DNA of 64,000 nucleotides from Thermosynechococcus sp. CL-1. Its GTDB lineage: Bacteria > Cyanobacteriota > Cyanobacteriia > Thermosynechococcales > Thermosynechococcaceae. This document shows, in pieces, positions 1 to 64,000 of the stretch. The notes under the pieces are model-generated. The model was given only the letters and a program-made list of their open reading frames with translations. It did no database searches and was not told the DNA's origin. The number at the start of each line of letters is the position of its first letter. Positions within the stretch are counted from its first letter, which is position 1. The stretch covers positions 2,234,001-2,298,000 of the forward strand of contig NZ_CP040671.1 in NCBI RefSeq assembly GCF_008386235.1, written 5' to 3'. Made by a program: the position numbers and the translations under genes.

Positions 1-1104
1 TGGGGTGAGCAGAATCGAGACGGTTTGGTTATCCTCTTGACGAAATTCAATGTTGCTTAAGGGACTACCGGTAACTAGGCGGGGTTCGCGCAGATTACTG
101 TCCAACTGTGCTTGCCGTAGGCGAATGCGATAGCGATTGCCTTCCCAGCCCACGTTATAGAAAACGGTGCGATCGCCCTGAATCAGCAACTCTCTTCCCC
201 CCAAGTCAACGCGCTGAATCGTTGTGACAGGAGTTTGAGCACTGGCTGCAGGAGTCACACTAGGGCGTTGGGACGGTGGCGGAGGTGGGGGTGTAATGGC
301 CGTGGTTGAAGGCACAATCACAAAGCCATCATTACGGGGCGTCACTTGCCAATCGGCATCTTGAGGGTCAATGTCGAGGGTAATTTGGACTTGGCGATTG
401 CTCTGAGTCCGTACCTCTGCCCGGACACGATCCCGACCAAAGCGGCGCAGTTCCAAGCGCCGCGGACTAAAGTTGCGAATCAATTCACTATTGCTGAGGA
501 GAATTTCAATGCGATCGCGCCGAGGGCGGCGAATAGTGTAGCTTCCTTCGGGCAGGGGGCGATCGGCTAGCACTAGAAAACCTGTGGCATCTGCCCGCCA
601 ACTTCGCACTTGCAGCGGCCCTGTGGGCGTTACGGGAGGAGCAGAAGGAGGAGACGGTGGGGGTGGCGGCGGTAGCGAAACTGTTTGCTGCTGGGGGGTA
701 GGCAGTTGCACCAACCAGTTATTAGCCGTGACTCCCCGAAAGCGCACCTGCTGCGGCTCAATTGTAAAACCAGCCGCATATTCCACCACAATCCGCGTCG
801 TTTGGGGGTCAAACTGAGCAACCCGCACTTGGCGAATGGCACCACTGTAGTTTTGACTGATCTGGGGGCTACCGAGAACGACACCCGGCAAGTCAATGAC
901 AAGGCGGGTCGGGTTATAGACCAACTCAGCACGGGGCTGAACAGCGCGTTCGGTGCGAATTTCTAGTTGATTGGTGGCGGGGTTGAGTCGCCACAATTGT
1001 AGGCGGCTGGCTGAAGCAGGCTGAGCCATGACCAGTGCAGCGGCAGGTGCCCATAGCAAACTCACTACAGCTCGAAATTGCCAAGAACGCCACGGTTGAT
1101 CCAT
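1..1104 (-). CDS. AMIN-domain protein, probable N-acetylmuramoyl-L-alanine amidase (3' part beyond the window)
   Basis: The minus-strand frame is open from the ATG at 1104 to base 1, so the C-terminus lies outside the window. A GGAGG sits just before the ATG. The N-terminus has a basic stretch, a hydrophobic segment and an A-x-A site (about residues 12-35), as in a signal peptide. Two AMIN-like beta-rich modules follow (about 40-130 and 190-300), separated by poly-proline linkers. In cyanobacteria this layout usually precedes an Amidase_3 domain that cleaves septal peptidoglycan; AMIN modules bind peptidoglycan in the periplasm. The catalytic domain is not visible, so a PilQ-type AMIN secretin or another AMIN protein remains possible. 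Confidence 0.75.
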   Translation of the reverse strand, partial: MDQPWRSWQFRAVVSLLWAPAAALVMAQPASASRLQLWRLNPATNQLEIRTERAVQPRAELVYNPTRLVIDLPGVVLGSPQISQNYSGAIRQVRVAQFDPQTTRIVVEYAAGFTIEPQQVRFRGVTANNWLVQLPTPQQQTVSLPPPPPPSPPSAPPVTPTGPLQVRSWRADATGFLVLADRPLPEGSYTIRRPRRDRIEILLSNSELIRNFSPRRLELRRFGRDRVRAEVRTQSNRQVQITLDIDPQDADWQVTPRNDGFVIVPSTTAITPPPPPPSQRPSVTPAASAQTPVTTIQRVDLGGRELLIQGDRTVFYNVGWEGNRYRIRLRQAQLDSNLREPRLVTGSPLSNIEFRQEDNQTVSILLTP

Positions 1105-1374
1105 TCACGCTTCCTCCACCAGCGATGCACAATACACTGCCGAGTTGGCTAGCCAAGCCGCTCGCTCAAACGTGCTCAGCATACTTGATCGGGGACAGGT
1201 ATGTGAACTGGCACACCCTGCGATTTAGTTTTGCGCGATCGCCCTTCATCAGATTCAAATTTCAGCTTGGTTCAAGTCCACTTAGACGCACACGGGTGCC
1301 AATGAGTTCTCCGATTGCATGATCTAGCCCGTTTTGCCGTAGCTTTGCCCTAGGAAATATCTGCGGAATCCTCA

Positions 1375-1866
1375 ATGCCCAGTGGCCCTACCCACGATCG
1401 CCTGACTTGGATCGGCATGCCCCTTGTGGGCTTCACCGCCAGTGCCCTCACCCGTGATTGGATCTGGGGGGCAATTGCCAGCAGTAGCTTTGGTATTGGC
1501 GGCTTTCTCCTCAGTCCAGACCTCGATACCGCCTCTTTACCCTACTACCGTTGGGGCTGGTTGCGGGCAATATGGCTACCCTACCAAAAAGCCTTTCACC
1601 ATCGCTCCTTTTGGACCCATGGCCCAGTGGTGGGCACGGTGATTCGGTTGCTCTATCTCAGCTTTTGGTTGGGGTTAGGACTGGGTCTTGTGGCCGGGGT
1701 CGCCGCATTCACAGGCCACCTTTCCCTTGTGCAGGAATGGCTACATCGTTGGCCGGGAATTGACTGGCGCTGGGGAGTTGCGATCGCCCTTGGCCTAGAG
1801 CTATCGGCACTGCTTCATGTCACCAGCGATCTGGTGGTTTCCCAGTGGCGACGCTGGCACCGCTAA
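1375..1866 (+). CDS. DUF2227 family putative metal-binding membrane protein
   Basis: 163 residues matching the cyanobacterial DUF2227 'putative metal-binding' family in length and motifs. Candidate metal ligands are His-Asp near residues 8-9, the D-L-D motif near 49-51, the His pair plus S-F-W-T-H-G-P near 75-83, and a late H-V-T-S-D (about 149-153). This His/Asp pattern resembles the YdjM/LexA-regulated membrane hydrolase group. Two or three hydrophobic segments (about 90-115 and 130-150) suggest the inner membrane. The last bases overlap the convergent small gene at 1863-2108. Substrate and reaction are unknown; the metal-binding role is a family inference. Confidence 0.7.
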   Translation: MPSGPTHDRLTWIGMPLVGFTASALTRDWIWGAIASSSFGIGGFLLSPDLDTASLPYYRWGWLRAIWLPYQKAFHHRSFWTHGPVVGTVIRLLYLSFWLGLGLGLVAGVAAFTGHLSLVQEWLHRWPGIDWRWGVAIALGLELSALLHVTSDLVVSQWRRWHR

Positions 1867-2108
1867 TGGTGGTGCGTAGGGCAAGGCGGCGCACTAATGG
1901 AGCGATCGAGCCAACCCACTGCCTGTTGGAGATGCGCCAGTGCCTCAGCATCATTTTCCTTGAGGAGATAGACCAGAGCGGCAGCCGCCTGTTCGAGGGC
2001 GCGGGCACGGCGATTTCCTTTGAGGCGATGCCAATCTTGGGGAGCAATCCTAACCGCATCAAGGAGGGCAGTGGCTAGTTCTTCTGCACGGGGAGTCGTT
2101 TGCACCAT
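1863..2108 (-). CDS. Small conserved cyanobacterial protein, possibly DUF6439
   Basis: 81 residues, mostly helical, rich in Ala, Leu and Arg, with no signal peptide or membrane segment. The core contains a W-H-R-L-K-G-N-R-R-A-R-A-L-E-Q-A motif near residues 26-41, then a short helix-turn-helix-like stretch, and the tail ends in three histidines. The pattern fits small soluble cyanobacterial proteins annotated as DUF6439, but I assign that family from memory only. Its stop overlaps the end of the DUF2227 gene by 4 bases on the opposite strand. No function can be stated. Confidence 0.6.
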   Translation of the reverse strand: MVQTTPRAEELATALLDAVRIAPQDWHRLKGNRRARALEQAAAALVYLLKENDAEALAHLQQAVGWLDRSISAPPCPTHHH

Positions 2109-2251
2109 GACTTAAACTTGATCTAAGGGGAGAACTATCCTCTAGTTTAAGCAGTGAGCAACTGCCCCTAAGGCCACAGGCACTGGAACTTTACCCTTGA
2201 ATCATAGCGTCTAAGGTAAAGGCAGGTGCATCCCGCCAAGGAGAGATCGTG

Positions 2252-2836
2252 ATGGTAGCAAAAGTCACCCGCTCCCGCCCCGCCTTGATTGTGCTGGCGG
2301 TTATTGGCCTTGCCTCGGCTGGCACAGCGGCATGGCTAACCTTGAGTCCCCCCCGGCAGGGAGATCCGGTTCCTAATCCGGCGGAAGTTGCCCAGCAGCA
2401 GGAAACTCAAATCTTTTGGGTCAAGAATGAAGGGGATAGCCTCGTTTTAGTGCCCTCTACGGTACGGATCAATACCCCGGCAACGCGGCCAGAACTCTTT
2501 ATTCAATCTCGTCTCGAGCGGCTTTTGGCGGGTCCTGCCAATCAAGATGTCACTACCAGCATTCCGGAAAATACCCGTGTCAATCGGGTAGAAGTCAAGG
2601 CCGATGGCATTCATGTGGATCTCTCTCCAGAGTTTACCAAAGGGGGGGGAAGTGCTTCGATGCAAGCACGCCTAGGACAGGTACTGTACACAGCAACAGT
2701 GAGTAATCCCAATGCGCCAGTTTGGATTTCCATTGGGGGTGAACCCCTGCGCGTCCTAGGGGGTGAGGGGCTAGAGGTGACGCAACCGATGACCCGGCAA
2801 GACTTTCAAACGGCCTTTGCCCTCCGCACCCAGTAG
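2252..2836 (+). CDS. GerMN-domain protein, membrane-anchored
   Basis: 194 residues from the ATG at 2252, which is preceded by AAGGAGA at about 2238-2244; a GTG directly upstream (2249) is also in frame. One N-terminal hydrophobic segment (about 12-33) followed by a Pro-rich linker suggests a signal anchor with a periplasmic domain. Residues about 55-190 fit the GerMN fold: an F-W-V-K motif, R-L-E-R-L-L-A-G-P, a V-D-L-S-P-E-F motif and a run ending V-W-I-S-I-G-G-E. GerMN domains occur in sporulation GerM and in lipoproteins of many non-spore-formers; the cyanobacterial role is unknown, probably in the envelope. The last 31 bases overlap the convergent permease gene. Confidence 0.75.
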   Translation: MVAKVTRSRPALIVLAVIGLASAGTAAWLTLSPPRQGDPVPNPAEVAQQQETQIFWVKNEGDSLVLVPSTVRINTPATRPELFIQSRLERLLAGPANQDVTTSIPENTRVNRVEVKADGIHVDLSPEFTKGGGSASMQARLGQVLYTATVSNPNAPVWISIGGEPLRVLGGEGLEVTQPMTRQDFQTAFALRTQ

Positions 2837-4056
2837 TGCCAAGCAAGTCCAAGAAGAATGAGACCACACCCCGACAGCCACACTTGGACTTCGACCCAAA
2901 AAGCCAGCCCTAGACAGCCGATTAAACCTGCAACCGCAAGCCAGCGGGGAAATTGTGGCTCCTTCAGTTGCAGCGTGGCAAGGTTGGTAATGGCGTAGTA
3001 AATCAGCACGCTAAAGGCACTAAAAGACCACGTAGTTTTTACATTGCCAATCAGGATCAAGAGGGCAATTCCCCCACTCACCGCAAGAATGGCAGCAACA
3101 GGTTGTTTTCCTTGGGCTGGAATTTGAGCCAAAATTGCCGGTAAATCTCGCCGTCGCGCCATTGCCAACACCACACGGGAGAGGCCGAGCAACAGATTGA
3201 GCAAAATCCCCACCATGGCCGCGATCGCCCCCAGCGTAATCAGAGGCGGCAGCCAAGAGACACCCAATTCACTGGCGACAATCTCTAAAGAGGCGGCCGT
3301 GGTCAACTTCCCAGAGCCATGACTCCCCAGAACAATCAAGGCAACACTGAAGTAGAGCAGGACAACAATACCAATGGCTAGGGCAATGGCTCGTGGAATG
3401 GTTCGCCGAGGAGTCTTGACCTCCTCTGCCAGCACAGCAATACGGGCATAGCCGGCATAGGCGACAAAGAGCAGTGCCGTTGCTTGGAGAAGATTCTTGA
3501 GCGAGAGTGGTTGCGATGCTGCCGACCAAAGTAGCCCTCCCTGTTGTTGGACGTGGCCAATGCCGACAAAGAGCAACAAACTGGTGAACGTGACTAGGAG
3601 AATCCCCAGATTCACTTGCACCGATCGCCGGATGCCCAAAAGCACCACACAGGTCAAGACCGCCAGTAGCCCCAGAGCAGCCATGATTTGCCAGCGCCCG
3701 CTATTGTCCTCTAGGCCGAGCCATTGGAAGAGATAGGCCATAGAGCCAAGGGCAGCAGTGGCTGCAGAAGCCGATTTGGCCAGTAAAAACATCCACCCCG
3801 CTGTAAAGCCGAAAGGGGGAGAAAGATAGCGATACCCATACTCGTAGGTGCCCCCACTCACAGGATGGGAGGCAGCCAATTGGGCACTACTGAGGCCATT
3901 ACACAGCGCGATCGCGGCTGCTAGGATCAGGGCTATCAACACCCAAGGGCCAGCGAGGTCGGTGGCAATGCCTAAACTGACAAACAGACCCGTACCGATC
4001 ATGGAACCTAGACCTGTTAAAGTGGCGCCCCACAGCCCCAATTCGCGTTTGAGCAT
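2806..4056 (-). CDS. APC superfamily amino acid permease
   Basis: 416 residues with about 11-12 hydrophobic helices. The first helix carries the G-x-G-x-x-x-G-T-G-L-F-V pattern (about 15-27) typical of APC-family substrate binding, and P-V-S-G-G-T-Y-E-Y (about 65-73) is the second family hallmark. E-E-V-K-T-P-R-R-T-I-P-R-A (about 211-223) is the conserved cytoplasmic loop. The protein is predicted to import an amino acid or polyamine across the inner membrane using an ion gradient. Substrate cannot be read from sequence. The gene stands alone and runs convergent into the GerM gene. Confidence 0.85.
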   Translation of the reverse strand: MLKRELGLWGATLTGLGSMIGTGLFVSLGIATDLAGPWVLIALILAAAIALCNGLSSAQLAASHPVSGGTYEYGYRYLSPPFGFTAGWMFLLAKSASAATAALGSMAYLFQWLGLEDNSGRWQIMAALGLLAVLTCVVLLGIRRSVQVNLGILLVTFTSLLLFVGIGHVQQQGGLLWSAASQPLSLKNLLQATALLFVAYAGYARIAVLAEEVKTPRRTIPRAIALAIGIVVLLYFSVALIVLGSHGSGKLTTAASLEIVASELGVSWLPPLITLGAIAAMVGILLNLLLGLSRVVLAMARRRDLPAILAQIPAQGKQPVAAILAVSGGIALLILIGNVKTTWSFSAFSVLIYYAITNLATLQLKEPQFPRWLAVAGLIGCLGLAFWVEVQVWLSGCGLILLGLAWHYWVRRAKAV

Positions 4057-4160
4057 TTTAGTCGAGTCGGTCTAGGAACGAACGCCTTCTAGCCTAGAGG
4101 ATAGGGACGGCGATCGCTATAATTGGAGCAATTCTTAGCACGCGCGCAGGTATCAGGATC

Positions 4161-5126
4161 ATGGCCAGTCCAGAACCCCCTAGCAACCAACCCGACGATC
4201 TCCTAGAAAACATCATTACTGATTTGGGTGAGTTGGACGAGCCTCCCGCACAGGATATTGATCTCAACTCCCTGACGGCTGAATTGGAGTCACTCACCCT
4301 TACCGCAGAACAGCGGGCGATCGCCCAAAACCAAGCCCTACAGGAGCAAATTAGCCAGCTCACCGCAGAACTGCACAACGTTCAACAGCAGCGAGATCAA
4401 CTGAGCCAAGACCTTGCTCGCCTCCAGGAAGAAAATGCCACCTTGAGCGGCCTGCGGCAAAATCTTGAACAGGAACTGGCCCAGGCTCTCATTCAGCAAG
4501 ATGAACTTCAGCAGCAACTGGTGACACTGCAACTGCAAGCCTCCCAGATTCAGGAACTGCAAAGTCAAGTGGCAACCCTGCAATCCCAAGTCTCACAAAT
4601 TCAAGAACTTCAAGATCAACTTGCCTCACTGCAAACAGAAAAAACAGCTCTCGAACAACAACTTCAGGCGGTATTGGCTGCTTCACCACCCGCTCCTTTG
4701 GAGGATACCGCCCTTCTCGGTAATCCCCCAGACGCCGGCCTTGCCCAACAACTGGCGGAGATAACGCGGCAACTCACCCAAGTGGAAAGGGAGCGCGATC
4801 GCCTGCAAGAGGAACTTGCCCAAGCGCAAAATGAACTGCTCGGTCTGCAGCACGATTTAGAGGTGCTGCGCAACCAATCCGCAACCGTTGTCCCCACTGA
4901 ACTCACCCTTGCTGCCCAAGAAAATCGCCAACTAAAGCGACAACAACGGCGGCGTGACACCGTGCTTTGGATCAGTGGCATTGCGGCAACGGTGGTTTCT
5001 GCTTTGAGCGTCAGCTTAAATCTGCCGCAGCCCATTGGCCGCATCATTCCCCCTGTCGCCGCTTTGGCAGTTCCTGTGATCACAACGCTGGTTGGTAGGG
5101 GTGGGTCAAGTGAAAAGACTGCTTAG
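4161..5126 (+). CDS. Coiled-coil protein with C-terminal membrane hairpin (unknown)
   Basis: 321 residues. Residues about 40-175 and 195-260 are nearly pure Gln/Leu/Glu heptad coiled coil, with an internal repeat of S-Q-I-Q-E-L-Q-(S/D)-Q-(V/L)-A-(T/S)-L-Q (about 131-165). A short Pro/Ala/Asp linker interrupts the coil near 178-192. After a basic K-R-Q-Q-R-R-R-D (about 259-266) come two hydrophobic segments (about 268-287 and 290-313), so it should be tail-anchored in a membrane with the coil in the cytoplasm. It ends 62 bases before atpC on the same strand. I do not recognise a named family; any link to ATP synthase is only positional. Confidence 0.7.
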   Translation: MASPEPPSNQPDDLLENIITDLGELDEPPAQDIDLNSLTAELESLTLTAEQRAIAQNQALQEQISQLTAELHNVQQQRDQLSQDLARLQEENATLSGLRQNLEQELAQALIQQDELQQQLVTLQLQASQIQELQSQVATLQSQVSQIQELQDQLASLQTEKTALEQQLQAVLAASPPAPLEDTALLGNPPDAGLAQQLAEITRQLTQVERERDRLQEELAQAQNELLGLQHDLEVLRNQSATVVPTELTLAAQENRQLKRQQRRRDTVLWISGIAATVVSALSVSLNLPQPIGRIIPPVAALAVPVITTLVGRGGSSEKTA

Positions 5127-5188
5127 GCGATCCCCCTCTGGGCTAAAATCTTAGGGCAGGGACGCTTTGCTTAGGAGTCTAGATTACC

Positions 5189-6136
5189 GTGCCCAATCTC
5201 AAAGCTATTCGCGATCGCATCAAAACAATCAAAGATACCCGCAAGATCACTGAAGCTATGCGCCTCGTGGCGGCAGCAAAAGTTCGCCGTGCCCAAGAGC
5301 AGGTCATGGCGAGCCGTCCCTTTGCCGATCGCTTAGCCCAGGTGCTCTATGGCTTGCAAACCCGACTGCGCTTTGAGGATGCCAATTTACCGCTATTGGC
5401 CAAGCGTCCTGTGAAGACGGTGGCGCTGCTGGTGGTGACGGGCGATCGCGGTCTGTGCGGCGGTTACAATACCAACGTCATTCGCCGTGCCAAGGAGCGT
5501 ACCCAAGAACTGGAAGCTGAGGGCGTCAAGTATATTCTTGTCATTGTCGGTCGCAAGGCAGCCCAATACTTCCAGCGCCGTAATTATCCCATTGATGCGG
5601 TCTATTCTGGCCTAGAGCAAATCCCCTCCGCCAGTGAAGCGGGTCAAATTGCCAGTGAACTGCTTTCCCTCTTTCTTTCGGAAACGGTGGATCGGGTGGA
5701 ACTCATCTACACCAAGTTTGTCTCCCTCATTAGTTCAAAGCCCGTTGTCCAAACCCTGCTCCCCCTCGATCCCCAAGGGCTAGAGGCGCCCGATGATGAG
5801 ATTTTTCGGCTGACGACGCGGGGTTCGCATCTGGAAGTTAACCGCGAGAAAGTCACCTCAACCTTGCCCGCTTTGCCCTCCGATATGATTTTTGAGCAGG
5901 ATCCGGTGCAAATTCTCGATGCCCTGCTGCCCCTGTACTTGAATAACCAGTTGCTACGGGCACTGCAAGAGGCCGCCGCCTCGGAATTGGCAGCGCGGAT
6001 GACAGCAATGAATAACGCGAGCGATAATGCTCAAGCGCTGATTGGGACCCTCACCCTCTCCTACAACAAAGCGCGTCAAGCCGCCATTACCCAAGAGATT
6101 CTCGAAGTGGTGGCGGGTGCTGAGGCTCTGCGCTAG
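5189..6136 (+). CDS. atpC: ATP synthase F1 gamma subunit
   Basis: 315 residues from a GTG start. The N-terminal helix ([18 protein letters not shown] near 4-21) and the C-terminal helix ([10 protein letters not shown] near 276-285) form the rotor shaft of F1; [10 protein letters not shown] lies at 85-94. Compared with E. coli gamma there is an extra segment at about 195-232, the phototroph-specific insertion that limits ATP hydrolysis in the dark. The plant thioredoxin cysteine pair is absent from it, as is usual in cyanobacteria. The other atp genes are not in this window; cyanobacterial atpC is often separate from the main atp cluster. Confidence 0.97.
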
Positions 6137-6146
6137 GAGTTGACCT

Positions 6147-7217
6147 CTGAAGCTGCTTTTTGTTTCCACTTCGGTTGGCCCTCTAGGCACAGGAAAAGGG
6201 GGCGGTGTTGAATTGACGATCCTCAATATGGCTCAGGCCTTGGGCGATCGCCAGCATACCATTCACATCCTGGCCCCCGAGGGTTCCCACTTGCCGGTGG
6301 CGGCGACCATTGAACCAGTAGCGGGTGCCCTTCAAGTGCCAGCGCAGCATCAAAGCCGCGAGCAACCCATTACCCTGCCGGCCAATAGTGTGTTAGCCAA
6401 TATGTGGGCACGGGTGCGACAGCTCCAGTACCAATTTGATGTCATTGTCAATTTTTCCTACGATTGGTTGCCCTTTTACCTCACTCCCTTTTTGAGTCGG
6501 CCGGTGGGGCATTTGGTGAGCATGGCCTCGGTTTCAGACGTGATGGATCAGGCGATCGCCCGTGTCATTGATGACTATCCGGGAACCATTAGTGTCTATA
6601 CCCGTACCCAAGCGGCCACCTTCCCCTTTGGCGATCGCTGTGTGTGTTTGGGCAGTGGTCTGGATCTTTCCCTCTATGACTTTTGTGCAGAGCCAGAGGA
6701 TTCCCTGTGCTGGCTGGGACGCATTGCTCCCGAAAAGGGACTCGAAGATGCTGTCGCCGCCGTCAATGTCACCCGCACCCCTTTGAAAATCATGGGGCAA
6801 CTGCAAGATATAGACTATTGGCAGCGCATTCAAGCCAACTACCCCAATGCCCCCATTGAATATTTGGGATTTTTCTCCACTCGGGAAATGCAGGCACGCT
6901 TGCGGCGGTGTCGTGCTCTCCTACTCACCTCCCGCTGGGTTGAAGCCTTTGGCAATGTGGTCATCGAAAGCCTTGCCTGTGGCGTTCCCGTCATTGCCTA
7001 CGATCGCGGTGGGCCGAGGGAAATTGTCCGTGATGGTCAAACCGGGTTTCTCATTACCCCGGATTCTGTCGAGGCCTTAATTGCTGCCATTGGCAAGATT
7101 GATCAAATTGATCGGGCGGCCTGTCGGCAGCAGGCGGAACAGGAGTATAGCTTAGCTGTTTATGGGGATAGGGTGGAGCAATGGCTACAACGGGTAGCAG
7201 TTTCCTCTCTGCCCTAA
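6147..7217 (+). CDS. GT4-type glycosyltransferase (apparent CTG start)
   Basis: GT-B glycosyltransferase of about 356 residues. The conventional in-frame start (TTG at 6213) would delete the first beta strand and Gly-rich loop. Reading upstream gives K-L-L-F-V-S-T-S-V-G-P-L-G-T-G-K-G-G-G-V-E, exactly the expected N-terminus, beginning with CTG at 6147; no ATG, GTG or other TTG precedes it before the stop at 6141. TAGGAG (6134-6139) lies 7 bases before the CTG. The C-terminal donor-sugar half has G-R-I-A-P-E-K-G near residue 190 and the E-A-F-G-N-V-V-I-E-S-L-A-C-G-V-P-V-I motif near 270. Donor and acceptor are unknown. It starts 10 bases after atpC and overlaps the next gene. Confidence 0.85.
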   Translation: MKLLFVSTSVGPLGTGKGGGVELTILNMAQALGDRQHTIHILAPEGSHLPVAATIEPVAGALQVPAQHQSREQPITLPANSVLANMWARVRQLQYQFDVIVNFSYDWLPFYLTPFLSRPVGHLVSMASVSDVMDQAIARVIDDYPGTISVYTRTQAATFPFGDRCVCLGSGLDLSLYDFCAEPEDSLCWLGRIAPEKGLEDAVAAVNVTRTPLKIMGQLQDIDYWQRIQANYPNAPIEYLGFFSTREMQARLRRCRALLLTSRWVEAFGNVVIESLACGVPVIAYDRGGPREIVRDGQTGFLITPDSVEALIAAIGKIDQIDRAACRQQAEQEYSLAVYGDRVEQWLQRVAVSSLP

Positions 7218-8341
7218 ACCAGCAAATGTTGCATGGCAAATTCCGTGCTCCCCTATACAATAGGCAAGGTGCTAGTGGAGATGACACTTGGATGGGCTGG
7301 GTTCTGTTCCAAGGGACAAAGCGAGGACACTCACCCTTGCTCATTTCCTTTACGATGGCTGCGATCGCTAGTGCGGGTCTAGGGTTCTGGTTTTTGCGGA
7401 GCCTGTCCCCAACACCGATGGCTCTCTCAGAACCAATGCCTTTACCTGACCCAGTTCAACTTGAACGACCTCTGCCCCGGCCGATTTTGGATGGCCGCGA
7501 TCCCCTATTAGCAACTGTCCCCAATCAAGCCCCCCAACCACCAGCGGCTGCCTCTACCCACGCCAAGGCAATCTTGCCCACAGTGCCCCCTCCTGCTCTG
7601 CAACCCGTGCCTCCGAGCCAAGGCCCTGCCCCTCAAGTGCGGGTGGCGATCGCCCGTGATCAAAGTCAACTGACCGTTGGCACCGCCGTAGCTACCGCTG
7701 TCACCAATGATCAACAGCAAGTGATGACGCAGCTTACCCCTTCCCAAGGGGTCGTGGTCACAGCCCGCGATGGCTTTTTGCTCTGGAATGGCCAACCTCT
7801 TGCCCCCTCCCTCTGGATCCGCCCCAGCAATCAACTTGCGTTTGTTGGCGATAAATGGTATCGCGGTGTGGTGCGCCTCATTGCTCAGGGAAACACGGTT
7901 ACAGCCGTCAATCAAGTGGACTTGGAACAATACCTCGTCAGTGTCGTGGGTTCAGAGGTCTATCCCGACTGGCCAATGGAAACCCTCAAAGCCCAGGCGA
8001 TCGCCGCCCGTTCCTATGCCCTTGCCCAAATGTTTCAACCCGCTAGCCGCTTTTTTGATCTGGGGAACGACGAGCGTTGGCAGGTGTATCGTGGGATTGA
8101 AACCGAGTGGAACACCACTCAAGCGGCAGTCCAAGCCACGCGGGGCATTGTCCTCACCAAAAGTGGACGAGTGATGGTTTCGATGTATGCAGCAACCGAC
8201 GACATTGTGCGCGATGTCTTTGGCGGGCGTGGAATGAGTCAGACGGGCGCCTATGAACTGGGCAAGCGCGGCTATAACCACCTGCAAATTTTAGGCACCT
8301 ACTATCCGGGGGCGGGTCTATCGCAACTGCAAACCCAATAA
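7181..8341 (+). CDS. SpoIID/LytB domain protein
   Basis: Up to 386 residues. One hydrophobic segment near residues 53-73 then a long Pro-rich linker (about 75-150) indicate an anchored or secreted protein. The C-terminal SpoIID/LytB domain (about 215-380) shows V-D-L-E-Q-Y-L-x-x-V-V-G-S-E-V, W-P-M-E-T-L-K-A-Q-A-I-A-A-R-S-Y-A, and a final G-R-G-M-S-Q-T-G-A. SpoIID enzymes are lytic transglycosylases acting on denuded glycan strands; in non-sporulating cyanobacteria a wall-remodelling role is likely but unproved. The start is uncertain: the ATG at 7181 overlaps the GT4 gene by 37 bases with GGAG too close, and ATGs at 7226 and 7292 are alternatives. Confidence 0.85.
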   Translation: MATTGSSFLSALNQQMLHGKFRAPLYNRQGASGDDTWMGWVLFQGTKRGHSPLLISFTMAAIASAGLGFWFLRSLSPTPMALSEPMPLPDPVQLERPLPRPILDGRDPLLATVPNQAPQPPAAASTHAKAILPTVPPPALQPVPPSQGPAPQVRVAIARDQSQLTVGTAVATAVTNDQQQVMTQLTPSQGVVVTARDGFLLWNGQPLAPSLWIRPSNQLAFVGDKWYRGVVRLIAQGNTVTAVNQVDLEQYLVSVVGSEVYPDWPMETLKAQAIAARSYALAQMFQPASRFFDLGNDERWQVYRGIETEWNTTQAAVQATRGIVLTKSGRVMVSMYAATDDIVRDVFGGRGMSQTGAYELGKRGYNHLQILGTYYPGAGLSQLQTQ

Positions 8342-8360
8342 CTCTTTGGAGGCCAAGTCC

Positions 8361-8981
8361 ATGAAATCGCCTCTTTTAGCGACTGCCCTTGCCCTGACAA
8401 CGGTGGTCTGCCTTCAGTACAGTGGGCGAGCAGATTCGCCCTTGACCTCCACCCCCTTCTACGAAGCCTATACCGATGTCCCCATGGTGATGCGAGCCAA
8501 GCGCAATGGCCGCCTTGATCTGAAAATGTCGGAGTGGCTCTTTTCGCCGCAGGTTCCCACAGATCACAAAGCTGCCCTGATCAATGCCCTCGGCTGGGAT
8601 TTCAACGGCAAAGCCAATGGTCAAGCCTACCGCGCCTATCTTGCCCTAAGACAGGGTACGACCCCTGAAAATATCCTGCTGGAAAGCCTTACCGCCGATG
8701 AGTTAATGGCTCTAGGGTATCTCACAGCAATGGACAACTACTTTCAACCACAGCGGGGGATGTCTTTTCTCAATATGGCACAGGAACGTGACCCCGAAAG
8801 CTATGCGATCGCGATGGTACGCGGCCTTGTGGAAGCACAAACCCTCTTTGATGTCAGTTGGTGTCAAGTCTGGCAAGCGGTGAATCGCGTGGATGAAAAT
8901 CGTCAACTAAAGCGAGATTTCCGCCCCACAGCGCGGGAGATTATCCTCAAATATCTGCGCTTATACCGTCGGGATTGCTAA
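8361..8981 (+). CDS. Secreted conserved protein of unknown function
   Basis: 206 residues from the ATG at 8361, chosen because GGAGG (8348-8352) lies 8 bases upstream; an in-frame TTG at 8346 is less likely. The first 24 residues form a signal peptide ending near G-R-A-D-S. The mature part is helical with no cysteine pair motif or known catalytic signature; it includes A-L-G-W-D-F-N-G-K-A-N-G (about 75-86) and E-S-L-T-A-D-E-L-M-A-L-G-Y (about 111-123). It follows the SpoIID gene by 19 bases and precedes the GT41 gene by 10, so the three are probably one transcript. No family recognised. Confidence 0.75.
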   Translation: MKSPLLATALALTTVVCLQYSGRADSPLTSTPFYEAYTDVPMVMRAKRNGRLDLKMSEWLFSPQVPTDHKAALINALGWDFNGKANGQAYRAYLALRQGTTPENILLESLTADELMALGYLTAMDNYFQPQRGMSFLNMAQERDPESYAIAMVRGLVEAQTLFDVSWCQVWQAVNRVDENRQLKRDFRPTAREIILKYLRLYRRDC

Positions 8982-8991
8982 GTTTCAGGTT

Positions 8992-10689
8992 ATGGGGTGT
9001 ATCGAAGAGTTCATTGCAAGAACGACTCAACAAAAAGGCCACCTTGCCTTTGCCAAGGGGTGGGAAAAACTAGCCATTAATAAATGGAATGATAACAGCT
9101 ATCGAGCTGTGGTCTCAGGCCTGAAGCATGCCTTGGCACTTGATCCTCGCCTAGCAAGATGTTGGTACCTGTTGGGCATGATCAGTGGTGTTGATAGTGA
9201 TTTACAACAGGCACTAGCAGCCTACAAAAAAGCGATTGAACTGAGACCTGACTGGCAAATTGGCATTGACTTTCTCAAGTGTACGAGGTACTTGATTTAC
9301 GTTTATAAAGATGTAGAAGAGCTACAGGAATGCCGTCAAAAAATCAGAGAATCCGTTGCCGAGTTCTATCAAACGTTTCAAAGTTTCTCTTTAGATAAGA
9401 AACAATATCTCTCTGAGTGGCTGGGGAATGTGAACACATTTTTACTGCCCTATCAAGGGAAAGAAACCCGCGATGTCCAACAACAGTACGGGCAGATGAT
9501 CTACGAAATCATGACCAGTGTGATTCCAGCCGCCAAAGAACGCCCCCCAATGCCACCAGTGAAGGTCAATGAACCCCTACGGATTGGGTTTGTTTCAGGG
9601 CACTTTCGTGCGCATACGGTTTGGAAGTTGCTGCTCCACGGCTGGCTTCAACATCTTGATAAAACACAATTTCAGCTTTATGGCTACTACGTGCGAGATT
9701 ATCGCGATCGCTGGACAGGGGCCGCAGAGAGCTATTGCCATCGCTTTGTCATGGGCACTAAATCGCCTCAAGAATGGTTTGAGCAGATTCGTGCCGATCA
9801 ATTACATCTAGTGATTTTCCCCGAACTGGGCATGGATCTGGAACTGATCAAGATTGCCGCTCTGAAATTAGCGCCGATTCAATGTATGTCTTGGGGGCAT
9901 CCCGACACCTCTGGCTTACCCACAATTGATTATTTCCTCAGTAGTGAGTTGATGGAACCCCCTGATGGCGAAACGCATTACACAGAAAAGCTGATCAGGC
10001 TAAAAAATCTGGGGATTGCCTTTAGTCCCCCGCCACCCGATCCGCGATCGCCCATTACGCGGGAGGAATTCGGCCTCAAAAGCGATGCCGTTATCTACGG
10101 TTGCCTGCAAAGTGTCTTTAAGTACCTGCCACAGTTTGACCACATCTACCCCGAAATTGCCGCAGCGGTCGGGAATTGTCAATTTGTTTTTATTACCAAT
10201 CTTATGACCAAAAACAGCCGCCAGCGGTTTGAAGGACGTCTAGAACGAGCTTTTGCTGCCAAAAACCTTGACTATAGGGCGTACTGCTTTTTCTCACGCC
10301 CCTTAAACTTCTATGGTTTTACCTCCATGTTGCATTGTCTCGATGTTTTCCTAGACAGCCTTGAATGGTCAGGGGGAAATTCTACCCTTGAAGCCCTCTA
10401 CTATGCCCAAGTCCCTATGGTGACCACACCAGGACGCTTTATGCGGGGGCGGCATACCGCTGGTATTCTCACACTCCTAGAGCTACCGGAATTAATTGCG
10501 CCAGATGTTTCTGCCTATATTCAAAAAGCCATTGAACTGGGTCAAAGCGCTGAGTATCGCCGATTTATCCGCGAAAAAATCCAAAACAATCTGCCGAAGG
10601 TGTTCGAGGATCAAGCCGGGGTGCGCTCCCTTGAAGACTTTATTCGCGCTGCAGTGCAGGAGTTTGCCACCTCTGGCCGCCTTCTATAA
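8992..10689 (+). CDS. TPR plus GT41 SPINDLY-type (O-GlcNAc transferase-like) glycosyltransferase
   Basis: 565 residues. Residues about 15-100 contain tetratricopeptide-like helices (A-L-A-L-D-P-R-L-A-R-C-W-Y-L-L-G-M; A-L-A-A-Y-K-K-A-I-E-L-R-P-D). From about 195 on, the sequence matches the GT41 catalytic region: L-R-I-G-F-V-S-G-H-F-R-x-H, C-M-S-W-G-H-P-D-T-S-G-L-P, and late L-E-W-S-G-G-N-S-T-L-E-A-L-Y-Y (about 462-476) with G-R-H-T-A-G-I-L. GT41 enzymes transfer GlcNAc or fucose to Ser/Thr of proteins in eukaryotes; bacterial members glycosylate proteins or glycans. The cytoplasm is the expected site. The target is unknown. It ends the plus-strand run that begins at atpC. Confidence 0.85.
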   Translation: MGCIEEFIARTTQQKGHLAFAKGWEKLAINKWNDNSYRAVVSGLKHALALDPRLARCWYLLGMISGVDSDLQQALAAYKKAIELRPDWQIGIDFLKCTRYLIYVYKDVEELQECRQKIRESVAEFYQTFQSFSLDKKQYLSEWLGNVNTFLLPYQGKETRDVQQQYGQMIYEIMTSVIPAAKERPPMPPVKVNEPLRIGFVSGHFRAHTVWKLLLHGWLQHLDKTQFQLYGYYVRDYRDRWTGAAESYCHRFVMGTKSPQEWFEQIRADQLHLVIFPELGMDLELIKIAALKLAPIQCMSWGHPDTSGLPTIDYFLSSELMEPPDGETHYTEKLIRLKNLGIAFSPPPPDPRSPITREEFGLKSDAVIYGCLQSVFKYLPQFDHIYPEIAAAVGNCQFVFITNLMTKNSRQRFEGRLERAFAAKNLDYRAYCFFSRPLNFYGFTSMLHCLDVFLDSLEWSGGNSTLEALYYAQVPMVTTPGRFMRGRHTAGILTLLELPELIAPDVSAYIQKAIELGQSAEYRRFIREKIQNNLPKVFEDQAGVRSLEDFIRAAVQEFATSGRLL

Positions 10690-10718
10690 CCAATTGGAGT
10701 TCTAGATTCAGAAGCGGC

Positions 10719-11378
10719 TCAAGAAGCCCTTGGCATCCCTTGCAAGGCGGTAACAATCGCGAAGATTAAAAATAGGGCACCACCGCCCAAGGTCAATGTC
10801 CGTTCGGAGATGCGTCCAGCCATCAGGCCGCCGCCTAGAACCGCGATCGCCACACAGATGCCGTGACCAAGAAGCGCGCCGAGGGCAACCCCTAGGGCAT
10901 GACTGGTGGCAGCAAGGGTAATGGTGGCAATTTGGGTGCGATCGCCCCATTCAGCAATGAAGGTGAGACTAAAAGCCTCCACAAAAGTCGCCCAAGCAGG
11001 GTTACTGCCCCAACGGCTGAGATTGGCTTCCGCCTTTTCAACGGTTTCCACTGCCGCTTCACACTCCTCCTCACAGGGGCTATCCCCCATCCGCCAGCCT
11101 TGAATCAGCATCTTGAGACCAAAAACGGTGAAGAGCAAAATCGCCGCATAGAAGGTGAACTCTCGCGGTAAAAGTTGAAAGACCTTGCCCACGGCCACTG
11201 AAAGCAGTGTCATCACAATTAAAGCCGCCCATGACCCTAGGAAGACCCACCGCTTGCTGTGACGGGTTGCCAAAACCATGGCAATAAAGAAGGTCTTGTC
11301 TCCCAGCTCAGAAATAGCGATGAGGGACAGCCCCGCAGTAAAAGCCGTTAGCATAGGAAAGGATTCAAACTTTACCAT
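10719..11378 (-). CDS. TMEM165/GDT1 (UPF0016) family Mn2+/Ca2+ transporter
   Basis: 219 residues with six to seven hydrophobic helices arranged as two homologous halves. Each half carries the family motif E-x-G-D-(K/R)-T: S-E-L-G-D-K-T-F near residues 24-31 and A-E-W-G-D-R-T-Q near 141-148. GDT1 proteins exchange Mn2+ or Ca2+ for protons. The cyanobacterial homologue (Mnx/SynPAM71) moves Mn2+ out of the cytoplasm towards the thylakoid or periplasm and protects against Mn excess. A highly charged loop (C-E-E-E-C-E-A-A-V-E-T-V-E, about 101-113) separates the halves. The Met at residue 9 could be the real start. It is convergent with the GT41 gene. Confidence 0.88.
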   Translation of the reverse strand: MVKFESFPMLTAFTAGLSLIAISELGDKTFFIAMVLATRHSKRWVFLGSWAALIVMTLLSVAVGKVFQLLPREFTFYAAILLFTVFGLKMLIQGWRMGDSPCEEECEAAVETVEKAEANLSRWGSNPAWATFVEAFSLTFIAEWGDRTQIATITLAATSHALGVALGALLGHGICVAIAVLGGGLMAGRISERTLTLGGGALFLIFAIVTALQGMPRAS

Positions 11379-11399
11379 GCCTTAAATTAGCACGCTGCC

Positions 11400-12842
11400 A
11401 TGACGACACCGAAGAATTTCACCGCCCTTTTGAATCAGATTGATTTACCCCTCGATTGGCTAGGGCTGCGTTACGTTGAGGAGATTGTCACGACTCGCAG
11501 TGCTCGGGATGGAAATCCTGAAATGAACCAGCGATCGCACCAACGGGGGGTCATGGTTGAGGTGCTCGTCGATGGTCAATTTGCCTATACAGCAACCCCA
11601 AATTTGCAACCCAGTGCTATCCATCGGGCGATTCAGCAGGCCTATCAACAGGCGAAAACCGCTGCCCATTGGCGAGTCTTTAACTTTACGCCAGCGGCAC
11701 GGGGCAAGGGCAAGGGACACTATCGATCGCCCCAGCGGCAACCTTTTGACCAACTTTCAGCCGCTGAATTGAATCACTTACTCCAAGACCTTTGCCATTG
11801 GCTCAAGGTTAGTGACGATATTGTCCAAACCCGTGCTTTTGTGCAGACCGTCGAGACCACTAGCCAGTGGTTCACCAGTGATGGCGGTGAAATTGAACAG
11901 CAATTTTATCAAGTGCTCACCGATATGAGCGCCACGGCTCAGGGGGCAGGGGTGGTGCAGCAGCGAACCGATCATGGTTGGTTAGCGCGGTGCTATCAAG
12001 GGGGGCTAGAGTGGCTGACGGCTGATCAATTGAGCGATCGCGCCCATCACATTGGCGAGCAGGCCGTTGAACTCCTCAGTGCCCAAGAGTGCCCAGAAAC
12101 AACGACAACCTTGGTACTTGCCCCCGATCAAATGATGCTGCAAATCCACGAGAGCATTGGTCATCCCCTAGAGCTAGACCGCATTTTGGGGGATGAGCGC
12201 AACTATGCCGGCAGCAGCTTTATTCGCCTTGAGGACTTTGGGCAGCGGCAGTACGGCTCCCCCCTCTTGAACGTCACGTTTGATCCGACCGTTGCCGGTG
12301 AACTGGCCAGCTATGCCTTTGATGATTTGGGGGTGGCGGCTGAACGCATCTATCTCATCAAGGAAGGACGCCTCCTGCGCGGTCTGGGCAGCCTTGAAAG
12401 TCAGCAGCGAGCCGGGGTTGCCGGAGTTGCCAATGCCCGTGCCTGTTCTTGGAATCGTCCCCCCATTGACCGGATGGCCAATCTGAATATCGAGCCGGGC
12501 ACACAATCGTTTGATCAGATTATCGGCAACATCGAGTCAGGGGTGTACATGGAGTCCAATCGCTCTTGGTCAATCGACGACTATCGCCTCAAATTTCAGT
12601 TTGGCTGCGAATATGCCAAGCGCATTGAAAATGGCCGCCTGACCCAAACCCTGCGCAATCCCAACTATCGCGGCACCACGCCTGAATTTTGGCACAGCCT
12701 CATTGCGGTGGGAGATGTCTCCACCTTCGGTATTTTTGGTACACCGTTTTGTGGTAAGGGCGAACCCAACCAGGCCATTCGTGTGGGACACGCTTCACCG
12801 GTGTGTGCCTTTGCCAATATCCAAGTCTTTGGTGGCGGCTAA
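11400..12842 (+). CDS. tldD: TldD/PmbA family metalloprotease (TldD type)
   Basis: 480 residues, the usual TldD length. The zinc motif H-E-S-I-G-H lies at about 250-255, followed by P-L-E-L-D-R-I-L-G-D-E and the Gly-rich stretch typical of TldD rather than TldE. F-G-C-E-Y-A near 402 supplies the expected later cysteine. In other bacteria TldD and TldE form a heterodimer that degrades unfolded peptides and matures ribosomally made modified peptides and CcdA. No TldE/PmbA partner is in this window. The gene starts 22 bases from the divergent GDT1 gene and ends 5 bases before the opposite-strand tRNA-Leu. Confidence 0.9.
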   Translation: MTTPKNFTALLNQIDLPLDWLGLRYVEEIVTTRSARDGNPEMNQRSHQRGVMVEVLVDGQFAYTATPNLQPSAIHRAIQQAYQQAKTAAHWRVFNFTPAARGKGKGHYRSPQRQPFDQLSAAELNHLLQDLCHWLKVSDDIVQTRAFVQTVETTSQWFTSDGGEIEQQFYQVLTDMSATAQGAGVVQQRTDHGWLARCYQGGLEWLTADQLSDRAHHIGEQAVELLSAQECPETTTTLVLAPDQMMLQIHESIGHPLELDRILGDERNYAGSSFIRLEDFGQRQYGSPLLNVTFDPTVAGELASYAFDDLGVAAERIYLIKEGRLLRGLGSLESQQRAGVAGVANARACSWNRPPIDRMANLNIEPGTQSFDQIIGNIESGVYMESNRSWSIDDYRLKFQFGCEYAKRIENGRLTQTLRNPNYRGTTPEFWHSLIAVGDVSTFGIFGTPFCGKGEPNQAIRVGHASPVCAFANIQVFGGG

Positions 12843-12847
12843 GTCAA

Positions 12848-12929
12848 TGGGCGAGGTCAGACTCGAACTGACATGGGGAACCCCCGCTACATTTTGAGTG
12901 TAGTGCGTCTACCATTTCGCCACTCGCCC
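12848..12929 (-). tRNA. trnL-CAA: tRNA-Leu (anticodon CAA)
   Basis: 82-nt cloverleaf. Acceptor GGGCGAG pairs with CTCGCCC, discriminator A. The anticodon stem CTACA/TGTAG encloses CTCAAAA, so the anticodon is CAA, reading TTG. The long variable arm (GGGGGTTCCCC region) is the class II feature of leucine tRNAs, and the T arm is GTCAG-TTCGAGT-CTGAC. The CCA end is not encoded. Confidence 0.95.
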
Positions 12930-12953
12930 TCAGACTTATTACTATACCATGCT

Positions 12954-14621
12954 TTAGGACGACTGAGTTATCTCCAGAGCGTGACAAGCGCGATCCACAA
13001 GGGTCTGTAGGGCAGGCAGTTGCTCGGTGTGTTCTGAGTAGTACAAATTGGCATTGCCGCGATCGGTGTCCTCCCAAAACTTGGGCTGAGCCTGGCGCAG
13101 GCGATCGCAATTTTGCTGAAAGAGACGCTTAAACCCCGCCAAGCCGAGAACCGCTGCATCCTCCACCATATCCTCAACAATCCGCTGCGCAAACTGAGGT
13201 TGCTGCCGTGCCAAGTAAAAGAGGGCGAGTCCCATTTGTAGTAGGCGAACCCCTGTACTTTTGCCATAGGGGCGATCGCCATTTTGGGGTTGCCGCAGTT
13301 CCGGTGGATTATCTAGGCGAAGCATTTCCTCCAAGAGTTCCAGTTGCAGTCGCTCCTCCCACTGCTGCTCGTTCACCAAGATTAAGACCTTCTTTAGCTC
13401 AGCGGCAAAGACATCAACAATGAAATACAGTGCAGGACTATTCTGTGCTAACTCATAGACTTCATTCCCGTAGGCACGTAGATAATTCACACACTTTTGG
13501 GTGAGCTGGGGGCGCTGGTAATGCACCAGACTCTCAATAAACCGCCGATAGTGAAAGGCCAAGTTATAGAGATTGCGTGCCTCGTTGTGACGACTGCCGT
13601 GTTTAATGGCAAAGCGCATCATTGTATTAAAGCGAATAATGATTAGGTCCAGCAAAATGTCATCCCCCCTACTGAGAATGCGGTGGGCGATCGCGCACAT
13701 CTCAGAGCCACACAGCGACGCGAGAGGAAACTGCTCCTCCTCCAAAAAGCGCACATAGGCATTCCCAAGGAGCCGAAAACACTTTTGCTCGTAGAAGGTA
13801 TGGTTCTCTTCAATTTGACCAAATTGATCAAACATGGTCTTGAAGGCAATATCCCCCATCACCGCACCGCTGAGGCGAAAGAAATAGGCTGGATAGCTGG
13901 GCTTGCAACTGATGTAGTGCTGAAGCAGTTCACTGACAGCACCAATAATCTCGGCCTGCGCTCCCCGAAACGCCACATAGGCCAGCAAATCATCCAATTG
14001 GTTTAATCCCGCGATCAGGTGAGCCTGACTACGGCGCAAAAACTGCGGTTGATAGGACACCCCATCCTTGAGAACAATGCCCAGTTGACTCATGTAGCGA
14101 TACTGGCGGCGGTAAATTTGCTGCACGACACTTTCCGGTTGAATGGACGTGAGGATGTAGAAGATGTAGGGCAGCGCCGTCAAAATTGCCAAGGGCAAGA
14201 GGCCGTATACATTCAACAGGATGCTACCCACAGGATGCCTGCCCAAATCCTGCAAAACCTTGATGTAGAAGATATGGGCACCGCCCAAAACCAGACACCA
14301 GACATAGATCAGGCTGATCCAGTCCTGCATGTACAGTTCAGTAATTTTGGGGATATTTTGCGCCGCAATGGAAATCACAATGATTAACGTGCCGAGGGTG
14401 AGGCCAATCACCGAGAGCCACACCTCTGGGGCAAAGCCAGTGTCAAAGGTACCAGCAACCAAGCCAGCAAAGAACCTTGGGGCAGTTGCTTTTAGATGAG
14501 CGAGGACAAGATTAGCACTGCTATCCAAGAGGGCAAGGGCAGCCAGACTCAGACCAAAAGCCACCAGGGATCGCGGCAGATGAGGAGTGGTCAAGAACCA
14601 GCGGTGGAGTTTCTTCAGCAT
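12954..14621 (-). CDS. Predicted membrane protein with large cytoplasmic helical domain (unknown)
   Basis: 555 residues. Four hydrophobic segments lie in the first third (about 17-37, 67-88, 103-122, 133-156); the remaining ~390 residues are soluble, helical and rich in Tyr, Arg and Leu, with no recognised catalytic motif. The second segment, followed by a Gln-Asn-Ile-Pro-Lys stretch, faintly recalls DUF2254 membrane proteins, but the fit is weak. The soluble part has repeated Y-R-R-F, H-Y-I-S and Y-N-L-A-F-H-Y patterns that may be a helical solenoid. It lies alone between two tRNA genes. Function unknown. Confidence 0.7.
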   Translation of the reverse strand: MLKKLHRWFLTTPHLPRSLVAFGLSLAALALLDSSANLVLAHLKATAPRFFAGLVAGTFDTGFAPEVWLSVIGLTLGTLIIVISIAAQNIPKITELYMQDWISLIYVWCLVLGGAHIFYIKVLQDLGRHPVGSILLNVYGLLPLAILTALPYIFYILTSIQPESVVQQIYRRQYRYMSQLGIVLKDGVSYQPQFLRRSQAHLIAGLNQLDDLLAYVAFRGAQAEIIGAVSELLQHYISCKPSYPAYFFRLSGAVMGDIAFKTMFDQFGQIEENHTFYEQKCFRLLGNAYVRFLEEEQFPLASLCGSEMCAIAHRILSRGDDILLDLIIIRFNTMMRFAIKHGSRHNEARNLYNLAFHYRRFIESLVHYQRPQLTQKCVNYLRAYGNEVYELAQNSPALYFIVDVFAAELKKVLILVNEQQWEERLQLELLEEMLRLDNPPELRQPQNGDRPYGKSTGVRLLQMGLALFYLARQQPQFAQRIVEDMVEDAAVLGLAGFKRLFQQNCDRLRQAQPKFWEDTDRGNANLYYSEHTEQLPALQTLVDRACHALEITQSS

Positions 14622-14734
14622 CTATCCGTTTGAGTCAAGGGTCTCCGCTCCCGACTATGACACACCCGTGCGCAAATTTCCTTTCGCCCCTTTGATCTCT
14701 CTGGGAATTCATGCTAGGATATTGTTCTTGACTT

Positions 14735-14808
14735 GGGCTTGTAGCTTAGTGGATTAGAGCGGCTGACTACGGATCAGCAGGTCGGGGGTTCGAGTCCCTC
14801 CAAGCCCG
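14735..14808 (+). tRNA. trnR-ACG: tRNA-Arg (anticodon ACG)
   Basis: 74-nt cloverleaf. Acceptor GGGCTTG pairs with CAAGCCC, discriminator G. The anticodon stem GCTGA/TCAGC encloses CTACGGA, giving ACG. A34 of this tRNA is the known substrate of TadA, which is encoded at 33134-33628. T arm GGGGG-TTCGAGT-CCCTC. No encoded CCA. Confidence 0.95.
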
Positions 14809-14856
14809 TTGAGTAAAGCTGAATAAAACTATAGAGCTATTATTTTTTATTCAAAT

Positions 14857-14881
14857 CAAAAAGGGTGACCGTAGCCACCCT
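14857..14881 (-). terminator. Rho-independent terminator of the aldolase gene
   Basis: On the minus strand AGGGTG-GCTACGGT-CACCCT forms a 6-bp stem that can extend by G-C/T pairs, followed at once by TTTTTG. It starts about 40 bases after the aldolase stop. Confidence 0.75.
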
Positions 14882-14921
14882 CTATCACGTTGCTTATCGT
14901 TGCTCAGCGATCGCAGAGTGC

Positions 14922-16001
14922 CTAGACCACCACGGTTTTCTGAGTCACTTGTTTCAGTTCGCCTTTGGCATATTTGGCAGCATAGTCATCAAGGCTGAGT
15001 TGCTTGATTTTGCTGGCGTTGCCGGCGGTGCCAAATTGCTGATAGCGATCGGCACAGACTTTTTGCATGTATTTAATGGATGGCTTCAGGAAGTGACGGG
15101 GGTCAAATTCCTTGGGTGCCAAGGCGAGAGCTTCGCGCACCGCAGCGGTAATGGCTAGGCGGTTGTCGGTGTCAATGTTCACTTTGCGGACACCGCTCTT
15201 GATGCCTTTTTGGATTTCTTCCACAGGCACGCCGTAGGTTTCAGGAATCGTGCCACCGTACTGGTTGATGATGTCAATCAAGTCTTGGGGTACGGAGCTA
15301 GAACCGTGCATCACCAAGTGGGTGTTGGGCAAACGACGGTGGATTTCTTCCACGCGGCTGATGGCGAGGATTTCACCCGTGGGTTTGCGGCTAAATTTAT
15401 AGGCACCGTGGCTGGTACCAATGGCCACTGCAAGGGCATCGACTTGGGTACGCTCCACGAAGTCCACGGCTTGATCGGGGTCGGTGAGGAGCATCGAGTG
15501 ATCAAGGGCACCTTCAAATCCGTGGCCATCTTCGGCTTCCCCTTTACCGGTTTCCAAGGAACCAAGGCAGCCCAGCTCGCCTTCCACAGAAACACCAATG
15601 GAGTGCGCGACTTTTACCACTTCGCTGGTGACGGCCACGTTGTACTCATAGCTGGCGGGGGTTTTGGCATCGGCTTCAAGGGAGCCATCCATCATCACAC
15701 TAGTAAAGCCGTTGCGAATGGCGGAGTAGCAGGTGGCAGGCTCGTTACCATGGTCTTGGTGCATGACAATGGGGATGTGGGGGTAGGTTTCCACCGCAGC
15801 CAAAATCAGGTGACGCAGGAAGTTTTCCCCAGCATATTTACGGGCACCCCGCGATGCTTGCAAAATCACGGGACTGTCGGTTTCATGGGCCGCCTGCATG
15901 ATGGCTTGGATTTGCTCCATGTTGTTGACGTTGAAGGCGGGAATGCCGTAACCATTTTCGGCTGCGTGATCGAGCAGCAAGCGCATGGGTACGAGTGCCA
16001 T
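14922..16001 (-). CDS. fbaA: Fructose-bisphosphate aldolase, class II
   Basis: 359 residues; the ATG at 16001 is preceded by AAGGAGGA. The zinc and active-site motif H-Q-D-H-G is at 81-85, with E-G-E-L-G-C-L-G near 140, M-H-G-S-S near 231 and N-I-D-T-D near 275, the class II (FbaA/CbbA) set. It cleaves or forms fructose-1,6-bisphosphate; cyanobacterial class II aldolases also form sedoheptulose-1,7-bisphosphate, so the enzyme serves both glycolysis and the Calvin cycle. It is a single-gene unit with its own terminator. The 160-base leader up to the HicB gene shows no extra gene. Confidence 0.96.
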
Positions 16002-16161
16002 AGGGTTATGTCCTCCTTAGTAGAGCGGATGTATCGCTTCGTTAACCTTACCGATAATCTTAGGCTATGTTTGCTCGTTTATGTTACAGGGGAGCGATCG
16101 CTGGCCTATTGAGAATACAGTCCTTGTTCTATAGATAAGGGGTACCCAAAGAGGGTGAGAT

Positions 16162-16407
16162 TCAAAAAATCTCCCGTACGGGAACTTCAATGCCGTTAAT
16201 CACGGGTACGGGAATGCCCCGCGAGACATGGAAGTAGATCCAATCCTCTAAGAGTTCGGAGAGATGCTCGCGGCATTCAAGCACTGTCTTGCCATGGGCC
16301 TTGACCCCCTCAAGGTCTGGAATTTCACCGTAAATCAGTCCATCCTCTGCATTGAAGTGATAGATAGCCCGCTCAAGAGCCGCATTCATATAGTCCGACA
16401 GCGACAT
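16162..16407 (-). CDS. HicB-like antitoxin-family protein, no HicA partner
   Basis: 81 residues of the HicB-like fold: F-N-A-E-D-G-L-I-Y-G-E-I-P-D-L-E-G-V (about 18-35) followed by A-H-G-K-T-V-L-E-C-R-E-H-L (about 37-49) and an amphipathic helix. The usual DNA-binding tail is absent or minimal. It starts 2 bases after the stop of the protoporphyrinogen oxidase gene, so the two are almost certainly cotranscribed. No HicA toxin (a 60-80 residue double-stranded-RNA-binding-like protein) fits in the flanks: only 160 bases separate it from the aldolase. Solitary HicB-like proteins are frequent in cyanobacteria; their role is unknown. Confidence 0.8.
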   Translation of the reverse strand: MSLSDYMNAALERAIYHFNAEDGLIYGEIPDLEGVKAHGKTVLECREHLSELLEDWIYFHVSRGIPVPVINGIEVPVREIF

Positions 16408-16409
16408 CC

Positions 16410-17813
16410 CTAGGGCTGGCCTCCTGAAAGGTAGGCAGCAACAGCAGCAGCGGTTCGATTGCCATGTTCAACACGATCGCCCAAGGCGACACCCTCAGCA
16501 TAGTTACTACACAGGAAAAGGCCGGGGGTTTGACTGAGGGCATGGGTCACCTGCTGCCACTGCTCAGGGTAGCCGACAATATATTGGGGAATCGCCCGTC
16601 GCCAAACCTTCATACCGAGTAAGCGTGCCTTGGCTGCAGGTAAATCAAGGAGTCGGCTCAAATCCTGCTGCACCTGCTGGACAATGGCTTCTTCGCTGAG
16701 GCTAGCCAAATCAGGATCCGTGGCACCGCCAATAAAACTCGTAAAGACTTGCCAACCGGCGGGAGTGCGTTGGGGAAAGAGACAGGACGACCAAATGGTG
16801 CCAAGGGTGCGGATGCCCTGACCGCGAGGAATGAGTACCCCAAAGCCGGGGCGGACACTGCGCCCGAGTCCAACGGGGTAGGCCAAGACCACACAGGCCA
16901 CGGTGGGATAGGGGATGGTAGCCAAAACACGGGCGATCGCTGGTTGAAAAGGTGCTACCAACTCTGCAGTTTGATAGGCGGGCGTTGCCAAGACCACACT
17001 GCGGGCGTGCCAGGTTTGCTCACCACTGCGCAGCAGGTAGCCACCCTTGGATTCTGGGGTAATTTCCTGAACCGGGGTTTGCAGGTGAATCGGTGCCTTC
17101 AATTGTTGGGCGATCGCCCGAGGTAGCACAGCCAAGCCTTCCTTAAAGGAGCCAAGTTCCCCCGGTCGCATCTGCACACCCGTAGGCGGCTTCGGTTTAG
17201 GGGCTTGTTGACGCCGTAGGCGCAGGGCACCGGCAATGAGGCCACCCCCGAGTTTTTCCAGTTGGGCAATACGACGAAAAGCAGCAGCGGCACTCAGTTG
17301 TTGTGGATCACCCGCATAAACCCCAGAGACAAAGGGCGCCACCAGCCGTTCAGCCACCTCTTGCCCCAAATGGCGACGGAAAAATGAATGAACTGATTCA
17401 TCGCCACTGCCCAGATAGGGGGGCACAAACCCAAGGGCACCAAGGGCTGCCCGCACTTTTCCCCAAGGACTGAGGAGATTTGAGGTGGCTAAGGCAAGGG
17501 GACGGGTGGGTTCTAGGGGGTAGAGGTGTCCCCGCCAGTAGATGTAGCGCGGTAGGTGGCGATCGCCCCGAATCAGTTCCGACTGCAAGCCCAGCTCAGC
17601 AATGAGTTGTAACAGGGCAGGGGTCGGTGCAAAGCTATTGGGGCCCAGTTCCCAAACAAAGCCCTCCGCTACTTGTGTCGTAATATTCCCCCCAAGGCGA
17701 TCGCTGGCCTCTAGGAGAACCACACTGTACTGGGGGGCGCTTTGCTGCAACCGCCAAGCCAGACTTAGGCCACTGAGGCCACCACCCACAATTGCGACAT
17801 CTACTTCACTCAC
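16410..17813 (-). CDS. hemG: Protoporphyrinogen IX oxidase (HemY type)
   Basis: 467 residues from a GTG start with GGAGGG about 11 bases upstream. The FAD Rossmann motif G-G-G-L-S-G-L is at about 10-16, followed by E-A-S-D-R-L-G-G-N, and W-E-L-G-P-N-S-F near 53-60 is characteristic of oxygen-dependent PPOX. The C-terminal G-V-A-L-G-D-R-V-E-H-G motif closes the FAD site. The enzyme oxidises protoporphyrinogen IX to protoporphyrin IX, the last shared step of heme and chlorophyll synthesis. The symbol follows TIGR naming; the fold is HemY, not the E. coli flavodoxin-like HemG. It leads a two-gene unit with the HicB-like gene. Confidence 0.92.
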   Translation of the reverse strand: MSEVDVAIVGGGLSGLSLAWRLQQSAPQYSVVLLEASDRLGGNITTQVAEGFVWELGPNSFAPTPALLQLIAELGLQSELIRGDRHLPRYIYWRGHLYPLEPTRPLALATSNLLSPWGKVRAALGALGFVPPYLGSGDESVHSFFRRHLGQEVAERLVAPFVSGVYAGDPQQLSAAAAFRRIAQLEKLGGGLIAGALRLRRQQAPKPKPPTGVQMRPGELGSFKEGLAVLPRAIAQQLKAPIHLQTPVQEITPESKGGYLLRSGEQTWHARSVVLATPAYQTAELVAPFQPAIARVLATIPYPTVACVVLAYPVGLGRSVRPGFGVLIPRGQGIRTLGTIWSSCLFPQRTPAGWQVFTSFIGGATDPDLASLSEEAIVQQVQQDLSRLLDLPAAKARLLGMKVWRRAIPQYIVGYPEQWQQVTHALSQTPGLFLCSNYAEGVALGDRVEHGNRTAAAVAAYLSGGQP

Positions 17814-17837
17814 CCGTTTTGCTACCCTCCAACGTGT

Positions 17838-18041
17838 TTAGGATCGCTTGAACAACGAGTCGAGATAGACCCGTGCCGTGCGGCGATCGCATTCTCCATT
17901 TTGCAGCAAAAAGAGGGACAGTGCGGCCACAAAGACGCGATCCTGATCCCAATCGGGATGCCGCTCGAGGTAGTATTTCAGGGTCTCGTGTAGCTCCTCT
18001 GGAATCTCGGCAAGAATACTAATCGTGGCTTGAGCGTTCAT
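17838..18041 (-). CDS. DUF2811 family small protein
   Basis: 67 residues that match the cyanobacterial DUF2811 pattern: S-I-L-A-E-I-P-E-E-L-H-E-T-L (about 8-21), then H-P-D-W-D-Q-D-R-V-F near 28-37 and A-L-S-L-F-L-L-Q-N-G near 40-49. It is soluble and helical. It ends 25 bases before the hemG start on the same strand and borders the candidate replication origin. No function is known. Confidence 0.8.
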   Translation of the reverse strand: MNAQATISILAEIPEELHETLKYYLERHPDWDQDRVFVAALSLFLLQNGECDRRTARVYLDSLFKRS

Positions 18042-18595
18042 ACCGTGAGTTACCTCAATAAAACCAAGACAAAATTGCAGGCGCCATCAGCTCGCCCTGG
18101 GTAAACCTGTGGAAAACTCCCATAAAAGTTCTGACCAAATCCCCAGACCCCTGACTCAGAGCGGGATTTAGCCCTACATTCACAAGGTTTCAGAGCAAGT
18201 GAATCTCTATCCGTGGAACTCCATTGTCTGGGTTGTCCTAGGGTCTGTCAATCCTTGTTTTCACCCATCTTGGCGATCGCAATCCACGACAGAATCAGCG
18301 TTTCCGGACTTTTAGCGCTCCTTGCGTTTTCCCCAAGGCTTCAGCAGCAGTTATCCCCAAAAATGTCTTGAAATCCGATCACACCGTCAAGGCCTGTGGA
18401 AAACTTTGCCCCAATCTGTGGAAAACCTTGGGAAAATTGGGGAATTTTTGGGGAAAGTTAGGGGAAAATTAAGGTTCTATTAAGGTTCGCTTCAGAGAAA
18501 ATAAAAGCAGCAAAAGTCAGGGATTCATGACTTTATTAACTTTTGCGGGATTCGCGGAGCGATAAGTCCTGCCCTGTACCCGATGGCGTGAGAGG
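18042..18595. other. Candidate chromosomal replication origin: DnaA-box-like cluster in a gene-free segment
   Basis: 554 bases without a convincing gene. TGTGGAAAA (complement TTTTCCACA, the DnaA box form reported for Synechococcus) occurs three times, at 18108-18116, 18395-18403 and 18417-18425. Variants are TTTTCCCCA at 18327-18335 and TTATCCCCA at 18351-18359. Just downstream come TTGGGAAAA (18428), TTGGGGAAT (18437), TTGGGGAAA (18448) and TAGGGGAAAA (18459), at 9-11 base steps. An A/T-rich tract (18464-18545) follows and could unwind. dnaA and dnaN are not in the window; origin function is inferred from the boxes only. Confidence 0.55.
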
Positions 18596-19846
18596 TCACA
18601 GACGGGCTTCAGGGGGCGGCCAGTCATCATCTTCAGGGGGAGTATGTTCTGGATTTTCGATGGTTGTCCCCTCTGATATTCCCTCATCCTCAATATCACT
18701 ACTTTCGGGAATATCCCCTAGGAGATCGGCGGCAGCGGTGCGCGATTCTGGCACTGGAGGCAGCGTTTCTGTCGATTCAGCATCGGGAGCAGATTCAGAG
18801 ACTAGAGGCGGTTCAACCACTCCTTCAGAGGTCGCCGTCGGTTCTGGAGTCTCAACCACTGTTTCAGGAACTGCCTGTTCTGCCACTGGCTCAGGAGTTG
18901 CCGTGGGTTCTGGGGCATCAACGACTGTCTCAGGGGGCGTCACTGCTGCCGTTTCAGGAGGGGCTGGTTCTGCCACTGCCTCAGGAGTCACCGTGGATTC
19001 TGGAGTCTCAATTGCCGTTTCAGGAGATGCGTGCTCTTCTGGTGCTTCGGCGGTCACTGTGGGTTCTGGAGCGTCAACTATTGTCTCAGGAGGGGCTGGT
19101 TCTTCTGAAGCAGTAACCGTTGCTGGTTCTGACTCCTCTGGGGTACTGGCAGTGGGCGGCTGCGGCGTTTCAACACTAGGGGTTTCTGGGGGAGTCATTT
19201 CGGCAACCCCTTCGGACGGCAGATCAGCCGGTGCGTCTGTAGGAGTGTCTGCGGTGGGACTGGCTGTTGTTTCTGCGACTGGCGCTGGTTCAGCAGATTC
19301 TTCTGGGACTGCGGCAGCTTCCTCAGTGGCTGGGGTGGGTTGTTCGGCAACGGTACTGGGGGTGCTGGTTTCCCCTGTCCACAGATCTTCTTTAATGTCG
19401 CCAGTATCCATCGGCGGTGGTGGGGTATCCACAGGAAGCTGGGGGCGATCCGGCTGTTTCTGGAGGCGATCGCGCAAGCTACTGATGAAGCCTTGCAGTT
19501 GCTCACCGATTTTTGCAAAGGTACCTTCGGGCAGCAGAGACTGGACTTTTTGCCAGAGGGCTTGAGCTTTTTGGGTGTCGGTGCGATCGCCCGGGTAGGT
19601 GAGTTGCCAGCGATAGCTGAGGGTCTGCCAACCCAACCAGAGAATTAAGGCCACTGCGGCTGCTGTTCCTAGGAGCAATCCACCGCCAATGCGATCGCCA
19701 TAGATCCACAGAGTCAGGGCAAAGAATAATCCCGCGCCACTGGCCACCAGATCAAACCTACGGTACAGTTCCGGCAGGAAGAACCCCAACAGATACAAGC
19801 CTAAACTGGCGATCGCCATACTCCAAGCCAGCAAGTTCGTCAGCAT
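18596..19846 (-). CDS. Ycf66-like membrane protein with long acidic Pro/Glu/Thr repeat tail
   Basis: 416 residues. Three hydrophobic segments fill residues about 5-25, 33-49 and 55-76, with F-L-P-E-L-Y-R-R-F-D between the first two, the layout of the chloroplast/cyanobacterial Ycf66 family. A basic/helical linker (about 77-130) leads to a ~280-residue low-complexity tail of Pro, Glu, Thr, Ala and Val. Residues about 249-344 (bases 18815-19102) are four degenerate copies of a 21-30 residue unit around P-E-T-x-V-x-x-P-E-P-T-x-T. The tail is probably disordered and cytoplasmic. Function of Ycf66 is unknown. A long frame on the other strand is a by-product of the repeat. Confidence 0.7.
   Translation of the reverse strand: MLTNLLAWSMAIASLGLYLLGFFLPELYRRFDLVASGAGLFFALTLWIYGDRIGGGLLLGTAAAVALILWLGWQTLSYRWQLTYPGDRTDTQKAQALWQKVQSLLPEGTFAKIGEQLQGFISSLRDRLQKQPDRPQLPVDTPPPPMDTGDIKEDLWTGETSTPSTVAEQPTPATEEAAAVPEESAEPAPVAETTASPTADTPTDAPADLPSEGVAEMTPPETPSVETPQPPTASTPEESEPATVTASEEPAPPETIVDAPEPTVTAEAPEEHASPETAIETPESTVTPEAVAEPAPPETAAVTPPETVVDAPEPTATPEPVAEQAVPETVVETPEPTATSEGVVEPPLVSESAPDAESTETLPPVPESRTAAADLLGDIPESSDIEDEGISEGTTIENPEHTPPEDDDWPPPEARL
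18815..19102 (-). repeat. Degenerate tandem repeat inside the Ycf66-like gene
   Basis: Four diverged copies of a 63-90 base unit, seen best in protein: residues about 249-271, 272-292, 293-322 and 323-344. The third copy carries a partial extra P-E-T-x-V unit, as expected if copies arise by slippage or unequal exchange. Confidence 0.7.
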
Positions 19847-20170
19847 TCCCAGTCCTCAGAAAGATAACGGCACACCGACAAGGCGGTATCAACCTTCTAC
19901 CTTACACCGCACTGAATTTGTCTCTGCTAGAGTTTATTCTTTGTCGAACTGCTGATCCCCAAGGAAGAGGGTGCCACGGGCTGAATAAACTGTTTGCAAA
20001 AAATTTTTGGCTCAGAGTGACATATTTGCCTTGGATCTGCCAGTATTAGCCCATGAGGATTGAGGGTGACCTGCTATGATGAGCCTAAGGATTTATGCCT
20101 ATTGATACTAATCTATTGATATTAATTATTGATTAACGTATTTCTTTTTGGTGGAGCAAAGGAGTTGTTT
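19847..20170. other. Divergent intergenic region with a 9-bp inverted repeat
   Basis: 324 bases between the Ycf66-like gene (minus) and murC (plus). AGTTTATTC (19931-19939) and GAATAAACT (19983-19991) are perfect complements around a 43-base G-rich loop, which could fold as a stem in RNA. A TGCTATGAT at 20072-20080 resembles an extended -10 box for murC. No protein gene is visible. Confidence 0.4.
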
Positions 20171-21613
20171 GTGGCAAATCAGCCAGTGATGGAGTTTAGT
20201 GAGCGTCCATTCCACTTCATTGGCATTGGTGGTATTGGTATGTCAGCCCTTGCCTACATTCTCGCCAAGCAGGGCTTTAGGGTGTCTGGATCCGATTTGC
20301 GTCCCAACCGCTTGACCGAGCAACTGGCTGAGTTAGGTGTGCAGATCTTTATTGGTCAGAGTGCGGCCAACCTTGAAAGGTATCCCTTTGCCCCGCTGCC
20401 TCAAGTCATCTCCTCCACTGCCATTGGCAGCGATAACCCTGAATATCAAGCGGCTCAACGATTGGGCTGTCCAATTTTTCATCGTTCCGATCTGCTGGCT
20501 GCCCTAATGCACCGTCACCAAAGTATTGCCGTTGCCGGTACCCACGGTAAGACAACCACCAGCAGCATGATTGCCTATTTGCTGTTGCAAGCCGGGCTGG
20601 ATCCAACGATTATCGTCGGGGGTGAAGTGGCGGCGTGGCAGGGCAACGCCCGCGTGGGTCAAGGTCCTTACCTTGTTGCTGAAGCGGATGAGTCCGATGG
20701 CTCCCTGCGCAAATTCCATCCCCATATTGGCGTCATTACGAATATCGAGCTTGACCACCCCGATCACTACAATTCCTTGGAAGAGGTGGTGGCCACGTTT
20801 CAGCAGTTTGCTGATCAGGCAGACATTGTGATTGGCTGTGCCGATTGTCCGAATATCCACGATCGCCTGCATCATCCGCGCCTGTTGACCTATAGCCTTC
20901 AGCGACAAGCGACGGTGGACTACTGTGTGGATCATATTCAATACACCTCTGAGGGCACCACGGCACGGGTTTGGGAGCGGGGCACGTCCCTTGGCATTCT
21001 GCAACTGAGTGTCTTAGGTGCCCACAATCTCCAAAATGCTCTGGCGGTGATTGCAGTGGGACGTTATCTTGGCATTGACTTTGCCACCATTGCTGCTGCT
21101 TTATTGGAGTTTCGCGGTGCCCGCCGCCGCTTTGAAGAACGGGGACAGGTGAATGGGATTCGCTTTATTGATGACTATGCCCACCATCCCAGCGAAATTA
21201 TAGCTACCCTAAAAGCAGCCCGCCTGCAGGTGGGTACGCACGCCCCTTGGCAACGGATCGTGGCAGTCTTTCAACCCCATCGCTATAGCCGCACCCAAAC
21301 CTTTCTCGAGGCCTTTGGCCAGTGCTTCACCGCAGCGGATCACGTGATCTTGACGGATATCTATAGTGCGGGTGAACCCAATCCCGGCACAATTAGTGGT
21401 GCCGATGTGGCCGCCTGTGCCCGTCAGTATCATGCTGCAGTGGATTATTGCGCCACCCTTGAAGCGGTACAAACTCGCTTGGCGCATCTGCTGCAACCTG
21501 GGGATCTGGTGATCTTTCTTGGGGCTGGCAACCTCAATCAACTGATTCCGTCTGTAATGGCGGATCAAGAACAATTAAGTGTCTCTTCCCTCACTGAGGC
21601 GATCGCCCTATGA
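20171..21613 (+). CDS. murC: UDP-N-acetylmuramate--L-alanine ligase
   Basis: 480 residues from the GTG at 20171, chosen because AAAGGAG ends 6 bases before it; an in-frame TTG at 20129 lacks a ribosome binding site. [12 protein letters not shown] (about 15-26) is the UDP-binding N-terminus, G-T-H-G-K-T-T-T (123-130) the ATP loop of Mur ligases, and the C-terminal domain has D-D-Y-A-H-H-P-S-E near 341-349. MurC adds L-alanine to UDP-MurNAc in the cytoplasm, the first step of the peptidoglycan stem peptide. Its stop overlaps the murB start by 4 bases. Confidence 0.97.
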
Positions 21614-22515
21614 CCTTGCCCTGCTTGCCCCAAACCCAGTGCCCTCTGCAACGCCACATCTCCCTTGCCGAGTTTACGACCCTGAATGTGGGTGGCTGTG
21701 CTGAATGGTTTGTGGAACCGCGTACCGTCGCTGAATTGCAGGCAGCCTACATTTGGGCGCAGGAACAGGAACTGCCAATTACGGTTTTGGGGGCAGGGTC
21801 TAATCTGCTGGTGAGCGATCGCGGTGTGGCGGGTCTTGTGATCGCAACCAAGCATCTGCGCTATCTCAAAAGTGATCTAGAAACTGGACAACTGACGGTG
21901 GGTGCGGGGTATCCCTTGCCCAAGTTGGCTCACTATGCCGCAAAACTGGGCTGGCGCGGTCTGGAGTGGATTGTTGGCATTCCCGGTACCGTAGGCGGGG
22001 CAGTGGTGATGAATGCGGGTGCCCACGGCGGCTGTACAGCGGAGCGGTTGGTGTCAGCAGTGATTTTAGAACCCGATGGCACGTTGGCGGTGGTGGCGGC
22101 ACGGGAGTTGGGCTATGGCTACCGTACCTCTTGTCTTCAGAACAGCCAGCGATTGGTGTTGCAGGCCACATGGCAGCTGGAACCGGGACATGATCCAGCC
22201 CAGGTCAAAGCAGACACCCAAAAACACCTGAGCGATCGCCTGCGGACGCAGCCCTACGACTTCCCCAACTGTGGCAGTGTCTTTCGCAATCCTCAGCAGC
22301 AGGCGGCCGGTTGGTTGATTGAGCAAACGGGATTGAAGGGCTACCAGATTGGCCGCGCCCAAGTTTCTCAAAAACATGCCAACTTTATTCTCAACTGTGG
22401 CGGCGCAACAGCGATGGATGTCTATCGCTTGATTCGCCATGTACAAGCTGCTGTTGCGGATCACTGGTCCGTGTGGTTGCAGCCGGAAGTGAAGCTGATT
22501 GGTGACTTTGCCTAG
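21610..22515 (+). CDS. murB: UDP-N-acetylenolpyruvoylglucosamine reductase
   Basis: 301 residues. The FAD-binding domain shows N-V-G-G-C-A-E-W-F near 26-34 and G-A-G-S-N-L-L-V near 61-68; the catalytic part has [11 protein letters not shown] near 218-228 and the final E-V-K-L-I-G. MurB reduces enolpyruvyl-UDP-GlcNAc to UDP-MurNAc with NADPH, so its product is the substrate of MurC encoded just upstream. The start ATG sits inside the murC stop (ATGA), so translation is coupled. Confidence 0.96.
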
Positions 22516-22520
22516 TTGCT

Positions 22521-23597
22521 ATGGCCATTACCCTCTGTATGATTGTCCGGGATGAGGCGGCACGCTTACCCCGATGCCTTGCCAGTGTGGTTGGTGTGGT
22601 GGATGAGGCGGTGATTGTGGATACGGGGTCACAGGATGAAACGGTGGCGATCGCCCGCCAGTGGGGAGCACGGGTCTATGAAGTTCCTTGGCAAGAGGAT
22701 TTTGCTGCCGCTCGCAACATTGCCCTGCAATATGTCACTACCGAGTGGGTACTGGTTCTCGATGCGGATGAAACGCTGACACCGTCCTTTGCCGCCGTGC
22801 TGCCTGAGATCTGTCGACAACCGAATTGGCTGGTGGTGATATTGCTGCGGCAGGAATTGGGCGTTGTGCCCCCCTATACTTATGTGTCGCGCCTCTTTCG
22901 TCACCATCCCGACCTCTTTTTTCAGCGTCCGTACCACGAAACGATTGATGACAGCGTTCTTGCCCTGCAACAGCGGGAACCCCATTGGCAAATTGGTCAA
23001 GTTAACCGTGTGGCCATTGTGCACAGTGGCTACCTTGGTTCCCAGCGACAACAAAAGCAGGAACGGGCGGAGCGGATCATGCGCCGCCACCTTGAGCAGC
23101 ACCCTGAGGATGCCTACCTGTGGAGTAAATTGGCAGGGGTGTATCTGGCTAAAGGAGCTTGGCAGCAGGCTCAGCACTGTCTGGAGCAGGGGCTAAAGGT
23201 CAAAAGCGTCCCCCCCGCCGTTGCCTACGAACTCCACTATCAACGGGGCAATCTCTATGCCGAACGCGGTGAGTGGCCGGCAGCAATCCAAGCTTATGAA
23301 ACCGCCCTCAGAACCCCCACCCCTGCGGTGATGCATCTGGCAACCTATCTGCGGCTGGCGGAGGCCCAAAAGCAATTGAAACGCTGGGGCGATGCCCTTG
23401 CCACCTACGATCGCCTGCAAGCCGTGGATCCCACCTGTGCCTTAGCCTATCAAAATCAGGGGGCACTGCTGCTGCGTTTAGGACAAGTCAGACCGGCCCT
23501 TGACAAACTGCAGCAAGCCATTCATTTACTGCAGGTTCAAAATCCCCAAGAAGCGCAACGCCTCAGCCAAGAACTGCAAGCCATGGGACTGCTGTAG
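22521..23597 (+). CDS. GT2 glycosyltransferase with TPR tail
   Basis: 358 residues. An N-terminal GT-A domain (about 1-200) begins T-L-C-M-I-V-R-D-E-A and has V-D-T-G-S-Q-D-E-T (about 33-41) and the metal-binding D-A-D-E at 81-84, typical of the SunS/WaaE-like GT2 group. From about 200 on there are tetratricopeptide helices (A-Y-L-W-S-K-L-A-G-V-Y-L-A-K-G; L-H-Y-Q-R-G-N-L-Y-A-E-R-G-E-W-P-A-A-I-Q-A-Y). There is no signal or membrane segment, so it is probably cytoplasmic, with TPRs binding a protein partner or acceptor. It follows murB by 5 bases and likely shares its transcript. Acceptor unknown. Confidence 0.85.
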   Translation: MAITLCMIVRDEAARLPRCLASVVGVVDEAVIVDTGSQDETVAIARQWGARVYEVPWQEDFAAARNIALQYVTTEWVLVLDADETLTPSFAAVLPEICRQPNWLVVILLRQELGVVPPYTYVSRLFRHHPDLFFQRPYHETIDDSVLALQQREPHWQIGQVNRVAIVHSGYLGSQRQQKQERAERIMRRHLEQHPEDAYLWSKLAGVYLAKGAWQQAQHCLEQGLKVKSVPPAVAYELHYQRGNLYAERGEWPAAIQAYETALRTPTPAVMHLATYLRLAEAQKQLKRWGDALATYDRLQAVDPTCALAYQNQGALLLRLGQVRPALDKLQQAIHLLQVQNPQEAQRLSQELQAMGLL

Positions 23598-23598
23598 C

Positions 23599-25314
23599 TT
23601 ACCACTGGGCGGCAATCGGCATCCGCCAACCGGAACCAAAGGCGCGATCGGTCACTTTCAACCCCGGTGCCGCCTGCTGACGTTTGAATTCTGCCCGTTG
23701 AACCATGCGGCGCACCCGCTGCACCAAGTCTAGGTCGTATCCCGCAGCGGCAATTTCCTGATCTGACTGGTGGCGATCGATCATTCGTACCAAAATGCCA
23801 TCGAGAATGTCGTAGGGCGGTAGGCTATCCTGATCCGTTTGACCGGGCTTGAGTTCGGCACTGGGGGCTTTGGTGAGAATGTGGGGGGGAATGACAACGG
23901 CACCAGCGATCGCCAGCTCGGGAATCGGATGCCCCTGAGCGGCCTGCTGATTCAACCAATGGCAGAGTTCATAGACACGGGTTTTGGGCACATCGGCAAT
24001 GGCTGCAAGGCCACCATTCATATCGCCGTAGAGGGTGCAGTAGCCCACCGCCAGTTCGGATTTATTGCCGGTGGAAATGAGCAAGTGGCCAAACTTGTTG
24101 GCGATCGCCATCAGCAGCGTACCGCGAATACGGGCTTGGATATTTTCCTCGGCAACTCCACTGGGGGTACCAGCAAATAGAGGCGCCAGCACCTCACTGT
24201 AGGTCTGCATCAGGGGCGCAATCGGTAAGATCTGCGTGGCAATGCCCAGATTTGCGGCCAAGTTCTTAGCATCGGTTATCGAGTGATCGGAACTGTAGGG
24301 AGAGGGCATCAACACCCCCAGCACCTGTTGGTTGCCCAAGGCTGCCGTCGCGATCGCCGCCACCAAGGCGGAATCAATCCCGCCACTGAGACCAATCACC
24401 ACCTGTTGAAAGCCACATTTGCGAGCATAGTCGCGCACCCCTAAAACCAAGGCTTGCCAAATTTCCTCAGGTTCGCCCGTGGCTGCAGGGGCGATCGCCG
24501 TTGGTTCGAGGTCTCCCTTTTCCCAGCGCACGGCTAGGTAGTCCTCACGAAACCCCTTGGCTTGGCTAACGATCTGCCCCTGACGATTCACCGCTAAGCT
24601 GCTGCCATCAAAAATCAAATCATCATTGCCTCCCACCTGATTGGCGTAGATTAAGGGACAGCCATATTGGCGAGCCGTATGTTCAATCAACGCCTGCCGT
24701 AACTTCGGTTTCCCCACACAGTAGGGCGATGCCGAAAGATTCACAATCAGATCTGCTCCCTGGGCCACCAATGCAGCAACCGGATTGCGCTGGTAGTGCC
24801 GCTCTCCCCAAAACTGCTCATTGTTCCAGAGGTCTTCACAGATGGTGACGCCAATTTTGAGTTGATCGCTGGCCGTCGTCAGCGTAAAGAGATTCTCCGT
24901 ACCGCCGGGGGCAAAATAGCGACATTCATCAAAGACATCGTAGGTGGGCAATAACTGCTTCGCAAAGACCTGTTGCACCTGTCCCCCCTTCAGGAGGGCT
25001 GCGCCATTGTAGAGGGGCTTTTCTCCCTTGACGCCAGCGGCGGGATTGGCTAGCACTGTGCCCACTAAAACTGCCACATCAGCCGGTAAGGCAGCGGCAA
25101 GGCGGTGCAGTTCTGCTTGAATCGCTTCAACAAAGTAGCGGTTGAGGAGCAGATCCTTGGGGGGGTAGCCACAGAGGGCGAGTTCAGAGGTGATCAGCAA
25201 ATCCAGAGGGTGCTGGCTGCGGATCTCTTGGACTGCGGTGAGAATTGCTTGGGCATTGGCCTTGAGACTGCCGACGGTGGGGTTCAGTTGCGCAATCCAC
25301 AGATGCACAGCCAT
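23599..25314 (-). CDS. nadE: Glutamine-dependent NAD+ synthetase
   Basis: 571 residues, two domains. Residues about 1-265 are a nitrilase-type glutaminase with the catalytic cysteine in V-T-I-C-E-D-L-W-N-N near 155-164. Residues about 285-571 are the synthetase, with the ATP loop S-G-G-I-D-S-A-L near 306-313 and S-T-G-N-K-S-E-L-A-V-G-Y near 418-429. It amidates deamido-NAD using glutamine and ATP, the last step of NAD synthesis. GAGGAA lies 6 bases before the ATG. It is the last gene of pncB-nadD-nrtR-nadE, 16 bases after nrtR. It ends 1 base from the convergent GT2-TPR gene. Confidence 0.96.
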   Translation of the reverse strand: MAVHLWIAQLNPTVGSLKANAQAILTAVQEIRSQHPLDLLITSELALCGYPPKDLLLNRYFVEAIQAELHRLAAALPADVAVLVGTVLANPAAGVKGEKPLYNGAALLKGGQVQQVFAKQLLPTYDVFDECRYFAPGGTENLFTLTTASDQLKIGVTICEDLWNNEQFWGERHYQRNPVAALVAQGADLIVNLSASPYCVGKPKLRQALIEHTARQYGCPLIYANQVGGNDDLIFDGSSLAVNRQGQIVSQAKGFREDYLAVRWEKGDLEPTAIAPAATGEPEEIWQALVLGVRDYARKCGFQQVVIGLSGGIDSALVAAIATAALGNQQVLGVLMPSPYSSDHSITDAKNLAANLGIATQILPIAPLMQTYSEVLAPLFAGTPSGVAEENIQARIRGTLLMAIANKFGHLLISTGNKSELAVGYCTLYGDMNGGLAAIADVPKTRVYELCHWLNQQAAQGHPIPELAIAGAVVIPPHILTKAPSAELKPGQTDQDSLPPYDILDGILVRMIDRHQSDQEIAAAGYDLDLVQRVRRMVQRAEFKRQQAAPGLKVTDRAFGSGWRMPIAAQW

Positions 25315-25330
25315 AGAAATTCCTCAAAGG

Positions 25331-26041
25331 TTAGACAAAAACTAGGGGCTTATCCTTAAGGGGCGCAAAGGCCTCGCGATCGAAGCGGTAGAGCGTTGCC
25401 GGTCGGCCCGCGCCGCGGATCACTTTTTGGTGCGTATCCTGCAAAATGCCGAGTTTCAAAAGCCGTGAGCGGAAATTGGAGTAGTCGGAGAAGTTGGCTC
25501 CCAAAACGGTGCTGTAAAACTGGTAAAGATCATTGAGGGTGAAATACTCAGGCAACACATCAAAAGCCACAGGGCTGTACTCCAGCTTATTGCAGAGGCG
25601 GCGGTGACCATAGGCCAAGATTTTGCTATGGTCAAAGGCCAGTTCTGGACAGGTACTTAGGGCAAACCACTGCACTGGAGATTCGCCCACCGCAATCAGT
25701 TCCGCATCGGCAAAGCGCACCAAGGCAAAGTAACTCACCGACAGATAGCGCTTGCCATAGGTGGTCTCGCGGGGATCCCGCGCCGGTTCGCCAAAGGTGT
25801 ACAGTTGCTCCAGATAGAGGTTACTGACGCGAATTTTTTCCGCGAGGGTGCGATAGGCAGCCGCTTCGAGGGATTCCCCCTGCCGCACGAGGGTACCGGG
25901 GAGACTCCAATACCCGGCAAAGGGCACCTGTTGTCGCTGCACCAAGAGCACAAGGAGGCGATTTTGATCCGTATCCACGGAGAAAATGACGTTGTCCACA
26001 CCGACAACAAATTCCGCAAGGGGCAAAGGGGAGGCGCTCAT
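25331..26041 (-). CDS. nrtR: NrtR: Nudix-related transcriptional regulator of NAD metabolism
   Basis: 236 residues. The N-terminal Nudix fold (about 8-150) has a degenerate Nudix box at 49-72: where active hydrolases have R-E-x-x-E-E this protein has R64-T-L-A-E-K69, so two catalytic acids are missing. That matches NrtR, which senses ADP-ribose rather than hydrolysing it. Residues about 160-230 form a winged helix (L-N-D-L-Y-Q-F-Y-S-T-V-L; F-R-S-R-L-L-K-L-G-I-L). NrtR represses NAD genes and is released from DNA by ADP-ribose in studied species. Start overlaps the nadD stop (ATGA). Candidate operators lie before pncB and nadA. Confidence 0.88.
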   Translation of the reverse strand: MSASPLPLAEFVVGVDNVIFSVDTDQNRLLVLLVQRQQVPFAGYWSLPGTLVRQGESLEAAAYRTLAEKIRVSNLYLEQLYTFGEPARDPRETTYGKRYLSVSYFALVRFADAELIAVGESPVQWFALSTCPELAFDHSKILAYGHRRLCNKLEYSPVAFDVLPEYFTLNDLYQFYSTVLGANFSDYSNFRSRLLKLGILQDTHQKVIRGAGRPATLYRFDREAFAPLKDKPLVFV

Positions 26042-26598
26042 GGCTGGGAGTAGAGTCCTTGCTGCTGAATATACTGGGCGATCGCCGGCAGAAGTTGTTG
26101 TTCATCCCGCTGTTGCCGATAGGTCGTCGAGGAGACCGCTGGCCCCCGATAGTTTGCCAGTTCCATCTGGGGACACAATTGCCGCACAGCTTGCCAATCC
26201 TTGGGGTCAATGATGACGCCGGGACGCTGCAAGACCAAGAGCTTCACCTGTTTAAGGAGCTGCGCCGCCTGATACCACTGGGGCAGCTTAGCGAGAACAT
26301 CACTGCCCACCACAAGGGTGAGGGGTTCATCGGGCCACTGTTGTTTCACCTGCTCAACGGAATGGATGGTGTAGGGGTGGCTGAGTTCGGGGTGGTGTTC
26401 GACGTTGGGGCGGTTGAGGCTGCGCACCAAGAGATTGAGCATGGCTTGGCGATAGGGCAAGGGGGTTTGCTGCCCTTTGAAGGGGTTATCGGCTGCCCAC
26501 ACTAGGACGCGGTCATAGCGATCGCTCAACCACTGGAGAATATCCCCGTGGGCGGCGGTGGGTGGATCAGCACTGGTACCAAAAAGGGCGATCGTCAT
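26038..26598 (-). CDS. nadD: Nicotinate-nucleotide adenylyltransferase
   Basis: 186 residues. G-T-S-A-D-P-P-T-A-A-H-G (about 7-18) is the nucleotidyltransferase (T/H)-x-G-H region, and the late S-S-T-T-Y-R (about 156-161) replaces the common I-S-S-T-x-I-R. It joins ATP and nicotinate mononucleotide to deamido-NAD. The start overlaps the pncB stop and the stop overlaps the nrtR start, both as ATGA, so all three are translationally coupled. Its product is the substrate of NadE, encoded two genes on. Confidence 0.92.
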   Translation of the reverse strand: MTIALFGTSADPPTAAHGDILQWLSDRYDRVLVWAADNPFKGQQTPLPYRQAMLNLLVRSLNRPNVEHHPELSHPYTIHSVEQVKQQWPDEPLTLVVGSDVLAKLPQWYQAAQLLKQVKLLVLQRPGVIIDPKDWQAVRQLCPQMELANYRGPAVSSTTYRQQRDEQQLLPAIAQYIQQQGLYSQP

Positions 26599-27908
26599 GG
26601 GCGGTGGCGTAATTGTTGAATCAGGGTGTCAAGGGCAGGGGAATAAACCACGGGCTGGGTCACATCCAAGAGGGTCTCGGGCAACTCTGCTAGGCTGGCA
26701 CGGTGGCGATCGCGAATTGTCGCCAAAGACTCCGGGGGAGAGAGGGGGCGCCCTGCCTTCATGACGGGTTCGAGGAGCGGTCTGCCCCAAACATTTTCCT
26801 CGCTGGCAAGGGCAAGGCAATCCCCACTGGGACGGCGATAAATTTGCTTGCGTCCGGGTAGGGTCATTTTGCCACTGGAGACCTTCATCACCCCCTGACC
26901 ATTGATCTCCACTAGTTTATAGACACCGTTGACGGTTTCGCCGCTGACCAGCTTGGTGCCAATGCCATAGGCATCAATGGGGGCGTTGGCTGCTTTCAAG
27001 CGCCGAACTTCGGCTTCATCGAGATCCCCACTGGCAATAATTTTTGTTTGGGGCAAGAGCTGGCGAATTTTTTGGGAGAGGCTGAGGAGATCCCCTGAAT
27101 CAATGCGCACGGCCTTGACGATAATTTCCCCGGCCGCTTGGCGATCGGCCAAAGTAGCAACGGCGGCGAGGGTGTCATAGGTGTCTACCAAGAGTGCCCC
27201 TTCCGGGTAGTAACGCAGGAAAACCGTAAAGGCATCCTGTTCTGTACCAGCGAGGGTGGCGATCGCCATCACCAGAGAATGCGCCATCGTGCCTGTGGGG
27301 GAAACCCCCAACTGCTGTGCTGCTAAGACATTCGAGGTGGCTGTAAATCCGGCGGCGAGGGCTGAGCGTGCTGCCCACAGGGACGCTTGGGGACTAAAGG
27401 CACGGCGCGTACCAAATTCCAACAGATCAATCTCTGCCCCCACCAACTGGCGCAGCCGAGAAGCGCGGGTGGCCACAAGGGTTTGGTAGTTCACGATATT
27501 GAGCAGACAAGTTTCTAGCCACTGGGCTTGCCAGAGGGGGGCTTCAATCCGCAGCAGGGGTTCTTGGGCAAACACCACTGTCCCTTCCGGAACCGCCCAG
27601 ACATCCCCACGAAACTCACTGTGGCTCAACAGGTCCCAAAATGCTGCAGGTGCCCGCTCAAAAACCGCTAGACTTTTCAAGTAATCAATTTGCTGGGGGG
27701 TGAATTGCACCTGTTGTAGGTATTCCAGTACCTGAGCCAACCCCATGGCCACCAAATAGGTGCATCCCCGGGGCAGTCGCCGCACACTGAGTTCAAAGCT
27801 GGCGGGCGTCCCAGCCAAATCCTCACCTGCGTAGGTGGCTACCATTGTCAGTTGGTAGAGATCCGTCAGCAAACTGTAATCACTGGCGGCCAAGGTGAAA
27901 CCTGTCAT
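26595..27908 (-). CDS. pncB: Nicotinate phosphoribosyltransferase
   Basis: 437 residues. L-L-T-D-L-Y-Q-L-T-M (about 14-23) is the hallmark N-terminus; E-F-G-T-R-R-A near 164-170 and R-I-D-S-G-D-L near 265-271 are active-site motifs. It converts nicotinate and PRPP to nicotinate mononucleotide, the salvage entry. It heads the four-gene NAD operon. The ATG at 27908 is only 28 bases from the near-palindrome at 27936-27956, and no clear ribosome binding site precedes it. It lies 23 bases after the menC stop on the same strand. Confidence 0.93.
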   Translation of the reverse strand: MTGFTLAASDYSLLTDLYQLTMVATYAGEDLAGTPASFELSVRRLPRGCTYLVAMGLAQVLEYLQQVQFTPQQIDYLKSLAVFERAPAAFWDLLSHSEFRGDVWAVPEGTVVFAQEPLLRIEAPLWQAQWLETCLLNIVNYQTLVATRASRLRQLVGAEIDLLEFGTRRAFSPQASLWAARSALAAGFTATSNVLAAQQLGVSPTGTMAHSLVMAIATLAGTEQDAFTVFLRYYPEGALLVDTYDTLAAVATLADRQAAGEIIVKAVRIDSGDLLSLSQKIRQLLPQTKIIASGDLDEAEVRRLKAANAPIDAYGIGTKLVSGETVNGVYKLVEINGQGVMKVSSGKMTLPGRKQIYRRPSGDCLALASEENVWGRPLLEPVMKAGRPLSPPESLATIRDRHRASLAELPETLLDVTQPVVYSPALDTLIQQLRHRP

Positions 27909-27931
27909 GGCTTTGAGAGGTGAAGGATGTT

Positions 27932-28921
27932 TTATTTATAGTAATTTTTACCATAATTGTCAAGGCAATCCCATATCGCTGTGTAATCCGCAAGAGTGGT
28001 CAGTAGGGGAGCCGATCGCCAGCGTTCGACGCCAAAGCCAAGGGCATGACAGGGCTGCCATGTTTCAAAGCACTGAAAAATTGCCGTGCGGGCGATCGCC
28101 CCTTCGAGGGCAGAGGAAAAGACCAGCCGCTGCGCTTCTAAACCTTGACGCAACAGGACACTCAAGCGTTCTGGAGAGCCAAAAAGCGCTGGCTTAATCA
28201 CAAAGCGTCCCGGCCAGCCGCGCTCTAACCAACGCTGCAATTCAGTGGCACTGACCACACTTTCATCGAGGGCAATTGGTGTTGTCACCCTCTGGGCTAG
28301 GGTCAATAGGGCTTGCCATTGGTCAGGGGGTAGCGGTTGCTCCACATACTCAATTTTGCCGTTCCCATGGCGATCGAGCCAAGCAAACCACCGCTCTGCA
28401 GTTGCCAAATCCCAACCCCCATTGGCATCAAGGCGTAATTTAGCCCCCTGAGGCAGTGCGGCCAGTAGCTCCCTGAGGATCCCTTGCTCCTCCTCTGGGG
28501 ACAGGACACCGACTTTCCATTTGAAGGTAGTTTGCCCCTGCTGCCAAGGCTGCTGCCACTGCTCAAGGGCGGCTCGACCACTGCCTAAAAGGGCGCAGAT
28601 TGGCCAAGGGCGTAGCCGATAGGGAAGTTGGCTCACACTTTGCCATGCCGTGGCAAAACCAAACTGGGCGGCGGGTAAGTCCTCAGGAATTGCGGCAATG
28701 ATCTCTGGGGTGAGGTGGGTGGGCAGTTGCTGACACAGGGCAATAGCGGCACTGAGGGTTTCGCTGCCCCAGCCGGGAAGGGGGGCAATTTCACCGTAGC
28801 CGACTTGACCTTGTTCATCTTCGAGGCGCAGATAAATCCCTGAGCGCGATCGCCAGATTCCCTGCGCCGTTGCCAAGGGTTCTCGAAGGAGTTCCTCGTA
28901 CACCCGCCATTGCCAGCGCAT
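27932..28921 (-). CDS. menC: o-Succinylbenzoate synthase
   Basis: 329 residues of the enolase superfamily. Catalytic residues are visible in order: K134-W-K136 (K-x-K), metal ligands D165 (L-D-A-N), E194 (Y-V-E-Q-P) and D219 (A-L-D-E), and the second-half lysine K243 (V-I-K-P). MenC dehydrates SHCHC to o-succinylbenzoate for phylloquinone, the photosystem I quinone, in cyanobacteria. It follows an unknown gene by 12 bases. Its last eight codons contain the candidate operator of the downstream NAD operon. Confidence 0.92.
   Translation of the reverse strand: MRWQWRVYEELLREPLATAQGIWRSRSGIYLRLEDEQGQVGYGEIAPLPGWGSETLSAAIALCQQLPTHLTPEIIAAIPEDLPAAQFGFATAWQSVSQLPYRLRPWPICALLGSGRAALEQWQQPWQQGQTTFKWKVGVLSPEEEQGILRELLAALPQGAKLRLDANGGWDLATAERWFAWLDRHGNGKIEYVEQPLPPDQWQALLTLAQRVTTPIALDESVVSATELQRWLERGWPGRFVIKPALFGSPERLSVLLRQGLEAQRLVFSSALEGAIARTAIFQCFETWQPCHALGFGVERWRSAPLLTTLADYTAIWDCLDNYGKNYYK
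27936..27956 (-). promoter_or_regulatory. Candidate NrtR operator and promoter of pncB-nadD-nrtR-nadE
   Basis: Imperfect palindrome with core ATAGTAATTTTTACCAT (plus strand, 27938-27954), extended to 27936 and 27956 by complementary T/A pairs. One half-site mismatch only. Read on the minus strand it contains ACTATAAA, a plausible -10 box (27940-27935), so a bound repressor would block polymerase. It lies inside the last codons of menC. An almost identical site precedes nadA at 51551-51571. Confidence 0.7.
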
Positions 28922-28933
28922 CCGTGCAGGCCG

Positions 28934-29383
28934 CTAAACCCGTTCAAGCGTTGCCTCGAGCAAATGTTTGAGCTTATGGCTGTTGTGAATCCCACTCAGC
29001 AGTGTGTAATGATTGGCATCCAGTTGCCAGTAGTGCTCGAAGCCTGTACAGCGGTTGGCATCCCCCAGCAAAATAAACTGCTGCACGATCGCATGGGGCG
29101 TAATCCATCCCTCTCCCTCCAGCCGACCAAAGAGGCTGTGTTGGAGCACATAGGTAAACACCTGCTCATCCAATTCCAACTTCCCCCGCGACTGCAACAC
29201 TAATTCTGGCTTGACTTGATCGGGAAAGGTGATCTTGGCGGCCATTGAAAACCAGTCATCTTGGCCGTAGGAGACAAGAATCCTCCCCGTCACGGGAATG
29301 GGTTCCTGATTGGCCTCTAACCACATTCCCTTGAGCAGCCACCGTCCCCCATCAACTAAAAACGTATGATTCACGTTTCTCAT
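28934..29383 (-). CDS. Conserved cyanobacterial protein of unknown function
   Basis: 149 residues, soluble, beta-rich in the first two thirds (F-L-V-D-G-G-R-W-L-L-K-G-M-W; G-R-I-L-V-S-Y-G; M-A-A-K-I-T-F-P) with a helical end. No cysteine motif, signal peptide or membrane segment. F-E-H-Y-W-Q-L-D-A-N-H-Y-T-L-L-S-G-I-H-N near 115-134 is the most distinctive stretch. It lies 12 bases upstream of menC on the same strand and is probably cotranscribed, which may tie it to phylloquinone synthesis, but nothing in the sequence proves this. Confidence 0.7.
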   Translation of the reverse strand: MRNVNHTFLVDGGRWLLKGMWLEANQEPIPVTGRILVSYGQDDWFSMAAKITFPDQVKPELVLQSRGKLELDEQVFTYVLQHSLFGRLEGEGWITPHAIVQQFILLGDANRCTGFEHYWQLDANHYTLLSGIHNSHKLKHLLEATLERV

Positions 29384-29541
29384 ATCCCCAATGGCTGTCC
29401 TGATTGTATCGTTACCCTATGGGTAGGGGTAGAGATCAGCAGAAATTCTTGTTGGTTTCTCCAGCTTGCGCGGGCGATCGCTATGATTAAAGGAATAGTC
29501 AAAGAATATCTCTGCTGCCCTTCCCTAGAAACTGAACTTCC

Positions 29542-31785
29542 ATGCAGCGTCCTTGGCAATCCTGTTCTGCTCACCCTGCCCCCTTAGACTTTATCGAGCA
29601 AGTCAAGAGCCTCCACCCCGATGCGGGGGCAATCACTGCCCAGTTGCTTTGGCAGCGGGGCTATCGCGATCTTCATCGGCAAGTGCCCGCTTTTTTAAAT
29701 TGGCGACACTACCAACCTGCCTCTCCCTTTGAGTTTCCAGAAATGCAAGCTGCCCTAGCCCGTTTGCAGAAAGCCCTAAACAATCAAGAAAACGTTGCCA
29801 TTTGGGGAGACTTTGACACCGATGGGGTCACGGCCACCGCCGTTCTCTGGGAAGGGCTAAAACCGCTTTTGGGGGCGCAATTGGTGGACTTTTATATTCC
29901 AAATCGCCAGCAAGATTCCCATGGTCTCTCGCCCCATGGCCTTGAGGAGCTTCAGCAAAAAGGAGTTTCCCTGATCATTACCTGTGATACGGGCTGTACC
30001 AATGGTGCTGAAATTGCCTTTGCCCGTCAGTTGGGGATGGAGGTGATTGTTACCGATCACCACACCCTTGAACCCACACCCTTGGGGGCTGTGGCGCTGA
30101 TCAATCCGCGGCAGTTGCCTTGGGAGCATCCCCTGCGCCATTTATCCGGGGTTGGCGTTGCCTACAAGTTCTTGGAAGCCGTTTACGCAACATGGCCAGA
30201 GAAAACCCAAGGGTATGCCCTCGAAAACCTCCTTGATTTGGTGGCCATTGGCCTGATTGCCGACTTGGTTGAATTGAGGGATGAGTGCCGCTACCTTGCC
30301 CAGCGCGGCCTAGAACAACTCGGCAAGCGTCAGCCCCTCCGCCCGGGGATTGCTGTCCTTTTGCAGGGCGCGTCCAAAGACACGGCTCGGCAACGGCAGA
30401 TTAGTTTTACCGTCGCACCCCGCCTCAATGCTGTCAGTCGTGTAGAGGGAGATGTGCGGCCTTTGATTACGCTGTTGACCACCCAAGATTGGCGTCAAGC
30501 ACGGCAGTTGGCACAGCACATTGAAAAAGTGAATGCAGAACGGCAGCGACGCCAAAAAGAGATTGCTCAGATGGCTCATGCCAAAGTCGCTCAGTTGGAC
30601 CTCTCAGCATCGCGGGTGATTCTCCTCACCGATAACAGTTGGCCCTTGAGTCTTTTGGGGCTAGTGGCAAACGAGATTGTCAAAACCTATGGCCGCCCCG
30701 CCATTTTGCTTCAGACAAATCCAGAAACGGGAATGGCCGCAGGTTCAGCGCGGTCTGATGGCTTTGTGGACCTCTATGAGGCACTCTATAGCCAACGGCA
30801 CTTATTTGAGGGGTTTGGCGGGCATCCCTATGCAGCGGGCTTTCGGCTGAAGGTGGCGCATATTCCCCTTTTGGAAGCCGCCCTCAACCAATTCTTGGCA
30901 CAGCAGGAGGGCACAGCTAGCGCCACACCGCAACCCTTGCGGATTGACTTGGAAGTGACCTTGGATCAACTCAATGAGCGATTGTTCAGGGAACTGGAAG
31001 TGTTGGCTCCCTTTGATTCAACTCACCATCCCTTGCCGCGATTGCTGGTGCGAAATGTGGAACTCACCCAACTGAGGGATAACACGGCTGACAACGGTAG
31101 CAAGAAAAGATATGTCTCCATGCTGCTCCACGACGGCCAGCACACCTTTCCTGCCAAGTGGTGGGATCATCAAATAGGGGATTGTCCCAAAGCACGCTGT
31201 GATCTGGTGATTGAGCTAGAGCAGTGGCAAAAGTCCCTATCAGCCGTCATTAAAGAGCTGCGACCCAATGCAACGAATGTCATCCAATCGGCGTCTTTTC
31301 AGTCCCTCATGGATTATCGCGATCGCCCCCACGAGGCAAGCGGCAAGGGTCTGCGCGTCGAAACTTGCCCGACATCACGGGAAAGCTGGCGCCAGTGGAT
31401 TCAGCGAGCGAAAAGGGAACAGCAACCTTTAATTCTGGCCTACTCTCTCCCCCCAGAGCAGGACGCCCTAAAAGTCTGGCAGGTATTTTTGACGTTATGC
31501 CAACAAGCCAGTCAACAGGGAACATCTTTACAACGCGAGGAGTTGCGGGAACACCTTGGCATTGAAGCGGCCACCTTGAACTATGCCCTCAATGTGCTGG
31601 AGACACTGGGGGTTCAAGTTATGCAGAGCGGAGAAGAGTTTTGGTGTGAATGGCCACCTGAAGTGAAGTCTTCCCCCCATACGGCGGTGGCCTTAGAGAC
31701 CTTCACAGCAGCGATCGCCGAGGAAAATTTCCGTCGTCGCTATTTCGCTGCCGCCCCCCTCCCAGCGCTTCAGGAAACACATTAA
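29542..31785 (+). CDS. recJ: Single-stranded-DNA-specific exonuclease RecJ
   Basis: 747 residues, longer than E. coli RecJ because of a C-terminal extension (about 570-747). DHH-family motifs: D-F-D-T-D-G near 91-96, C-D-T-G near 150-153, T-D-H-H-T near 171-175, and the DHHA1 part with G-G-H-P-Y-A-A-G-F near 427-435. RecJ degrades single-stranded DNA 5' to 3' with Mn2+/Mg2+ in recombination and mismatch repair. The extension (P-T-S-R-E-S-W-R-Q-W-I; L-R-E-H-L-G-I-E-A-A-T-L-N-Y-A-L) looks like a winged-helix module, as in other cyanobacterial RecJ. No clear ribosome binding site precedes the ATG. Confidence 0.94.
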   Translation: MQRPWQSCSAHPAPLDFIEQVKSLHPDAGAITAQLLWQRGYRDLHRQVPAFLNWRHYQPASPFEFPEMQAALARLQKALNNQENVAIWGDFDTDGVTATAVLWEGLKPLLGAQLVDFYIPNRQQDSHGLSPHGLEELQQKGVSLIITCDTGCTNGAEIAFARQLGMEVIVTDHHTLEPTPLGAVALINPRQLPWEHPLRHLSGVGVAYKFLEAVYATWPEKTQGYALENLLDLVAIGLIADLVELRDECRYLAQRGLEQLGKRQPLRPGIAVLLQGASKDTARQRQISFTVAPRLNAVSRVEGDVRPLITLLTTQDWRQARQLAQHIEKVNAERQRRQKEIAQMAHAKVAQLDLSASRVILLTDNSWPLSLLGLVANEIVKTYGRPAILLQTNPETGMAAGSARSDGFVDLYEALYSQRHLFEGFGGHPYAAGFRLKVAHIPLLEAALNQFLAQQEGTASATPQPLRIDLEVTLDQLNERLFRELEVLAPFDSTHHPLPRLLVRNVELTQLRDNTADNGSKKRYVSMLLHDGQHTFPAKWWDHQIGDCPKARCDLVIELEQWQKSLSAVIKELRPNATNVIQSASFQSLMDYRDRPHEASGKGLRVETCPTSRESWRQWIQRAKREQQPLILAYSLPPEQDALKVWQVFLTLCQQASQQGTSLQREELREHLGIEAATLNYALNVLETLGVQVMQSGEEFWCEWPPEVKSSPHTAVALETFTAAIAEENFRRRYFAAAPLPALQETH

Positions 31786-32075
31786 AAACTGGCTACAACT
31801 TTTTTCAGCAGGGAACCTGAGGAACACACACGAGCCGACAGGGGAAACACACAAAGGCGGGAACACACGGGCAATCAACGTTGATTGAGAGAAGAAGAGC
31901 GATCGCTCTCAGGAGAGCCTCAGTCTGGTTACACACAACGTGCCTCGGTGCAATGCCTGCAACCGTACTTTTATCCTCCCACGGCTGCCTTTGGCTGCCT
32001 ACCGTGTTTCCACTCAATTTTTTGAGTCTCAGCAGCGCAGAAATCTTTGCCAAAATCCCGTAAAACCACGGATGC
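31786..32075. other. Convergent intergenic region with two perfect palindromes and ACAC repeats
   Basis: 290 bases between recJ and yebC. Three GGAAACAC/GAACACAC-like copies occur at about 31820-31868. CAATCAACGTTGATTG (31872-31887) and AGAGCGATCGCTCT (31896-31909, centred on a HIP1 octamer) are perfect palindromes nine bases apart. No protein gene is supported. Confidence 0.6.
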
Positions 32076-32828
32076 CTAGACGTACATCGCCTCCATGAGG
32101 GCATCGCTCATCGTGACGTTGGTGGCTACACTTTGAATATCATCGAGATTTTCGAGGGCATCCATAAGCTTAAGGACGCGCCGCGCGGTATCTTCATCGG
32201 TGATTTCTACCGTATTCATTGAGACCCAGCGGCTTTCGGTATCGAGAACAGTGTAGCCGTGTTCTTTCAGGGTTTCGCTGACGGTTTCTAGGGCAGGCAC
32301 GGGACAGCGCACTTCAGCCACCCCCTCTAGGATCTCGTAGGTTTCCACATCCGCCGCTAGGAGTGCCTCAAGGAAGGCTTCCTCATCTGTAGGGGCGGTA
32401 ACAGTAACAATGCCCCACTGCTCAAACATCCAGCCCACACAGCCGGTTTCGCCGAGGTTGCCCCCCTGTTTATTAAAGGCTGCCCGCAGATCCGCTGCCG
32501 TGCGATTGCGATTATCCGTGAGGGCCTCAATCAAAAACGCCACACCCCCCGGCCCATAGCCTTCGTAGCGAATTTCCTCTAGGGGAGCATCACTGTCGAG
32601 GGTACCGGTGCCCTTGGCGATCGCCCGCTCAATATTTTCACTGGGAATCCCCGCGGCTTTTGCCTTCTCAATCGCACTGCGCAGTTGAAAGTTGCCCGCT
32701 GGATCCCCTCCCCCATGCCGCGCCGCAATAATAATCGCTCGCGATAGCCGCGCAAAGGTCTTGCCCTTTTGGGCATCCACCCGCGCCTTTTGCCGTTTAA
32801 TGTTTGCCCACTTACTGTGACCTGCCAT
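32076..32828 (-). CDS. yebC: YebC/PmpR family protein (TACO1 type)
   Basis: 250 residues from the ATG at 32828, which yields the invariant M-A-G-H-S-K-W-A-N-I N-terminus; an upstream in-frame start at 32846 would add six unrelated residues. The family core follows: K-A-R-V-D-A-Q-K-G-K, L-R-S-A-I-E-K-A-K-A, N-I-E-R-A-I-A-K-G-T-G and Y-E-G-Y-G-P-G-G-V-A. Long annotated as transcription regulators, these proteins are now linked to translation of difficult proline-rich stretches. It lies downstream of psbK on the same strand, with a terminator between. Confidence 0.94.
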   Translation of the reverse strand: MAGHSKWANIKRQKARVDAQKGKTFARLSRAIIIAARHGGGDPAGNFQLRSAIEKAKAAGIPSENIERAIAKGTGTLDSDAPLEEIRYEGYGPGGVAFLIEALTDNRNRTAADLRAAFNKQGGNLGETGCVGWMFEQWGIVTVTAPTDEEAFLEALLAADVETYEILEGVAEVRCPVPALETVSETLKEHGYTVLDTESRWVSMNTVEITDEDTARRVLKLMDALENLDDIQSVATNVTMSDALMEAMYV

Positions 32829-32841
32829 AGGGGAAACACAT

Positions 32842-32879
32842 GCCAAAAGTCAAGAAGAACCCCGCTGAAATCAACGGGG
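32842..32879 (-). terminator. Rho-independent terminator after psbK
   Basis: On the minus strand CCCCGTTG-ATTT-CAGCGGGG (hairpin 32860-32879) forms an 8-bp stem with one G-T pair, followed by TTCTTCTTGACTTTT. It starts 35 bases after the psbK stop and ends just before the yebC start. Confidence 0.75.
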
Positions 32880-32913
32880 CAAGTCAACAGGGTTATTTTG
32901 ATCGAAGCTATCT

Positions 32914-33054
32914 TTAACGGAAACCGACAGCGGCTTGCCAAACAAAGGCCAAGGCCAAAAAGAGCACAGGAATTACCGGCAGCACATCCACGAGGGGATC
33001 AAAAATGGCGTAGGCTTCCGGGAGTTTAGCAACCAAAACTAAAGCATCAATCAT
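32914..33054 (-). CDS. psbK: Photosystem II subunit PsbK
   Basis: 46 codons, ATG at 33054 with AGGAAA a few bases upstream. The precursor begins M-I-D-A-L-V-L-V-A; the mature protein begins [11 protein letters not shown] at residue 10 and continues [15 protein letters not shown] to F-R, the expected 37-residue mature PsbK. It is a single-helix thylakoid subunit near CP43 that stabilises photosystem II and its plastoquinone exchange region. A strong terminator follows, so it is probably a single-gene unit with occasional read-through into yebC. Confidence 0.97.
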
Positions 33055-33133
33055 GGTGTTTTCCTAAAAGAATTCAGCGATCGCAAGAGAACTGAAAAAA
33101 TAGTACCATAGCCACTGCGGCAACGGGATCGCC

Positions 33134-33628
33134 ATGCCAGACATTCTCCCTTTATCCGAAACAGACCCGCATGACTTTTGGATGCAACAGGCGATCGCCC
33201 TCGCAGCACAGGCAGGAGCCGCCGATGAAGTGCCCGTAGGCGCGGTGATTGTCAGTGCCGAGAATGAACTCATTGCCACGGGGGAAAATCGCCGCCAGCG
33301 AGATCATGACCCCACTGCCCATGCGGAAATCATTGCCCTCCGCCGCGCGGGTCAACGTCTAGGTACGTGGTATTTAACGGGCTGCCGCCTCTATGTGACC
33401 CTAGAACCCTGCCCGATGTGTGCCGCTGCCATTGTTCAAGCCCGCATTCACACCCTCATCTACGGGACGACCGATCCAAAAGCAGGGGCCATTGATTCAG
33501 TGCTGCAACTTCCGCAAAGCCCAGCGGTGTTCCACCGGCTTCAGGTGATTAGCGGGGTTCAGGCGGCGGCCTGTCGGCAGCAGTTGCAAACGTGGTTTCG
33601 CCAGCATCGTCAGAAAGAACGGCAATAA
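33134..33628 (+). CDS. tadA: tRNA adenosine(34) deaminase
   Basis: 164 residues of the cytidine-deaminase fold. The zinc site is H63-A-E65 and P92-C93-P-M-C96; E-N-R-R near 51-54 also fits TadA. It converts A34 to inosine in tRNA-Arg(ACG), and that tRNA is encoded at 14735-14808. D-A-P-A/D-P-K-A-G-A type motif (D-P-K-A-G-A near 117-122) supports TadA over free-base deaminases. Its last 80 bases overlap folK on the other strand. Confidence 0.93.
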   Translation: MPDILPLSETDPHDFWMQQAIALAAQAGAADEVPVGAVIVSAENELIATGENRRQRDHDPTAHAEIIALRRAGQRLGTWYLTGCRLYVTLEPCPMCAAAIVQARIHTLIYGTTDPKAGAIDSVLQLPQSPAVFHRLQVISGVQAAACRQQLQTWFRQHRQKERQ

Positions 33629-34130
33629 TGCCCGCATCCCCCACCCGCTCCCGTAGGGTTTGGATGGTTTCACCCAGTAGGGGGTGTCGCCAGTGGGGGG
33701 CGATCGCTGCAAGGGGCACAAGGACAAAGGGTCGCTCGGCCAAGCGGGGATGGGGCAGGGTGAGTTCGGCAGTGGTCATGACGCGATCGCCATAGAGCAG
33801 CAGATCCAGATCAAGCGTGCGGGATCCCCAATGCTCTTGCCGTTGGCGACCAAACTGCGTCTCAATCCTTTGCAGCGTTTGCAGAAGTGCCCAAGGGGAA
33901 AGTTGCGTTCGGGCAATCAGACAGCCATTCCAGTAGTCCGGTTGCGGGGGGCCTACGGGGGTCGTGCGATACCACGGCGAGCAGGCTAAGACATGAATCC
34001 CCGGCGTTTGGGCAAGCACTTGGACGGCTGAGCGCAGTTGCAGCAATGGCTCACCAAGGTTGCTTCCGAGGGCGATCGCCACGAGGGGGGGGTCAGACGG
34101 GGATATACTTAAGTCAGTGCATTCTGCCAT
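33549..34130 (-). CDS. folK: 2-Amino-4-hydroxy-6-hydroxymethyldihydropteridine pyrophosphokinase
   Basis: 193 residues. A-L-G-S-N-L-G-E-P (about 20-28), S-P-W-Y-R-T-T-P-V-G near 52-61, and R-T-L-D-L-D-L-L-L-Y near 104-113 are the HPPK signatures; H-P-R-L-A-E-R-P-F-V-L near 127-137 binds substrate. It transfers pyrophosphate from ATP to 6-hydroxymethyl-dihydropterin in folate synthesis. The last ~27 residues extend past the usual end and lie over the tadA 3' end (80-base convergent overlap), so they may be dispensable. Confidence 0.93.
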   Translation of the reverse strand: MAECTDLSISPSDPPLVAIALGSNLGEPLLQLRSAVQVLAQTPGIHVLACSPWYRTTPVGPPQPDYWNGCLIARTQLSPWALLQTLQRIETQFGRQRQEHWGSRTLDLDLLLYGDRVMTTAELTLPHPRLAERPFVLVPLAAIAPHWRHPLLGETIQTLRERVGDAGIIAVLSDDAGETTFATAADRPPPEPR

Positions 34131-34199
34131 TGTGCCTGTGTAGAGTGCCTGCCACTCCTCCTGTTATACCTGCACTGTTCACCTATTGCCGAAATCGTT

Positions 34200-35090
34200 G
34201 TGGATCTCCAGACTCTCTTTCACACTGCAACCCCCGTCATTGGTGTTGTCCACCTCCTTCCCTTACCCACCTCTGCCCGTTGGGGGGGGAGCCTGAAGGC
34301 CGTTATTGACCGCGCAGAACAGGAAGCCACAGCCCTCGCCTCAGGGGGAGCCAATGCCATTATTGTTGAGAATTTCTTTGATGCTCCCTTCACCAAAGAT
34401 CGGGTGGATGCCGCCGTCGTTAGTGCCATGACCTTGGTGGTGCAGCGGTTAAAGAATCTGGTGGCCTTGCCCATTGGCCTGAATGTGCTGCGCAATGATG
34501 CCTTCAGTGGTCTGGCGATCGCTGCCTGTACCGGGGCACAATTTATCCGCGTTAATGTGCTCACTGGGGTAATGGCGACAGATCAAGGCATTATTGAAGG
34601 CCAAGCCCATCAACTCTTGCGCTACCGCCGCGAACTGGGGCAAGACATCAAAATTTTTGCCGATGTGATGGTCAAGCACGCCCAGCCGCTCCACAGTCCG
34701 AACCTCGCCACTGCGGTACGGGACACCTTTGAACGGGGACTCGCCGATGGGGTGATTCTCTCCGGTTGGGCAACGGGACATCCGCCCACTGAGGAAGATC
34801 TATCCGTCGCCGCCAGTGCCGCCAAGGGACAACCCCTCTTTATTGGCAGTGGTGCCTCTTGGGACAATGTGGAGCAATTAGTGCCCTACGTCAACGGCGT
34901 CATTGTTGCCAGTTCTCTGAAGCGCAATGGCCAGATTGAACAACCCATTGACCCCATTCGTGTCAGCCGTTTTGTCGAAGCATGGCAGCGGGCTCACCAC
35001 AAGATTCAGGAACTCAATCGCGCCAATGGCAACTGCCGGGGGTCGATCAATGAACCCCTGCCAGCCATGGTTGTGCACGGCCAAAAATGA
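34200..35090 (+). CDS. btpA: BtpA family photosystem I biogenesis protein
   Basis: 296 residues from a GTG start; no strong ribosome binding site. The sequence is a TIM-barrel-like BtpA/SgcQ protein: V-I-G-V-V-H-L-L-P-L-P-T-S-A-R-W-G-G near 13-30, G-A-N-A-I-I-V-E-N-F-F-D near 50-61, F-A-D-V-M-V-K-H-A near 154-162. In Synechocystis BtpA is a peripheral thylakoid protein that stabilises PsaA and PsaB, particularly at low temperature. The biochemical activity is unknown. It is convergent with hisG, 2 bases apart. Confidence 0.92.
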   Translation: MDLQTLFHTATPVIGVVHLLPLPTSARWGGSLKAVIDRAEQEATALASGGANAIIVENFFDAPFTKDRVDAAVVSAMTLVVQRLKNLVALPIGLNVLRNDAFSGLAIAACTGAQFIRVNVLTGVMATDQGIIEGQAHQLLRYRRELGQDIKIFADVMVKHAQPLHSPNLATAVRDTFERGLADGVILSGWATGHPPTEEDLSVAASAAKGQPLFIGSGASWDNVEQLVPYVNGVIVASSLKRNGQIEQPIDPIRVSRFVEAWQRAHHKIQELNRANGNCRGSINEPLPAMVVHGQK

Positions 35091-35092
35091 GA

Positions 35093-35728
35093 TCAGGCGA
35101 TCGCTCCTGTTAACTGCGGAACATAGTGTCCAAGCCCATTGAGGTTGAGGCGATAGCTGCGGGGATGGGCAATCAAGTAGGCGGTGCTGCTAAAAATTTG
35201 CTCTAACTCCACAAGGCCATTTTCCTTGAGGGTGCGCCCCGTTGACACCAAATCCACAATCGCCTCTGCCATACCCGTAATCGGTCCCAGTTCCACCGAA
35301 CCATAGAGCGGCACTATATCCACGGGCAAATCCAACTGCTGGAAAAAGGCATCGGCACAGCGGACAAACTTTGAGGCGACGCGGCAATGGGGGGGCAAAT
35401 CGCGGGCACTGCGGTAGGGGCTAGAGGCTTTGACGGCCACCGACAGCCGACACTGACCAAAACCTAAATCCGCTAGCTTGGCCACGTGGGGATTTTTTTC
35501 CCGCAGCACATCGTAGCCCACAATGCCCAACTGCGCTTGACCATACTGCACATAAACCGGGACATCTTGGGCACGTACCAAAAGGGCACGGGCACGGCCA
35601 TCCTCAGAAAGCACTTGCAGTTGGCGATTTCCCGGCTCGAGGAGCGCTGCAAAATTTAAGCCCACCCGTTGGAAGTAGGCAATACTATCTTTGAGTAGGG
35701 CACCTTTGGGTAGGGCGATCGTTAGCAT
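35093..35728 (-). CDS. hisG: ATP phosphoribosyltransferase, short form
   Basis: 211 residues, the short HisG that lacks the C-terminal regulatory domain and needs His[11 protein letters not shown] near 2-11, the L-G-I-V-G-Y-D-V-L near 67-75, and the PRPP loop [11 protein letters not shown] near 162-172. It condenses ATP and PRPP, the first step of histidine synthesis. It follows hisZ by 3 bases on the same strand, which supports HisG-HisZ complex formation. Confidence 0.95.
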
Positions 35729-35731
35729 GGC

Positions 35732-36958
35732 CTAGACACTCTGAATCTGCAAATAGGTTGCCCCATCACTGAGGGCTTCGATCTGCGGTGGCGCATCACG
35801 CTCAATCCAAGCAATATAGGGAATCTGGCGATCGCGGGCATAGGCGCGGATTTGTTCTGGCGTCAGATCTAGAAGTGCCAACTCCACCCGAGTCGAGCCA
35901 TCCAAGCGTAGGGTTTGGGCATGGTGGAGGGCAGCAGCGAGGGCGTTGCTTGTGCGGGGAACCACCAGCCACTGACTACGGGGAGCTAAGAGAGCCGCTG
36001 GGGGAATGGCGATCGCCTGCAAGAGCGCCTCGACATTAAAGACAAAACCAATCCCCGGCACCGTGGCACCATCAGGATGATAGATACTGAGCAGTTGATC
36101 ATAGCGCCCCCCTTGAGCCACCAACCGCAGTTCCGTTTCCGTGGGAATTAAGACCTCAAAGATAATCCCCGTGTAGTAATCAAAGGACTGCACAAGGCTG
36201 AGATCAAGGGTAATCGCCAAAGACTCAGCCACCAAGCCCAACAACTGTTGCAATTCCCCAAAGCGATCGGCCACCCCTGCCACGTCAGACCACTGCGCCA
36301 AGCGTTCCCCCACTTCCCTTGGAGTGCCCCGTAGATCAAAGAGGGCAAGGGCGCGATCGCGCCAAGGAGCGGGGAGAGCCTGCAAACTCACGCGGTCTAA
36401 ATTAGCCAAGCACTGGCGCACCGTTTTTTGCAGCTCCGCTGGAAAGGGACTGAGCAACTGTTGCGTCAGGTGGGCATCCCCCACCAAGAGATAGGCCTCC
36501 TCAACCGCTAACGCCCCAAGGCACTCCTGCACCAGCCAGAGAATTTCTGCATCCGCCGCTAAACCTGTTGCCCCCAGTAGCTCCACTCCCGCTTGGAAAA
36601 ATTCCTGCTGGTTGCCCAACTCTGCCACGGTTGTCCGCCGAAAGACATTGGTTTTGTAATAGAGCCGTTGGGGCAGTTGCCTGCCTGCCATACGAGTTAC
36701 AGCGGCGCGGGCAATGGAAGCCGTTAATTCTGGCCGCAATCCCAAGGGTTCATCACCACTGCCTTGGACTTGAATGACCGTCTCGGGATGAACCGTTCCC
36801 CCTGCTGTGAGGGTTGCTAGGGTCTCGATCGTCGGCGTAATAATTTCTTGATACCCCCAGCTTTGAAAGACGCGCTCCAAGCGCTGCTCTAGCCACCGTT
36901 GCCGTGCCACATCAAGGGGCAAAATATCGCGGGCACCACAGGCAGGTTGATACACCAT
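35732..36958 (-). CDS. hisZ: ATP phosphoribosyltransferase regulatory subunit
   Basis: 408 residues resembling histidyl-tRNA synthetase without the full catalytic set. G-A-R-D-I-L-P-L-D near 8-16, G-L-R-P-E-L-T-A-S-I-A-R near 72-83 and R-L-Y-Y-K-T-N-V-F-R near 97-106 are aligned to class II motifs; the second histidine motif is changed, as in HisZ. With short HisG it forms the hetero-octamer that gives histidine feedback control. It is coupled to hisG downstream and follows the J-domain gene by 6 bases, so three genes may share a transcript. Confidence 0.93.
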   Translation of the reverse strand: MVYQPACGARDILPLDVARQRWLEQRLERVFQSWGYQEIITPTIETLATLTAGGTVHPETVIQVQGSGDEPLGLRPELTASIARAAVTRMAGRQLPQRLYYKTNVFRRTTVAELGNQQEFFQAGVELLGATGLAADAEILWLVQECLGALAVEEAYLLVGDAHLTQQLLSPFPAELQKTVRQCLANLDRVSLQALPAPWRDRALALFDLRGTPREVGERLAQWSDVAGVADRFGELQQLLGLVAESLAITLDLSLVQSFDYYTGIIFEVLIPTETELRLVAQGGRYDQLLSIYHPDGATVPGIGFVFNVEALLQAIAIPPAALLAPRSQWLVVPRTSNALAAALHHAQTLRLDGSTRVELALLDLTPEQIRAYARDRQIPYIAWIERDAPPQIEALSDGATYLQIQSV

Positions 36959-36964
36959 AGTGAA

Positions 36965-37906
36965 TTATTTTTTCCCAAAAAGACCAAAGAAGGAAGATTT
37001 CTTTTTCTCCGGTTTTGGCGGCTCAGTATTTTTTTGCTGTTGCTGGGCTTTGCGCTCCCTCTTGCTAATTGCTTCGAGTCCCTGTATGGCCGTCACCTCT
37101 TGAGGATTCAGCTTCAGGGCTTGATTAAAGTGAATTTTGGCCATACTGAGGGAGCCTTGTTGCAGGTACACCTTGCCCAGTAGAGCATTGCAGCGGGCAC
37201 TGCGGGGGTCAATTTTCAGGGCATCCTTCAATTCTTTGATGGCTTCCAGATAAATGCCTTTATTAAAGAGTTCCTCTGCCCGTCGGAGGTATTGCTCTGT
37301 AAATTGCTCTGTTTTGGGAGCCTCTGTCGGCGGTGTCGTCCCTGTGGCGGCTGCTGGTGTGGCACGCACTTGGGTTTCATCTGATTTGGGTGGGGGTGCA
37401 GGCGTAGAAACCGTGGCTGCGGTTGCCTTGCCGCCCGCCGATCGCCACAAGTAAATCAAATTGAGTTCACTAATTTGTTCGCTAATTTTCAGGGCATTGT
37501 TTAAGTCTTTGTACTGATCTTGGGCAAGGGTATTGAGCGCCTTTTGATAGGCTTCTTCAATATTGGCGGCGTTAAAGACTTCCTGTGCCAAATCAAAGGT
37601 GGGCGTTGGCACAATATTGGCCGTTAGCAGTTGCTTTTCAAGCAAGCGCAAAATGACTTGATATTCTTCCCGCTCTTTTTCTTGGGAAAGCACCTCATAG
37701 GCAGGATTCACAAACTTGGAGAGCAAATCACTGGCCATTTTTTTGCCCGATTCATCATCACGGCTGTCGGGGTGCAGTGTCTTGGCAATTTTGAGATACC
37801 GCTTGCGAATTTCCCCGGGTGCTGCCGACAATGGAATGCCTAGGGCAGCATGGAGATCCCGTTTGGAGTTAAAGCGACCCAGACCGTGATTGATCTCGAA
37901 GGGCAT
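36965..37906 (-). CDS. J-domain protein with TPR tail
   Basis: 313 residues. A DnaJ-like J domain fills about 15-85 with H45-P-D47, the Hsp70-stimulating triad. There is no Gly/Phe or zinc-finger region, so this is a type III (class C) J protein. Residues about 205-285 hold two to three tetratricopeptide helices pairs (L-R-R-A-E-E-L-F-N-K-G-I-Y-L-E-A-I; G-K-V-Y-L-Q-Q-G-S-L-S-M-A-K). The tail is lysine-rich and ends K-S-S-F-F-G-L-F-G-K-K. It probably recruits DnaK to a TPR-bound client. It sits upstream of hisZ-hisG. Confidence 0.85.
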   Translation of the reverse strand: MPFEINHGLGRFNSKRDLHAALGIPLSAAPGEIRKRYLKIAKTLHPDSRDDESGKKMASDLLSKFVNPAYEVLSQEKEREEYQVILRLLEKQLLTANIVPTPTFDLAQEVFNAANIEEAYQKALNTLAQDQYKDLNNALKISEQISELNLIYLWRSAGGKATAATVSTPAPPPKSDETQVRATPAAATGTTPPTEAPKTEQFTEQYLRRAEELFNKGIYLEAIKELKDALKIDPRSARCNALLGKVYLQQGSLSMAKIHFNQALKLNPQEVTAIQGLEAISKRERKAQQQQKNTEPPKPEKKKSSFFGLFGKK

Positions 37907-37984
37907 AATCAGTGAAACCGCAGGGGCAGAACATCATTAGATTATACCTGCTGATAGAGGGGGTTGGTGACCAAACAATTGGGT

Positions 37985-38034
37985 AAAGCCCCGCCCTTCA
38001 TGGCTCCGCCACGCTAGCGCGAAAGGGCAGCTTT
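37985..38034. repeat. REP-like hairpin element
   Basis: Nested inverted repeats AAAGC/GCTTT (37985-37989, 38030-38034) and GCCCTT/AAGGGC (37993-37998, 38023-38028) enclose a G/C-rich loop containing GCTAGC. The arrangement looks like a short palindromic repeat; one copy only is seen in this window. Confidence 0.4.
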
Positions 38035-38083
38035 GAATCTCTGAAATGTCCTAGAGTACCGTATTTTGGTGGTTTTTAGGGAA

Positions 38084-38155
38084 AGCGGACGATGGGACTC
38101 GAACCCACGACGTTCAGCTTGGGAAGCTGACATTCTACCACTGAATTACGTCCGC
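38084..38155 (-). tRNA. trnG-CCC: tRNA-Gly (anticodon CCC)
   Basis: 72-nt cloverleaf. Acceptor GCGGACG pairs with CGTCCGC, discriminator T. Anticodon stem TCAGC/GCTGA encloses TTCCCAA, giving CCC, which reads GGG. T arm GTGGG-TTCGAGT-CCCAT. No encoded CCA. Confidence 0.95.
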
Positions 38156-38174
38156 AGTCTTGCAGTCTATAATT

Positions 38175-38573
38175 TTAGCACGAACTGTCCGGCTGGCGAT
38201 GGTGTTCGACTGTAATAACGGTATGCACATTGCCACGGGGGGCAAAGTCCCCTTTGATTTTCATGTAGAGGGGGTCGCAGGCGGCCACGAGATCATCGAG
38301 GACTTGATTCACCGCTTCTTCGTGGGAAATGTAGCGATCGCGATAACTGTTGATGTAAAGCTTAATCGCTTTCAGTTCCACCACCTTTTCATGGGGAATA
38401 TAGCTAACGTAAAGCGTGGCAAAGTCAGGATAGCCAGAAAATGGACACTTACAGGTAAACTCCGGCAGGGTAATCTCAATGGTGTATTGCCGACCGGGAC
38501 GTGGATTGGGAAATGTAATCAGTTGCCCTTCTTGAATGGCGCGTTCGCCGTACTTCATTTCTGATACTTGCAT
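38175..38573 (-). CDS. queF: 7-Cyano-7-deazaguanine (preQ0) reductase
   Basis: 132 residues from the ATG at 38573, the usual size of unimodular QueF; an in-frame start at 38639 would add 22 unrelated residues. The nucleophile is C43 in C-K-C-P-F-S-G, D50 is in Y-P-D-F-A-T, and the QueF motif E-L-K-A-I-K-L-Y lies at 66-73. It reduces preQ0 to preQ1 with NADPH in queuosine synthesis. No preQ1 riboswitch aptamer was recognised upstream. The neighbour downstream is tRNA-Gly. Confidence 0.94.
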   Translation of the reverse strand: MQVSEMKYGERAIQEGQLITFPNPRPGRQYTIEITLPEFTCKCPFSGYPDFATLYVSYIPHEKVVELKAIKLYINSYRDRYISHEEAVNQVLDDLVAACDPLYMKIKGDFAPRGNVHTVITVEHHRQPDSSC

Positions 38574-38716
38574 TGTTTGGTTCCAACAGCTTGAGAACGA
38601 CTCAGAGATTCTCTTTAGACCATAACTAAAGTTTATCAAGATTTAAGTTCCTAGCCCCTCGACACCAACGTTGCAGGGTGAGAATAGGGTAGAGAGGTTG
38701 TTGAGGCAAGAGTGCT

Positions 38717-38956
38717 ATGGAACGTTATCAGCCAAATGGAACCCCTCTCTCAGAGGCCGATAAAGCAGAACTAGCCCAACTCAAACAACTGCTAGAGCGA
38801 GCGATCGCCGACGGCGTATTGACTGTCGACGAAATGGCGCAAATCAAGCGACAAATTCGCGCTGATGGCAAAGTCACCTATGAAGAGCTAGAGCTTTACC
38901 GCCAGTTTGTGGAGGAGAAAATCCGCCAAGGGCTTTTGGTGCGGGAAATTCGCTAA
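38717..38956 (+). CDS. Small helical protein of unknown function
   Basis: 79 residues, charged and helical, no signal or membrane part. L-S-E-A-D-K-A-E-L-A-Q-L-K near 11-23 and A-D-G-V-L-T-V-D-E-M-A-Q-I near 31-43, then A-D-G-K-V-T-Y-E-E-L near 49-58: two D-G-x-(L/V)-T-x-x-E units resembling short EF-hand-like or TerB-like turns. GAGG lies about 11 bases before the ATG. It is convergent with the fasciclin gene, 4 bases apart. Function unknown. Confidence 0.7.
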   Translation: MERYQPNGTPLSEADKAELAQLKQLLERAIADGVLTVDEMAQIKRQIRADGKVTYEELELYRQFVEEKIRQGLLVREIR

Positions 38957-38960
38957 CGCC

Positions 38961-39410
38961 CTAGACTTTGTAGGGGATGTTGGTGTCCTGAAAGGAGTGG
39001 GCTGGATTCAGCCCCATCAAGATCACGGTGTCAATGACATGGATAATACCGTTCTCCGCTTCAATATCAGCGGCAAGGACAGTGGCGTTTTTGACTTCCA
39101 AGGGATGATCGCCATGAATCGGAATAGTGGAACCTTCGAGGGAAGTGACAATTCCCATCTTTTTCAGGTCGGCGGCTTTGTAGGCACCGGCAACCACATG
39201 GTATTTGAGAATCCGCGCTAACTGGGGAGGATTTTGCACAAGGGAGGTAATGGTGCCATCGGGCAACTTGGCAAAGGCATCATCATTGGGGGCAAACACC
39301 GTAAAAGGCCCCGGCGATTGCAGGGCTTCCACCAGATTGGCCACCTTGACAGCAGTCACTAGTGTGGAAAAGCCAGGAGTATTCACTGCAACATCAACAA
39401 TGGTTGCCAT
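38961..39410 (-). CDS. Fasciclin (FAS1) domain protein
   Basis: 149 residues from the ATG at 39410; an earlier in-frame start (39446) is less likely because the family begins M-A-T-I-V-D-V-A. The single FAS1 domain shows F-S-T-L-V-T-A-V near 14-21, [13 protein letters not shown] near 34-46 and L-K-Y-H-V-V-A-G near 68-75, ending [10 protein letters not shown]. No signal peptide is visible, as in many single-domain cyanobacterial forms. FAS1 proteins mediate adhesion elsewhere; the role here is unknown. Confidence 0.88.
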
Positions 39411-39572
39411 AAAAGCGTGCCCCAAAACTGCGATGAAAATGCACAACGATGGTTTGCGATCGCCCCATTCATCAAGAGGATGGGGACTGTAACAAACGCT
39501 AGAATTAGCATACTGAACCCACGTCCTAGGCGCTAGCGATCGCTGGCGTCAGCCAGATAGGGAAATTTAATC

Positions 39573-40949
39573 ATGGCAATCGCGTCGGTTAATCCCACAA
39601 CGGCTGAGGTCTTAAAAACTTTTTCCCCCTTAGGGGCTGAGGAAGTGGAGAGGGCGATTGCCCAAGGGGCGACGACCTTTGAGACCTATCGTCTGACAGC
39701 CTTTGAGCAGCGTGCCCAGTGGCTAGAAAACACAGCAAATCTCCTGCAACAGCAGCGGGATGCGGTTGCTCGCCTCATGACCCTTGAGATGGGTAAACCA
39801 ATGACAGAGGCGCGGGCTGAAATTGACAAATGTGCGTGGGTGTGTCGTTACTATGCCGAGCAGGGGACAGCTTTCCTGCGGCCTGAATTAATTCCCACAG
39901 AGGCAAGCTACAGCGCGATTCATTACCAGCCCCTTGGCATTATTTTGGCCGTGATGCCGTGGAATTTTCCCTTTTGGCAGGTGTTTCGCTTTGCGGCACC
40001 GGCCTTGATGGCGGGGAATGTGGTTCTGCTCAAGCATGCTTCTAATGTGCCTCAGTGCGCGCTGGCGATCGCCCAGCTCTTGAGGGAAGCGGGCTTTCCT
40101 GCGGGGGTCTTTCAAACCCTGCTGATTCTTGGCAGTGCCGTTGCTGATCTGGTGGCGGATCCGCGTATTAAGGCAGCGACTCTCACGGGCAGCGAAGCAG
40201 CGGGCAAAAGTTTAGCCCAAGCAGCAGGTCAGCACCTCAAGAAAACCGTTCTGGAACTGGGGGGAAGTGATCCTTTTATTGTCATGCCCAGTGCCAATAT
40301 CCCCCAAGCAATTGCCACCGCTGTCCAAGCCCGCATGATTAACAATGGCCAATCCTGCATTGCGGCTAAACGCTTTATTGTCCATGAGGCTGTCTATGAC
40401 ACCTTTGCCGAGGGCATGAAAGCCGCCTTCGAGACGTGGGTGATTGGCGATCCCTTGGAACCCACCACACAACTGGGGCCTCTTGCTACTGCCGCCATCC
40501 GTGATGAACTCCACGCCCAGGTTGAACTTGCCCTTGCCCATGGTGCCAAGGTCTTTTACCGCCGCAACCTTGATCTGCCGAGCCATTGTCAGCAGGGGTA
40601 TTTCTTTGCGCCGACGATGTTGGCAGAGGTCACTCCAGATAACCCCGTGTTTACCCAAGAGCTATTTGGGCCTGTGGCAATGCTCTTTCGGGTACCGTCC
40701 CTAACTGCGGCAATCGAACTGGCCAATGCCACACCCTTTGGTTTAGGCGCCAGTGCTTGGACACAGGAGAGCGATGAAGCGGAGATCCTCGTGCGGGATC
40801 TCGAAGCGGGTGCCGTCTTCATTAACACGATGGTCAAGTCGGATCCACGTTTGCCCTTTGGCGGGATCAAGACCTCTGGCTATGGCCGTGAACTGGGACG
40901 GGCAGGACTCTTGGAGTTTGTCAATATTAAAACCATTTGCCAATTTTAA
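39573..40949 (+). CDS. gabD: NAD(P)-dependent succinate-semialdehyde dehydrogenase
   Basis: 458 residues of the aldehyde dehydrogenase family. P-W-N-F-P-F-W near 128-134, F/L-T-G-S near 208-211, the general base E-L-G-G near 229-232 and the catalytic cysteine in N-N-G-Q-S-C near 256-261 are present. It is most like SSADH, which with 2-oxoglutarate decarboxylase closes the cyanobacterial TCA cycle. The decarboxylase is not in this window, and the substrate is inferred from family resemblance. It stands alone. Confidence 0.85.
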   Translation: MAIASVNPTTAEVLKTFSPLGAEEVERAIAQGATTFETYRLTAFEQRAQWLENTANLLQQQRDAVARLMTLEMGKPMTEARAEIDKCAWVCRYYAEQGTAFLRPELIPTEASYSAIHYQPLGIILAVMPWNFPFWQVFRFAAPALMAGNVVLLKHASNVPQCALAIAQLLREAGFPAGVFQTLLILGSAVADLVADPRIKAATLTGSEAAGKSLAQAAGQHLKKTVLELGGSDPFIVMPSANIPQAIATAVQARMINNGQSCIAAKRFIVHEAVYDTFAEGMKAAFETWVIGDPLEPTTQLGPLATAAIRDELHAQVELALAHGAKVFYRRNLDLPSHCQQGYFFAPTMLAEVTPDNPVFTQELFGPVAMLFRVPSLTAAIELANATPFGLGASAWTQESDEAEILVRDLEAGAVFINTMVKSDPRLPFGGIKTSGYGRELGRAGLLEFVNIKTICQF

Positions 40950-41046
40950 TTTTCTAGGATTTGAGGATAAGCCCCCAAAAACCTCAGGATAAAATTTGGT
41001 TAATTCAGAATTTCCAGAATTTACAACAGTGATAAATACCCATTGG

Positions 41047-41063
41047 TACACTTGGATCGTGTA
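41047..41063. promoter_or_regulatory. Inverted repeat upstream of the HPP gene, possible regulator site
   Basis: TACAC-TTGGATC-GTGTA is a perfect 5-7-5 inverted repeat 57 bases before the HPP start. It is not an NtcA site (GTA-N8-TAC). The regulator is unknown. Confidence 0.3.
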
Positions 41064-41120
41064 GGTTTATGACAACAGCTTAAAAATTCTAAGCAATCAT
41101 CGTTATCGCTGATCTTCCGA

Positions 41121-41699
41121 ATGAAGTTTCCATTGAGTCCTCTTAGGGCAGTTTCCCGCCATCATTTGTATCGAGCCGGTTGGGTACAGATTGTCAGGAA
41201 CACGCAAAACATTGCTAGAGGCTCCTCGTACCAGCCCCATTTTTCTTTTCAGCACACGTTACTCTCTTGGGTAGGCAGTTTTTTGGGAATCGCTCTTTTA
41301 GCCTACCTTTCCACCTATACCCACTATCCTTTGATTGCTGCACCTTTTGGGGCGACAGCGGTCTTGGTATTTGGGGTGCCAGAAAGCCCCCTTGCCCAAC
41401 CTCGGAATGTTATTGGGGGTAATTGTATCGGTGCAATAATTGCAATTCTAGCGGTACATTTCTTTGGTACAGCTCCTTGGGTGATGGCGCTAGCGGTTGC
41501 TACTGCGATTAAACTTATGCAACTGACGAAGACACTCCATCCCCCCGGCGGCGCTGTGGCTTTGGTGGGTGTGATGGGAGCAGCCTCATGGCAATTCCTA
41601 ATTACGCCGGTATTTATCGGCTCAGTTCTCATCGTTTTGACAACTGCGTTATTCAATAACCTAGTCTCTGGGCGGCAGTACCCTAAACACTGGTTCTAA
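41121..41699 (+). CDS. HPP family membrane protein, possible nitrite transporter
   Basis: 192 residues. A ~45-residue basic N-terminus precedes four hydrophobic segments (about 50-66, 73-85, 103-120, 150-176). The name-giving H-P-P motif is in T-L-H-P-P-G-G-A-V-A near 134-143, and Y-P-L-I-A-A-P-F-G-A-T-A-V-L near 69-82 is conserved. Some cyanobacterial and chloroplast HPP proteins transport nitrite; whether this one does is inference. An inverted repeat lies upstream. The gene is isolated, with no nitrate assimilation gene nearby. Confidence 0.8.
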   Translation: MKFPLSPLRAVSRHHLYRAGWVQIVRNTQNIARGSSYQPHFSFQHTLLSWVGSFLGIALLAYLSTYTHYPLIAAPFGATAVLVFGVPESPLAQPRNVIGGNCIGAIIAILAVHFFGTAPWVMALAVATAIKLMQLTKTLHPPGGAVALVGVMGAASWQFLITPVFIGSVLIVLTTALFNNLVSGRQYPKHWF

Positions 41700-41739
41700 C
41701 AGCCTATCCCAGTGGGCAAGTCTGTGGGGGACGTTAGCG

Positions 41740-43692
41740 CTATGGGGCGTTGAGTACAGGGTAAAATTTCCATTCGCGATCGCCTTTGAGTTCTAAAACG
41801 TACTTGTGGTACTGCATCAGGCTCTCACGATGGCCAACACTAATGTAGTTGCGGGTGGTGCGCTGAATGTGCTCATAGACCCGTTTTTCGTTGGCTAAGT
41901 CTAGGGCGCTGGTGGCTTCGTCCAAAATGGCGTAGGGGCGGTGATTTAGCAGCAGGCGGGCGATCGCCAGTCGTTGTTGCTCCCCAAGCGACAGCACATC
42001 ATCCCACGCTAATTCCACATCGAGGCCACCGACGCGATCCGGCAAATGTGCCAAGTTGACTTCGTTAAGGGCGTGCAAAAGCACATCGTCCGGGGTCTGG
42101 CGATCGCCACTGGGGTAGAGCAGTTGGGTGCGCAACGTACCCAGCACCATATAGGGGCGTTGGGGCAAAAAGAGCACTTCATCCACGGGGGGACGAATAA
42201 TACGGCCACTGCCACTTTGCCAGAGTCCAGCGATCGCCCGCAGGAGCGAACTTTTACCCACCCCACTCGGCCCCATGATCACCACACTGTCCCCCGCCTC
42301 AAGGGCAAATGTGACATCTTCCACCAGCCGCCGTGCCAAGTTCGGTGTATCCACAGCCACGTGTTCTAGGGCAATGTAGGACTTCTCCACCAATTCAATT
42401 TGCGATTGGGGTGGCACCGGGGGAGTTGTCAGCGCCTCATCAAACTCTGCCAAACGCTCAATACCGGCAATAAAGCCCGTGAGGTTCGTAAACTGGTTCA
42501 CAATGATTGAGAGTGCCCCCAGCACCTGCGAGAAAGCAAAGCTGGCTTGGCTAATAGCACCAAAGTCAATGTCACCGGCAAAGTAGCGGGGAGCAACCAC
42601 CGCTGCCGGCACGATGATCACAAAGTAGTTATAGGCCGTCGTGAAAAAATCAAGATTTCGCTGCCAGCCAATCAAGAGGTTAAAGTTCCGCAGCACCTCG
42701 AGAAAGCGTTGACGCACCTGTACCGACTCTTGGCCTTCACCGCGATAAAAGGCAATGGACTCGGCATTATCGCGCACATGGACAAGGCCATAACGAAAGT
42801 CTGCTTCCCGTCGCAGTTGGTTAAAATTCAGCCAAATCAGGCGTTGCCCAATCAAAACGGTCACAATCGTACCGACAATGGCATAGCCAACCAAGGTCAG
42901 CGTTAGGGTTTGGGAGATACTCCAGAGAATGCCACTAAAGGCAATGAGGTCAATAATTTCGCCCAGAATGATTAGTAGAAACTGGAGTGAGGTTTGGGTA
43001 AATGAGCGGATATCCTCGGTGATCCGTTGATCAGGGTTATCAATCTCGCCTTGGTTTTCGATGGTGTAGTAGGCTCGATTCTGGAAATAGCGATCCAAAA
43101 AATGACGGGTGAGCCAATCCCGCCAGCGCAGCCCTAGATATTCGCGCACGTAGCGATAAATGACGACAATCGGCGTCCCCACCACAAAAACGCCAGCATA
43201 CACCAAGAGGAATCGCCAGTAGGTTTCAGCATTTTTCTCCGCCAGTGCCGTCTGGAAGAAGCGCCCGACAAAGCTAATGATCACGTTGAGGCCACTCACA
43301 GAGAGGGAAAGCATCAGCAGTAACCCCAAGAGTGCCCACGCTTGCCACCGAGGCAGCAGGGGTTGCCGCAGCAGCGCAAAAACGCCCAAGGGGACAATCA
43401 CCGTCCCCAGCAGAATACTACGGCTCAGGGGCTGCACCCACAGGGATTGAATCATCTCCATGAGGCCGCCAGCAATTTGTCCCATCAGTTCGGGGGCAAG
43501 GGCATTAAGGCCAAAGGTCACGGCTGCCGTCAGACCGAAGAGGAAGCCAAACATGAGGGCAATGACTAGAAAAAGCAGCAGAATAAAGATCACACTGCTG
43601 CCCCAGCGATCGCGGGGAAAGAAATAGGGTTGGGCAATCCGCAGAAACTGCCCCCAAACACGGAGATTAAAGCGATGGGTCGGCTGCGACAT
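41740..43692 (-). CDS. ABC transporter, SbmA/BacA-like permease fused to ATPase
   Basis: 650 residues from the ATG at 43692, preceded by GAGGAA at 8 bases; an earlier frame start at 43716 is weaker. About six to eight hydrophobic segments fill residues 25-395, with Y-Y-T-I-E-N-Q-G-E-I-D-N-P-D-Q-R-I-T-E-D typical of the SbmA/BacA (YddA, ABCD-like) group. The ATPase domain follows (about 440-640): G-P-S-G-V-G-K-S-S near 482-490, L-G-E-Q-Q-R signature and I-L-D-E-A-T-S-A-L-D. Relatives move peptides, vitamin B12 or long-chain acyl compounds; the substrate is not predictable. It is divergent from the PlsC gene. Confidence 0.88.
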   Translation of the reverse strand: MSQPTHRFNLRVWGQFLRIAQPYFFPRDRWGSSVIFILLLFLVIALMFGFLFGLTAAVTFGLNALAPELMGQIAGGLMEMIQSLWVQPLSRSILLGTVIVPLGVFALLRQPLLPRWQAWALLGLLLMLSLSVSGLNVIISFVGRFFQTALAEKNAETYWRFLLVYAGVFVVGTPIVVIYRYVREYLGLRWRDWLTRHFLDRYFQNRAYYTIENQGEIDNPDQRITEDIRSFTQTSLQFLLIILGEIIDLIAFSGILWSISQTLTLTLVGYAIVGTIVTVLIGQRLIWLNFNQLRREADFRYGLVHVRDNAESIAFYRGEGQESVQVRQRFLEVLRNFNLLIGWQRNLDFFTTAYNYFVIIVPAAVVAPRYFAGDIDFGAISQASFAFSQVLGALSIIVNQFTNLTGFIAGIERLAEFDEALTTPPVPPQSQIELVEKSYIALEHVAVDTPNLARRLVEDVTFALEAGDSVVIMGPSGVGKSSLLRAIAGLWQSGSGRIIRPPVDEVLFLPQRPYMVLGTLRTQLLYPSGDRQTPDDVLLHALNEVNLAHLPDRVGGLDVELAWDDVLSLGEQQRLAIARLLLNHRPYAILDEATSALDLANEKRVYEHIQRTTRNYISVGHRESLMQYHKYVLELKGDREWKFYPVLNAP

Positions 43693-43765
43693 TGGCTTGT
43701 TCCTCGACAGTGGCAAGGGGCTACAGGCCTACTATTGTAGTGGGGGCAGCTACAGAGGAGAACGG
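43693..43765. promoter_or_regulatory. Compact divergent promoter region
   Basis: 73 bases between the start codons of the SbmA-like gene and the PlsC gene. The near-palindrome CTACTATTGTAG (43729-43740) reads as TACTAT on plus and TACAAT on minus, so overlapping opposite -10 boxes are possible. Confidence 0.4.
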
Positions 43766-44431
43766 ATGCGCCATAAAAAAACGGCACCCACCACATCTCA
43801 TATCTCACCGTGGCTCTATTGGGGGTTGTGGCCAATTCATCGCCTATTTTTGCCCCTTTACTTTTCGCGGATTACGATTGTCGGTCGCGAGCAGTTGCCC
43901 AAGGAGGGTCATTTCTTGCTTGCCCCCAAGCACTGTAGCCGTTGGGATCCGGTGATTTTGCCCTTGGTGTGGCCTTATCCGCTACGCTTTATGACCAATG
44001 CGATCGAGTTTGGCGGGGTGCAGGGCTGGTTTATCCGTCGTCTGGGTGCCTTTGCTGTGAACCTCAACCGTCCTCAGCCCAGTAGTTTGCGCCATGTGCT
44101 GGAGATTCTCAATGCAGGTCAGCCCCTAGTGATCTTTCCCGAGGGTGGGATTGTGCCGGATCAGGTAGTACGTCCCCTGAAGCCCGGTCTTGCCCGTCTT
44201 GTCTTGCAGGCCGATCGCCCCCTGCCGATTTTTCCCGTTGGTATTGCCTACGACCCAAAGCCGCAGTTTCGTGCGCGGGTAGCCCTTTGGATTGGAGCGC
44301 CCCTGTGGACGCCCGCTGAGCGCGAGGGCAACCTCAAACAACAGGCTATGGAATTAACGCAGCAACTGGAAGCAGCCTTACATGCAGCCGTGCTTGAGGC
44401 CCGCAAATGTGCGCGATCGCAGGGCGAGTAG
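43766..44431 (+). CDS. PlsC-family acyltransferase (1-acylglycerol-3-phosphate acyltransferase-like)
   Basis: 221 residues from the ATG at 43766, with GAGGAG 5 bases upstream; a longer frame to 43697 has no such site. The H-x4-D motif is K-H-C-S-R-W-D (about 61-67), the second motif region is N-L-N-R-P near 103-107, and F-P-E-G-G near 128-132 replaces the common F-P-E-G-T. It probably acylates lysophosphatidate, but the lysine for asparagine before the catalytic His and the G for T in the third motif leave room for another acceptor. Confidence 0.85.
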   Translation: MRHKKTAPTTSHISPWLYWGLWPIHRLFLPLYFSRITIVGREQLPKEGHFLLAPKHCSRWDPVILPLVWPYPLRFMTNAIEFGGVQGWFIRRLGAFAVNLNRPQPSSLRHVLEILNAGQPLVIFPEGGIVPDQVVRPLKPGLARLVLQADRPLPIFPVGIAYDPKPQFRARVALWIGAPLWTPAEREGNLKQQAMELTQQLEAALHAAVLEARKCARSQGE

Positions 44432-44915
44432 AGCTACTTTGTCACTAATCACGCAATTGGCCTAGATCAAGAGAATTTTGTAGAATAAAGACAAGATTGA
44501 ACAAGTCCTCAAAAGCCTCAATCTTGATATTTTCCAAGCTTTGAGCGAGCGATCGCCCATCAATAGGGGTGTACTTAAAGACTCTTTATTAAGTTAGGCA
44601 ACGTTGCGAAACAACCACCAATCCTAAAAGTTAATTAAGACAGCGGGCAAATTGTGCCTCTGCTTTTATGCTGAAATTATAGTTTTACCAAGCGCAGCAC
44701 TGTACTGCTCTTTTCCCAAGAATGGAGCACGTTCAAAATGGCTACATAACAGATGTACCCCCTAGGCCGTAGGCAAGATGTAGAGAGCAATTGAAAACGG
44801 AGTTTTTGTTACCGGGATACTTTCTTAAGCGATTAAAATTTTAGCGAATTCTTAGAGAGGTGCTCTTCAACCCTATAAACGCTATCTCAAGCGATCTATT
44901 GTCACCGAGGTTCCA
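44432..44915. other. Intergenic leader of pflA with a hairpin
   Basis: 484 bases with no supported gene. CAAGATTGA (44492-44500) and TCAATCTTG (44518-44526) are perfect complements round a 17-base loop, 60 bases after the acyltransferase stop; ATATTTT follows, so it may act as a terminator. The 300 bases before pflA are A/T-rich and probably hold its promoter, but no FNR- or NtcA-type site is clear. Confidence 0.5.
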
Positions 44916-45680
44916 ATGATGGTTTCTACACTCCCTGAAAAACAACCCGAAAAACAAAAGGTGACAGGTTACATTCACTCCGTTGAAACCTGTGGCACAG
45001 TCGACGGCCCTGGTATCCGCTATGTGATTTTTACCCAAGGGTGTCCGCTGCGCTGTCTGTACTGCCACAATCCCGACTGTCGTGAACCCCATCAGGGCAA
45101 GCTCGTAACCGTGGATGAACTGATTGCCGATATTCAGCGCTACCAATCCTATCTGCGCCAAGGGGGCGTAACAGCCAGCGGCGGTGAACCCCTGATGCAG
45201 CCAGAATTTGTCCGCGAAATTTTTGAGCGTTGTCACGAGTTGGGATTGCACACTGCCCTAGATACCTCAGGTTATGTGGTTTTGGAGGCGGCCAAGCCGG
45301 TGGTGGCGGCAACGGATCTGGTGTTGCTCGACATTAAATCCTTTCTGCCCGAGACCTATCGGCGGGTCACCAGTGTCACGATTACCCCCACCTTGGAGTT
45401 GGCCAAGTACCTAGATGAGATCCATAAACCGACGTGGATCCGCTTTGTCTTGGTACCGGGGCTGACGGATGATCCCGAAAATATCCGGGGATTGGCGCAA
45501 TTTGTGGCGGGTCTGCGTAACGTGGAGAAAGTGGAGGTGTTGCCCTTTCACAAAATGGGGGAATACAAATGGCAGCAATTAGGGCTGCCCTATGAACTGT
45601 TTGATACGCCGGCGGCGAGTCCAGAGGATGTCCAGCGGGCGATCGCCCTCTTCCGTGAATACGATCTCAACGTTCATTAA
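44916..45680 (+). CDS. pflA: Pyruvate formate-lyase activating enzyme (radical SAM)
   Basis: 254 residues; ATGs at 44916 and 44919 are both possible. The radical SAM cluster is C43-P-L-R-C47-L-Y-C50, preceded by G-T-V-D-G-P-G-I-R-Y-V-I-F near 27-39. T-A-S-G-G-E-P near 86-92 is the SAM-binding motif. The enzyme makes the glycyl radical on PflB. It is 39 bases upstream of adhE on the same strand. The lyase gene itself is not in this window, so its target must be elsewhere or different. Confidence 0.92.
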   Translation: MMVSTLPEKQPEKQKVTGYIHSVETCGTVDGPGIRYVIFTQGCPLRCLYCHNPDCREPHQGKLVTVDELIADIQRYQSYLRQGGVTASGGEPLMQPEFVREIFERCHELGLHTALDTSGYVVLEAAKPVVAATDLVLLDIKSFLPETYRRVTSVTITPTLELAKYLDEIHKPTWIRFVLVPGLTDDPENIRGLAQFVAGLRNVEKVEVLPFHKMGEYKWQQLGLPYELFDTPAASPEDVQRAIALFREYDLNVH

Positions 45681-45719
45681 CTTGCCCATTTAAGAAATTT
45701 CTTTCCTAAGGAGTCGCCC

Positions 45720-48377
45720 ATGACTGCCCAAGCCTTAACTCATTCTCAACCCGTTCAAACCATTGCCGATCTCGAAGCACTCATTGAGCGCGTCCAAAGG
45801 GCACAAACCCAGTATGCCCAGTTTACCCAAGAGCAGGTGGATCACATTTTCCACCAAGCGGCCATGGCGGCCAACCAAGCGCGGATTCCCCTTGCCAAAC
45901 AAGCCGTTGCCGAAACGGGCATGGGGGTTGTCGAAGATAAAGTCATTAAAAATCACTTTGCCTCGGAATATATCTACAACAAGTACAAACATGAGAAAAC
46001 CTGCGGCGTAATTGAGGATGATCCCATTTTTGGCATCCAAAAAATTGCTGAACCCGTGGGGATCATTGCTGGTGTGGTGCCGGTGACGAACCCAACTTCG
46101 ACGACCATCTTTAAGGCATTGATTGCCCTGAAAACCCGCAATGGCATTGTCTTTTCGCCCCATCCCCGAGCCAAGGGCTGTACGGTGGCCGCAGCCAAGG
46201 TGGTGTTGGATGCAGCGGTTGCTGCCGGGGCGCCCCCAGATATTATTGGCTGGATTGATGAACCCACCATTGAACTCTCCCAAGCCCTGATGCAGCACCC
46301 CCAAATTAAATTGATTTTGGCTACAGGAGGGCCGGGCATGGTGAAGGCGGCCTATTCCTCTGGCCATCCGGCGATCGGGGTCGGGGCGGGGAATACCCCA
46401 GTGCTCATTGATGCCACAGCCGATATTCCCACAGCAGTGAGTTCGATTCTCCTGAGTAAGGCCTTTGACAATGGCATGATCTGTGCCTCGGAGCAGGCGG
46501 TGATTGTTGTTGATGAGATCTATGATGCGGTCAAGGCCGAGTTTCAACGGCGGGGGGGCTACATTCTCTCCCCTGAGGAACGGCAGCGGGTGGCACAACT
46601 GCTCCTGAAAGATGGTCGTCTCAATGCCGCCATTGTTGGTCAATCGGCAGCCACCATTGCTGCAATGGCCAATATCCAAGTGCCGCCCGAGACGCGGGTA
46701 CTCATTGGCGAAGTGAGTGAAGTCGGGTCGCAGGAGCCATTTTCCTATGAGAAACTCTGTCCGGTATTGGCCTTGTATCGGGCACCCCAGTTCCACAAAG
46801 GGGTGGAGATTGCCGCACAGTTGGTGAATTTTGGCGGCATGGGGCATACCTCTGTGCTCTACACCGATCCCCGCAATCAAGATGATATTGCCTATTTCAA
46901 ATACCGCATGCAAACGGCGCGGGTTCTGATTAATACACCTTCTTCCCAAGGGGCGATCGGGGATCTCTACAACTTCAAGTTGGATCCCTCGCTGACCTTG
47001 GGGTGTGGTACGTGGGGCGGTAATGTCACGTCGGAAAATGTCGGTCCCCATCACCTGTTGAATATCAAAACGGTGAGCGATCGCCGCGAAAATATGCTCT
47101 GGTTCCGCGTGCCGCCGAAAATTTACTTCAAACCCGGCTGCCTACCCATTGCCCTGCGGGATCTGGAAGGGAAAAAACGCGCCTTCCTCGTCACCGATAA
47201 ACCCCTCTTTGACTTGGGCATCACTGACCCGATTGTGCACACCCTCGAAGAACTGGGCATCAAGCACGACATCTTCCATGAAGTGGAGCCAGACCCGACC
47301 CTGAGTACGGTGAATCGCGGCCTAGAACTGCTGCGAGACTATCAGCCCGATGTGATTATTGCCGTGGGGGGTGGCTCACCCATGGATGCGGCCAAGGTGA
47401 TGTGGCTGTTGTACGAGCATCCCGAAGTAGAGTTTGACGGCCTAGCCATGCGCTTCATGGATATTCGCAAGCGGGTGTACCAACTGCCCCCCTTGGGTCA
47501 AAAAGCCATGATGGTGGCAATTCCCACGACCTCGGGGACGGGTTCCGAAGTGACGCCCTTTGCAGTGGTTACCGACGATCGCGTGGGGATTAAATACCCC
47601 TTGGCGGACTATGCCCTCACGCCCACCATGGCGATTGTGGATCCCGACTTGGTGCTGCACATGCCCAAGAAACTCACGGCCTATGGCGGCATTGATGCCC
47701 TAACCCATGCCTTGGAGTCCTATGTATCGGTGCTCTCGACGGAGTTTACTGAGGGACTGGCATTGGAGGCAATCAAACTGCTGTTTACGTACTTACCCCG
47801 TGCCTATCGCTTGGGGGCGGCTGACCCAGAAGCTCGCGAGAAAGTTCACTATGCCGCCACGATCGCCGGCATGGCCTTTGCGAATGCCTTCTTGGGGGTT
47901 TGCCACTCGATGGCCCACAAACTTGGCTCCACCTTCCATTTGCCCCACGGCCTTGCCAATGCGCTGATGATTTGCCATGTCATCCGCTATAACGCCACGG
48001 ATGCCCCTCTGAAACAGGCAATCTTTCCACAGTACAAGTATCCACAAGCCAAGGAACGCTATGCCCAAATTGCCGACTTTCTTGAATTGGGTGGTAGCAC
48101 TCCAGAGGAAAAAGTGGAGCGCCTGATTGCCGCCATTGAAGACCTGAAGGCGCAGTTAGAGATTCCAGCCACCATTAAGGAAGCCCTCAACAGTGAGGAT
48201 CAAGCCTTCTATGAACAGGTGCAAAGCATGGCCGAACTCGCCTTTGACGATCAGTGCACGGGGGCAAATCCTCGCTATCCGCTGATTCAGGACCTGAAGG
48301 AGTTGTATATCCTTGCCTATATGGGGTGTCGGCGGGATGCGGCAGCCTACCATCCAGCGGAAGCAACGTCGAGTTGA
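45720..48377 (+). CDS. adhE: Bifunctional aldehyde-alcohol dehydrogenase
   Basis: 885 residues; AAGGAG lies 6-8 bases before the ATG. The N-terminal CoA-acylating aldehyde dehydrogenase (about 1-430) has catalytic cysteine in N-G-M-I-C-A-S-E near 250-257. The C-terminal iron alcohol dehydrogenase (about 460-885) has G-G-G-S-P-M-D-A near 550-557, H-A-L-E-S near 662 and the iron histidines in G-V-C-H-S-M-A-H-K and L-P-H-G-L-A. It reduces acetyl-CoA to ethanol with two NADH; such enzymes form spirosome filaments. It serves dark anoxic fermentation with PflA. Its stop overlaps the next start by one base. Confidence 0.96.
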   Translation: MTAQALTHSQPVQTIADLEALIERVQRAQTQYAQFTQEQVDHIFHQAAMAANQARIPLAKQAVAETGMGVVEDKVIKNHFASEYIYNKYKHEKTCGVIEDDPIFGIQKIAEPVGIIAGVVPVTNPTSTTIFKALIALKTRNGIVFSPHPRAKGCTVAAAKVVLDAAVAAGAPPDIIGWIDEPTIELSQALMQHPQIKLILATGGPGMVKAAYSSGHPAIGVGAGNTPVLIDATADIPTAVSSILLSKAFDNGMICASEQAVIVVDEIYDAVKAEFQRRGGYILSPEERQRVAQLLLKDGRLNAAIVGQSAATIAAMANIQVPPETRVLIGEVSEVGSQEPFSYEKLCPVLALYRAPQFHKGVEIAAQLVNFGGMGHTSVLYTDPRNQDDIAYFKYRMQTARVLINTPSSQGAIGDLYNFKLDPSLTLGCGTWGGNVTSENVGPHHLLNIKTVSDRRENMLWFRVPPKIYFKPGCLPIALRDLEGKKRAFLVTDKPLFDLGITDPIVHTLEELGIKHDIFHEVEPDPTLSTVNRGLELLRDYQPDVIIAVGGGSPMDAAKVMWLLYEHPEVEFDGLAMRFMDIRKRVYQLPPLGQKAMMVAIPTTSGTGSEVTPFAVVTDDRVGIKYPLADYALTPTMAIVDPDLVLHMPKKLTAYGGIDALTHALESYVSVLSTEFTEGLALEAIKLLFTYLPRAYRLGAADPEAREKVHYAATIAGMAFANAFLGVCHSMAHKLGSTFHLPHGLANALMICHVIRYNATDAPLKQAIFPQYKYPQAKERYAQIADFLELGGSTPEEKVERLIAAIEDLKAQLEIPATIKEALNSEDQAFYEQVQSMAELAFDDQCTGANPRYPLIQDLKELYILAYMGCRRDAAAYHPAEATSS

Positions 48378-49078
48378 TGTGGCGTTATCTGCCCCCCTTG
48401 GCAGCACCGGGGAGGGTGCAAATGGCGGTGGATCGGTGGTTGTGGCAGTCTAGCGATCGCCCCTGTCTGCGGTTTTACAATTGGTCACCGCCCGCCATCT
48501 CCCTTGGCTATAGTCAGCGGCAAATTCCAGAGCACTGGCAACACCTGCACTGGCAGGGGCAACCCATCGAACTGGTGCAGCGACCCACGGGGGGGCGGGC
48601 TGTTTTGCACCAAGGGGATCTCACCTACAGTCTAGTGGTGTGGGGGTTGGGGCAACGGCGGCGACAGGTTTATACCGATCTGTGTCAATTCCTGAGGGTA
48701 GGGTTTGAGCGCCTAGGATGGCCTCTGCAGTTGGGACAAGACTCCTATTCCTCTCAAGCACCGATCAATTGCTTTGCCCAAGCCACCGTGGCCGATTTGG
48801 TTTTACCTACGGGCGAGAAAGTCATTGGTAGTGCCCAAGCTTGGCGGGGCGATCGCGTCCTGCAACATGGTTCAATTGTCCTGACCCCTGACCTCGATCT
48901 ATGGCAGCAGGTATTTGGCAGTGTTCCCCATCGGCAGTCCCTTCCCCCTTTAGAGGTGGTGCAAACGGCTCTCTTGGACGCCTTTGAGGCGCAGTGGCAA
49001 GTGAAACTGACCCCGGAACCCTTGAGCGATCGCGAGTGGCAAGAGATTAATGCAGAAATTAACAAAGTATCAAACTAG
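48377..49078 (+). CDS. Lipoate/biotin protein ligase family protein
   Basis: 233 residues from the ATG at 48377, whose A is the last base of the adhE stop (TGATG); a longer frame to 48254 lies inside adhE. The LplA/BPL fold is shown by L-R-F-Y-N-W-S-P-P-A-I-S-L-G-Y-S-Q near 31-47, R-P-T-G-G-R-A-V-L-H near 69-78, and K-V-I-G-S-A-Q-A-W near 148-156. It probably attaches lipoate or octanoate to 2-oxoacid dehydrogenase or glycine cleavage proteins. Coupling to adhE suggests use under fermentative conditions, but this is inference. Biotin ligase is less likely. Confidence 0.83.
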   Translation: MWRYLPPLAAPGRVQMAVDRWLWQSSDRPCLRFYNWSPPAISLGYSQRQIPEHWQHLHWQGQPIELVQRPTGGRAVLHQGDLTYSLVVWGLGQRRRQVYTDLCQFLRVGFERLGWPLQLGQDSYSSQAPINCFAQATVADLVLPTGEKVIGSAQAWRGDRVLQHGSIVLTPDLDLWQQVFGSVPHRQSLPPLEVVQTALLDAFEAQWQVKLTPEPLSDREWQEINAEINKVSN

Positions 49079-49131
49079 GGCTGTGGCTTCCCCCTCTAGG
49101 TTATGATTGGCTTGTTGTCTTGGGGATTCAC

Positions 49132-49632
49132 ATGGCACGCTGGCTGACTGCGCTTGTTTTAGCCCTGACGCTTCTCATTACCGGTTGCGCTCCTACCCCG
49201 CCCTCTCCCTATGAGCAGGTGCAACAGGAAAGCACCCAGCGTAATGCACCCCCGGCAGTGAGTCGTGAAGCCACCCAAGGCAGTGAATTTAATCGCTTCT
49301 TTCCGCCCGAGGGGAATGGCTTTGAGCGCATCTATGTCCAAGAGAAAAAGGGCTTTGCCGAGGCTAAGCTGAAAAAAGATGGCAAAGAACTGGCGATGCT
49401 GGCCATTTCCGATACGATTAGCACCCCTGAGGCTGCCGCCAAGTTTCAAAACAGTACGATGCAGATTGCCGGCTATCCAGCAGTAGAGGTGGGAACCACA
49501 CAAACGGCCATTTTGGTGGCCAACCGCTATCAGGTGAAGGTACTCTCCCGTGATCCCAGCTTTACTGCCAGCGATCGCCGCGAATGGATTGAAAAATTTG
49601 ATCTTGCTGGTTTAGCCCAACTTGCCCCCTAA
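49132..49632 (+). CDS. Lipoprotein of unknown function
   Basis: 166 residues from the ATG at 49132; a TTG 12 bases earlier is in frame but less likely. The signal peptide ends in a lipobox L-I-T-G-C (cysteine near residue 19), so it should be lipidated on a membrane surface. The mature part has F-F-P-P-E-G-N-G-F-E-R-I-Y-V-Q-E-K-K-G-F-A-E-A near 56-78 and a C-terminal R-Y-Q-V-K-V-L-S region. I recognise it only as a conserved cyanobacterial protein. It is followed 10 bases later by the next gene, probably in one unit. Confidence 0.75.
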   Translation: MARWLTALVLALTLLITGCAPTPPSPYEQVQQESTQRNAPPAVSREATQGSEFNRFFPPEGNGFERIYVQEKKGFAEAKLKKDGKELAMLAISDTISTPEAAAKFQNSTMQIAGYPAVEVGTTQTAILVANRYQVKVLSRDPSFTASDRREWIEKFDLAGLAQLAP

Positions 49633-49642
49633 GGAGACCACC

Positions 49643-50530
49643 GTGAGCGAAGCTATCTACAAAATTGTTGATCAACTCCCCACTGGGGGCATCACCGTTA
49701 TGGCCCTCAAGTCCTTGGATTTCATCATTCCCGGCCAGTGGCAAAATATCGTTGGTTTTGATAACACAATCCGCCATGTGACTGGGGAAACGGATCCTGC
49801 CTTGATTCGCCAAATTGGCGATCGCGCCGTGCGGCTCTTTAATGACAAATCCCAAGGCTATCAGCGGGCACTGTGGCTCTATCAAACCGTGGACAACACC
49901 GATGCTCTCTTAGGAGCGGCTGCCCTTGCCAACAAAGTGGGCGAGAAAATTTCCTTCCTCGGCTTCTTGGATAAAATGACGCCCAAGCCAGAGCGGGCGC
50001 AGTCCATTGACCTCAGCATTAAGCTGATTGTGGAAATTCTGGCCTTTTGTCAAATCAATGGCATTCCCGGTGATAGCCTCGGCGACTTCCTGCGTGCCCT
50101 TGCCGACTACAGTGGTGAATCCCTGATGCGGATGGCCGCCCTCATCTGCTTTGATGGCCTGATTCCCCTAGGGCCTGACTTTCTTCTCAAATGCTTGGGC
50201 ACACTGCAAAGCTTGCAACCCAATGATCTCCAGGAAAACCCCACCTTCAAAGCAATTAGCAGTGTCGTGCCGGGGGGCAATCCCAGCGGTCAATTGGGCT
50301 TTATTGTCGAAAGTTTTAATGCCGTGCAGGGGTGGATGCATCAATTTGTCAGCAGCCACGAGTTAACGCCGCAAAAGGTGATCAATAGTCTGCAAAGCTT
50401 TATTGAACTCTCGAAGGATAACCTCGACTACTTGGGAGCCTTTTTGGACATGAGCACCAACTACTACTACCATACGGGCGTTCAGACCCTAGCTCGTCGC
50501 CTGATTGAGCGAGCAGTTGCTGAGATTTAA
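49643..50530 (+). CDS. Conserved cyanobacterial protein of unknown function
   Basis: 295 residues from the GTG at 49643; AAGGAG ends 6 bases before, whereas the earlier in-frame TTG (49622) lies inside the lipoprotein gene. The protein is helical and soluble, with G-G-I-T-V-M-A-L-K-S-L-D-F near 15-27 and I-P-G-Q-W near 29-33. No catalytic motif is seen. Residues about 70-290 read as regular helix pairs of 35-45 residues, like a helical-repeat scaffold, but no family is recognised. It is cotranscribed with the lipoprotein gene and convergent with nadA. Confidence 0.75.
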   Translation: MSEAIYKIVDQLPTGGITVMALKSLDFIIPGQWQNIVGFDNTIRHVTGETDPALIRQIGDRAVRLFNDKSQGYQRALWLYQTVDNTDALLGAAALANKVGEKISFLGFLDKMTPKPERAQSIDLSIKLIVEILAFCQINGIPGDSLGDFLRALADYSGESLMRMAALICFDGLIPLGPDFLLKCLGTLQSLQPNDLQENPTFKAISSVVPGGNPSGQLGFIVESFNAVQGWMHQFVSSHELTPQKVINSLQSFIELSKDNLDYLGAFLDMSTNYYYHTGVQTLARRLIERAVAEI

Positions 50531-50549
50531 GGGAGCTGACACCCTTGGT

Positions 50550-51509
50550 TTAGGACATTTGCAGCATGCGTTGGATGGGTTTGAGCGCCGCAAGGCGGAT
50601 GTCTTCTGGTAGTTCAATCTGGGGCTGGCGATCGCGCATACACCAATAGAGTTTTTCTAGGGTATTCAGGCGCATAAAGGGGCACTCATTACAATTGCAG
50701 GTCTGATCCTGAGGGGGCGCAGGGATAAAGGTTTTCTCTGGGTTGCGCCGCTGCATCTGGTGGAGAATCCCTGGCTCGGTGACAACGATAAAGGTATCGT
50801 GATCTTGGCGTTGGCTATAGTTGAGCAAAGCCGTTGTCGAACCAATAAAATCGGCATGGCGGAGTACGGCTTCTTCGCATTCGGGGTGGGCAATCACCTG
50901 GGCCGTGGGGTAGGCGGCCTTGAGTTCGAGGATGCGCCGCTCTGAAAAGGTTTCATGGACAATGCAACTGCCGTCCCACAGCACCATCTGCCGTCCGGTT
51001 TGTGCCATAACATAGCGACCAAGGTTGCGATCGGGGGCAAAAATCAGGGGCTGATCCGCAGGCAACTGCTGCACAATTTTCACTGCATTAGAACTGGTGC
51101 AAATAATGTCACTCAGGGCTTTGATTTCAGCAGTGCAGTTAATGTAGGAAATCACCCAATGATCAGGATACTGCGCCTTAAAAGCAGCAAAGGCGTCCGC
51201 AGGACAACTGTCTGCCAAAGAACAGCCCGCCGCCAAATCCGGCAGCAACACCAGCTTATCGGGGTTGAGAATCTTGGCGGTTTCGGCCATGAAATGCACC
51301 CCAGCAAAAACAATGACATCGGCATTGGTACTGGCGGCCTGCCGCGACAGCCCAAGGGAATCACCAATGTAATCGGCCACATCTTGAATGGCGGGGTCTT
51401 GGTAGTAGTGGGCTAGAATCACTGCATTCAGTTCCCGCTTCAGGTCTTGGATGGCCGCAATTAAATCCAACGGCAGGGACGGTTGAGGGGCAGCGAGAGT
51501 CGCAAACAC
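50550..51509 (-). CDS. nadA: Quinolinate synthase
   Basis: 319 residues from the GTG at 51509, with AAAGGAA about 10 bases upstream. The longer frame to 51569 would start inside the operator/promoter at 51551-51571, and its first 20 residues are unlike NadA. Three iron-sulfur cysteines fit G-C-S-L-A-D, A-H-P-E-C-E-E and C-N-E-C-P-F-M. L-A-H-Y-Y-Q-D near 33-39 is the N-terminal signature. NadA condenses iminoaspartate with dihydroxyacetone phosphate, the key de novo NAD step. Its operator-like site links it to nrtR 25 kb away. Confidence 0.95.
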
Positions 51510-51550
51510 AGGCAGTGGGTTCCTTTCGCAATTGGTAACGAGTCTCTCTA

Positions 51551-51571
51551 TTATAGTGATTTTCACCAAAA
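51551..51571 (-). promoter_or_regulatory. Candidate NrtR operator and promoter of nadA
   Basis: ATAGTGATTTTCACCA (51553-51568, plus strand) is the core; with flanks it matches the pncB site (27936-27956) at 18 of 21 positions. The differences near the half-site arms are paired so that symmetry is kept (A to G on one side, T to C on the other). On the minus strand it contains TATAAT (51555-51550), a good -10 box. Confidence 0.7.
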
Positions 51572-51581
51572 TAGGAATCCC

Positions 51582-53078
51582 TTAGGCATCATTGGCGAGC
51601 AGTTGCTGCACAAGGGCACGGGCACCATAGCTGACACCGGCCGTACCTTCCCCCGGATGCACGGAATCTCCCACTAACCACAGGTGAGGAATCGGGGTGC
51701 GGGTTGCTAAGCCAAAGGGGCCAAAGGTGCTCAGGCGTTGACTCATGCCCCCGACAATGCCATCTAGCCGCGCGGTATAGCGCCAGAAGGTGCGGGGGGT
51801 CGCCGCTTCACAGTGGACAATGTGCTCAGGCCGCAGATCAAAGAATTCCCCGAGGTGTTCAAGAGCTGTTTGGGTGTATTGCGCCTTGGTGGCGGCATAG
51901 TCTAAGTCAGGCTGACGCCAAAAATTCACTTCGGTGAAGCTCGAAGCAATCAGGGTGCGATAGCCAACAGGGGCACGGCCATCCCGCGGCTGACTGACGG
52001 AGACAAAGAGGGAGTTGTTTTCGCCAATGGGGCCTGCAGGATCGTAGAGAAATTGCAAGTGGGGCGGACAACTTTCCGGAATGGCGGCCTCTTTAACGCC
52101 AAGGTAAATCACAAAGGCACCGGAGGCTGGGGGCAGAGTTTTTAGACGGCGGGCATAGCCAGCGGGAAGGGCATCCCCTAGGAGTTGGGGTAGGTTTTGG
52201 GCAGGGACATTGGCCACAATGTGATCGGCTTCGACCCGCTGAAGGGTTTTTGTTTTTAAGTTCTCCACCTGTACAGCAACGGCACGCCCCCGCTCGACTT
52301 CAATGTAACGCACCAAATGCCGGGTGTAAATTTGACCGCCATCGCGCTGCAAGGCATTGGCGAGTAAATCACTGAGAACCTGCATACTGCCGTGGAGATG
52401 GTAGAGGCCGTGGGGGTCTTGGGACAGACAGAGGGCGGTGGCGGCATAGAGGAGTGCAGTTTCACTGGCATCCACTTGGGAGTAGAGCTTGAGTTGCAAA
52501 TCCAGAAATTGCCGCAGCCGGCGATCGCCCCCGACACCACAGAGAGTCATCCAATCGGTCACCGTCATCAGGCTAAAGGGCAACGTGAGAAGCGTCTCCG
52601 GACGCAGGGCTTGCACCAATTGCCACAGATCAAAGCCATTGCGCGGGGGCAAAATGGGCTGCCGCTGCTGAAATCGCCAACTAATGGCAAAGAGGTGTTC
52701 GAGGCCTTGCCAAAACCGCTCACTGTGGGGAAAGTGGTGTTGACGTTCCAGTTGCCAGCGATCGCGATCGCGCCAAACATTGATGGGCGTCATTTCCTGC
52801 GGCAGATACACCGCACAGGCAGGATCGCAGGGGGTTGCTGCCGGCAGAGGCATCTCCAATTCAGCAAAAATCGCCGCGTGAATCCCCCCCGGCTCAAGGC
52901 CAGCCACTTGGGTGGCGCCAACATCGAAGGTAAAACCCCGCCGCTGAAATGTGGAGGCACAGCCCCCCAGTTGGGCTGCCTGCTCAAACAGCTGAACCCG
53001 ATAGCCCCGTCGTGCCAACAATGCCGCTGTGGTCAGACCCCCAATGCCGCCGCCAATGACGACCACCTGCTTTGCCAT
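51582..53078 (-). CDS. crtD: CrtI-family carotenoid desaturase/isomerase, probably CrtD
   Basis: 498 residues. FAD motif V-V-I-G-G-G-I-G-G-L near 5-14, E-Q-A-A-Q-L-G-G-C-A-S-T-F near 32-44, and late L-W-L-V-G-D-S-V-H-P-G-E-G-T-A-G-V near 466-482, the CrtI/CrtN/CrtO superfamily pattern. It is most like cyanobacterial C-3',4'-desaturase CrtD, which acts in myxol glycoside synthesis, but CrtH- or CrtO-like activity cannot be excluded by eye. It stands alone, 11 bases from the nadA promoter, with a possible shared leader. Confidence 0.75.
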   Translation of the reverse strand: MAKQVVVIGGGIGGLTTAALLARRGYRVQLFEQAAQLGGCASTFQRRGFTFDVGATQVAGLEPGGIHAAIFAELEMPLPAATPCDPACAVYLPQEMTPINVWRDRDRWQLERQHHFPHSERFWQGLEHLFAISWRFQQRQPILPPRNGFDLWQLVQALRPETLLTLPFSLMTVTDWMTLCGVGGDRRLRQFLDLQLKLYSQVDASETALLYAATALCLSQDPHGLYHLHGSMQVLSDLLANALQRDGGQIYTRHLVRYIEVERGRAVAVQVENLKTKTLQRVEADHIVANVPAQNLPQLLGDALPAGYARRLKTLPPASGAFVIYLGVKEAAIPESCPPHLQFLYDPAGPIGENNSLFVSVSQPRDGRAPVGYRTLIASSFTEVNFWRQPDLDYAATKAQYTQTALEHLGEFFDLRPEHIVHCEAATPRTFWRYTARLDGIVGGMSQRLSTFGPFGLATRTPIPHLWLVGDSVHPGEGTAGVSYGARALVQQLLANDA

Positions 53079-53156
53079 TTGTATAGTTATGTAAATTACC
53101 TGTATCTAGCACTTTAACGACGTTGAGCCAGTGCTGACAAGGAAAACGGCAAGCAA

Positions 53157-53801
53157 CTAGCGCCGCCGCAACTGAAGCTGCTCATAGACCTGCCGCAGGG
53201 ACACCCCATGATAGGCAAGGGCAACTAGCGTGTGGTAAAACAAGTCCGCTACCTCACTGGCGATCGCCTCGGGGTCATCGTCTTTGCAGGCCATCACCAC
53301 TTCTACGGTTTCTTCGCCCAGCTTCTTGAGAATTTTATTATCACCGGCTGTGAACAGGCTGGAAGTGTAGGACTGTAGCTGCGGAAAGTCGCGCCGTTGA
53401 CAGACCACGTTATACACTTGCGAAAGGGTATCTGCTGGTGGGTCTTCTACCCGTTGTCCGGCCTCCCCATGGCGGTGGAAACAACTGCGCTGCCCCGTGT
53501 GGCAAGCGACTTGGCCCACTTGCTCTACTGTTAACAACAGGGCATCACTATCGCAGTCGTAGCGGATACTTTTGACCCACTGGACATGGCCAGAGGTTTC
53601 GCCCTTGGGCCACAGTTCTTGGCGCGAACGACTCCAAAACCACGTACGACCGGTTTCAAGGGTTTTCTGTAGCGATTCCCGATTCATCCACGCCAGCATC
53701 AACACGGTGCCGTCCAAATAGTCTTGGACAATTGCTGGCACTAAACCCCGTTCATCGTAGCGAATCTCATCGAGGGGGAGGCTAAGGGTAGTGACAGGCA
53801 T
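53157..53801 (-). CDS. hisI: Bifunctional phosphoribosyl-AMP cyclohydrolase / phosphoribosyl-ATP pyrophosphohydrolase
   Basis: 214 residues, HisIE fusion. The HisI part (about 1-112) has M-L-A-W-M-N-R-E-S near 34-42, [17 protein letters not shown] near 57-73 and zinc cysteines in Y-D-C-D-S-D and C-H-T-G-Q-R-S-C. The HisE part (about 120-214) has [13 protein letters not shown] near 155-167 and E-V-A-D-L-F-Y-H near 181-188. It does steps 2 and 3 of histidine synthesis; HisG-HisZ (step 1) is 18 kb away. It follows the SRP RNA on the same strand. Confidence 0.95.
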
Positions 53802-53825
53802 GAATCGTTCGCAGGTCTCAAGAGG

Positions 53826-53922
53826 GTGACCCGGAGATCACGCCTACCGCAAGCATCCCGTATTGCTGCTTCCTTCCGGACCTGACAAGGTTGAGGCGTT
53901 GCGATCGCATGATTCCGAGCCA
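53826..53922 (-). ncRNA. ffs: Signal recognition particle RNA (4.5S type)
   Basis: The minus strand carries the conserved domain IV core: GTCAGGTCCGGAAGGAAGCA, with GGAA internal loop for Ffh binding. Outer stems pair GGCTCGGA with TCCGGGTC (53914-53921 with 53828-53835), GATC with GATC, and ACGCCT with AGGCGT, so ends are near 53828 and 53921 (about 94-97 nt). It forms the RNA core of SRP with Ffh and targets membrane proteins. hisIE lies 25 bases downstream. Confidence 0.92.
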
Positions 53923-54035
53923 ACTTGTATCCTAGCACACCCCATCGAGGTACATAAATCGCCCTATTAGGAATCTTTATCTCTCGTTTCTTAAAGAAAG
54001 TTTATATTAAAGAGGTAACAGCGTAAGATTTGGTA

Positions 54036-54713
54036 ATGCCTATGACCCTTGCTGCACTGATGGTGACGCAGGCTGAGACTCTCCGTGGTCTCTTTCGGAT
54101 GTTGACGGCAACCAGTTGTCCCTATCGCTATAACTTTCATCTCCATACCATCTGCTCCGATGGGCAACTGACACCGCAGCAAGTGGCGCAACAGGCAATG
54201 ATCCATGGCCTCAAGGGATTTGCCATTACCGATCACCATGCCCTAGAGGGCTATTTTCAGGCTCGAACCTACGTAGAAGCCTATCCAGGAACGGATCGCC
54301 CCCAAGTTTACACGGGCATTGAAATTACGGCTCAACTCTTGGGTACTGAGGTGCATATTCTGGGCTATGGCTTTGACCCCCATGCCTGGGTTTTGCATCC
54401 CTACGCCTTGGGAACTGCTCCCGAAGGAGAATTGGCACAAGCAGAACGGGTGATTGCGGCTCTCCATGAGGCGGGGGGTCTGGCAATTTTGGCGCACCCG
54501 GCACGTTATCGGCTGCCCGCTGAACAATTGATTCCCGCAGCTGTGGCGCGGGGGATTGATGGGGTGGAAACCTACTACTGTTACAGCAATCCCGATGTGT
54601 GGGAACCCACCCCTGAAACAACCGCCCTTGTGCATGCTTTGGCCGTTGAACACCAGTTGCTGGAGACCTGCGGCACGGATACCCATGGCCAAGATATCTT
54701 GGTGCGGCGATGA
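54036..54713 (+). CDS. PHP-domain phosphoesterase
   Basis: 225 residues from the ATG at 54036; a TTG at 54030 is in frame. After a ~35-residue N-terminus, the PHP metal site appears: F-H-L-H-T-x-C-S-D-G near 35-44, F-A-I-T-D-H-H-A near 62-69, E-I-T-A near 96-99, L-A-H-P near 152-155 and C-G-T-D-T-H-G near 214-220. Relatives (YciV/RNase AM type) hydrolyse 3',5'-bisphosphonucleotides or 5' RNA ends; the exact substrate is not clear. The stop overlaps the next gene's ATG (ATGA). Confidence 0.87.
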   Translation: MPMTLAALMVTQAETLRGLFRMLTATSCPYRYNFHLHTICSDGQLTPQQVAQQAMIHGLKGFAITDHHALEGYFQARTYVEAYPGTDRPQVYTGIEITAQLLGTEVHILGYGFDPHAWVLHPYALGTAPEGELAQAERVIAALHEAGGLAILAHPARYRLPAEQLIPAAVARGIDGVETYYCYSNPDVWEPTPETTALVHALAVEHQLLETCGTDTHGQDILVRR

Positions 54714-54949
54714 CCGTGACTGAAATCCTGATCACCTTAGGGGCGATCGCCATCAGTGGGTTGGTGCTGCACTGGTTGATCAGGGTGCTGAAGGTGACCG
54801 TGGGTACTGCCTTGAGGATTGCCCTAATTGTCTTCCTATTGCAACTCTTTTTTGGCATTGGTCCCGATCGCCTGTGGGAGCAAGCGCAGTTTCTATGGTC
54901 ACAGGTGGCGAGTTATTTGCCGATGCCTTCCTTGCCATCCTCGCAATAA
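54710..54949 (+). CDS. Small two-helix membrane protein of unknown function
   Basis: 79 residues. Hydrophobic segments at about 5-24 and 33-50 with a short basic loop between suggest a membrane hairpin. The tail is S/P-rich. The start codon overlaps the PHP stop, so it is translationally coupled to that enzyme and may anchor or accompany it. No family recognised; similar small proteins occur in cyanobacteria. It is followed by a 100-base gap and the FHA-ABC gene. Confidence 0.7.
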   Translation: MTVTEILITLGAIAISGLVLHWLIRVLKVTVGTALRIALIVFLLQLFFGIGPDRLWEQAQFLWSQVASYLPMPSLPSSQ

Positions 54950-55049
54950 TGATAGGTTTCTGCGCCGGTTGAGCTTTGGCGGGCGTCTTTTGTCAGATCG
55001 GCCAGAATCCAGTAAACTGACCGGCATCAAGCCCCTTTGCCCCAAGGTC

Positions 55050-58000
55050 ATGACTCAAACAGCATGGTTAGAACTTGTCAAATCCGTCAGTGAGCAGGGG
55101 GTTCAGCTACCCGCCAGCGGCCTCAAAATTGGCCGTGCCCCCGATAATGACATTGTCCTCAATGATCTTTCCGTGTCCCGCTACCACGCTTTCTTGGAGT
55201 GGCAAGAAGGGAAAGTTCACCTCGTGGATCTCGGCAGTACAGCGGGCACCCATCTCAATGGCCAACCGGTTGTGCCCAATACCCCCATTCCCCTCGAAGA
55301 TGGCGACCTGATTACACTGGGCAACTCTGCTGTGCGCTTTCGCCTCATCTGGCACTACCACGACTATCAACTCCGTGCCACTGAGGTCAGCAAAGAGACT
55401 GAAGTCCCTGTGATTGAAGTGCGCACCAAAACATGGCGACAACGCTGGGGGCTACAGGAGCAAACGACGCTTTTGGGAACCCATCCCGCCTGCGATGTGG
55501 TGGTGGATACCCCTGAACTTTTGCCCTGCCACTTGAAATTACGCTTTGCGGATCAGCATTTGCAGGTGGTAGATCTCAGTGACCCGCAACCGGCAATGAA
55601 TGTGCATTTGGGAATCGGGGAGAGTTATGCCCTGACGGAATTTGTCACACTGACCTATGTGGGGCAGCAGTTGCCCGATCGCATTGACACAGAGCGTCAT
55701 GCCGTTGTCTTTAGCCCCGCGACGGAGTTGAGCACAGCAACAGTACTGGCGATTCCTGAGGCCGATGCGACATCCACCGTCCCCGTGAAGACGATTTCGC
55801 TGGTGGGATACAACACGTTCACGATTGGCCGCGATCCAAGCAATGATCTGGTGATTGAGCATCCAACGGTGTCCCGTCACCACGCCAAAATTGAGCGCCG
55901 CAATGGCGATTTCCTGCTCACGGATCTGGGGTCGAGTAATGGCACGTTTGTCAATGGCCGTGAGGTGGAGGAACCCACACTGCTGCGGGTGGGGGACAGT
56001 ATTCGCATTGGTAGCGATCGCCTTGTCCTCAATGTTGATGAAACCCTGACCCAATATGCCGAATCGGGTCACATGCGCCTAGATGCCATCAACCTCAGTA
56101 AGGTGGTGGGCAAGGGAACGCAAATTCTCCACGATATTTCGCTATCGATCATGCCCAAGGAGTTTGTGGCCATCTTGGGACCTAGTGGTAGCGGCAAGTC
56201 AACGCTCCTCGATGCCCTCAATGGACTGCGGCCAGCAACAACCGGCACCGTACTGGTGAATGGCACAAATTTCTACCGCAACTATCAGGCCTTTCAAGCG
56301 CAATTGGGCTATGTGCCGCAGAAGAATATCATCCACGAGGAACTGACGATCGCCCAAGCCTTGGAATACGCGGCAAAACTACGCATGCCTCCCGATACAA
56401 CCCCAGCGGAACGCCAACAGCGGGTGACCGAGGTGTTAACAGAATTGGGACTGAACCATCGTCGCGATGTACCCATTTCCCGCCTCAGTGGCGGTCAGCA
56501 GCGACGGGTATGTATTGGGGCCGAATTGCTCACGCAACCCAGTCTCTTCTTCCTCGATGAGGCCACCTCTGGCTTAGATCCGGGCACGGAAGCTGACCTG
56601 ATGTTTTTGCTGCGGCAGTTGGCGGATCAGGGGCGAACGATTCTCATCATTACCCACGCCACCCAAAATATCCGGGAGTGTGATCTGGTGATCTATCTAG
56701 CGGCGGGCGGCCGGCTGGCCTACTTTGGTCCTCCTGATCAACTGCTGCCCTACTTTCGGGCTACCTTTGGCGATCGCTTTAGTGGCATTAAGCTTGAGGA
56801 TTTCTCTGGTATTTATCGTGCCCTAGACAAAGAGAAAAACCCCAATGCTCCCACTTCGGCAGAACTAGAGGAAGCCTACCGGCGATCGCGCCTCTATCAG
56901 GAATATGTGGTCGGGCGACAGCAGGTGCTAGCTCACATGCCCGATGAAAGTCAACGGCGCACCAAGGGCAAATCCCGTCGCAGCAGTGAAACCAAGTCGA
57001 AAATCTCCCCTTGGCAACAATTTCTCATTCTCACCCGCCGCAATCTCACAATTCTTGGCCAAGATCGTAGTAACCTGCTGCTGACCCTCTTAATAGCCCC
57101 CCTCTTGGGGAGTTTGAGTTTTGTTTCTTGGCAGCGGGATCTCTTTAATCCGGAAACGGGGAATGGGGGTCAAGCCCTGACGATGATTTTTGTCACCAGT
57201 CTGATTGCTGTGATGATTGGTGCGATGACAACGATGCGGGAATTGGTTAAGGAGGTGGAGGTTTATCGGCGGGAGCGGATGATTGGCCTGCGGCTGTTGC
57301 CCTACATTGGCTCCAAGGTGGCGATCGCCCTTGGGCTAGCCCTTTATCAAGCGGCCACTTACCTTGCGGTGACAAAGCTGGCGGTGGATTTACCGGGAGA
57401 TTGGGGGGTTACTTTTGCCATGTACGTCACCCTTGCCCTTGCCATTTTTGGCGGTATGGCGATGGGTCTTTTGGTCTCTGCCTTTGCCCCTAGCCAGAAC
57501 ATTGTGCCGCTACTGGTGCTGATGTTTTTAGTGCCCCAAATTATCTTTAGTGGCGGGATTCAGCCCGTTTCTTCCTTCGGGTTACCGGGGCAGATTATTA
57601 ACCATCTGACGGTGATTAAGTGGCCCTTTGAGGCGATGGTGAAGCTCACGGGTATGGGGGATGACATTGCCAATGACCCCTGTTGGCTGGAGCCAGAGGA
57701 AGAGCGGGAAAAAATGACCGAGGAGATGCAGCGGGATTTTTGTCTTTGCTATGGTCCGGGTCTGTTTCAAACCTGCAACCTTCCGGGTATTCGCGCCAAA
57801 TATGTACCGGCAGTGGATGAACCCGCCCCCCCTCGACCGGCGTCTCCCGGCGATCCCCCCAATGATCCAGCGGCGCTCCAAGACTATCTGCAACGGCTGC
57901 AAGCCTATCAGGCAGCCATGGATGAGTGGGAACTAAAATATTCTGAGTGGAACCGCCAACGCAGTCGTGCCATCAATGAAGCCCAAGGGATTATCAGCCG

Positions 58001-58130
58001 CTTCCAACGAGATCAAGGCTACATGTTTACCGTAGATGTGCAACGCCATTGGCGCGATCAAAGCATTCTCATCTTGGCAATGCTAGTGGCTTTGCCCTTC
58101 TGCCAAAAACGCCGTGACTTTAGCCGTTGA
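55050..58130 (+). CDS. ABC transporter with three FHA modules (ABCG/ABC-2 type)
   Basis: 1026 residues from the ATG at 55050; a frame open to 54828 overlaps the small membrane gene and is not FHA-like. FHA 1 (about 25-95: I-G-R-A-P-D-N-D-I; S-V-S-R-Y-H-A), a degenerate FHA-like module (about 120-205, lacking the S-R-x-H core), and FHA 3 (about 258-325: I-G-R-D-P-S-N-D; V-S-R-H-H-A). The ATPase follows: G-P-S-G-S-G-K-S-T at 377-385, L-S-G-G-Q-Q-R-R, L-D-E-A-T-S-G-L-D. The C-terminal ABC-2 permease has about six helices (from ~690), with a ~120-residue Pro-rich loop (about 860-980) before the last helix. FHA domains bind phosphothreonine, so phosphorylation may control transport. Substrate unknown. 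Confidence 0.88.
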   Translation: MTQTAWLELVKSVSEQGVQLPASGLKIGRAPDNDIVLNDLSVSRYHAFLEWQEGKVHLVDLGSTAGTHLNGQPVVPNTPIPLEDGDLITLGNSAVRFRLIWHYHDYQLRATEVSKETEVPVIEVRTKTWRQRWGLQEQTTLLGTHPACDVVVDTPELLPCHLKLRFADQHLQVVDLSDPQPAMNVHLGIGESYALTEFVTLTYVGQQLPDRIDTERHAVVFSPATELSTATVLAIPEADATSTVPVKTISLVGYNTFTIGRDPSNDLVIEHPTVSRHHAKIERRNGDFLLTDLGSSNGTFVNGREVEEPTLLRVGDSIRIGSDRLVLNVDETLTQYAESGHMRLDAINLSKVVGKGTQILHDISLSIMPKEFVAILGPSGSGKSTLLDALNGLRPATTGTVLVNGTNFYRNYQAFQAQLGYVPQKNIIHEELTIAQALEYAAKLRMPPDTTPAERQQRVTEVLTELGLNHRRDVPISRLSGGQQRRVCIGAELLTQPSLFFLDEATSGLDPGTEADLMFLLRQLADQGRTILIITHATQNIRECDLVIYLAAGGRLAYFGPPDQLLPYFRATFGDRFSGIKLEDFSGIYRALDKEKNPNAPTSAELEEAYRRSRLYQEYVVGRQQVLAHMPDESQRRTKGKSRRSSETKSKISPWQQFLILTRRNLTILGQDRSNLLLTLLIAPLLGSLSFVSWQRDLFNPETGNGGQALTMIFVTSLIAVMIGAMTTMRELVKEVEVYRRERMIGLRLLPYIGSKVAIALGLALYQAATYLAVTKLAVDLPGDWGVTFAMYVTLALAIFGGMAMGLLVSAFAPSQNIVPLLVLMFLVPQIIFSGGIQPVSSFGLPGQIINHLTVIKWPFEAMVKLTGMGDDIANDPCWLEPEEEREKMTEEMQRDFCLCYGPGLFQTCNLPGIRAKYVPAVDEPAPPRPASPGDPPNDPAALQDYLQRLQAYQAAMDEWELKYSEWNRQRSRAINEAQGIISRFQRDQGYMFTVDVQRHWRDQSILILAMLVALPFCQKRRDFSR

Positions 58131-58205
58131 TACGCTGGCATTTTCAGGGGTGGGGTTTTGGAGCAATTTTTTGAATAATGGAAAAGCTGTCCTCTTCACG
58201 CTCCC

Positions 58206-61043
58206 ATGTCCACCCCCAATCTCTTGCTTATTGATGGCCATTCCTTGGCCTTTCGTGCCTACTACGCCTTTAGTAAGGGGCGAGAGGGGGGGTTGCGTAC
58301 CTCCACGGGGATTCCCACTAGTGTGTGTTTTGGCTTTCTTAAGACGCTGCTGGAGATTCTGGAGCAGCAGCAGCCGGATCATGTGGCCATTGCTTTTGAC
58401 TTGGGGGAGCCGACATTTCGCCACACAGCCGACGAAAACTACAAGGCGGGGCGGGCAGAAACGCCCGAGGACTTTATTACCGATATTGCCAATTTGCAGG
58501 CGTTGCTGCGGGCACTGCGTCTACCCCTGTTGAGTCAGCCGGGCTATGAAGCCGATGATGTGATTGGTACGGTGGTCCATCGCCTGCGACCCCAAGGATG
58601 GCAGGTGTCCATTGTCAGTGGCGATCGCGACCTCTTTCAATTGATTGATCGCGAAGGTCAAGTACAAGTCTTGTATCTGGGGAATACCCTTGGCCAACGC
58701 AAGCAGGGTCTGGAGGCCTTTGATGCCCTCAAGGTCAAGGAAAAAATGGGGGTTTGGCCCGAGCAAATTGTGGACTATAAAGCCCTCTGTGGCGATGTCA
58801 GCGATCGCATTCCCGGTATTAAGGGGATTGGCCCGAAAACAGCGGTGCAATTACTGAGTCAGTACCCTACCTTTGAAGATATTTACGCCCACATTAGTGA
58901 GATTACGCCCCCCGGCCTGAGAACGAAGCTGATCAATGGGGAGGCCGATGCCCGCCATTCCCGCACCCTAGCTCAAATTATCCTCGATGTCCCCTTGGAA
59001 CTCCCCCTAGAGGAATTGCATCTGAGTCCCTTTGACTGGCCAACGCTGGATCAGCTATTGGATCAGTTGGAGTTTCGTGCCCTGCGGATGCAACTTCAGG
59101 ACTGGCACCTCCGCTTGGGGGGGACACTGCCGGATGTAGAGAGCGATGCGGATGCAACATGGTTTTTTGCCCCGACGGACACCCCCGATCCAGTGAATGT
59201 GCAACTCATTGAAACGCCAGAGCAACTGCAATGGCTGATCGCCCAGTTAGAAACCTGTACCGATGCGAACCATCCCGTGGCTTGGGACACGGAAACCACG
59301 GCCTTGAACCCCCGTGATGCTGCCTTGGTGGGCTTGGGCTGCTGTTGGGGCGCAGCGCCTGATCAGGTGGCCTATCTGCCCTTGGGGCACAAAGAGGGGC
59401 AGAACCTACCCCTACCAGAGACCCTCGCCGCTTTGCGACCGATTCTTGAGGGCGATCGCTACCCCAAAGTCTTGCAAAATGCCAAGTTTGACCGCTTGGT
59501 GCTGCGGTTTCAGGGGATTCAATTACAAGGTGTCGTATTTGACACGATGCTGGCGAGCTATGTGATTAATCCCGAAGCCAGTCACAACCTCAAGGATCTG
59601 TGTCAACGCTATCTGCCCCTCCAAGCCCAAACCTACCGCAGTCTTGTCGGCAAAGATCAAACCCTTGCGGATCTGTCTCCGGCCACGGTGGCACAATACT
59701 GCGGCCTCGATGTCTATACCACCTATCTTCTCAAGGACAAACTAGAGGCCGACTTGACCCCCCGCCTGCGGCAACTCCTCCTAGAGATAGAATTGCCCCT
59801 CGAACCCATTCTGGCGGAAATGGAAGCCACGGGGATTCGTATTGACAGTGACTATTTGCGGCAACTCTCCCAAGAACTGGAACAGCAACTGGCAGCCCTG
59901 CAACAACAAGCATGGGATGCCGTGGGACAACCCTTTAACTTGGCCTCCCCCAAGCAACTGAGTGAACTGCTCTTTGGCACCTTGGGGTTAGATCCGAAAA
60001 AGACCCATAAAACGAAACTGGGCTACTCCACCGATGCCGCAACCCTCGAAAAACTGCGGGGAGATCATCCTGTGATTGAACTCATTTTGAACCATCGCAC
60101 CCTCGCCAAGCTCAAATCCACCTATGTGGATGTGTTGCCCACCTTGGTGCGTCCGGACACAGGCCGTGTACATACGGAATTCAACCAAGCGGTGACCGCT
60201 ACGGGGCGCCTTTCCTCCTCTAATCCCAATCTGCAAAATATCCCCATTCGCACCGAGTTTAGTCGGCAAATTCGCCGCGCCTTTATTCCCGAGCCGGGCT
60301 GGTTGCTGGTGGCAGCGGACTATTCCCAAATTGAGTTGCGCATCCTTGCTCATCTGAGTCAAGAGCCTGCCCTGCTAGAGGCCTACCAAAAAGGAGAGGA
60401 TGTCCATCATCTCACAGCTCAGTTTCTCTTAGAAAAAACCGACATTAGTTCCAGTGAGCGACGCTTGGGCAAAATTATTAACTTTGGCGTCATTTACGGG
60501 ATGGGAGCGCCGCGGTTTGCCCGTGAGGCCGGGGTGAGTGTGGCCGATGCTAAGGTGTTTATTCAGCGGTTTTACGATCGCTATCCACGGGTCTTTGACT
60601 ATTTGCGGCAAATGGAACGGCTTGCCCTCAGCCAAGGCTATGTGGAAACCATTTTGGGACGGCGGCGCTATTTTGAATTTCAGAGTTCTGAACTGCAAGT
60701 CCTGCGGGGCAAGCCTTTAGAGGTGCTAGCCGATGTCGATCCCAGTAAACTAAAAATGAGCAATTACGAGCGGGGGCTATTGCGGGCGGCAGCCAATGCC
60801 CCGATTCAAGGGTCCAGTGCCGATATTATTAAGTGTGCGATGGTGAAACTGGCTCCCCTACTTTCCCCTGAAGAAGCCCGCCTGCTGCTCCAAGTCCACG
60901 ATGAATTGGTGTTGGAGATGACCCCTGAGGCGTGGGAACAACTGCAAACTACGATTCCCGAAGTTATGAGTACAGCAGTACCCCTGAGTGTGCCCCTTGC
61001 GGTGGACATTTACGCGGCGGCCAACTGGCTGGAGGCCAACTAG
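58206..61043 (+). CDS. polA: DNA polymerase I
   Basis: 945 residues, three domains. 5' nuclease (about 1-300): L-L-I-D-G-H-S-L-A-F-R near 6-16 and Y-E-A-D-D-V-I-G near 113-120. 3'-5' exonuclease (about 320-515): D361-T-E-T, N-A-K-F-D and Y-C-G-L-D near 497-501, so the proofreading acids look intact, unlike Taq polymerase. Polymerase (about 540-945): V-A-A-D-Y-S-Q-I-E-L near 700-710, K-x3-N-F-G-V-I-Y-G near 757-766, V-H-D-E near 898-901. It fills repair gaps and removes Okazaki primers. It precedes the M16 gene by 8 bases. Confidence 0.97.
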   Translation: MSTPNLLLIDGHSLAFRAYYAFSKGREGGLRTSTGIPTSVCFGFLKTLLEILEQQQPDHVAIAFDLGEPTFRHTADENYKAGRAETPEDFITDIANLQALLRALRLPLLSQPGYEADDVIGTVVHRLRPQGWQVSIVSGDRDLFQLIDREGQVQVLYLGNTLGQRKQGLEAFDALKVKEKMGVWPEQIVDYKALCGDVSDRIPGIKGIGPKTAVQLLSQYPTFEDIYAHISEITPPGLRTKLINGEADARHSRTLAQIILDVPLELPLEELHLSPFDWPTLDQLLDQLEFRALRMQLQDWHLRLGGTLPDVESDADATWFFAPTDTPDPVNVQLIETPEQLQWLIAQLETCTDANHPVAWDTETTALNPRDAALVGLGCCWGAAPDQVAYLPLGHKEGQNLPLPETLAALRPILEGDRYPKVLQNAKFDRLVLRFQGIQLQGVVFDTMLASYVINPEASHNLKDLCQRYLPLQAQTYRSLVGKDQTLADLSPATVAQYCGLDVYTTYLLKDKLEADLTPRLRQLLLEIELPLEPILAEMEATGIRIDSDYLRQLSQELEQQLAALQQQAWDAVGQPFNLASPKQLSELLFGTLGLDPKKTHKTKLGYSTDAATLEKLRGDHPVIELILNHRTLAKLKSTYVDVLPTLVRPDTGRVHTEFNQAVTATGRLSSSNPNLQNIPIRTEFSRQIRRAFIPEPGWLLVAADYSQIELRILAHLSQEPALLEAYQKGEDVHHLTAQFLLEKTDISSSERRLGKIINFGVIYGMGAPRFAREAGVSVADAKVFIQRFYDRYPRVFDYLRQMERLALSQGYVETILGRRRYFEFQSSELQVLRGKPLEVLADVDPSKLKMSNYERGLLRAAANAPIQGSSADIIKCAMVKLAPLLSPEEARLLLQVHDELVLEMTPEAWEQLQTTIPEVMSTAVPLSVPLAVDIYAAANWLEAN

Positions 61044-61051
61044 GTTTGTTG

Positions 61052-62563
61052 ATGCGGCAGCAACGCCACTGGCAAGTTTATTTCTGGCAAATTCTCCTCT
61101 GCCTTGTTTTGGGGGCGATCGCCCTCTCCTTGCCGGCCGACGCCCAAACGATTCGCCCCTACATTGACCGTGCCATGGATCAAATTAGTGAATTCTATCT
61201 TGACAATGGGATGCACTTCATTGTCATGGAGCAACACCAAGCCCCGATAGTGTCATTTCTCACCTACGTGGATGTGGGGGGCGTTGATGAACCGGAAGGC
61301 CAGACCGGTGTGGCGCACTATCTGGAACACTTGGCCTTTAAGGGCACCCGCCGCATTGGGACGACGGATTATACCGCTGAAAAGGAAAAACTTGCCCAAC
61401 TGGATCGCCTCTTTGAGCAACTGCAAGCCACGACGGATGAGCGGCAACGTCAGGCATTGATTACGGAATTTGCCGCTGTGCAGCAGGCTGCCGATCGCTA
61501 TGTGATTCGCAATCAATATGGCCAAATTGTCCAGCAGGCCGGGGGCGTGGGTCTCAATGCAACCACATCTGCCGATGCCACCCGTTACTTCTACAGTTTT
61601 CCCGCCAACAAATTGGAACTGTGGATGTCCCTAGAGTCGGAACGCTTTTTGGAACCCGTCTTTCGCGACTTCTATCAAGAAAAGGAAGTCATCCTTGAGG
61701 AGCGGCGGTTGCGCACTGAAAATTCCCCCACCGGCCAACTCTTTGAGGCCTTTTTGGCCACCAGCTTTCGTCAGCATCCCTACCGCCGACCCGTCATTGG
61801 CTACCGTGAGGATATTCAAAACCTGCGCCGCGCCGATGTGGAACGGTTCTTTCGCCAGTATTACACCCCCGACAAAATGACCATGGTGCTGGTGGGAGAC
61901 GTGGATCCCCAAGAGGTTAAGAAATTAGCCAAGGTTTATTTTGGTCGCTATCCCAAAGGCGCCGCCAAGACCCCAACGATTCCCCCCGAACCGCCGCAAA
62001 CGGAACCTCGGCAGATTACCCTCGAATTCGCCAGTCAACCCCTCTATATTGAAGCCTATCCCTGTCCACCTTTGGGGGATCCCGCGTACCTCACCTATGA
62101 AATTTTGGCACGTCTCCTCAGTGGCGGTCGCACGTCCCGTCTGTACCGTTCCCTTGTCCTAGAGCAAAAACTCGCCCTCAATGTCCAAACCTATGTGGGC
62201 TTCCCCGGCAACAAATACCCCAATCGCTTTCTCATCTACGGGGCACCGGCACCGGGTCAAACGACGGCTGCCCTTGCCGCAGGTATTGCCCAAGAACTGA
62301 AGGCACTGCAAACTGCCCCCGTGACCCCAGCCGAATTGGAGCGGGTAAAAACCCAACTGCGGATGGAACTGCTGCAAAATCTGATGTCCAATGAGGGCAT
62401 GGCCAAACTCTTGGCGGAGTATGCTGTAAAAGGCGGCGGCTGGCAGCAACTCTTTGCCCGTTTAGAGGCCATTAATGACATTACCTCTGCCGATATTCAG
62501 CGGGTGGCTCAATCCCTGCAACCGCAGCAGCGAACCGTGGCACAGATTCAAACTCGCCCATGA
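61052..62563 (+). CDS. M16 family zinc peptidase, exported
   Basis: 503 residues from the ATG at 61052; a frame open to 60932 lies inside polA. An N-terminal hydrophobic segment (about 11-32, ending A-D-A-Q) is a signal peptide. The inverted zinc motif H89-Y-L-E-H93 is present, and the distal glutamate is probably in L-E-S-E-R-F near 194-199. The gap between them (about 105 residues) exceeds the usual ~75 because of a charged coiled-coil insert (about 105-145). The inactive-half motif G-G-R-T-S-R-L-Y-R near 355 is present. It is probably a periplasmic peptidase; substrate unknown. Confidence 0.88.
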   Translation: MRQQRHWQVYFWQILLCLVLGAIALSLPADAQTIRPYIDRAMDQISEFYLDNGMHFIVMEQHQAPIVSFLTYVDVGGVDEPEGQTGVAHYLEHLAFKGTRRIGTTDYTAEKEKLAQLDRLFEQLQATTDERQRQALITEFAAVQQAADRYVIRNQYGQIVQQAGGVGLNATTSADATRYFYSFPANKLELWMSLESERFLEPVFRDFYQEKEVILEERRLRTENSPTGQLFEAFLATSFRQHPYRRPVIGYREDIQNLRRADVERFFRQYYTPDKMTMVLVGDVDPQEVKKLAKVYFGRYPKGAAKTPTIPPEPPQTEPRQITLEFASQPLYIEAYPCPPLGDPAYLTYEILARLLSGGRTSRLYRSLVLEQKLALNVQTYVGFPGNKYPNRFLIYGAPAPGQTTAALAAGIAQELKALQTAPVTPAELERVKTQLRMELLQNLMSNEGMAKLLAEYAVKGGGWQQLFARLEAINDITSADIQRVAQSLQPQQRTVAQIQTRP

Positions 62564-63291
62564 AGTCCATTTGGATGGAATGGCTGGGGGCGATCGCCTT
62601 CTATACCTGTTTGCCCATTCCCCCTAACTGCCCCATGCAATTGGCGGGAGCTGCCAAGTGGTGTCCTTGGGTGGGGCTACTGTTGGCAATGCTTCTCTGG
62701 GGGGCGCAGTGGCTGCTGGCACTTTTGCACGTTCCCCCCCTCGTGGCCAGTGTCTTGGTTGTGGCACTTTGGCTAGGATTAACTGGGGGATTGCACTTGG
62801 ATGGTGCCATGGACACGGCCGATGGTTTAGCCGTCAGGGATCAACAGCGGCGCCTTGAGGTGATGGCGGACAGTCGAGCGGGGGCTTTTGGCGTCATGGC
62901 CGCAATTGTGATCCTGCTCTTAAAAGTCACGAGCTTAAGTAGCTTAGAGAAGGGCGGCGTTTTGGTGTGGGTATTGGTGCTGGGGCGCCTTGCTCAGGTG
63001 TGGGCGATCGCCCGCTATCCCTATTTGAAACCCCAAGGCACGGGTCAGATCCATAAAGCCAGTGGTGTCTTTCCCCGCGATTTTTGGCCGAGTGGTTTAC
63101 TAGTGCTCTTCCTCAGCTTCCTGCTGCCGCTTCCCCTCGGGCAATTACTTTTTGGTTTGCTCTTGATTCTCTTGATCCCGGCATGGTTGCAGTGGCAGTT
63201 GGGCGGTCACACGGGGGATACCTATGGTGCGGTTGTTGAGTGGACGGAAGCCTTGATGTTGGTTGCCTTGACGGTGGGATCGGTCAATTGA
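62560..63291 (+). CDS. cobS: Adenosylcobinamide-GDP ribazoletransferase (cobalamin synthase)
   Basis: 243 residues. Multi-span membrane protein with the CobS signature L-T-G-G-L-H-L-D-G-A-M-D-T-A-D-G near 74-89 and M-x-D-S-R-A-G-A-F-G near 102-111; G-G-H-T-G-D-T-Y-G-A near 213-222 is the late motif. It joins adenosylcobinamide-GDP and alpha-ribazole, the final assembly of cobalamin (pseudocobalamin in many cyanobacteria). Start overlaps the M16 stop (ATGA). Its last 70 bases overlap comF on the other strand. No cobalamin riboswitch is visible upstream. Confidence 0.93.
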   Translation: MKSIWMEWLGAIAFYTCLPIPPNCPMQLAGAAKWCPWVGLLLAMLLWGAQWLLALLHVPPLVASVLVVALWLGLTGGLHLDGAMDTADGLAVRDQQRRLEVMADSRAGAFGVMAAIVILLLKVTSLSSLEKGGVLVWVLVLGRLAQVWAIARYPYLKPQGTGQIHKASGVFPRDFWPSGLLVLFLSFLLPLPLGQLLFGLLLILLIPAWLQWQLGGHTGDTYGAVVEWTEALMLVALTVGSVN

Positions 63292-63941
63292 TCCGGCAGC
63301 GCCACGGCCACGGTGATGATCCCCAAGACCTTGTAGCCAGCCCCCCGTAATACTGCGGCTGCAGTTCGTGCCGTTGTCCCCGTGGTATAAATGTCATCGC
63401 ACAAAAGGAGCCAGCGCTGGCGTTGCAGACCCCGCCCAAGGCGAAAGGCATTGTCAAGATTGGCTTGGCGTTCTGTGAGTGAAAGCTGAAACATGGACTG
63501 GGTTGCTCTTTGGCGGATTAATCCCACTGGGGCAAGGGGTAGCTCAAGGGCACGGCAAAACCCCTCAGCAATGAGCGCTGCTTGATTAAAGCCCCGGCTC
63601 TGCAATTTATCGCGATGGAGGGGAATGGGCACAATCTGCAACGGGAGGCGTTGGGCGATCTTCGCTTCCAACCAACTCAGGGCTAACCATTGGCCAAACA
63701 GGGCAGCCAGTTCGGGGTGATTGTTGTATTTCATGGTGGCGATCGCCCGCTTGAGGTCTTGCTGATAATACCCCCAAGGAAAAAGGGGGAGACTGCCCCG
63801 CCAGTAGCGTTGGCGTTGGCGCACTTCCCATGACCTTAGCCGCCGTTCACAATCCCTACAGATCGTTTGGGGACTGGCTCGACCGCAACAGGAACAGGGC
63901 TGTTGCCCCAAAAAGGAGGTGAGCGATCGCCACACCAGCAC
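63222..63941 (-). CDS. comF: ComF family phosphoribosyltransferase-like protein
   Basis: 239 residues from a GTG start. A zinc-finger-like start has C-S-C-C-G near 16-20 and C-R-D-C near 28-31. The phosphoribosyltransferase fold follows, with V-P-I-P-L-H near 106-111, R-G-F-N-Q-A near 117-122 and the PRPP loop C-D-D-I-Y-T-T-G-T-T near 186-195. ComF proteins take part in DNA uptake in naturally competent bacteria, and Thermosynechococcus is transformable; a direct role here is inferred. About 23 C-terminal residues are encoded in the overlap with cobS and are probably not core. Confidence 0.88.
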   Translation of the reverse strand: MLVWRSLTSFLGQQPCSCCGRASPQTICRDCERRLRSWEVRQRQRYWRGSLPLFPWGYYQQDLKRAIATMKYNNHPELAALFGQWLALSWLEAKIAQRLPLQIVPIPLHRDKLQSRGFNQAALIAEGFCRALELPLAPVGLIRQRATQSMFQLSLTERQANLDNAFRLGRGLQRQRWLLLCDDIYTTGTTARTAAAVLRGAGYKVLGIITVAVALPDQLTDPTVKATNIKASVHSTTAP

Positions 63942-63977
63942 ACCCCCTAGGTACTAACAGTAGGCACTAATATCCTC

Positions 63978-64000
63978 ATGGCACTCATCCGCCAAATAGC
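63978..64000 (+). CDS. Possible start of a gene running off the window
   Basis: An ATG at 63978 opens M-A-L-I-R-Q-I-A to the edge, divergent from comF by 36 bases. Too short to identify, and no clear ribosome binding site is seen. Confidence 0.3.

Follow-up and report, generated by a model that had tools for sequence, protein, structure and literature searches.

The window (the whole 64-kb stretch of DNA that was analyzed) contains nadA, coding for quinolinate synthase, at 50550-51509 on the minus strand (TIGR00550 and PF02445; TIGR00550 409 bits, cut-off 263). The neighboring gene crtD (51582-53078) is on the same strand, and the gap of 72 bases between them holds a predicted operator at 51551-51571 (minus strand). 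The site reads TTATAGTGATTTTCACCAAAA on the forward strand and TTTTGGTGAAAATCACTATAA on the nadA strand, with a GT-N7-AC core and A/T-rich arms, and the prediction is based on its match to a site at pncB and on a class-wide conservation tied to nrtR. Since the operator is followed by a T on the nadA strand, its right arm holds five of the six bases of TATAAT (51550-51555, minus strand), the probable -10 box of nadA; this overlap had been pointed out in the initial annotation and was confirmed. The T also follows the right arm in 101 of 105 relatives. No consensus -35 box for nadA was found on the minus strand in a promoter scan. The start of nadA is likely the GTG codon at 51509-51507, which is preceded by AAAGGA (51526-51521, minus strand), a probable ribosome-binding site. 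A TTG-started reading frame from 51569 is an unlikely alternative start, as its beginning would fall inside the operator.

The site at pncB, TTATAGTAATTTTTACCATAA on the forward strand at 27936-27956, reads TTATGGTAAAAATTACTATAA on the pncB strand and is also a predicted operator (minus strand). It overlaps the final codons of menC: the 3' end of this reading frame (27932-27956) contains the site, which encodes the last residues ...NYGKNYYK-stop; the MenC family match stops 12 residues short of the frame end. Four minus-strand genes lie beyond it. They code for nicotinate phosphoribosyltransferase (pncB, 26595-27908; NF006696, 576 bits, cut-off 503), nicotinate-nucleotide adenylyltransferase (nadD, 26038-26598; NF000842, 250 bits, cut-off 167), the regulator NrtR (nrtR, 25331-26041), and a glutamine-type NAD synthetase (nadE, open reading frame 23599-25314; TIGR00552, 243 bits, cut-off 64). 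There are 4-base overlaps between pncB and nadD and between nadD and nrtR, and nrtR and nadE are 16 bases apart. From this spacing we infer that 23599-27908 is one operon, pncB-nadD-nrtR-nadE, with nadE as its last gene. Linkage of nrtR to NAD genes is one of the features by which NrtR regulons are recognized.

The nrtR product combines an N-terminal Nudix-like domain with a C-terminal winged helix, as expected of such a regulator. It matches PF00293 (49.3 bits), PF21906 (NrtR_WHD, 67.8 bits), and PF19368 (AraR_C, 158.9 bits), all above cut-off, and falls below the cut-off of the NCBIfam equivalog NF050029 (134.5 vs 400 bits). Its best sequence matches in the PDB are Bacteroides AraR (5bs6, E 1.8e-32) and the Shewanella protein 3gz5 (E 2.4e-26). 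According to an excerpt of PMC4666351, the Nudix signature GX5EX7REUXEEXGU is impaired in the NrtR regulators of NAD metabolism. The Nudix catalytic box ...GESLEAAAYRTLAEKIRV is degenerate here too; read by eye, it differs from the signature in RE to RT, EE to EK, and G to R.

The two sites are 23,615 bp apart and identical at 18 of 21 positions, in agreement with the initial annotation. When the pncB site was used as a pattern with up to three mismatches, only the two sites themselves were found in the window, and the same search of 100 dinucleotide shuffles of the window gave no match (mean 0.00, maximum 0). The runner-up place in the window has five mismatches to the nadA site. Positions 8 and 14 differ by a symmetric swap of an A/T for a G/C pair, and the third difference, T to A at position 19, breaks one pair of the dyad. 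The swap is as the initial annotation described it. Compensating symmetric changes had also been offered as evidence in themselves, and covariation was not found across the nadA sites of 105 relatives: 30% of these sites have complementary bases at positions 8 and 14, where 29% would be expected if the two positions were independent (p = 0.35). A at position 8 is combined with C at position 14 in nine of these 105 sites, several from the window's own genus. Therefore the swap, though real, is not evidence for a dyad. At position 19, which is position 3 when read on the nadA strand, the nadA operators share an asymmetry that is conserved, with T in 99 of the 105. The evidence for the putative operator is the conservation of its arms and its link to nrtR.

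The genome to which the window belongs is a single contig of 2,647,823 bases. In this genome the relaxed class-wide core motif TTWTRGTRN6ACYAWAA, with the arms TTWTRGT and ACYAWAA, has exact matches in two places only, upstream of nadA and of pncB. A dyad operator that stands before NAD genes and is rare elsewhere is another characteristic of an NrtR regulon, and many random matches of equal score, which the initial annotation had named as a possible objection, did not appear. A pattern merged from both sites, with up to three mismatches, found the two sites and one place with three mismatches (L003, GCATAGTAATTTTCAACAAAA); the reversed control pattern found one. At up to two mismatches there were 67 strand-matches on the forward and reverse strands together, against 168 for the reversed control, which indicates that weak matches are noise. 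Sites at nadB and nadC had been expected from a genome-wide scan. Both genes were located, nadB as one place above the family cut-off with one relative below it, and nadE as well, but no site was found just upstream of nadB, the relative, nadC, or nadE (best scores 15, 15, 13, and 12 of 21), which is at noise level; in 365 shuffles of the bases of upstream stretches from genomes with nrtR, the scores had their peak at 13 and no score was above 16. Judging from the gene arrangement, nadE is under the predicted pncB operator through the operon, without a site of its own.

In total, 242 genomes of the class were searched for NrtR and NadA. The NrtR matches were bimodal: those of 194 genomes have E 5.9e-46 or better, and the other 48 genomes had no match or none better than 8.1e-14. 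The latter were taken as lacking nrtR; 37 of them had no match at E <=0.001 and 11 had weak matches, and 17 matchless genomes were taken as those missing from the NrtR match list. All 47 genomes without nrtR that have nadA (47 of 48) were scored, as were 116 of the 183 genomes that have both nrtR and a nadA match. The 116 comprised a first set of 73 (26 with top-scoring loci and 47 hand-picked across genera) and 43 less similar ones. The genome G141 was left out, as its nadA match spans only residues 134-319 and has a TGA inside. About 350 bases upstream of nadA and 60 bases inside the match were scored against a consensus of the window's two sites only.

The exact core motif was found upstream of nadA in 105 of the 116 genomes with nrtR and in 1 of the 47 without it (Fisher p = 9e-29, uncorrected for kinship). 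Counted by family, according to the majority of members, it was present in 25 of 28 families with nrtR and 1 of 12 without (p = 2e-6); both tests do without a tree and thus allow for kinship only roughly. Such co-occurrence of operator and regulator across species is a further hallmark of an NrtR regulon. A score of at least 15 of 21 was reached at nadA in 110/116 and 9/47 genomes, respectively, and a score of at least 17 in 101/116 and 1/47. The contrast was also seen within families: in f1 the nadA site was present in 0/2 genomes without nrtR (one genus) and 17/17 with it, and in f24 in 0/2 (one genus) and 20/21. Among the best 80 named nadA loci listed, 34 have cyanobacterial names; the exact core motif is present in 29 of these 34, and the other 46 loci score 16 or less; the named carriers include Nostoc, Arthrospira, Planktothrix, Aphanizomenon, Pseudanabaena, and Gloeomargarita. 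Genome-wide, an exact TTWTRGTRN6ACYATAA was found in all 35 genomes with nrtR chosen for having a nadA site, in 5 of 9 chosen as exceptions, and in 3 of the 48 genomes without nrtR. By coordinates or tblastn, 25 of the 35 have an exact site near pncB or nrtR in addition to that at nadA, and the other 10 have none there; the pncB-nadD-nrtR stretches of G065, G190, and G012 (L297, L298, L299) were checked and contain no exact site.

Eleven of the 116 genomes with nrtR lack the exact motif at nadA. Five of them (G226, G162, G217, G074, G111) have near matches with scores of 17-19, and six (G164, G238, G004, G029, G068, G003) have no site there (scores 12-14). G164 and G238 encode a diverged NrtR-like protein (E about 1e-46), and no exact site was found anywhere in their genomes. 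The NrtR of G004, G029, and G068 is typical and their NadA only about 46% identical, so that NadA has perhaps been replaced by a foreign gene; these three, G003, and G111 have exact sites at pncB. G122 has a nadA site and no detected nrtR. Its draft is in about 380 contigs, though rated 100% complete, and its genus mate G190 has nrtR, which makes it likely that a contig is missing. G157 and G234 each have a single exact match, which does not lie at nadA.

Seven exact third sites, neither at nadA nor near pncB or nrtR according to coordinates and tblastn, were found in the 35 genomes with nrtR. Most of them are probably due to chance, since the reversed control pattern gave 25 matches in all across the 45 genomes, and only the gene next to the site of G149 looked NAD-related. 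In G150, from another family of the class, a sequence identical in every letter to the pncB operator of the window (L282:1995-2015) lies upstream of a DUF3854/D5_N gene, which is primase-like and possibly belongs to a mobile element. Paired operators with starts 22-26 bases apart occur at nadA in G065 (C1:3514514-3514556) and G138 (C33:81739-81785), and beside a gene other than nadA in G068 (C1:21631-21676, L387).

Taken together, these results indicate that the nadA site is very probably a functional operator of the window's own NrtR, shared with the pncB operon and acting as described below. Chance likeness of two A/T-rich stretches might be suspected from the 67 genome matches at two mismatches, a number well exceeded by the reversed control; it is vanishingly improbable, given the empty shuffles, and is ruled out by the conservation upstream of nadA in 105 of the 116 sampled genomes with nrtR. 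The conserved block could also be the nadA promoter only, that is, an extended -10 box with an upstream element, in which case its likeness to pncB would be shared promoter sequence. This would fit the right arm ACTATAA(T), which contains the -10 box together with the T that follows it. However, in some lineages that lack nrtR a -10-like box is retained and the arms are not. On the nadA strand, the promoters L060 (CTTTGGTAATTTCCACTACAAT) and L066 (GTTTGTTAAAATTAACTACAAT) of such genomes retain TACAAT with arms that are partly decayed, and G232, G165, and G069, also without nrtR, have TACAAT or TAGAAT at nadA and no left arm, the intact form of which is TTTTGGT. This argues for an operator in addition to the promoter, and since G122 is the one genome among the 47 without nrtR that has the exact core motif, we regard a promoter alone as improbable.

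Co-occurrence cannot name the protein that binds, and a different regulator co-inherited with nrtR could be the one at the site. The winged helix of NrtR itself fits AraR_C better than NrtR_WHD, so the ligand sensed could differ. On the other hand, the only other exact site in the genome precedes the very operon that holds nrtR. Genomes lacking nrtR occur in 12 families, and in 11 of these families none of those genomes has the nadA site (in f5, one of the 11, members with nrtR also lack it). A different regulator is improbable as well, slightly more so than a promoter alone. For NrtR as the regulator, the initial proposal that nadA belongs to the regulon of the pncB operon is strongly supported by the co-occurrence and by the two exact places in the genome; the part of that proposal which did not hold concerns the sites at nadB and nadC and the compensating changes.

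The two sites, the gene set, the rarity of the motif in the genome, and its co-occurrence with nrtR were observed directly, whereas binding, repression, and the ADP-ribose signal are proposed as follows, by analogy with the NrtR proteins of Synechocystis, Shewanella, and Mycobacterium smegmatis. An NrtR dimer would bind the 21-bp dyad, which overlaps the -10 region of nadA, and block RNA polymerase. It would block the promoter of pncB-nadD-nrtR-nadE likewise, so that nrtR would be autoregulated. Breakdown of NAD would yield ADP-ribose, which would release NrtR from its operators; nadA (quinolinate), pncB (nicotinate salvage), and nadD and nadE (shared last steps) would then rise together. Joint control of de novo and salvage NAD synthesis is the best reading of these sequences. 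An excerpt of PMC4666351 names the NrtR protein of Synechocystis as ADP-ribose-responsive and reports that this ligand suppresses the binding of DNA by it and by the NrtR of Shewanella.

NrtR is already known to control NAD genes. As in the NrtR regulon of NAD metabolism, the present genome has a Nudix and winged-helix regulator, nrtR inside an NAD operon, and dyad operators before NAD genes, and no defining difference was found. The founding paper on this regulon, that of Rodionov and colleagues in 2008, reportedly treats cyanobacteria and may already list nadA. In Mycobacterium smegmatis, according to an excerpt of PMC6800001, the de novo pathway genes nadABC are repressed by NrtR, and nadA is under its control as proposed here. 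There, however, nadABC form one operon beside nrtR and the operator is GTTTTCGA-N7-TCGAAAAC, whereas here nadA is 23 kb away, nadB and nadC are found at other places and have no sites, and the operator has the arms TTWTRGT and ACYAWAA. Bacteroides AraR, the closest PDB sequence, controls arabinose genes according to the excerpt of PMC4666351, in contrast to the two exact sites at NAD genes in the present genome.

An unassigned nicotinamidase-like protein family was present in 26 of 33 genomes with nrtR, including the window's own (C1:166055-167053 of G000, L361), and in none of 7 without it; other members are at L283:2102-3169, L386:354-1463, and L392:339-1445. In G149, the gene of a 356-residue member has an exact operator at -73. 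In G004, G029, and G068 the gene and pncB diverge, and the region between them holds two operators, one adjoining each gene, at a spacing of about 150 bases. The exact motif was found upstream of the gene in 1 of 26 genomes scored, and in none of the other 25, the window's own included; the three f5 genomes with an operator there came from the nine exceptions, outside the 26. In an alignment of 27 members, from which the partial or broken homologs L362, L363, and L365 and duplicate loci were left out, D58, D101, H103, H110, and C267 are invariant in all 27. This conforms to a pattern of Asp, Cys, and D-x-H...H, which we take to be residues for catalysis and metal binding. The isochorismatase-type family PF00857 gave weak matches in 16 of the 27 at E <=1 (best 8e-4; 14.1 bits for the window's own member, cut-off 27), and no Pfam match above cut-off was found for the own-genome and G149 members; a search of NCBIfam and the PDB with one member gave no match at E <=1. 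A profile of the family found only two PDB chains at E <=10, both of them nicotinamidases, at insignificant E 0.52 and 1.3. The gene contains an in-frame TGA in two genomes of one genus (G092:C1:1365840-1366820 and G044:C1:1775711-1776373), where it is possibly decaying. A nicotinamidase role feeding PncB is plausible. We tentatively suggest, as a possibility somewhat short of even, that the cyanobacterial NrtR regulon reaches this family of about 340 residues, which may be the first salvage enzyme, converting nicotinamide to nicotinate for PncB.

The genomes without nrtR serve as a natural control, as they almost never carry the site. In many cyanobacteria a single repressor thus probably couples de novo NAD synthesis with salvage by way of two promoters, and the nicotinamidase-like family may supply the nicotinamide step in the salvage pathway of cyanobacteria.
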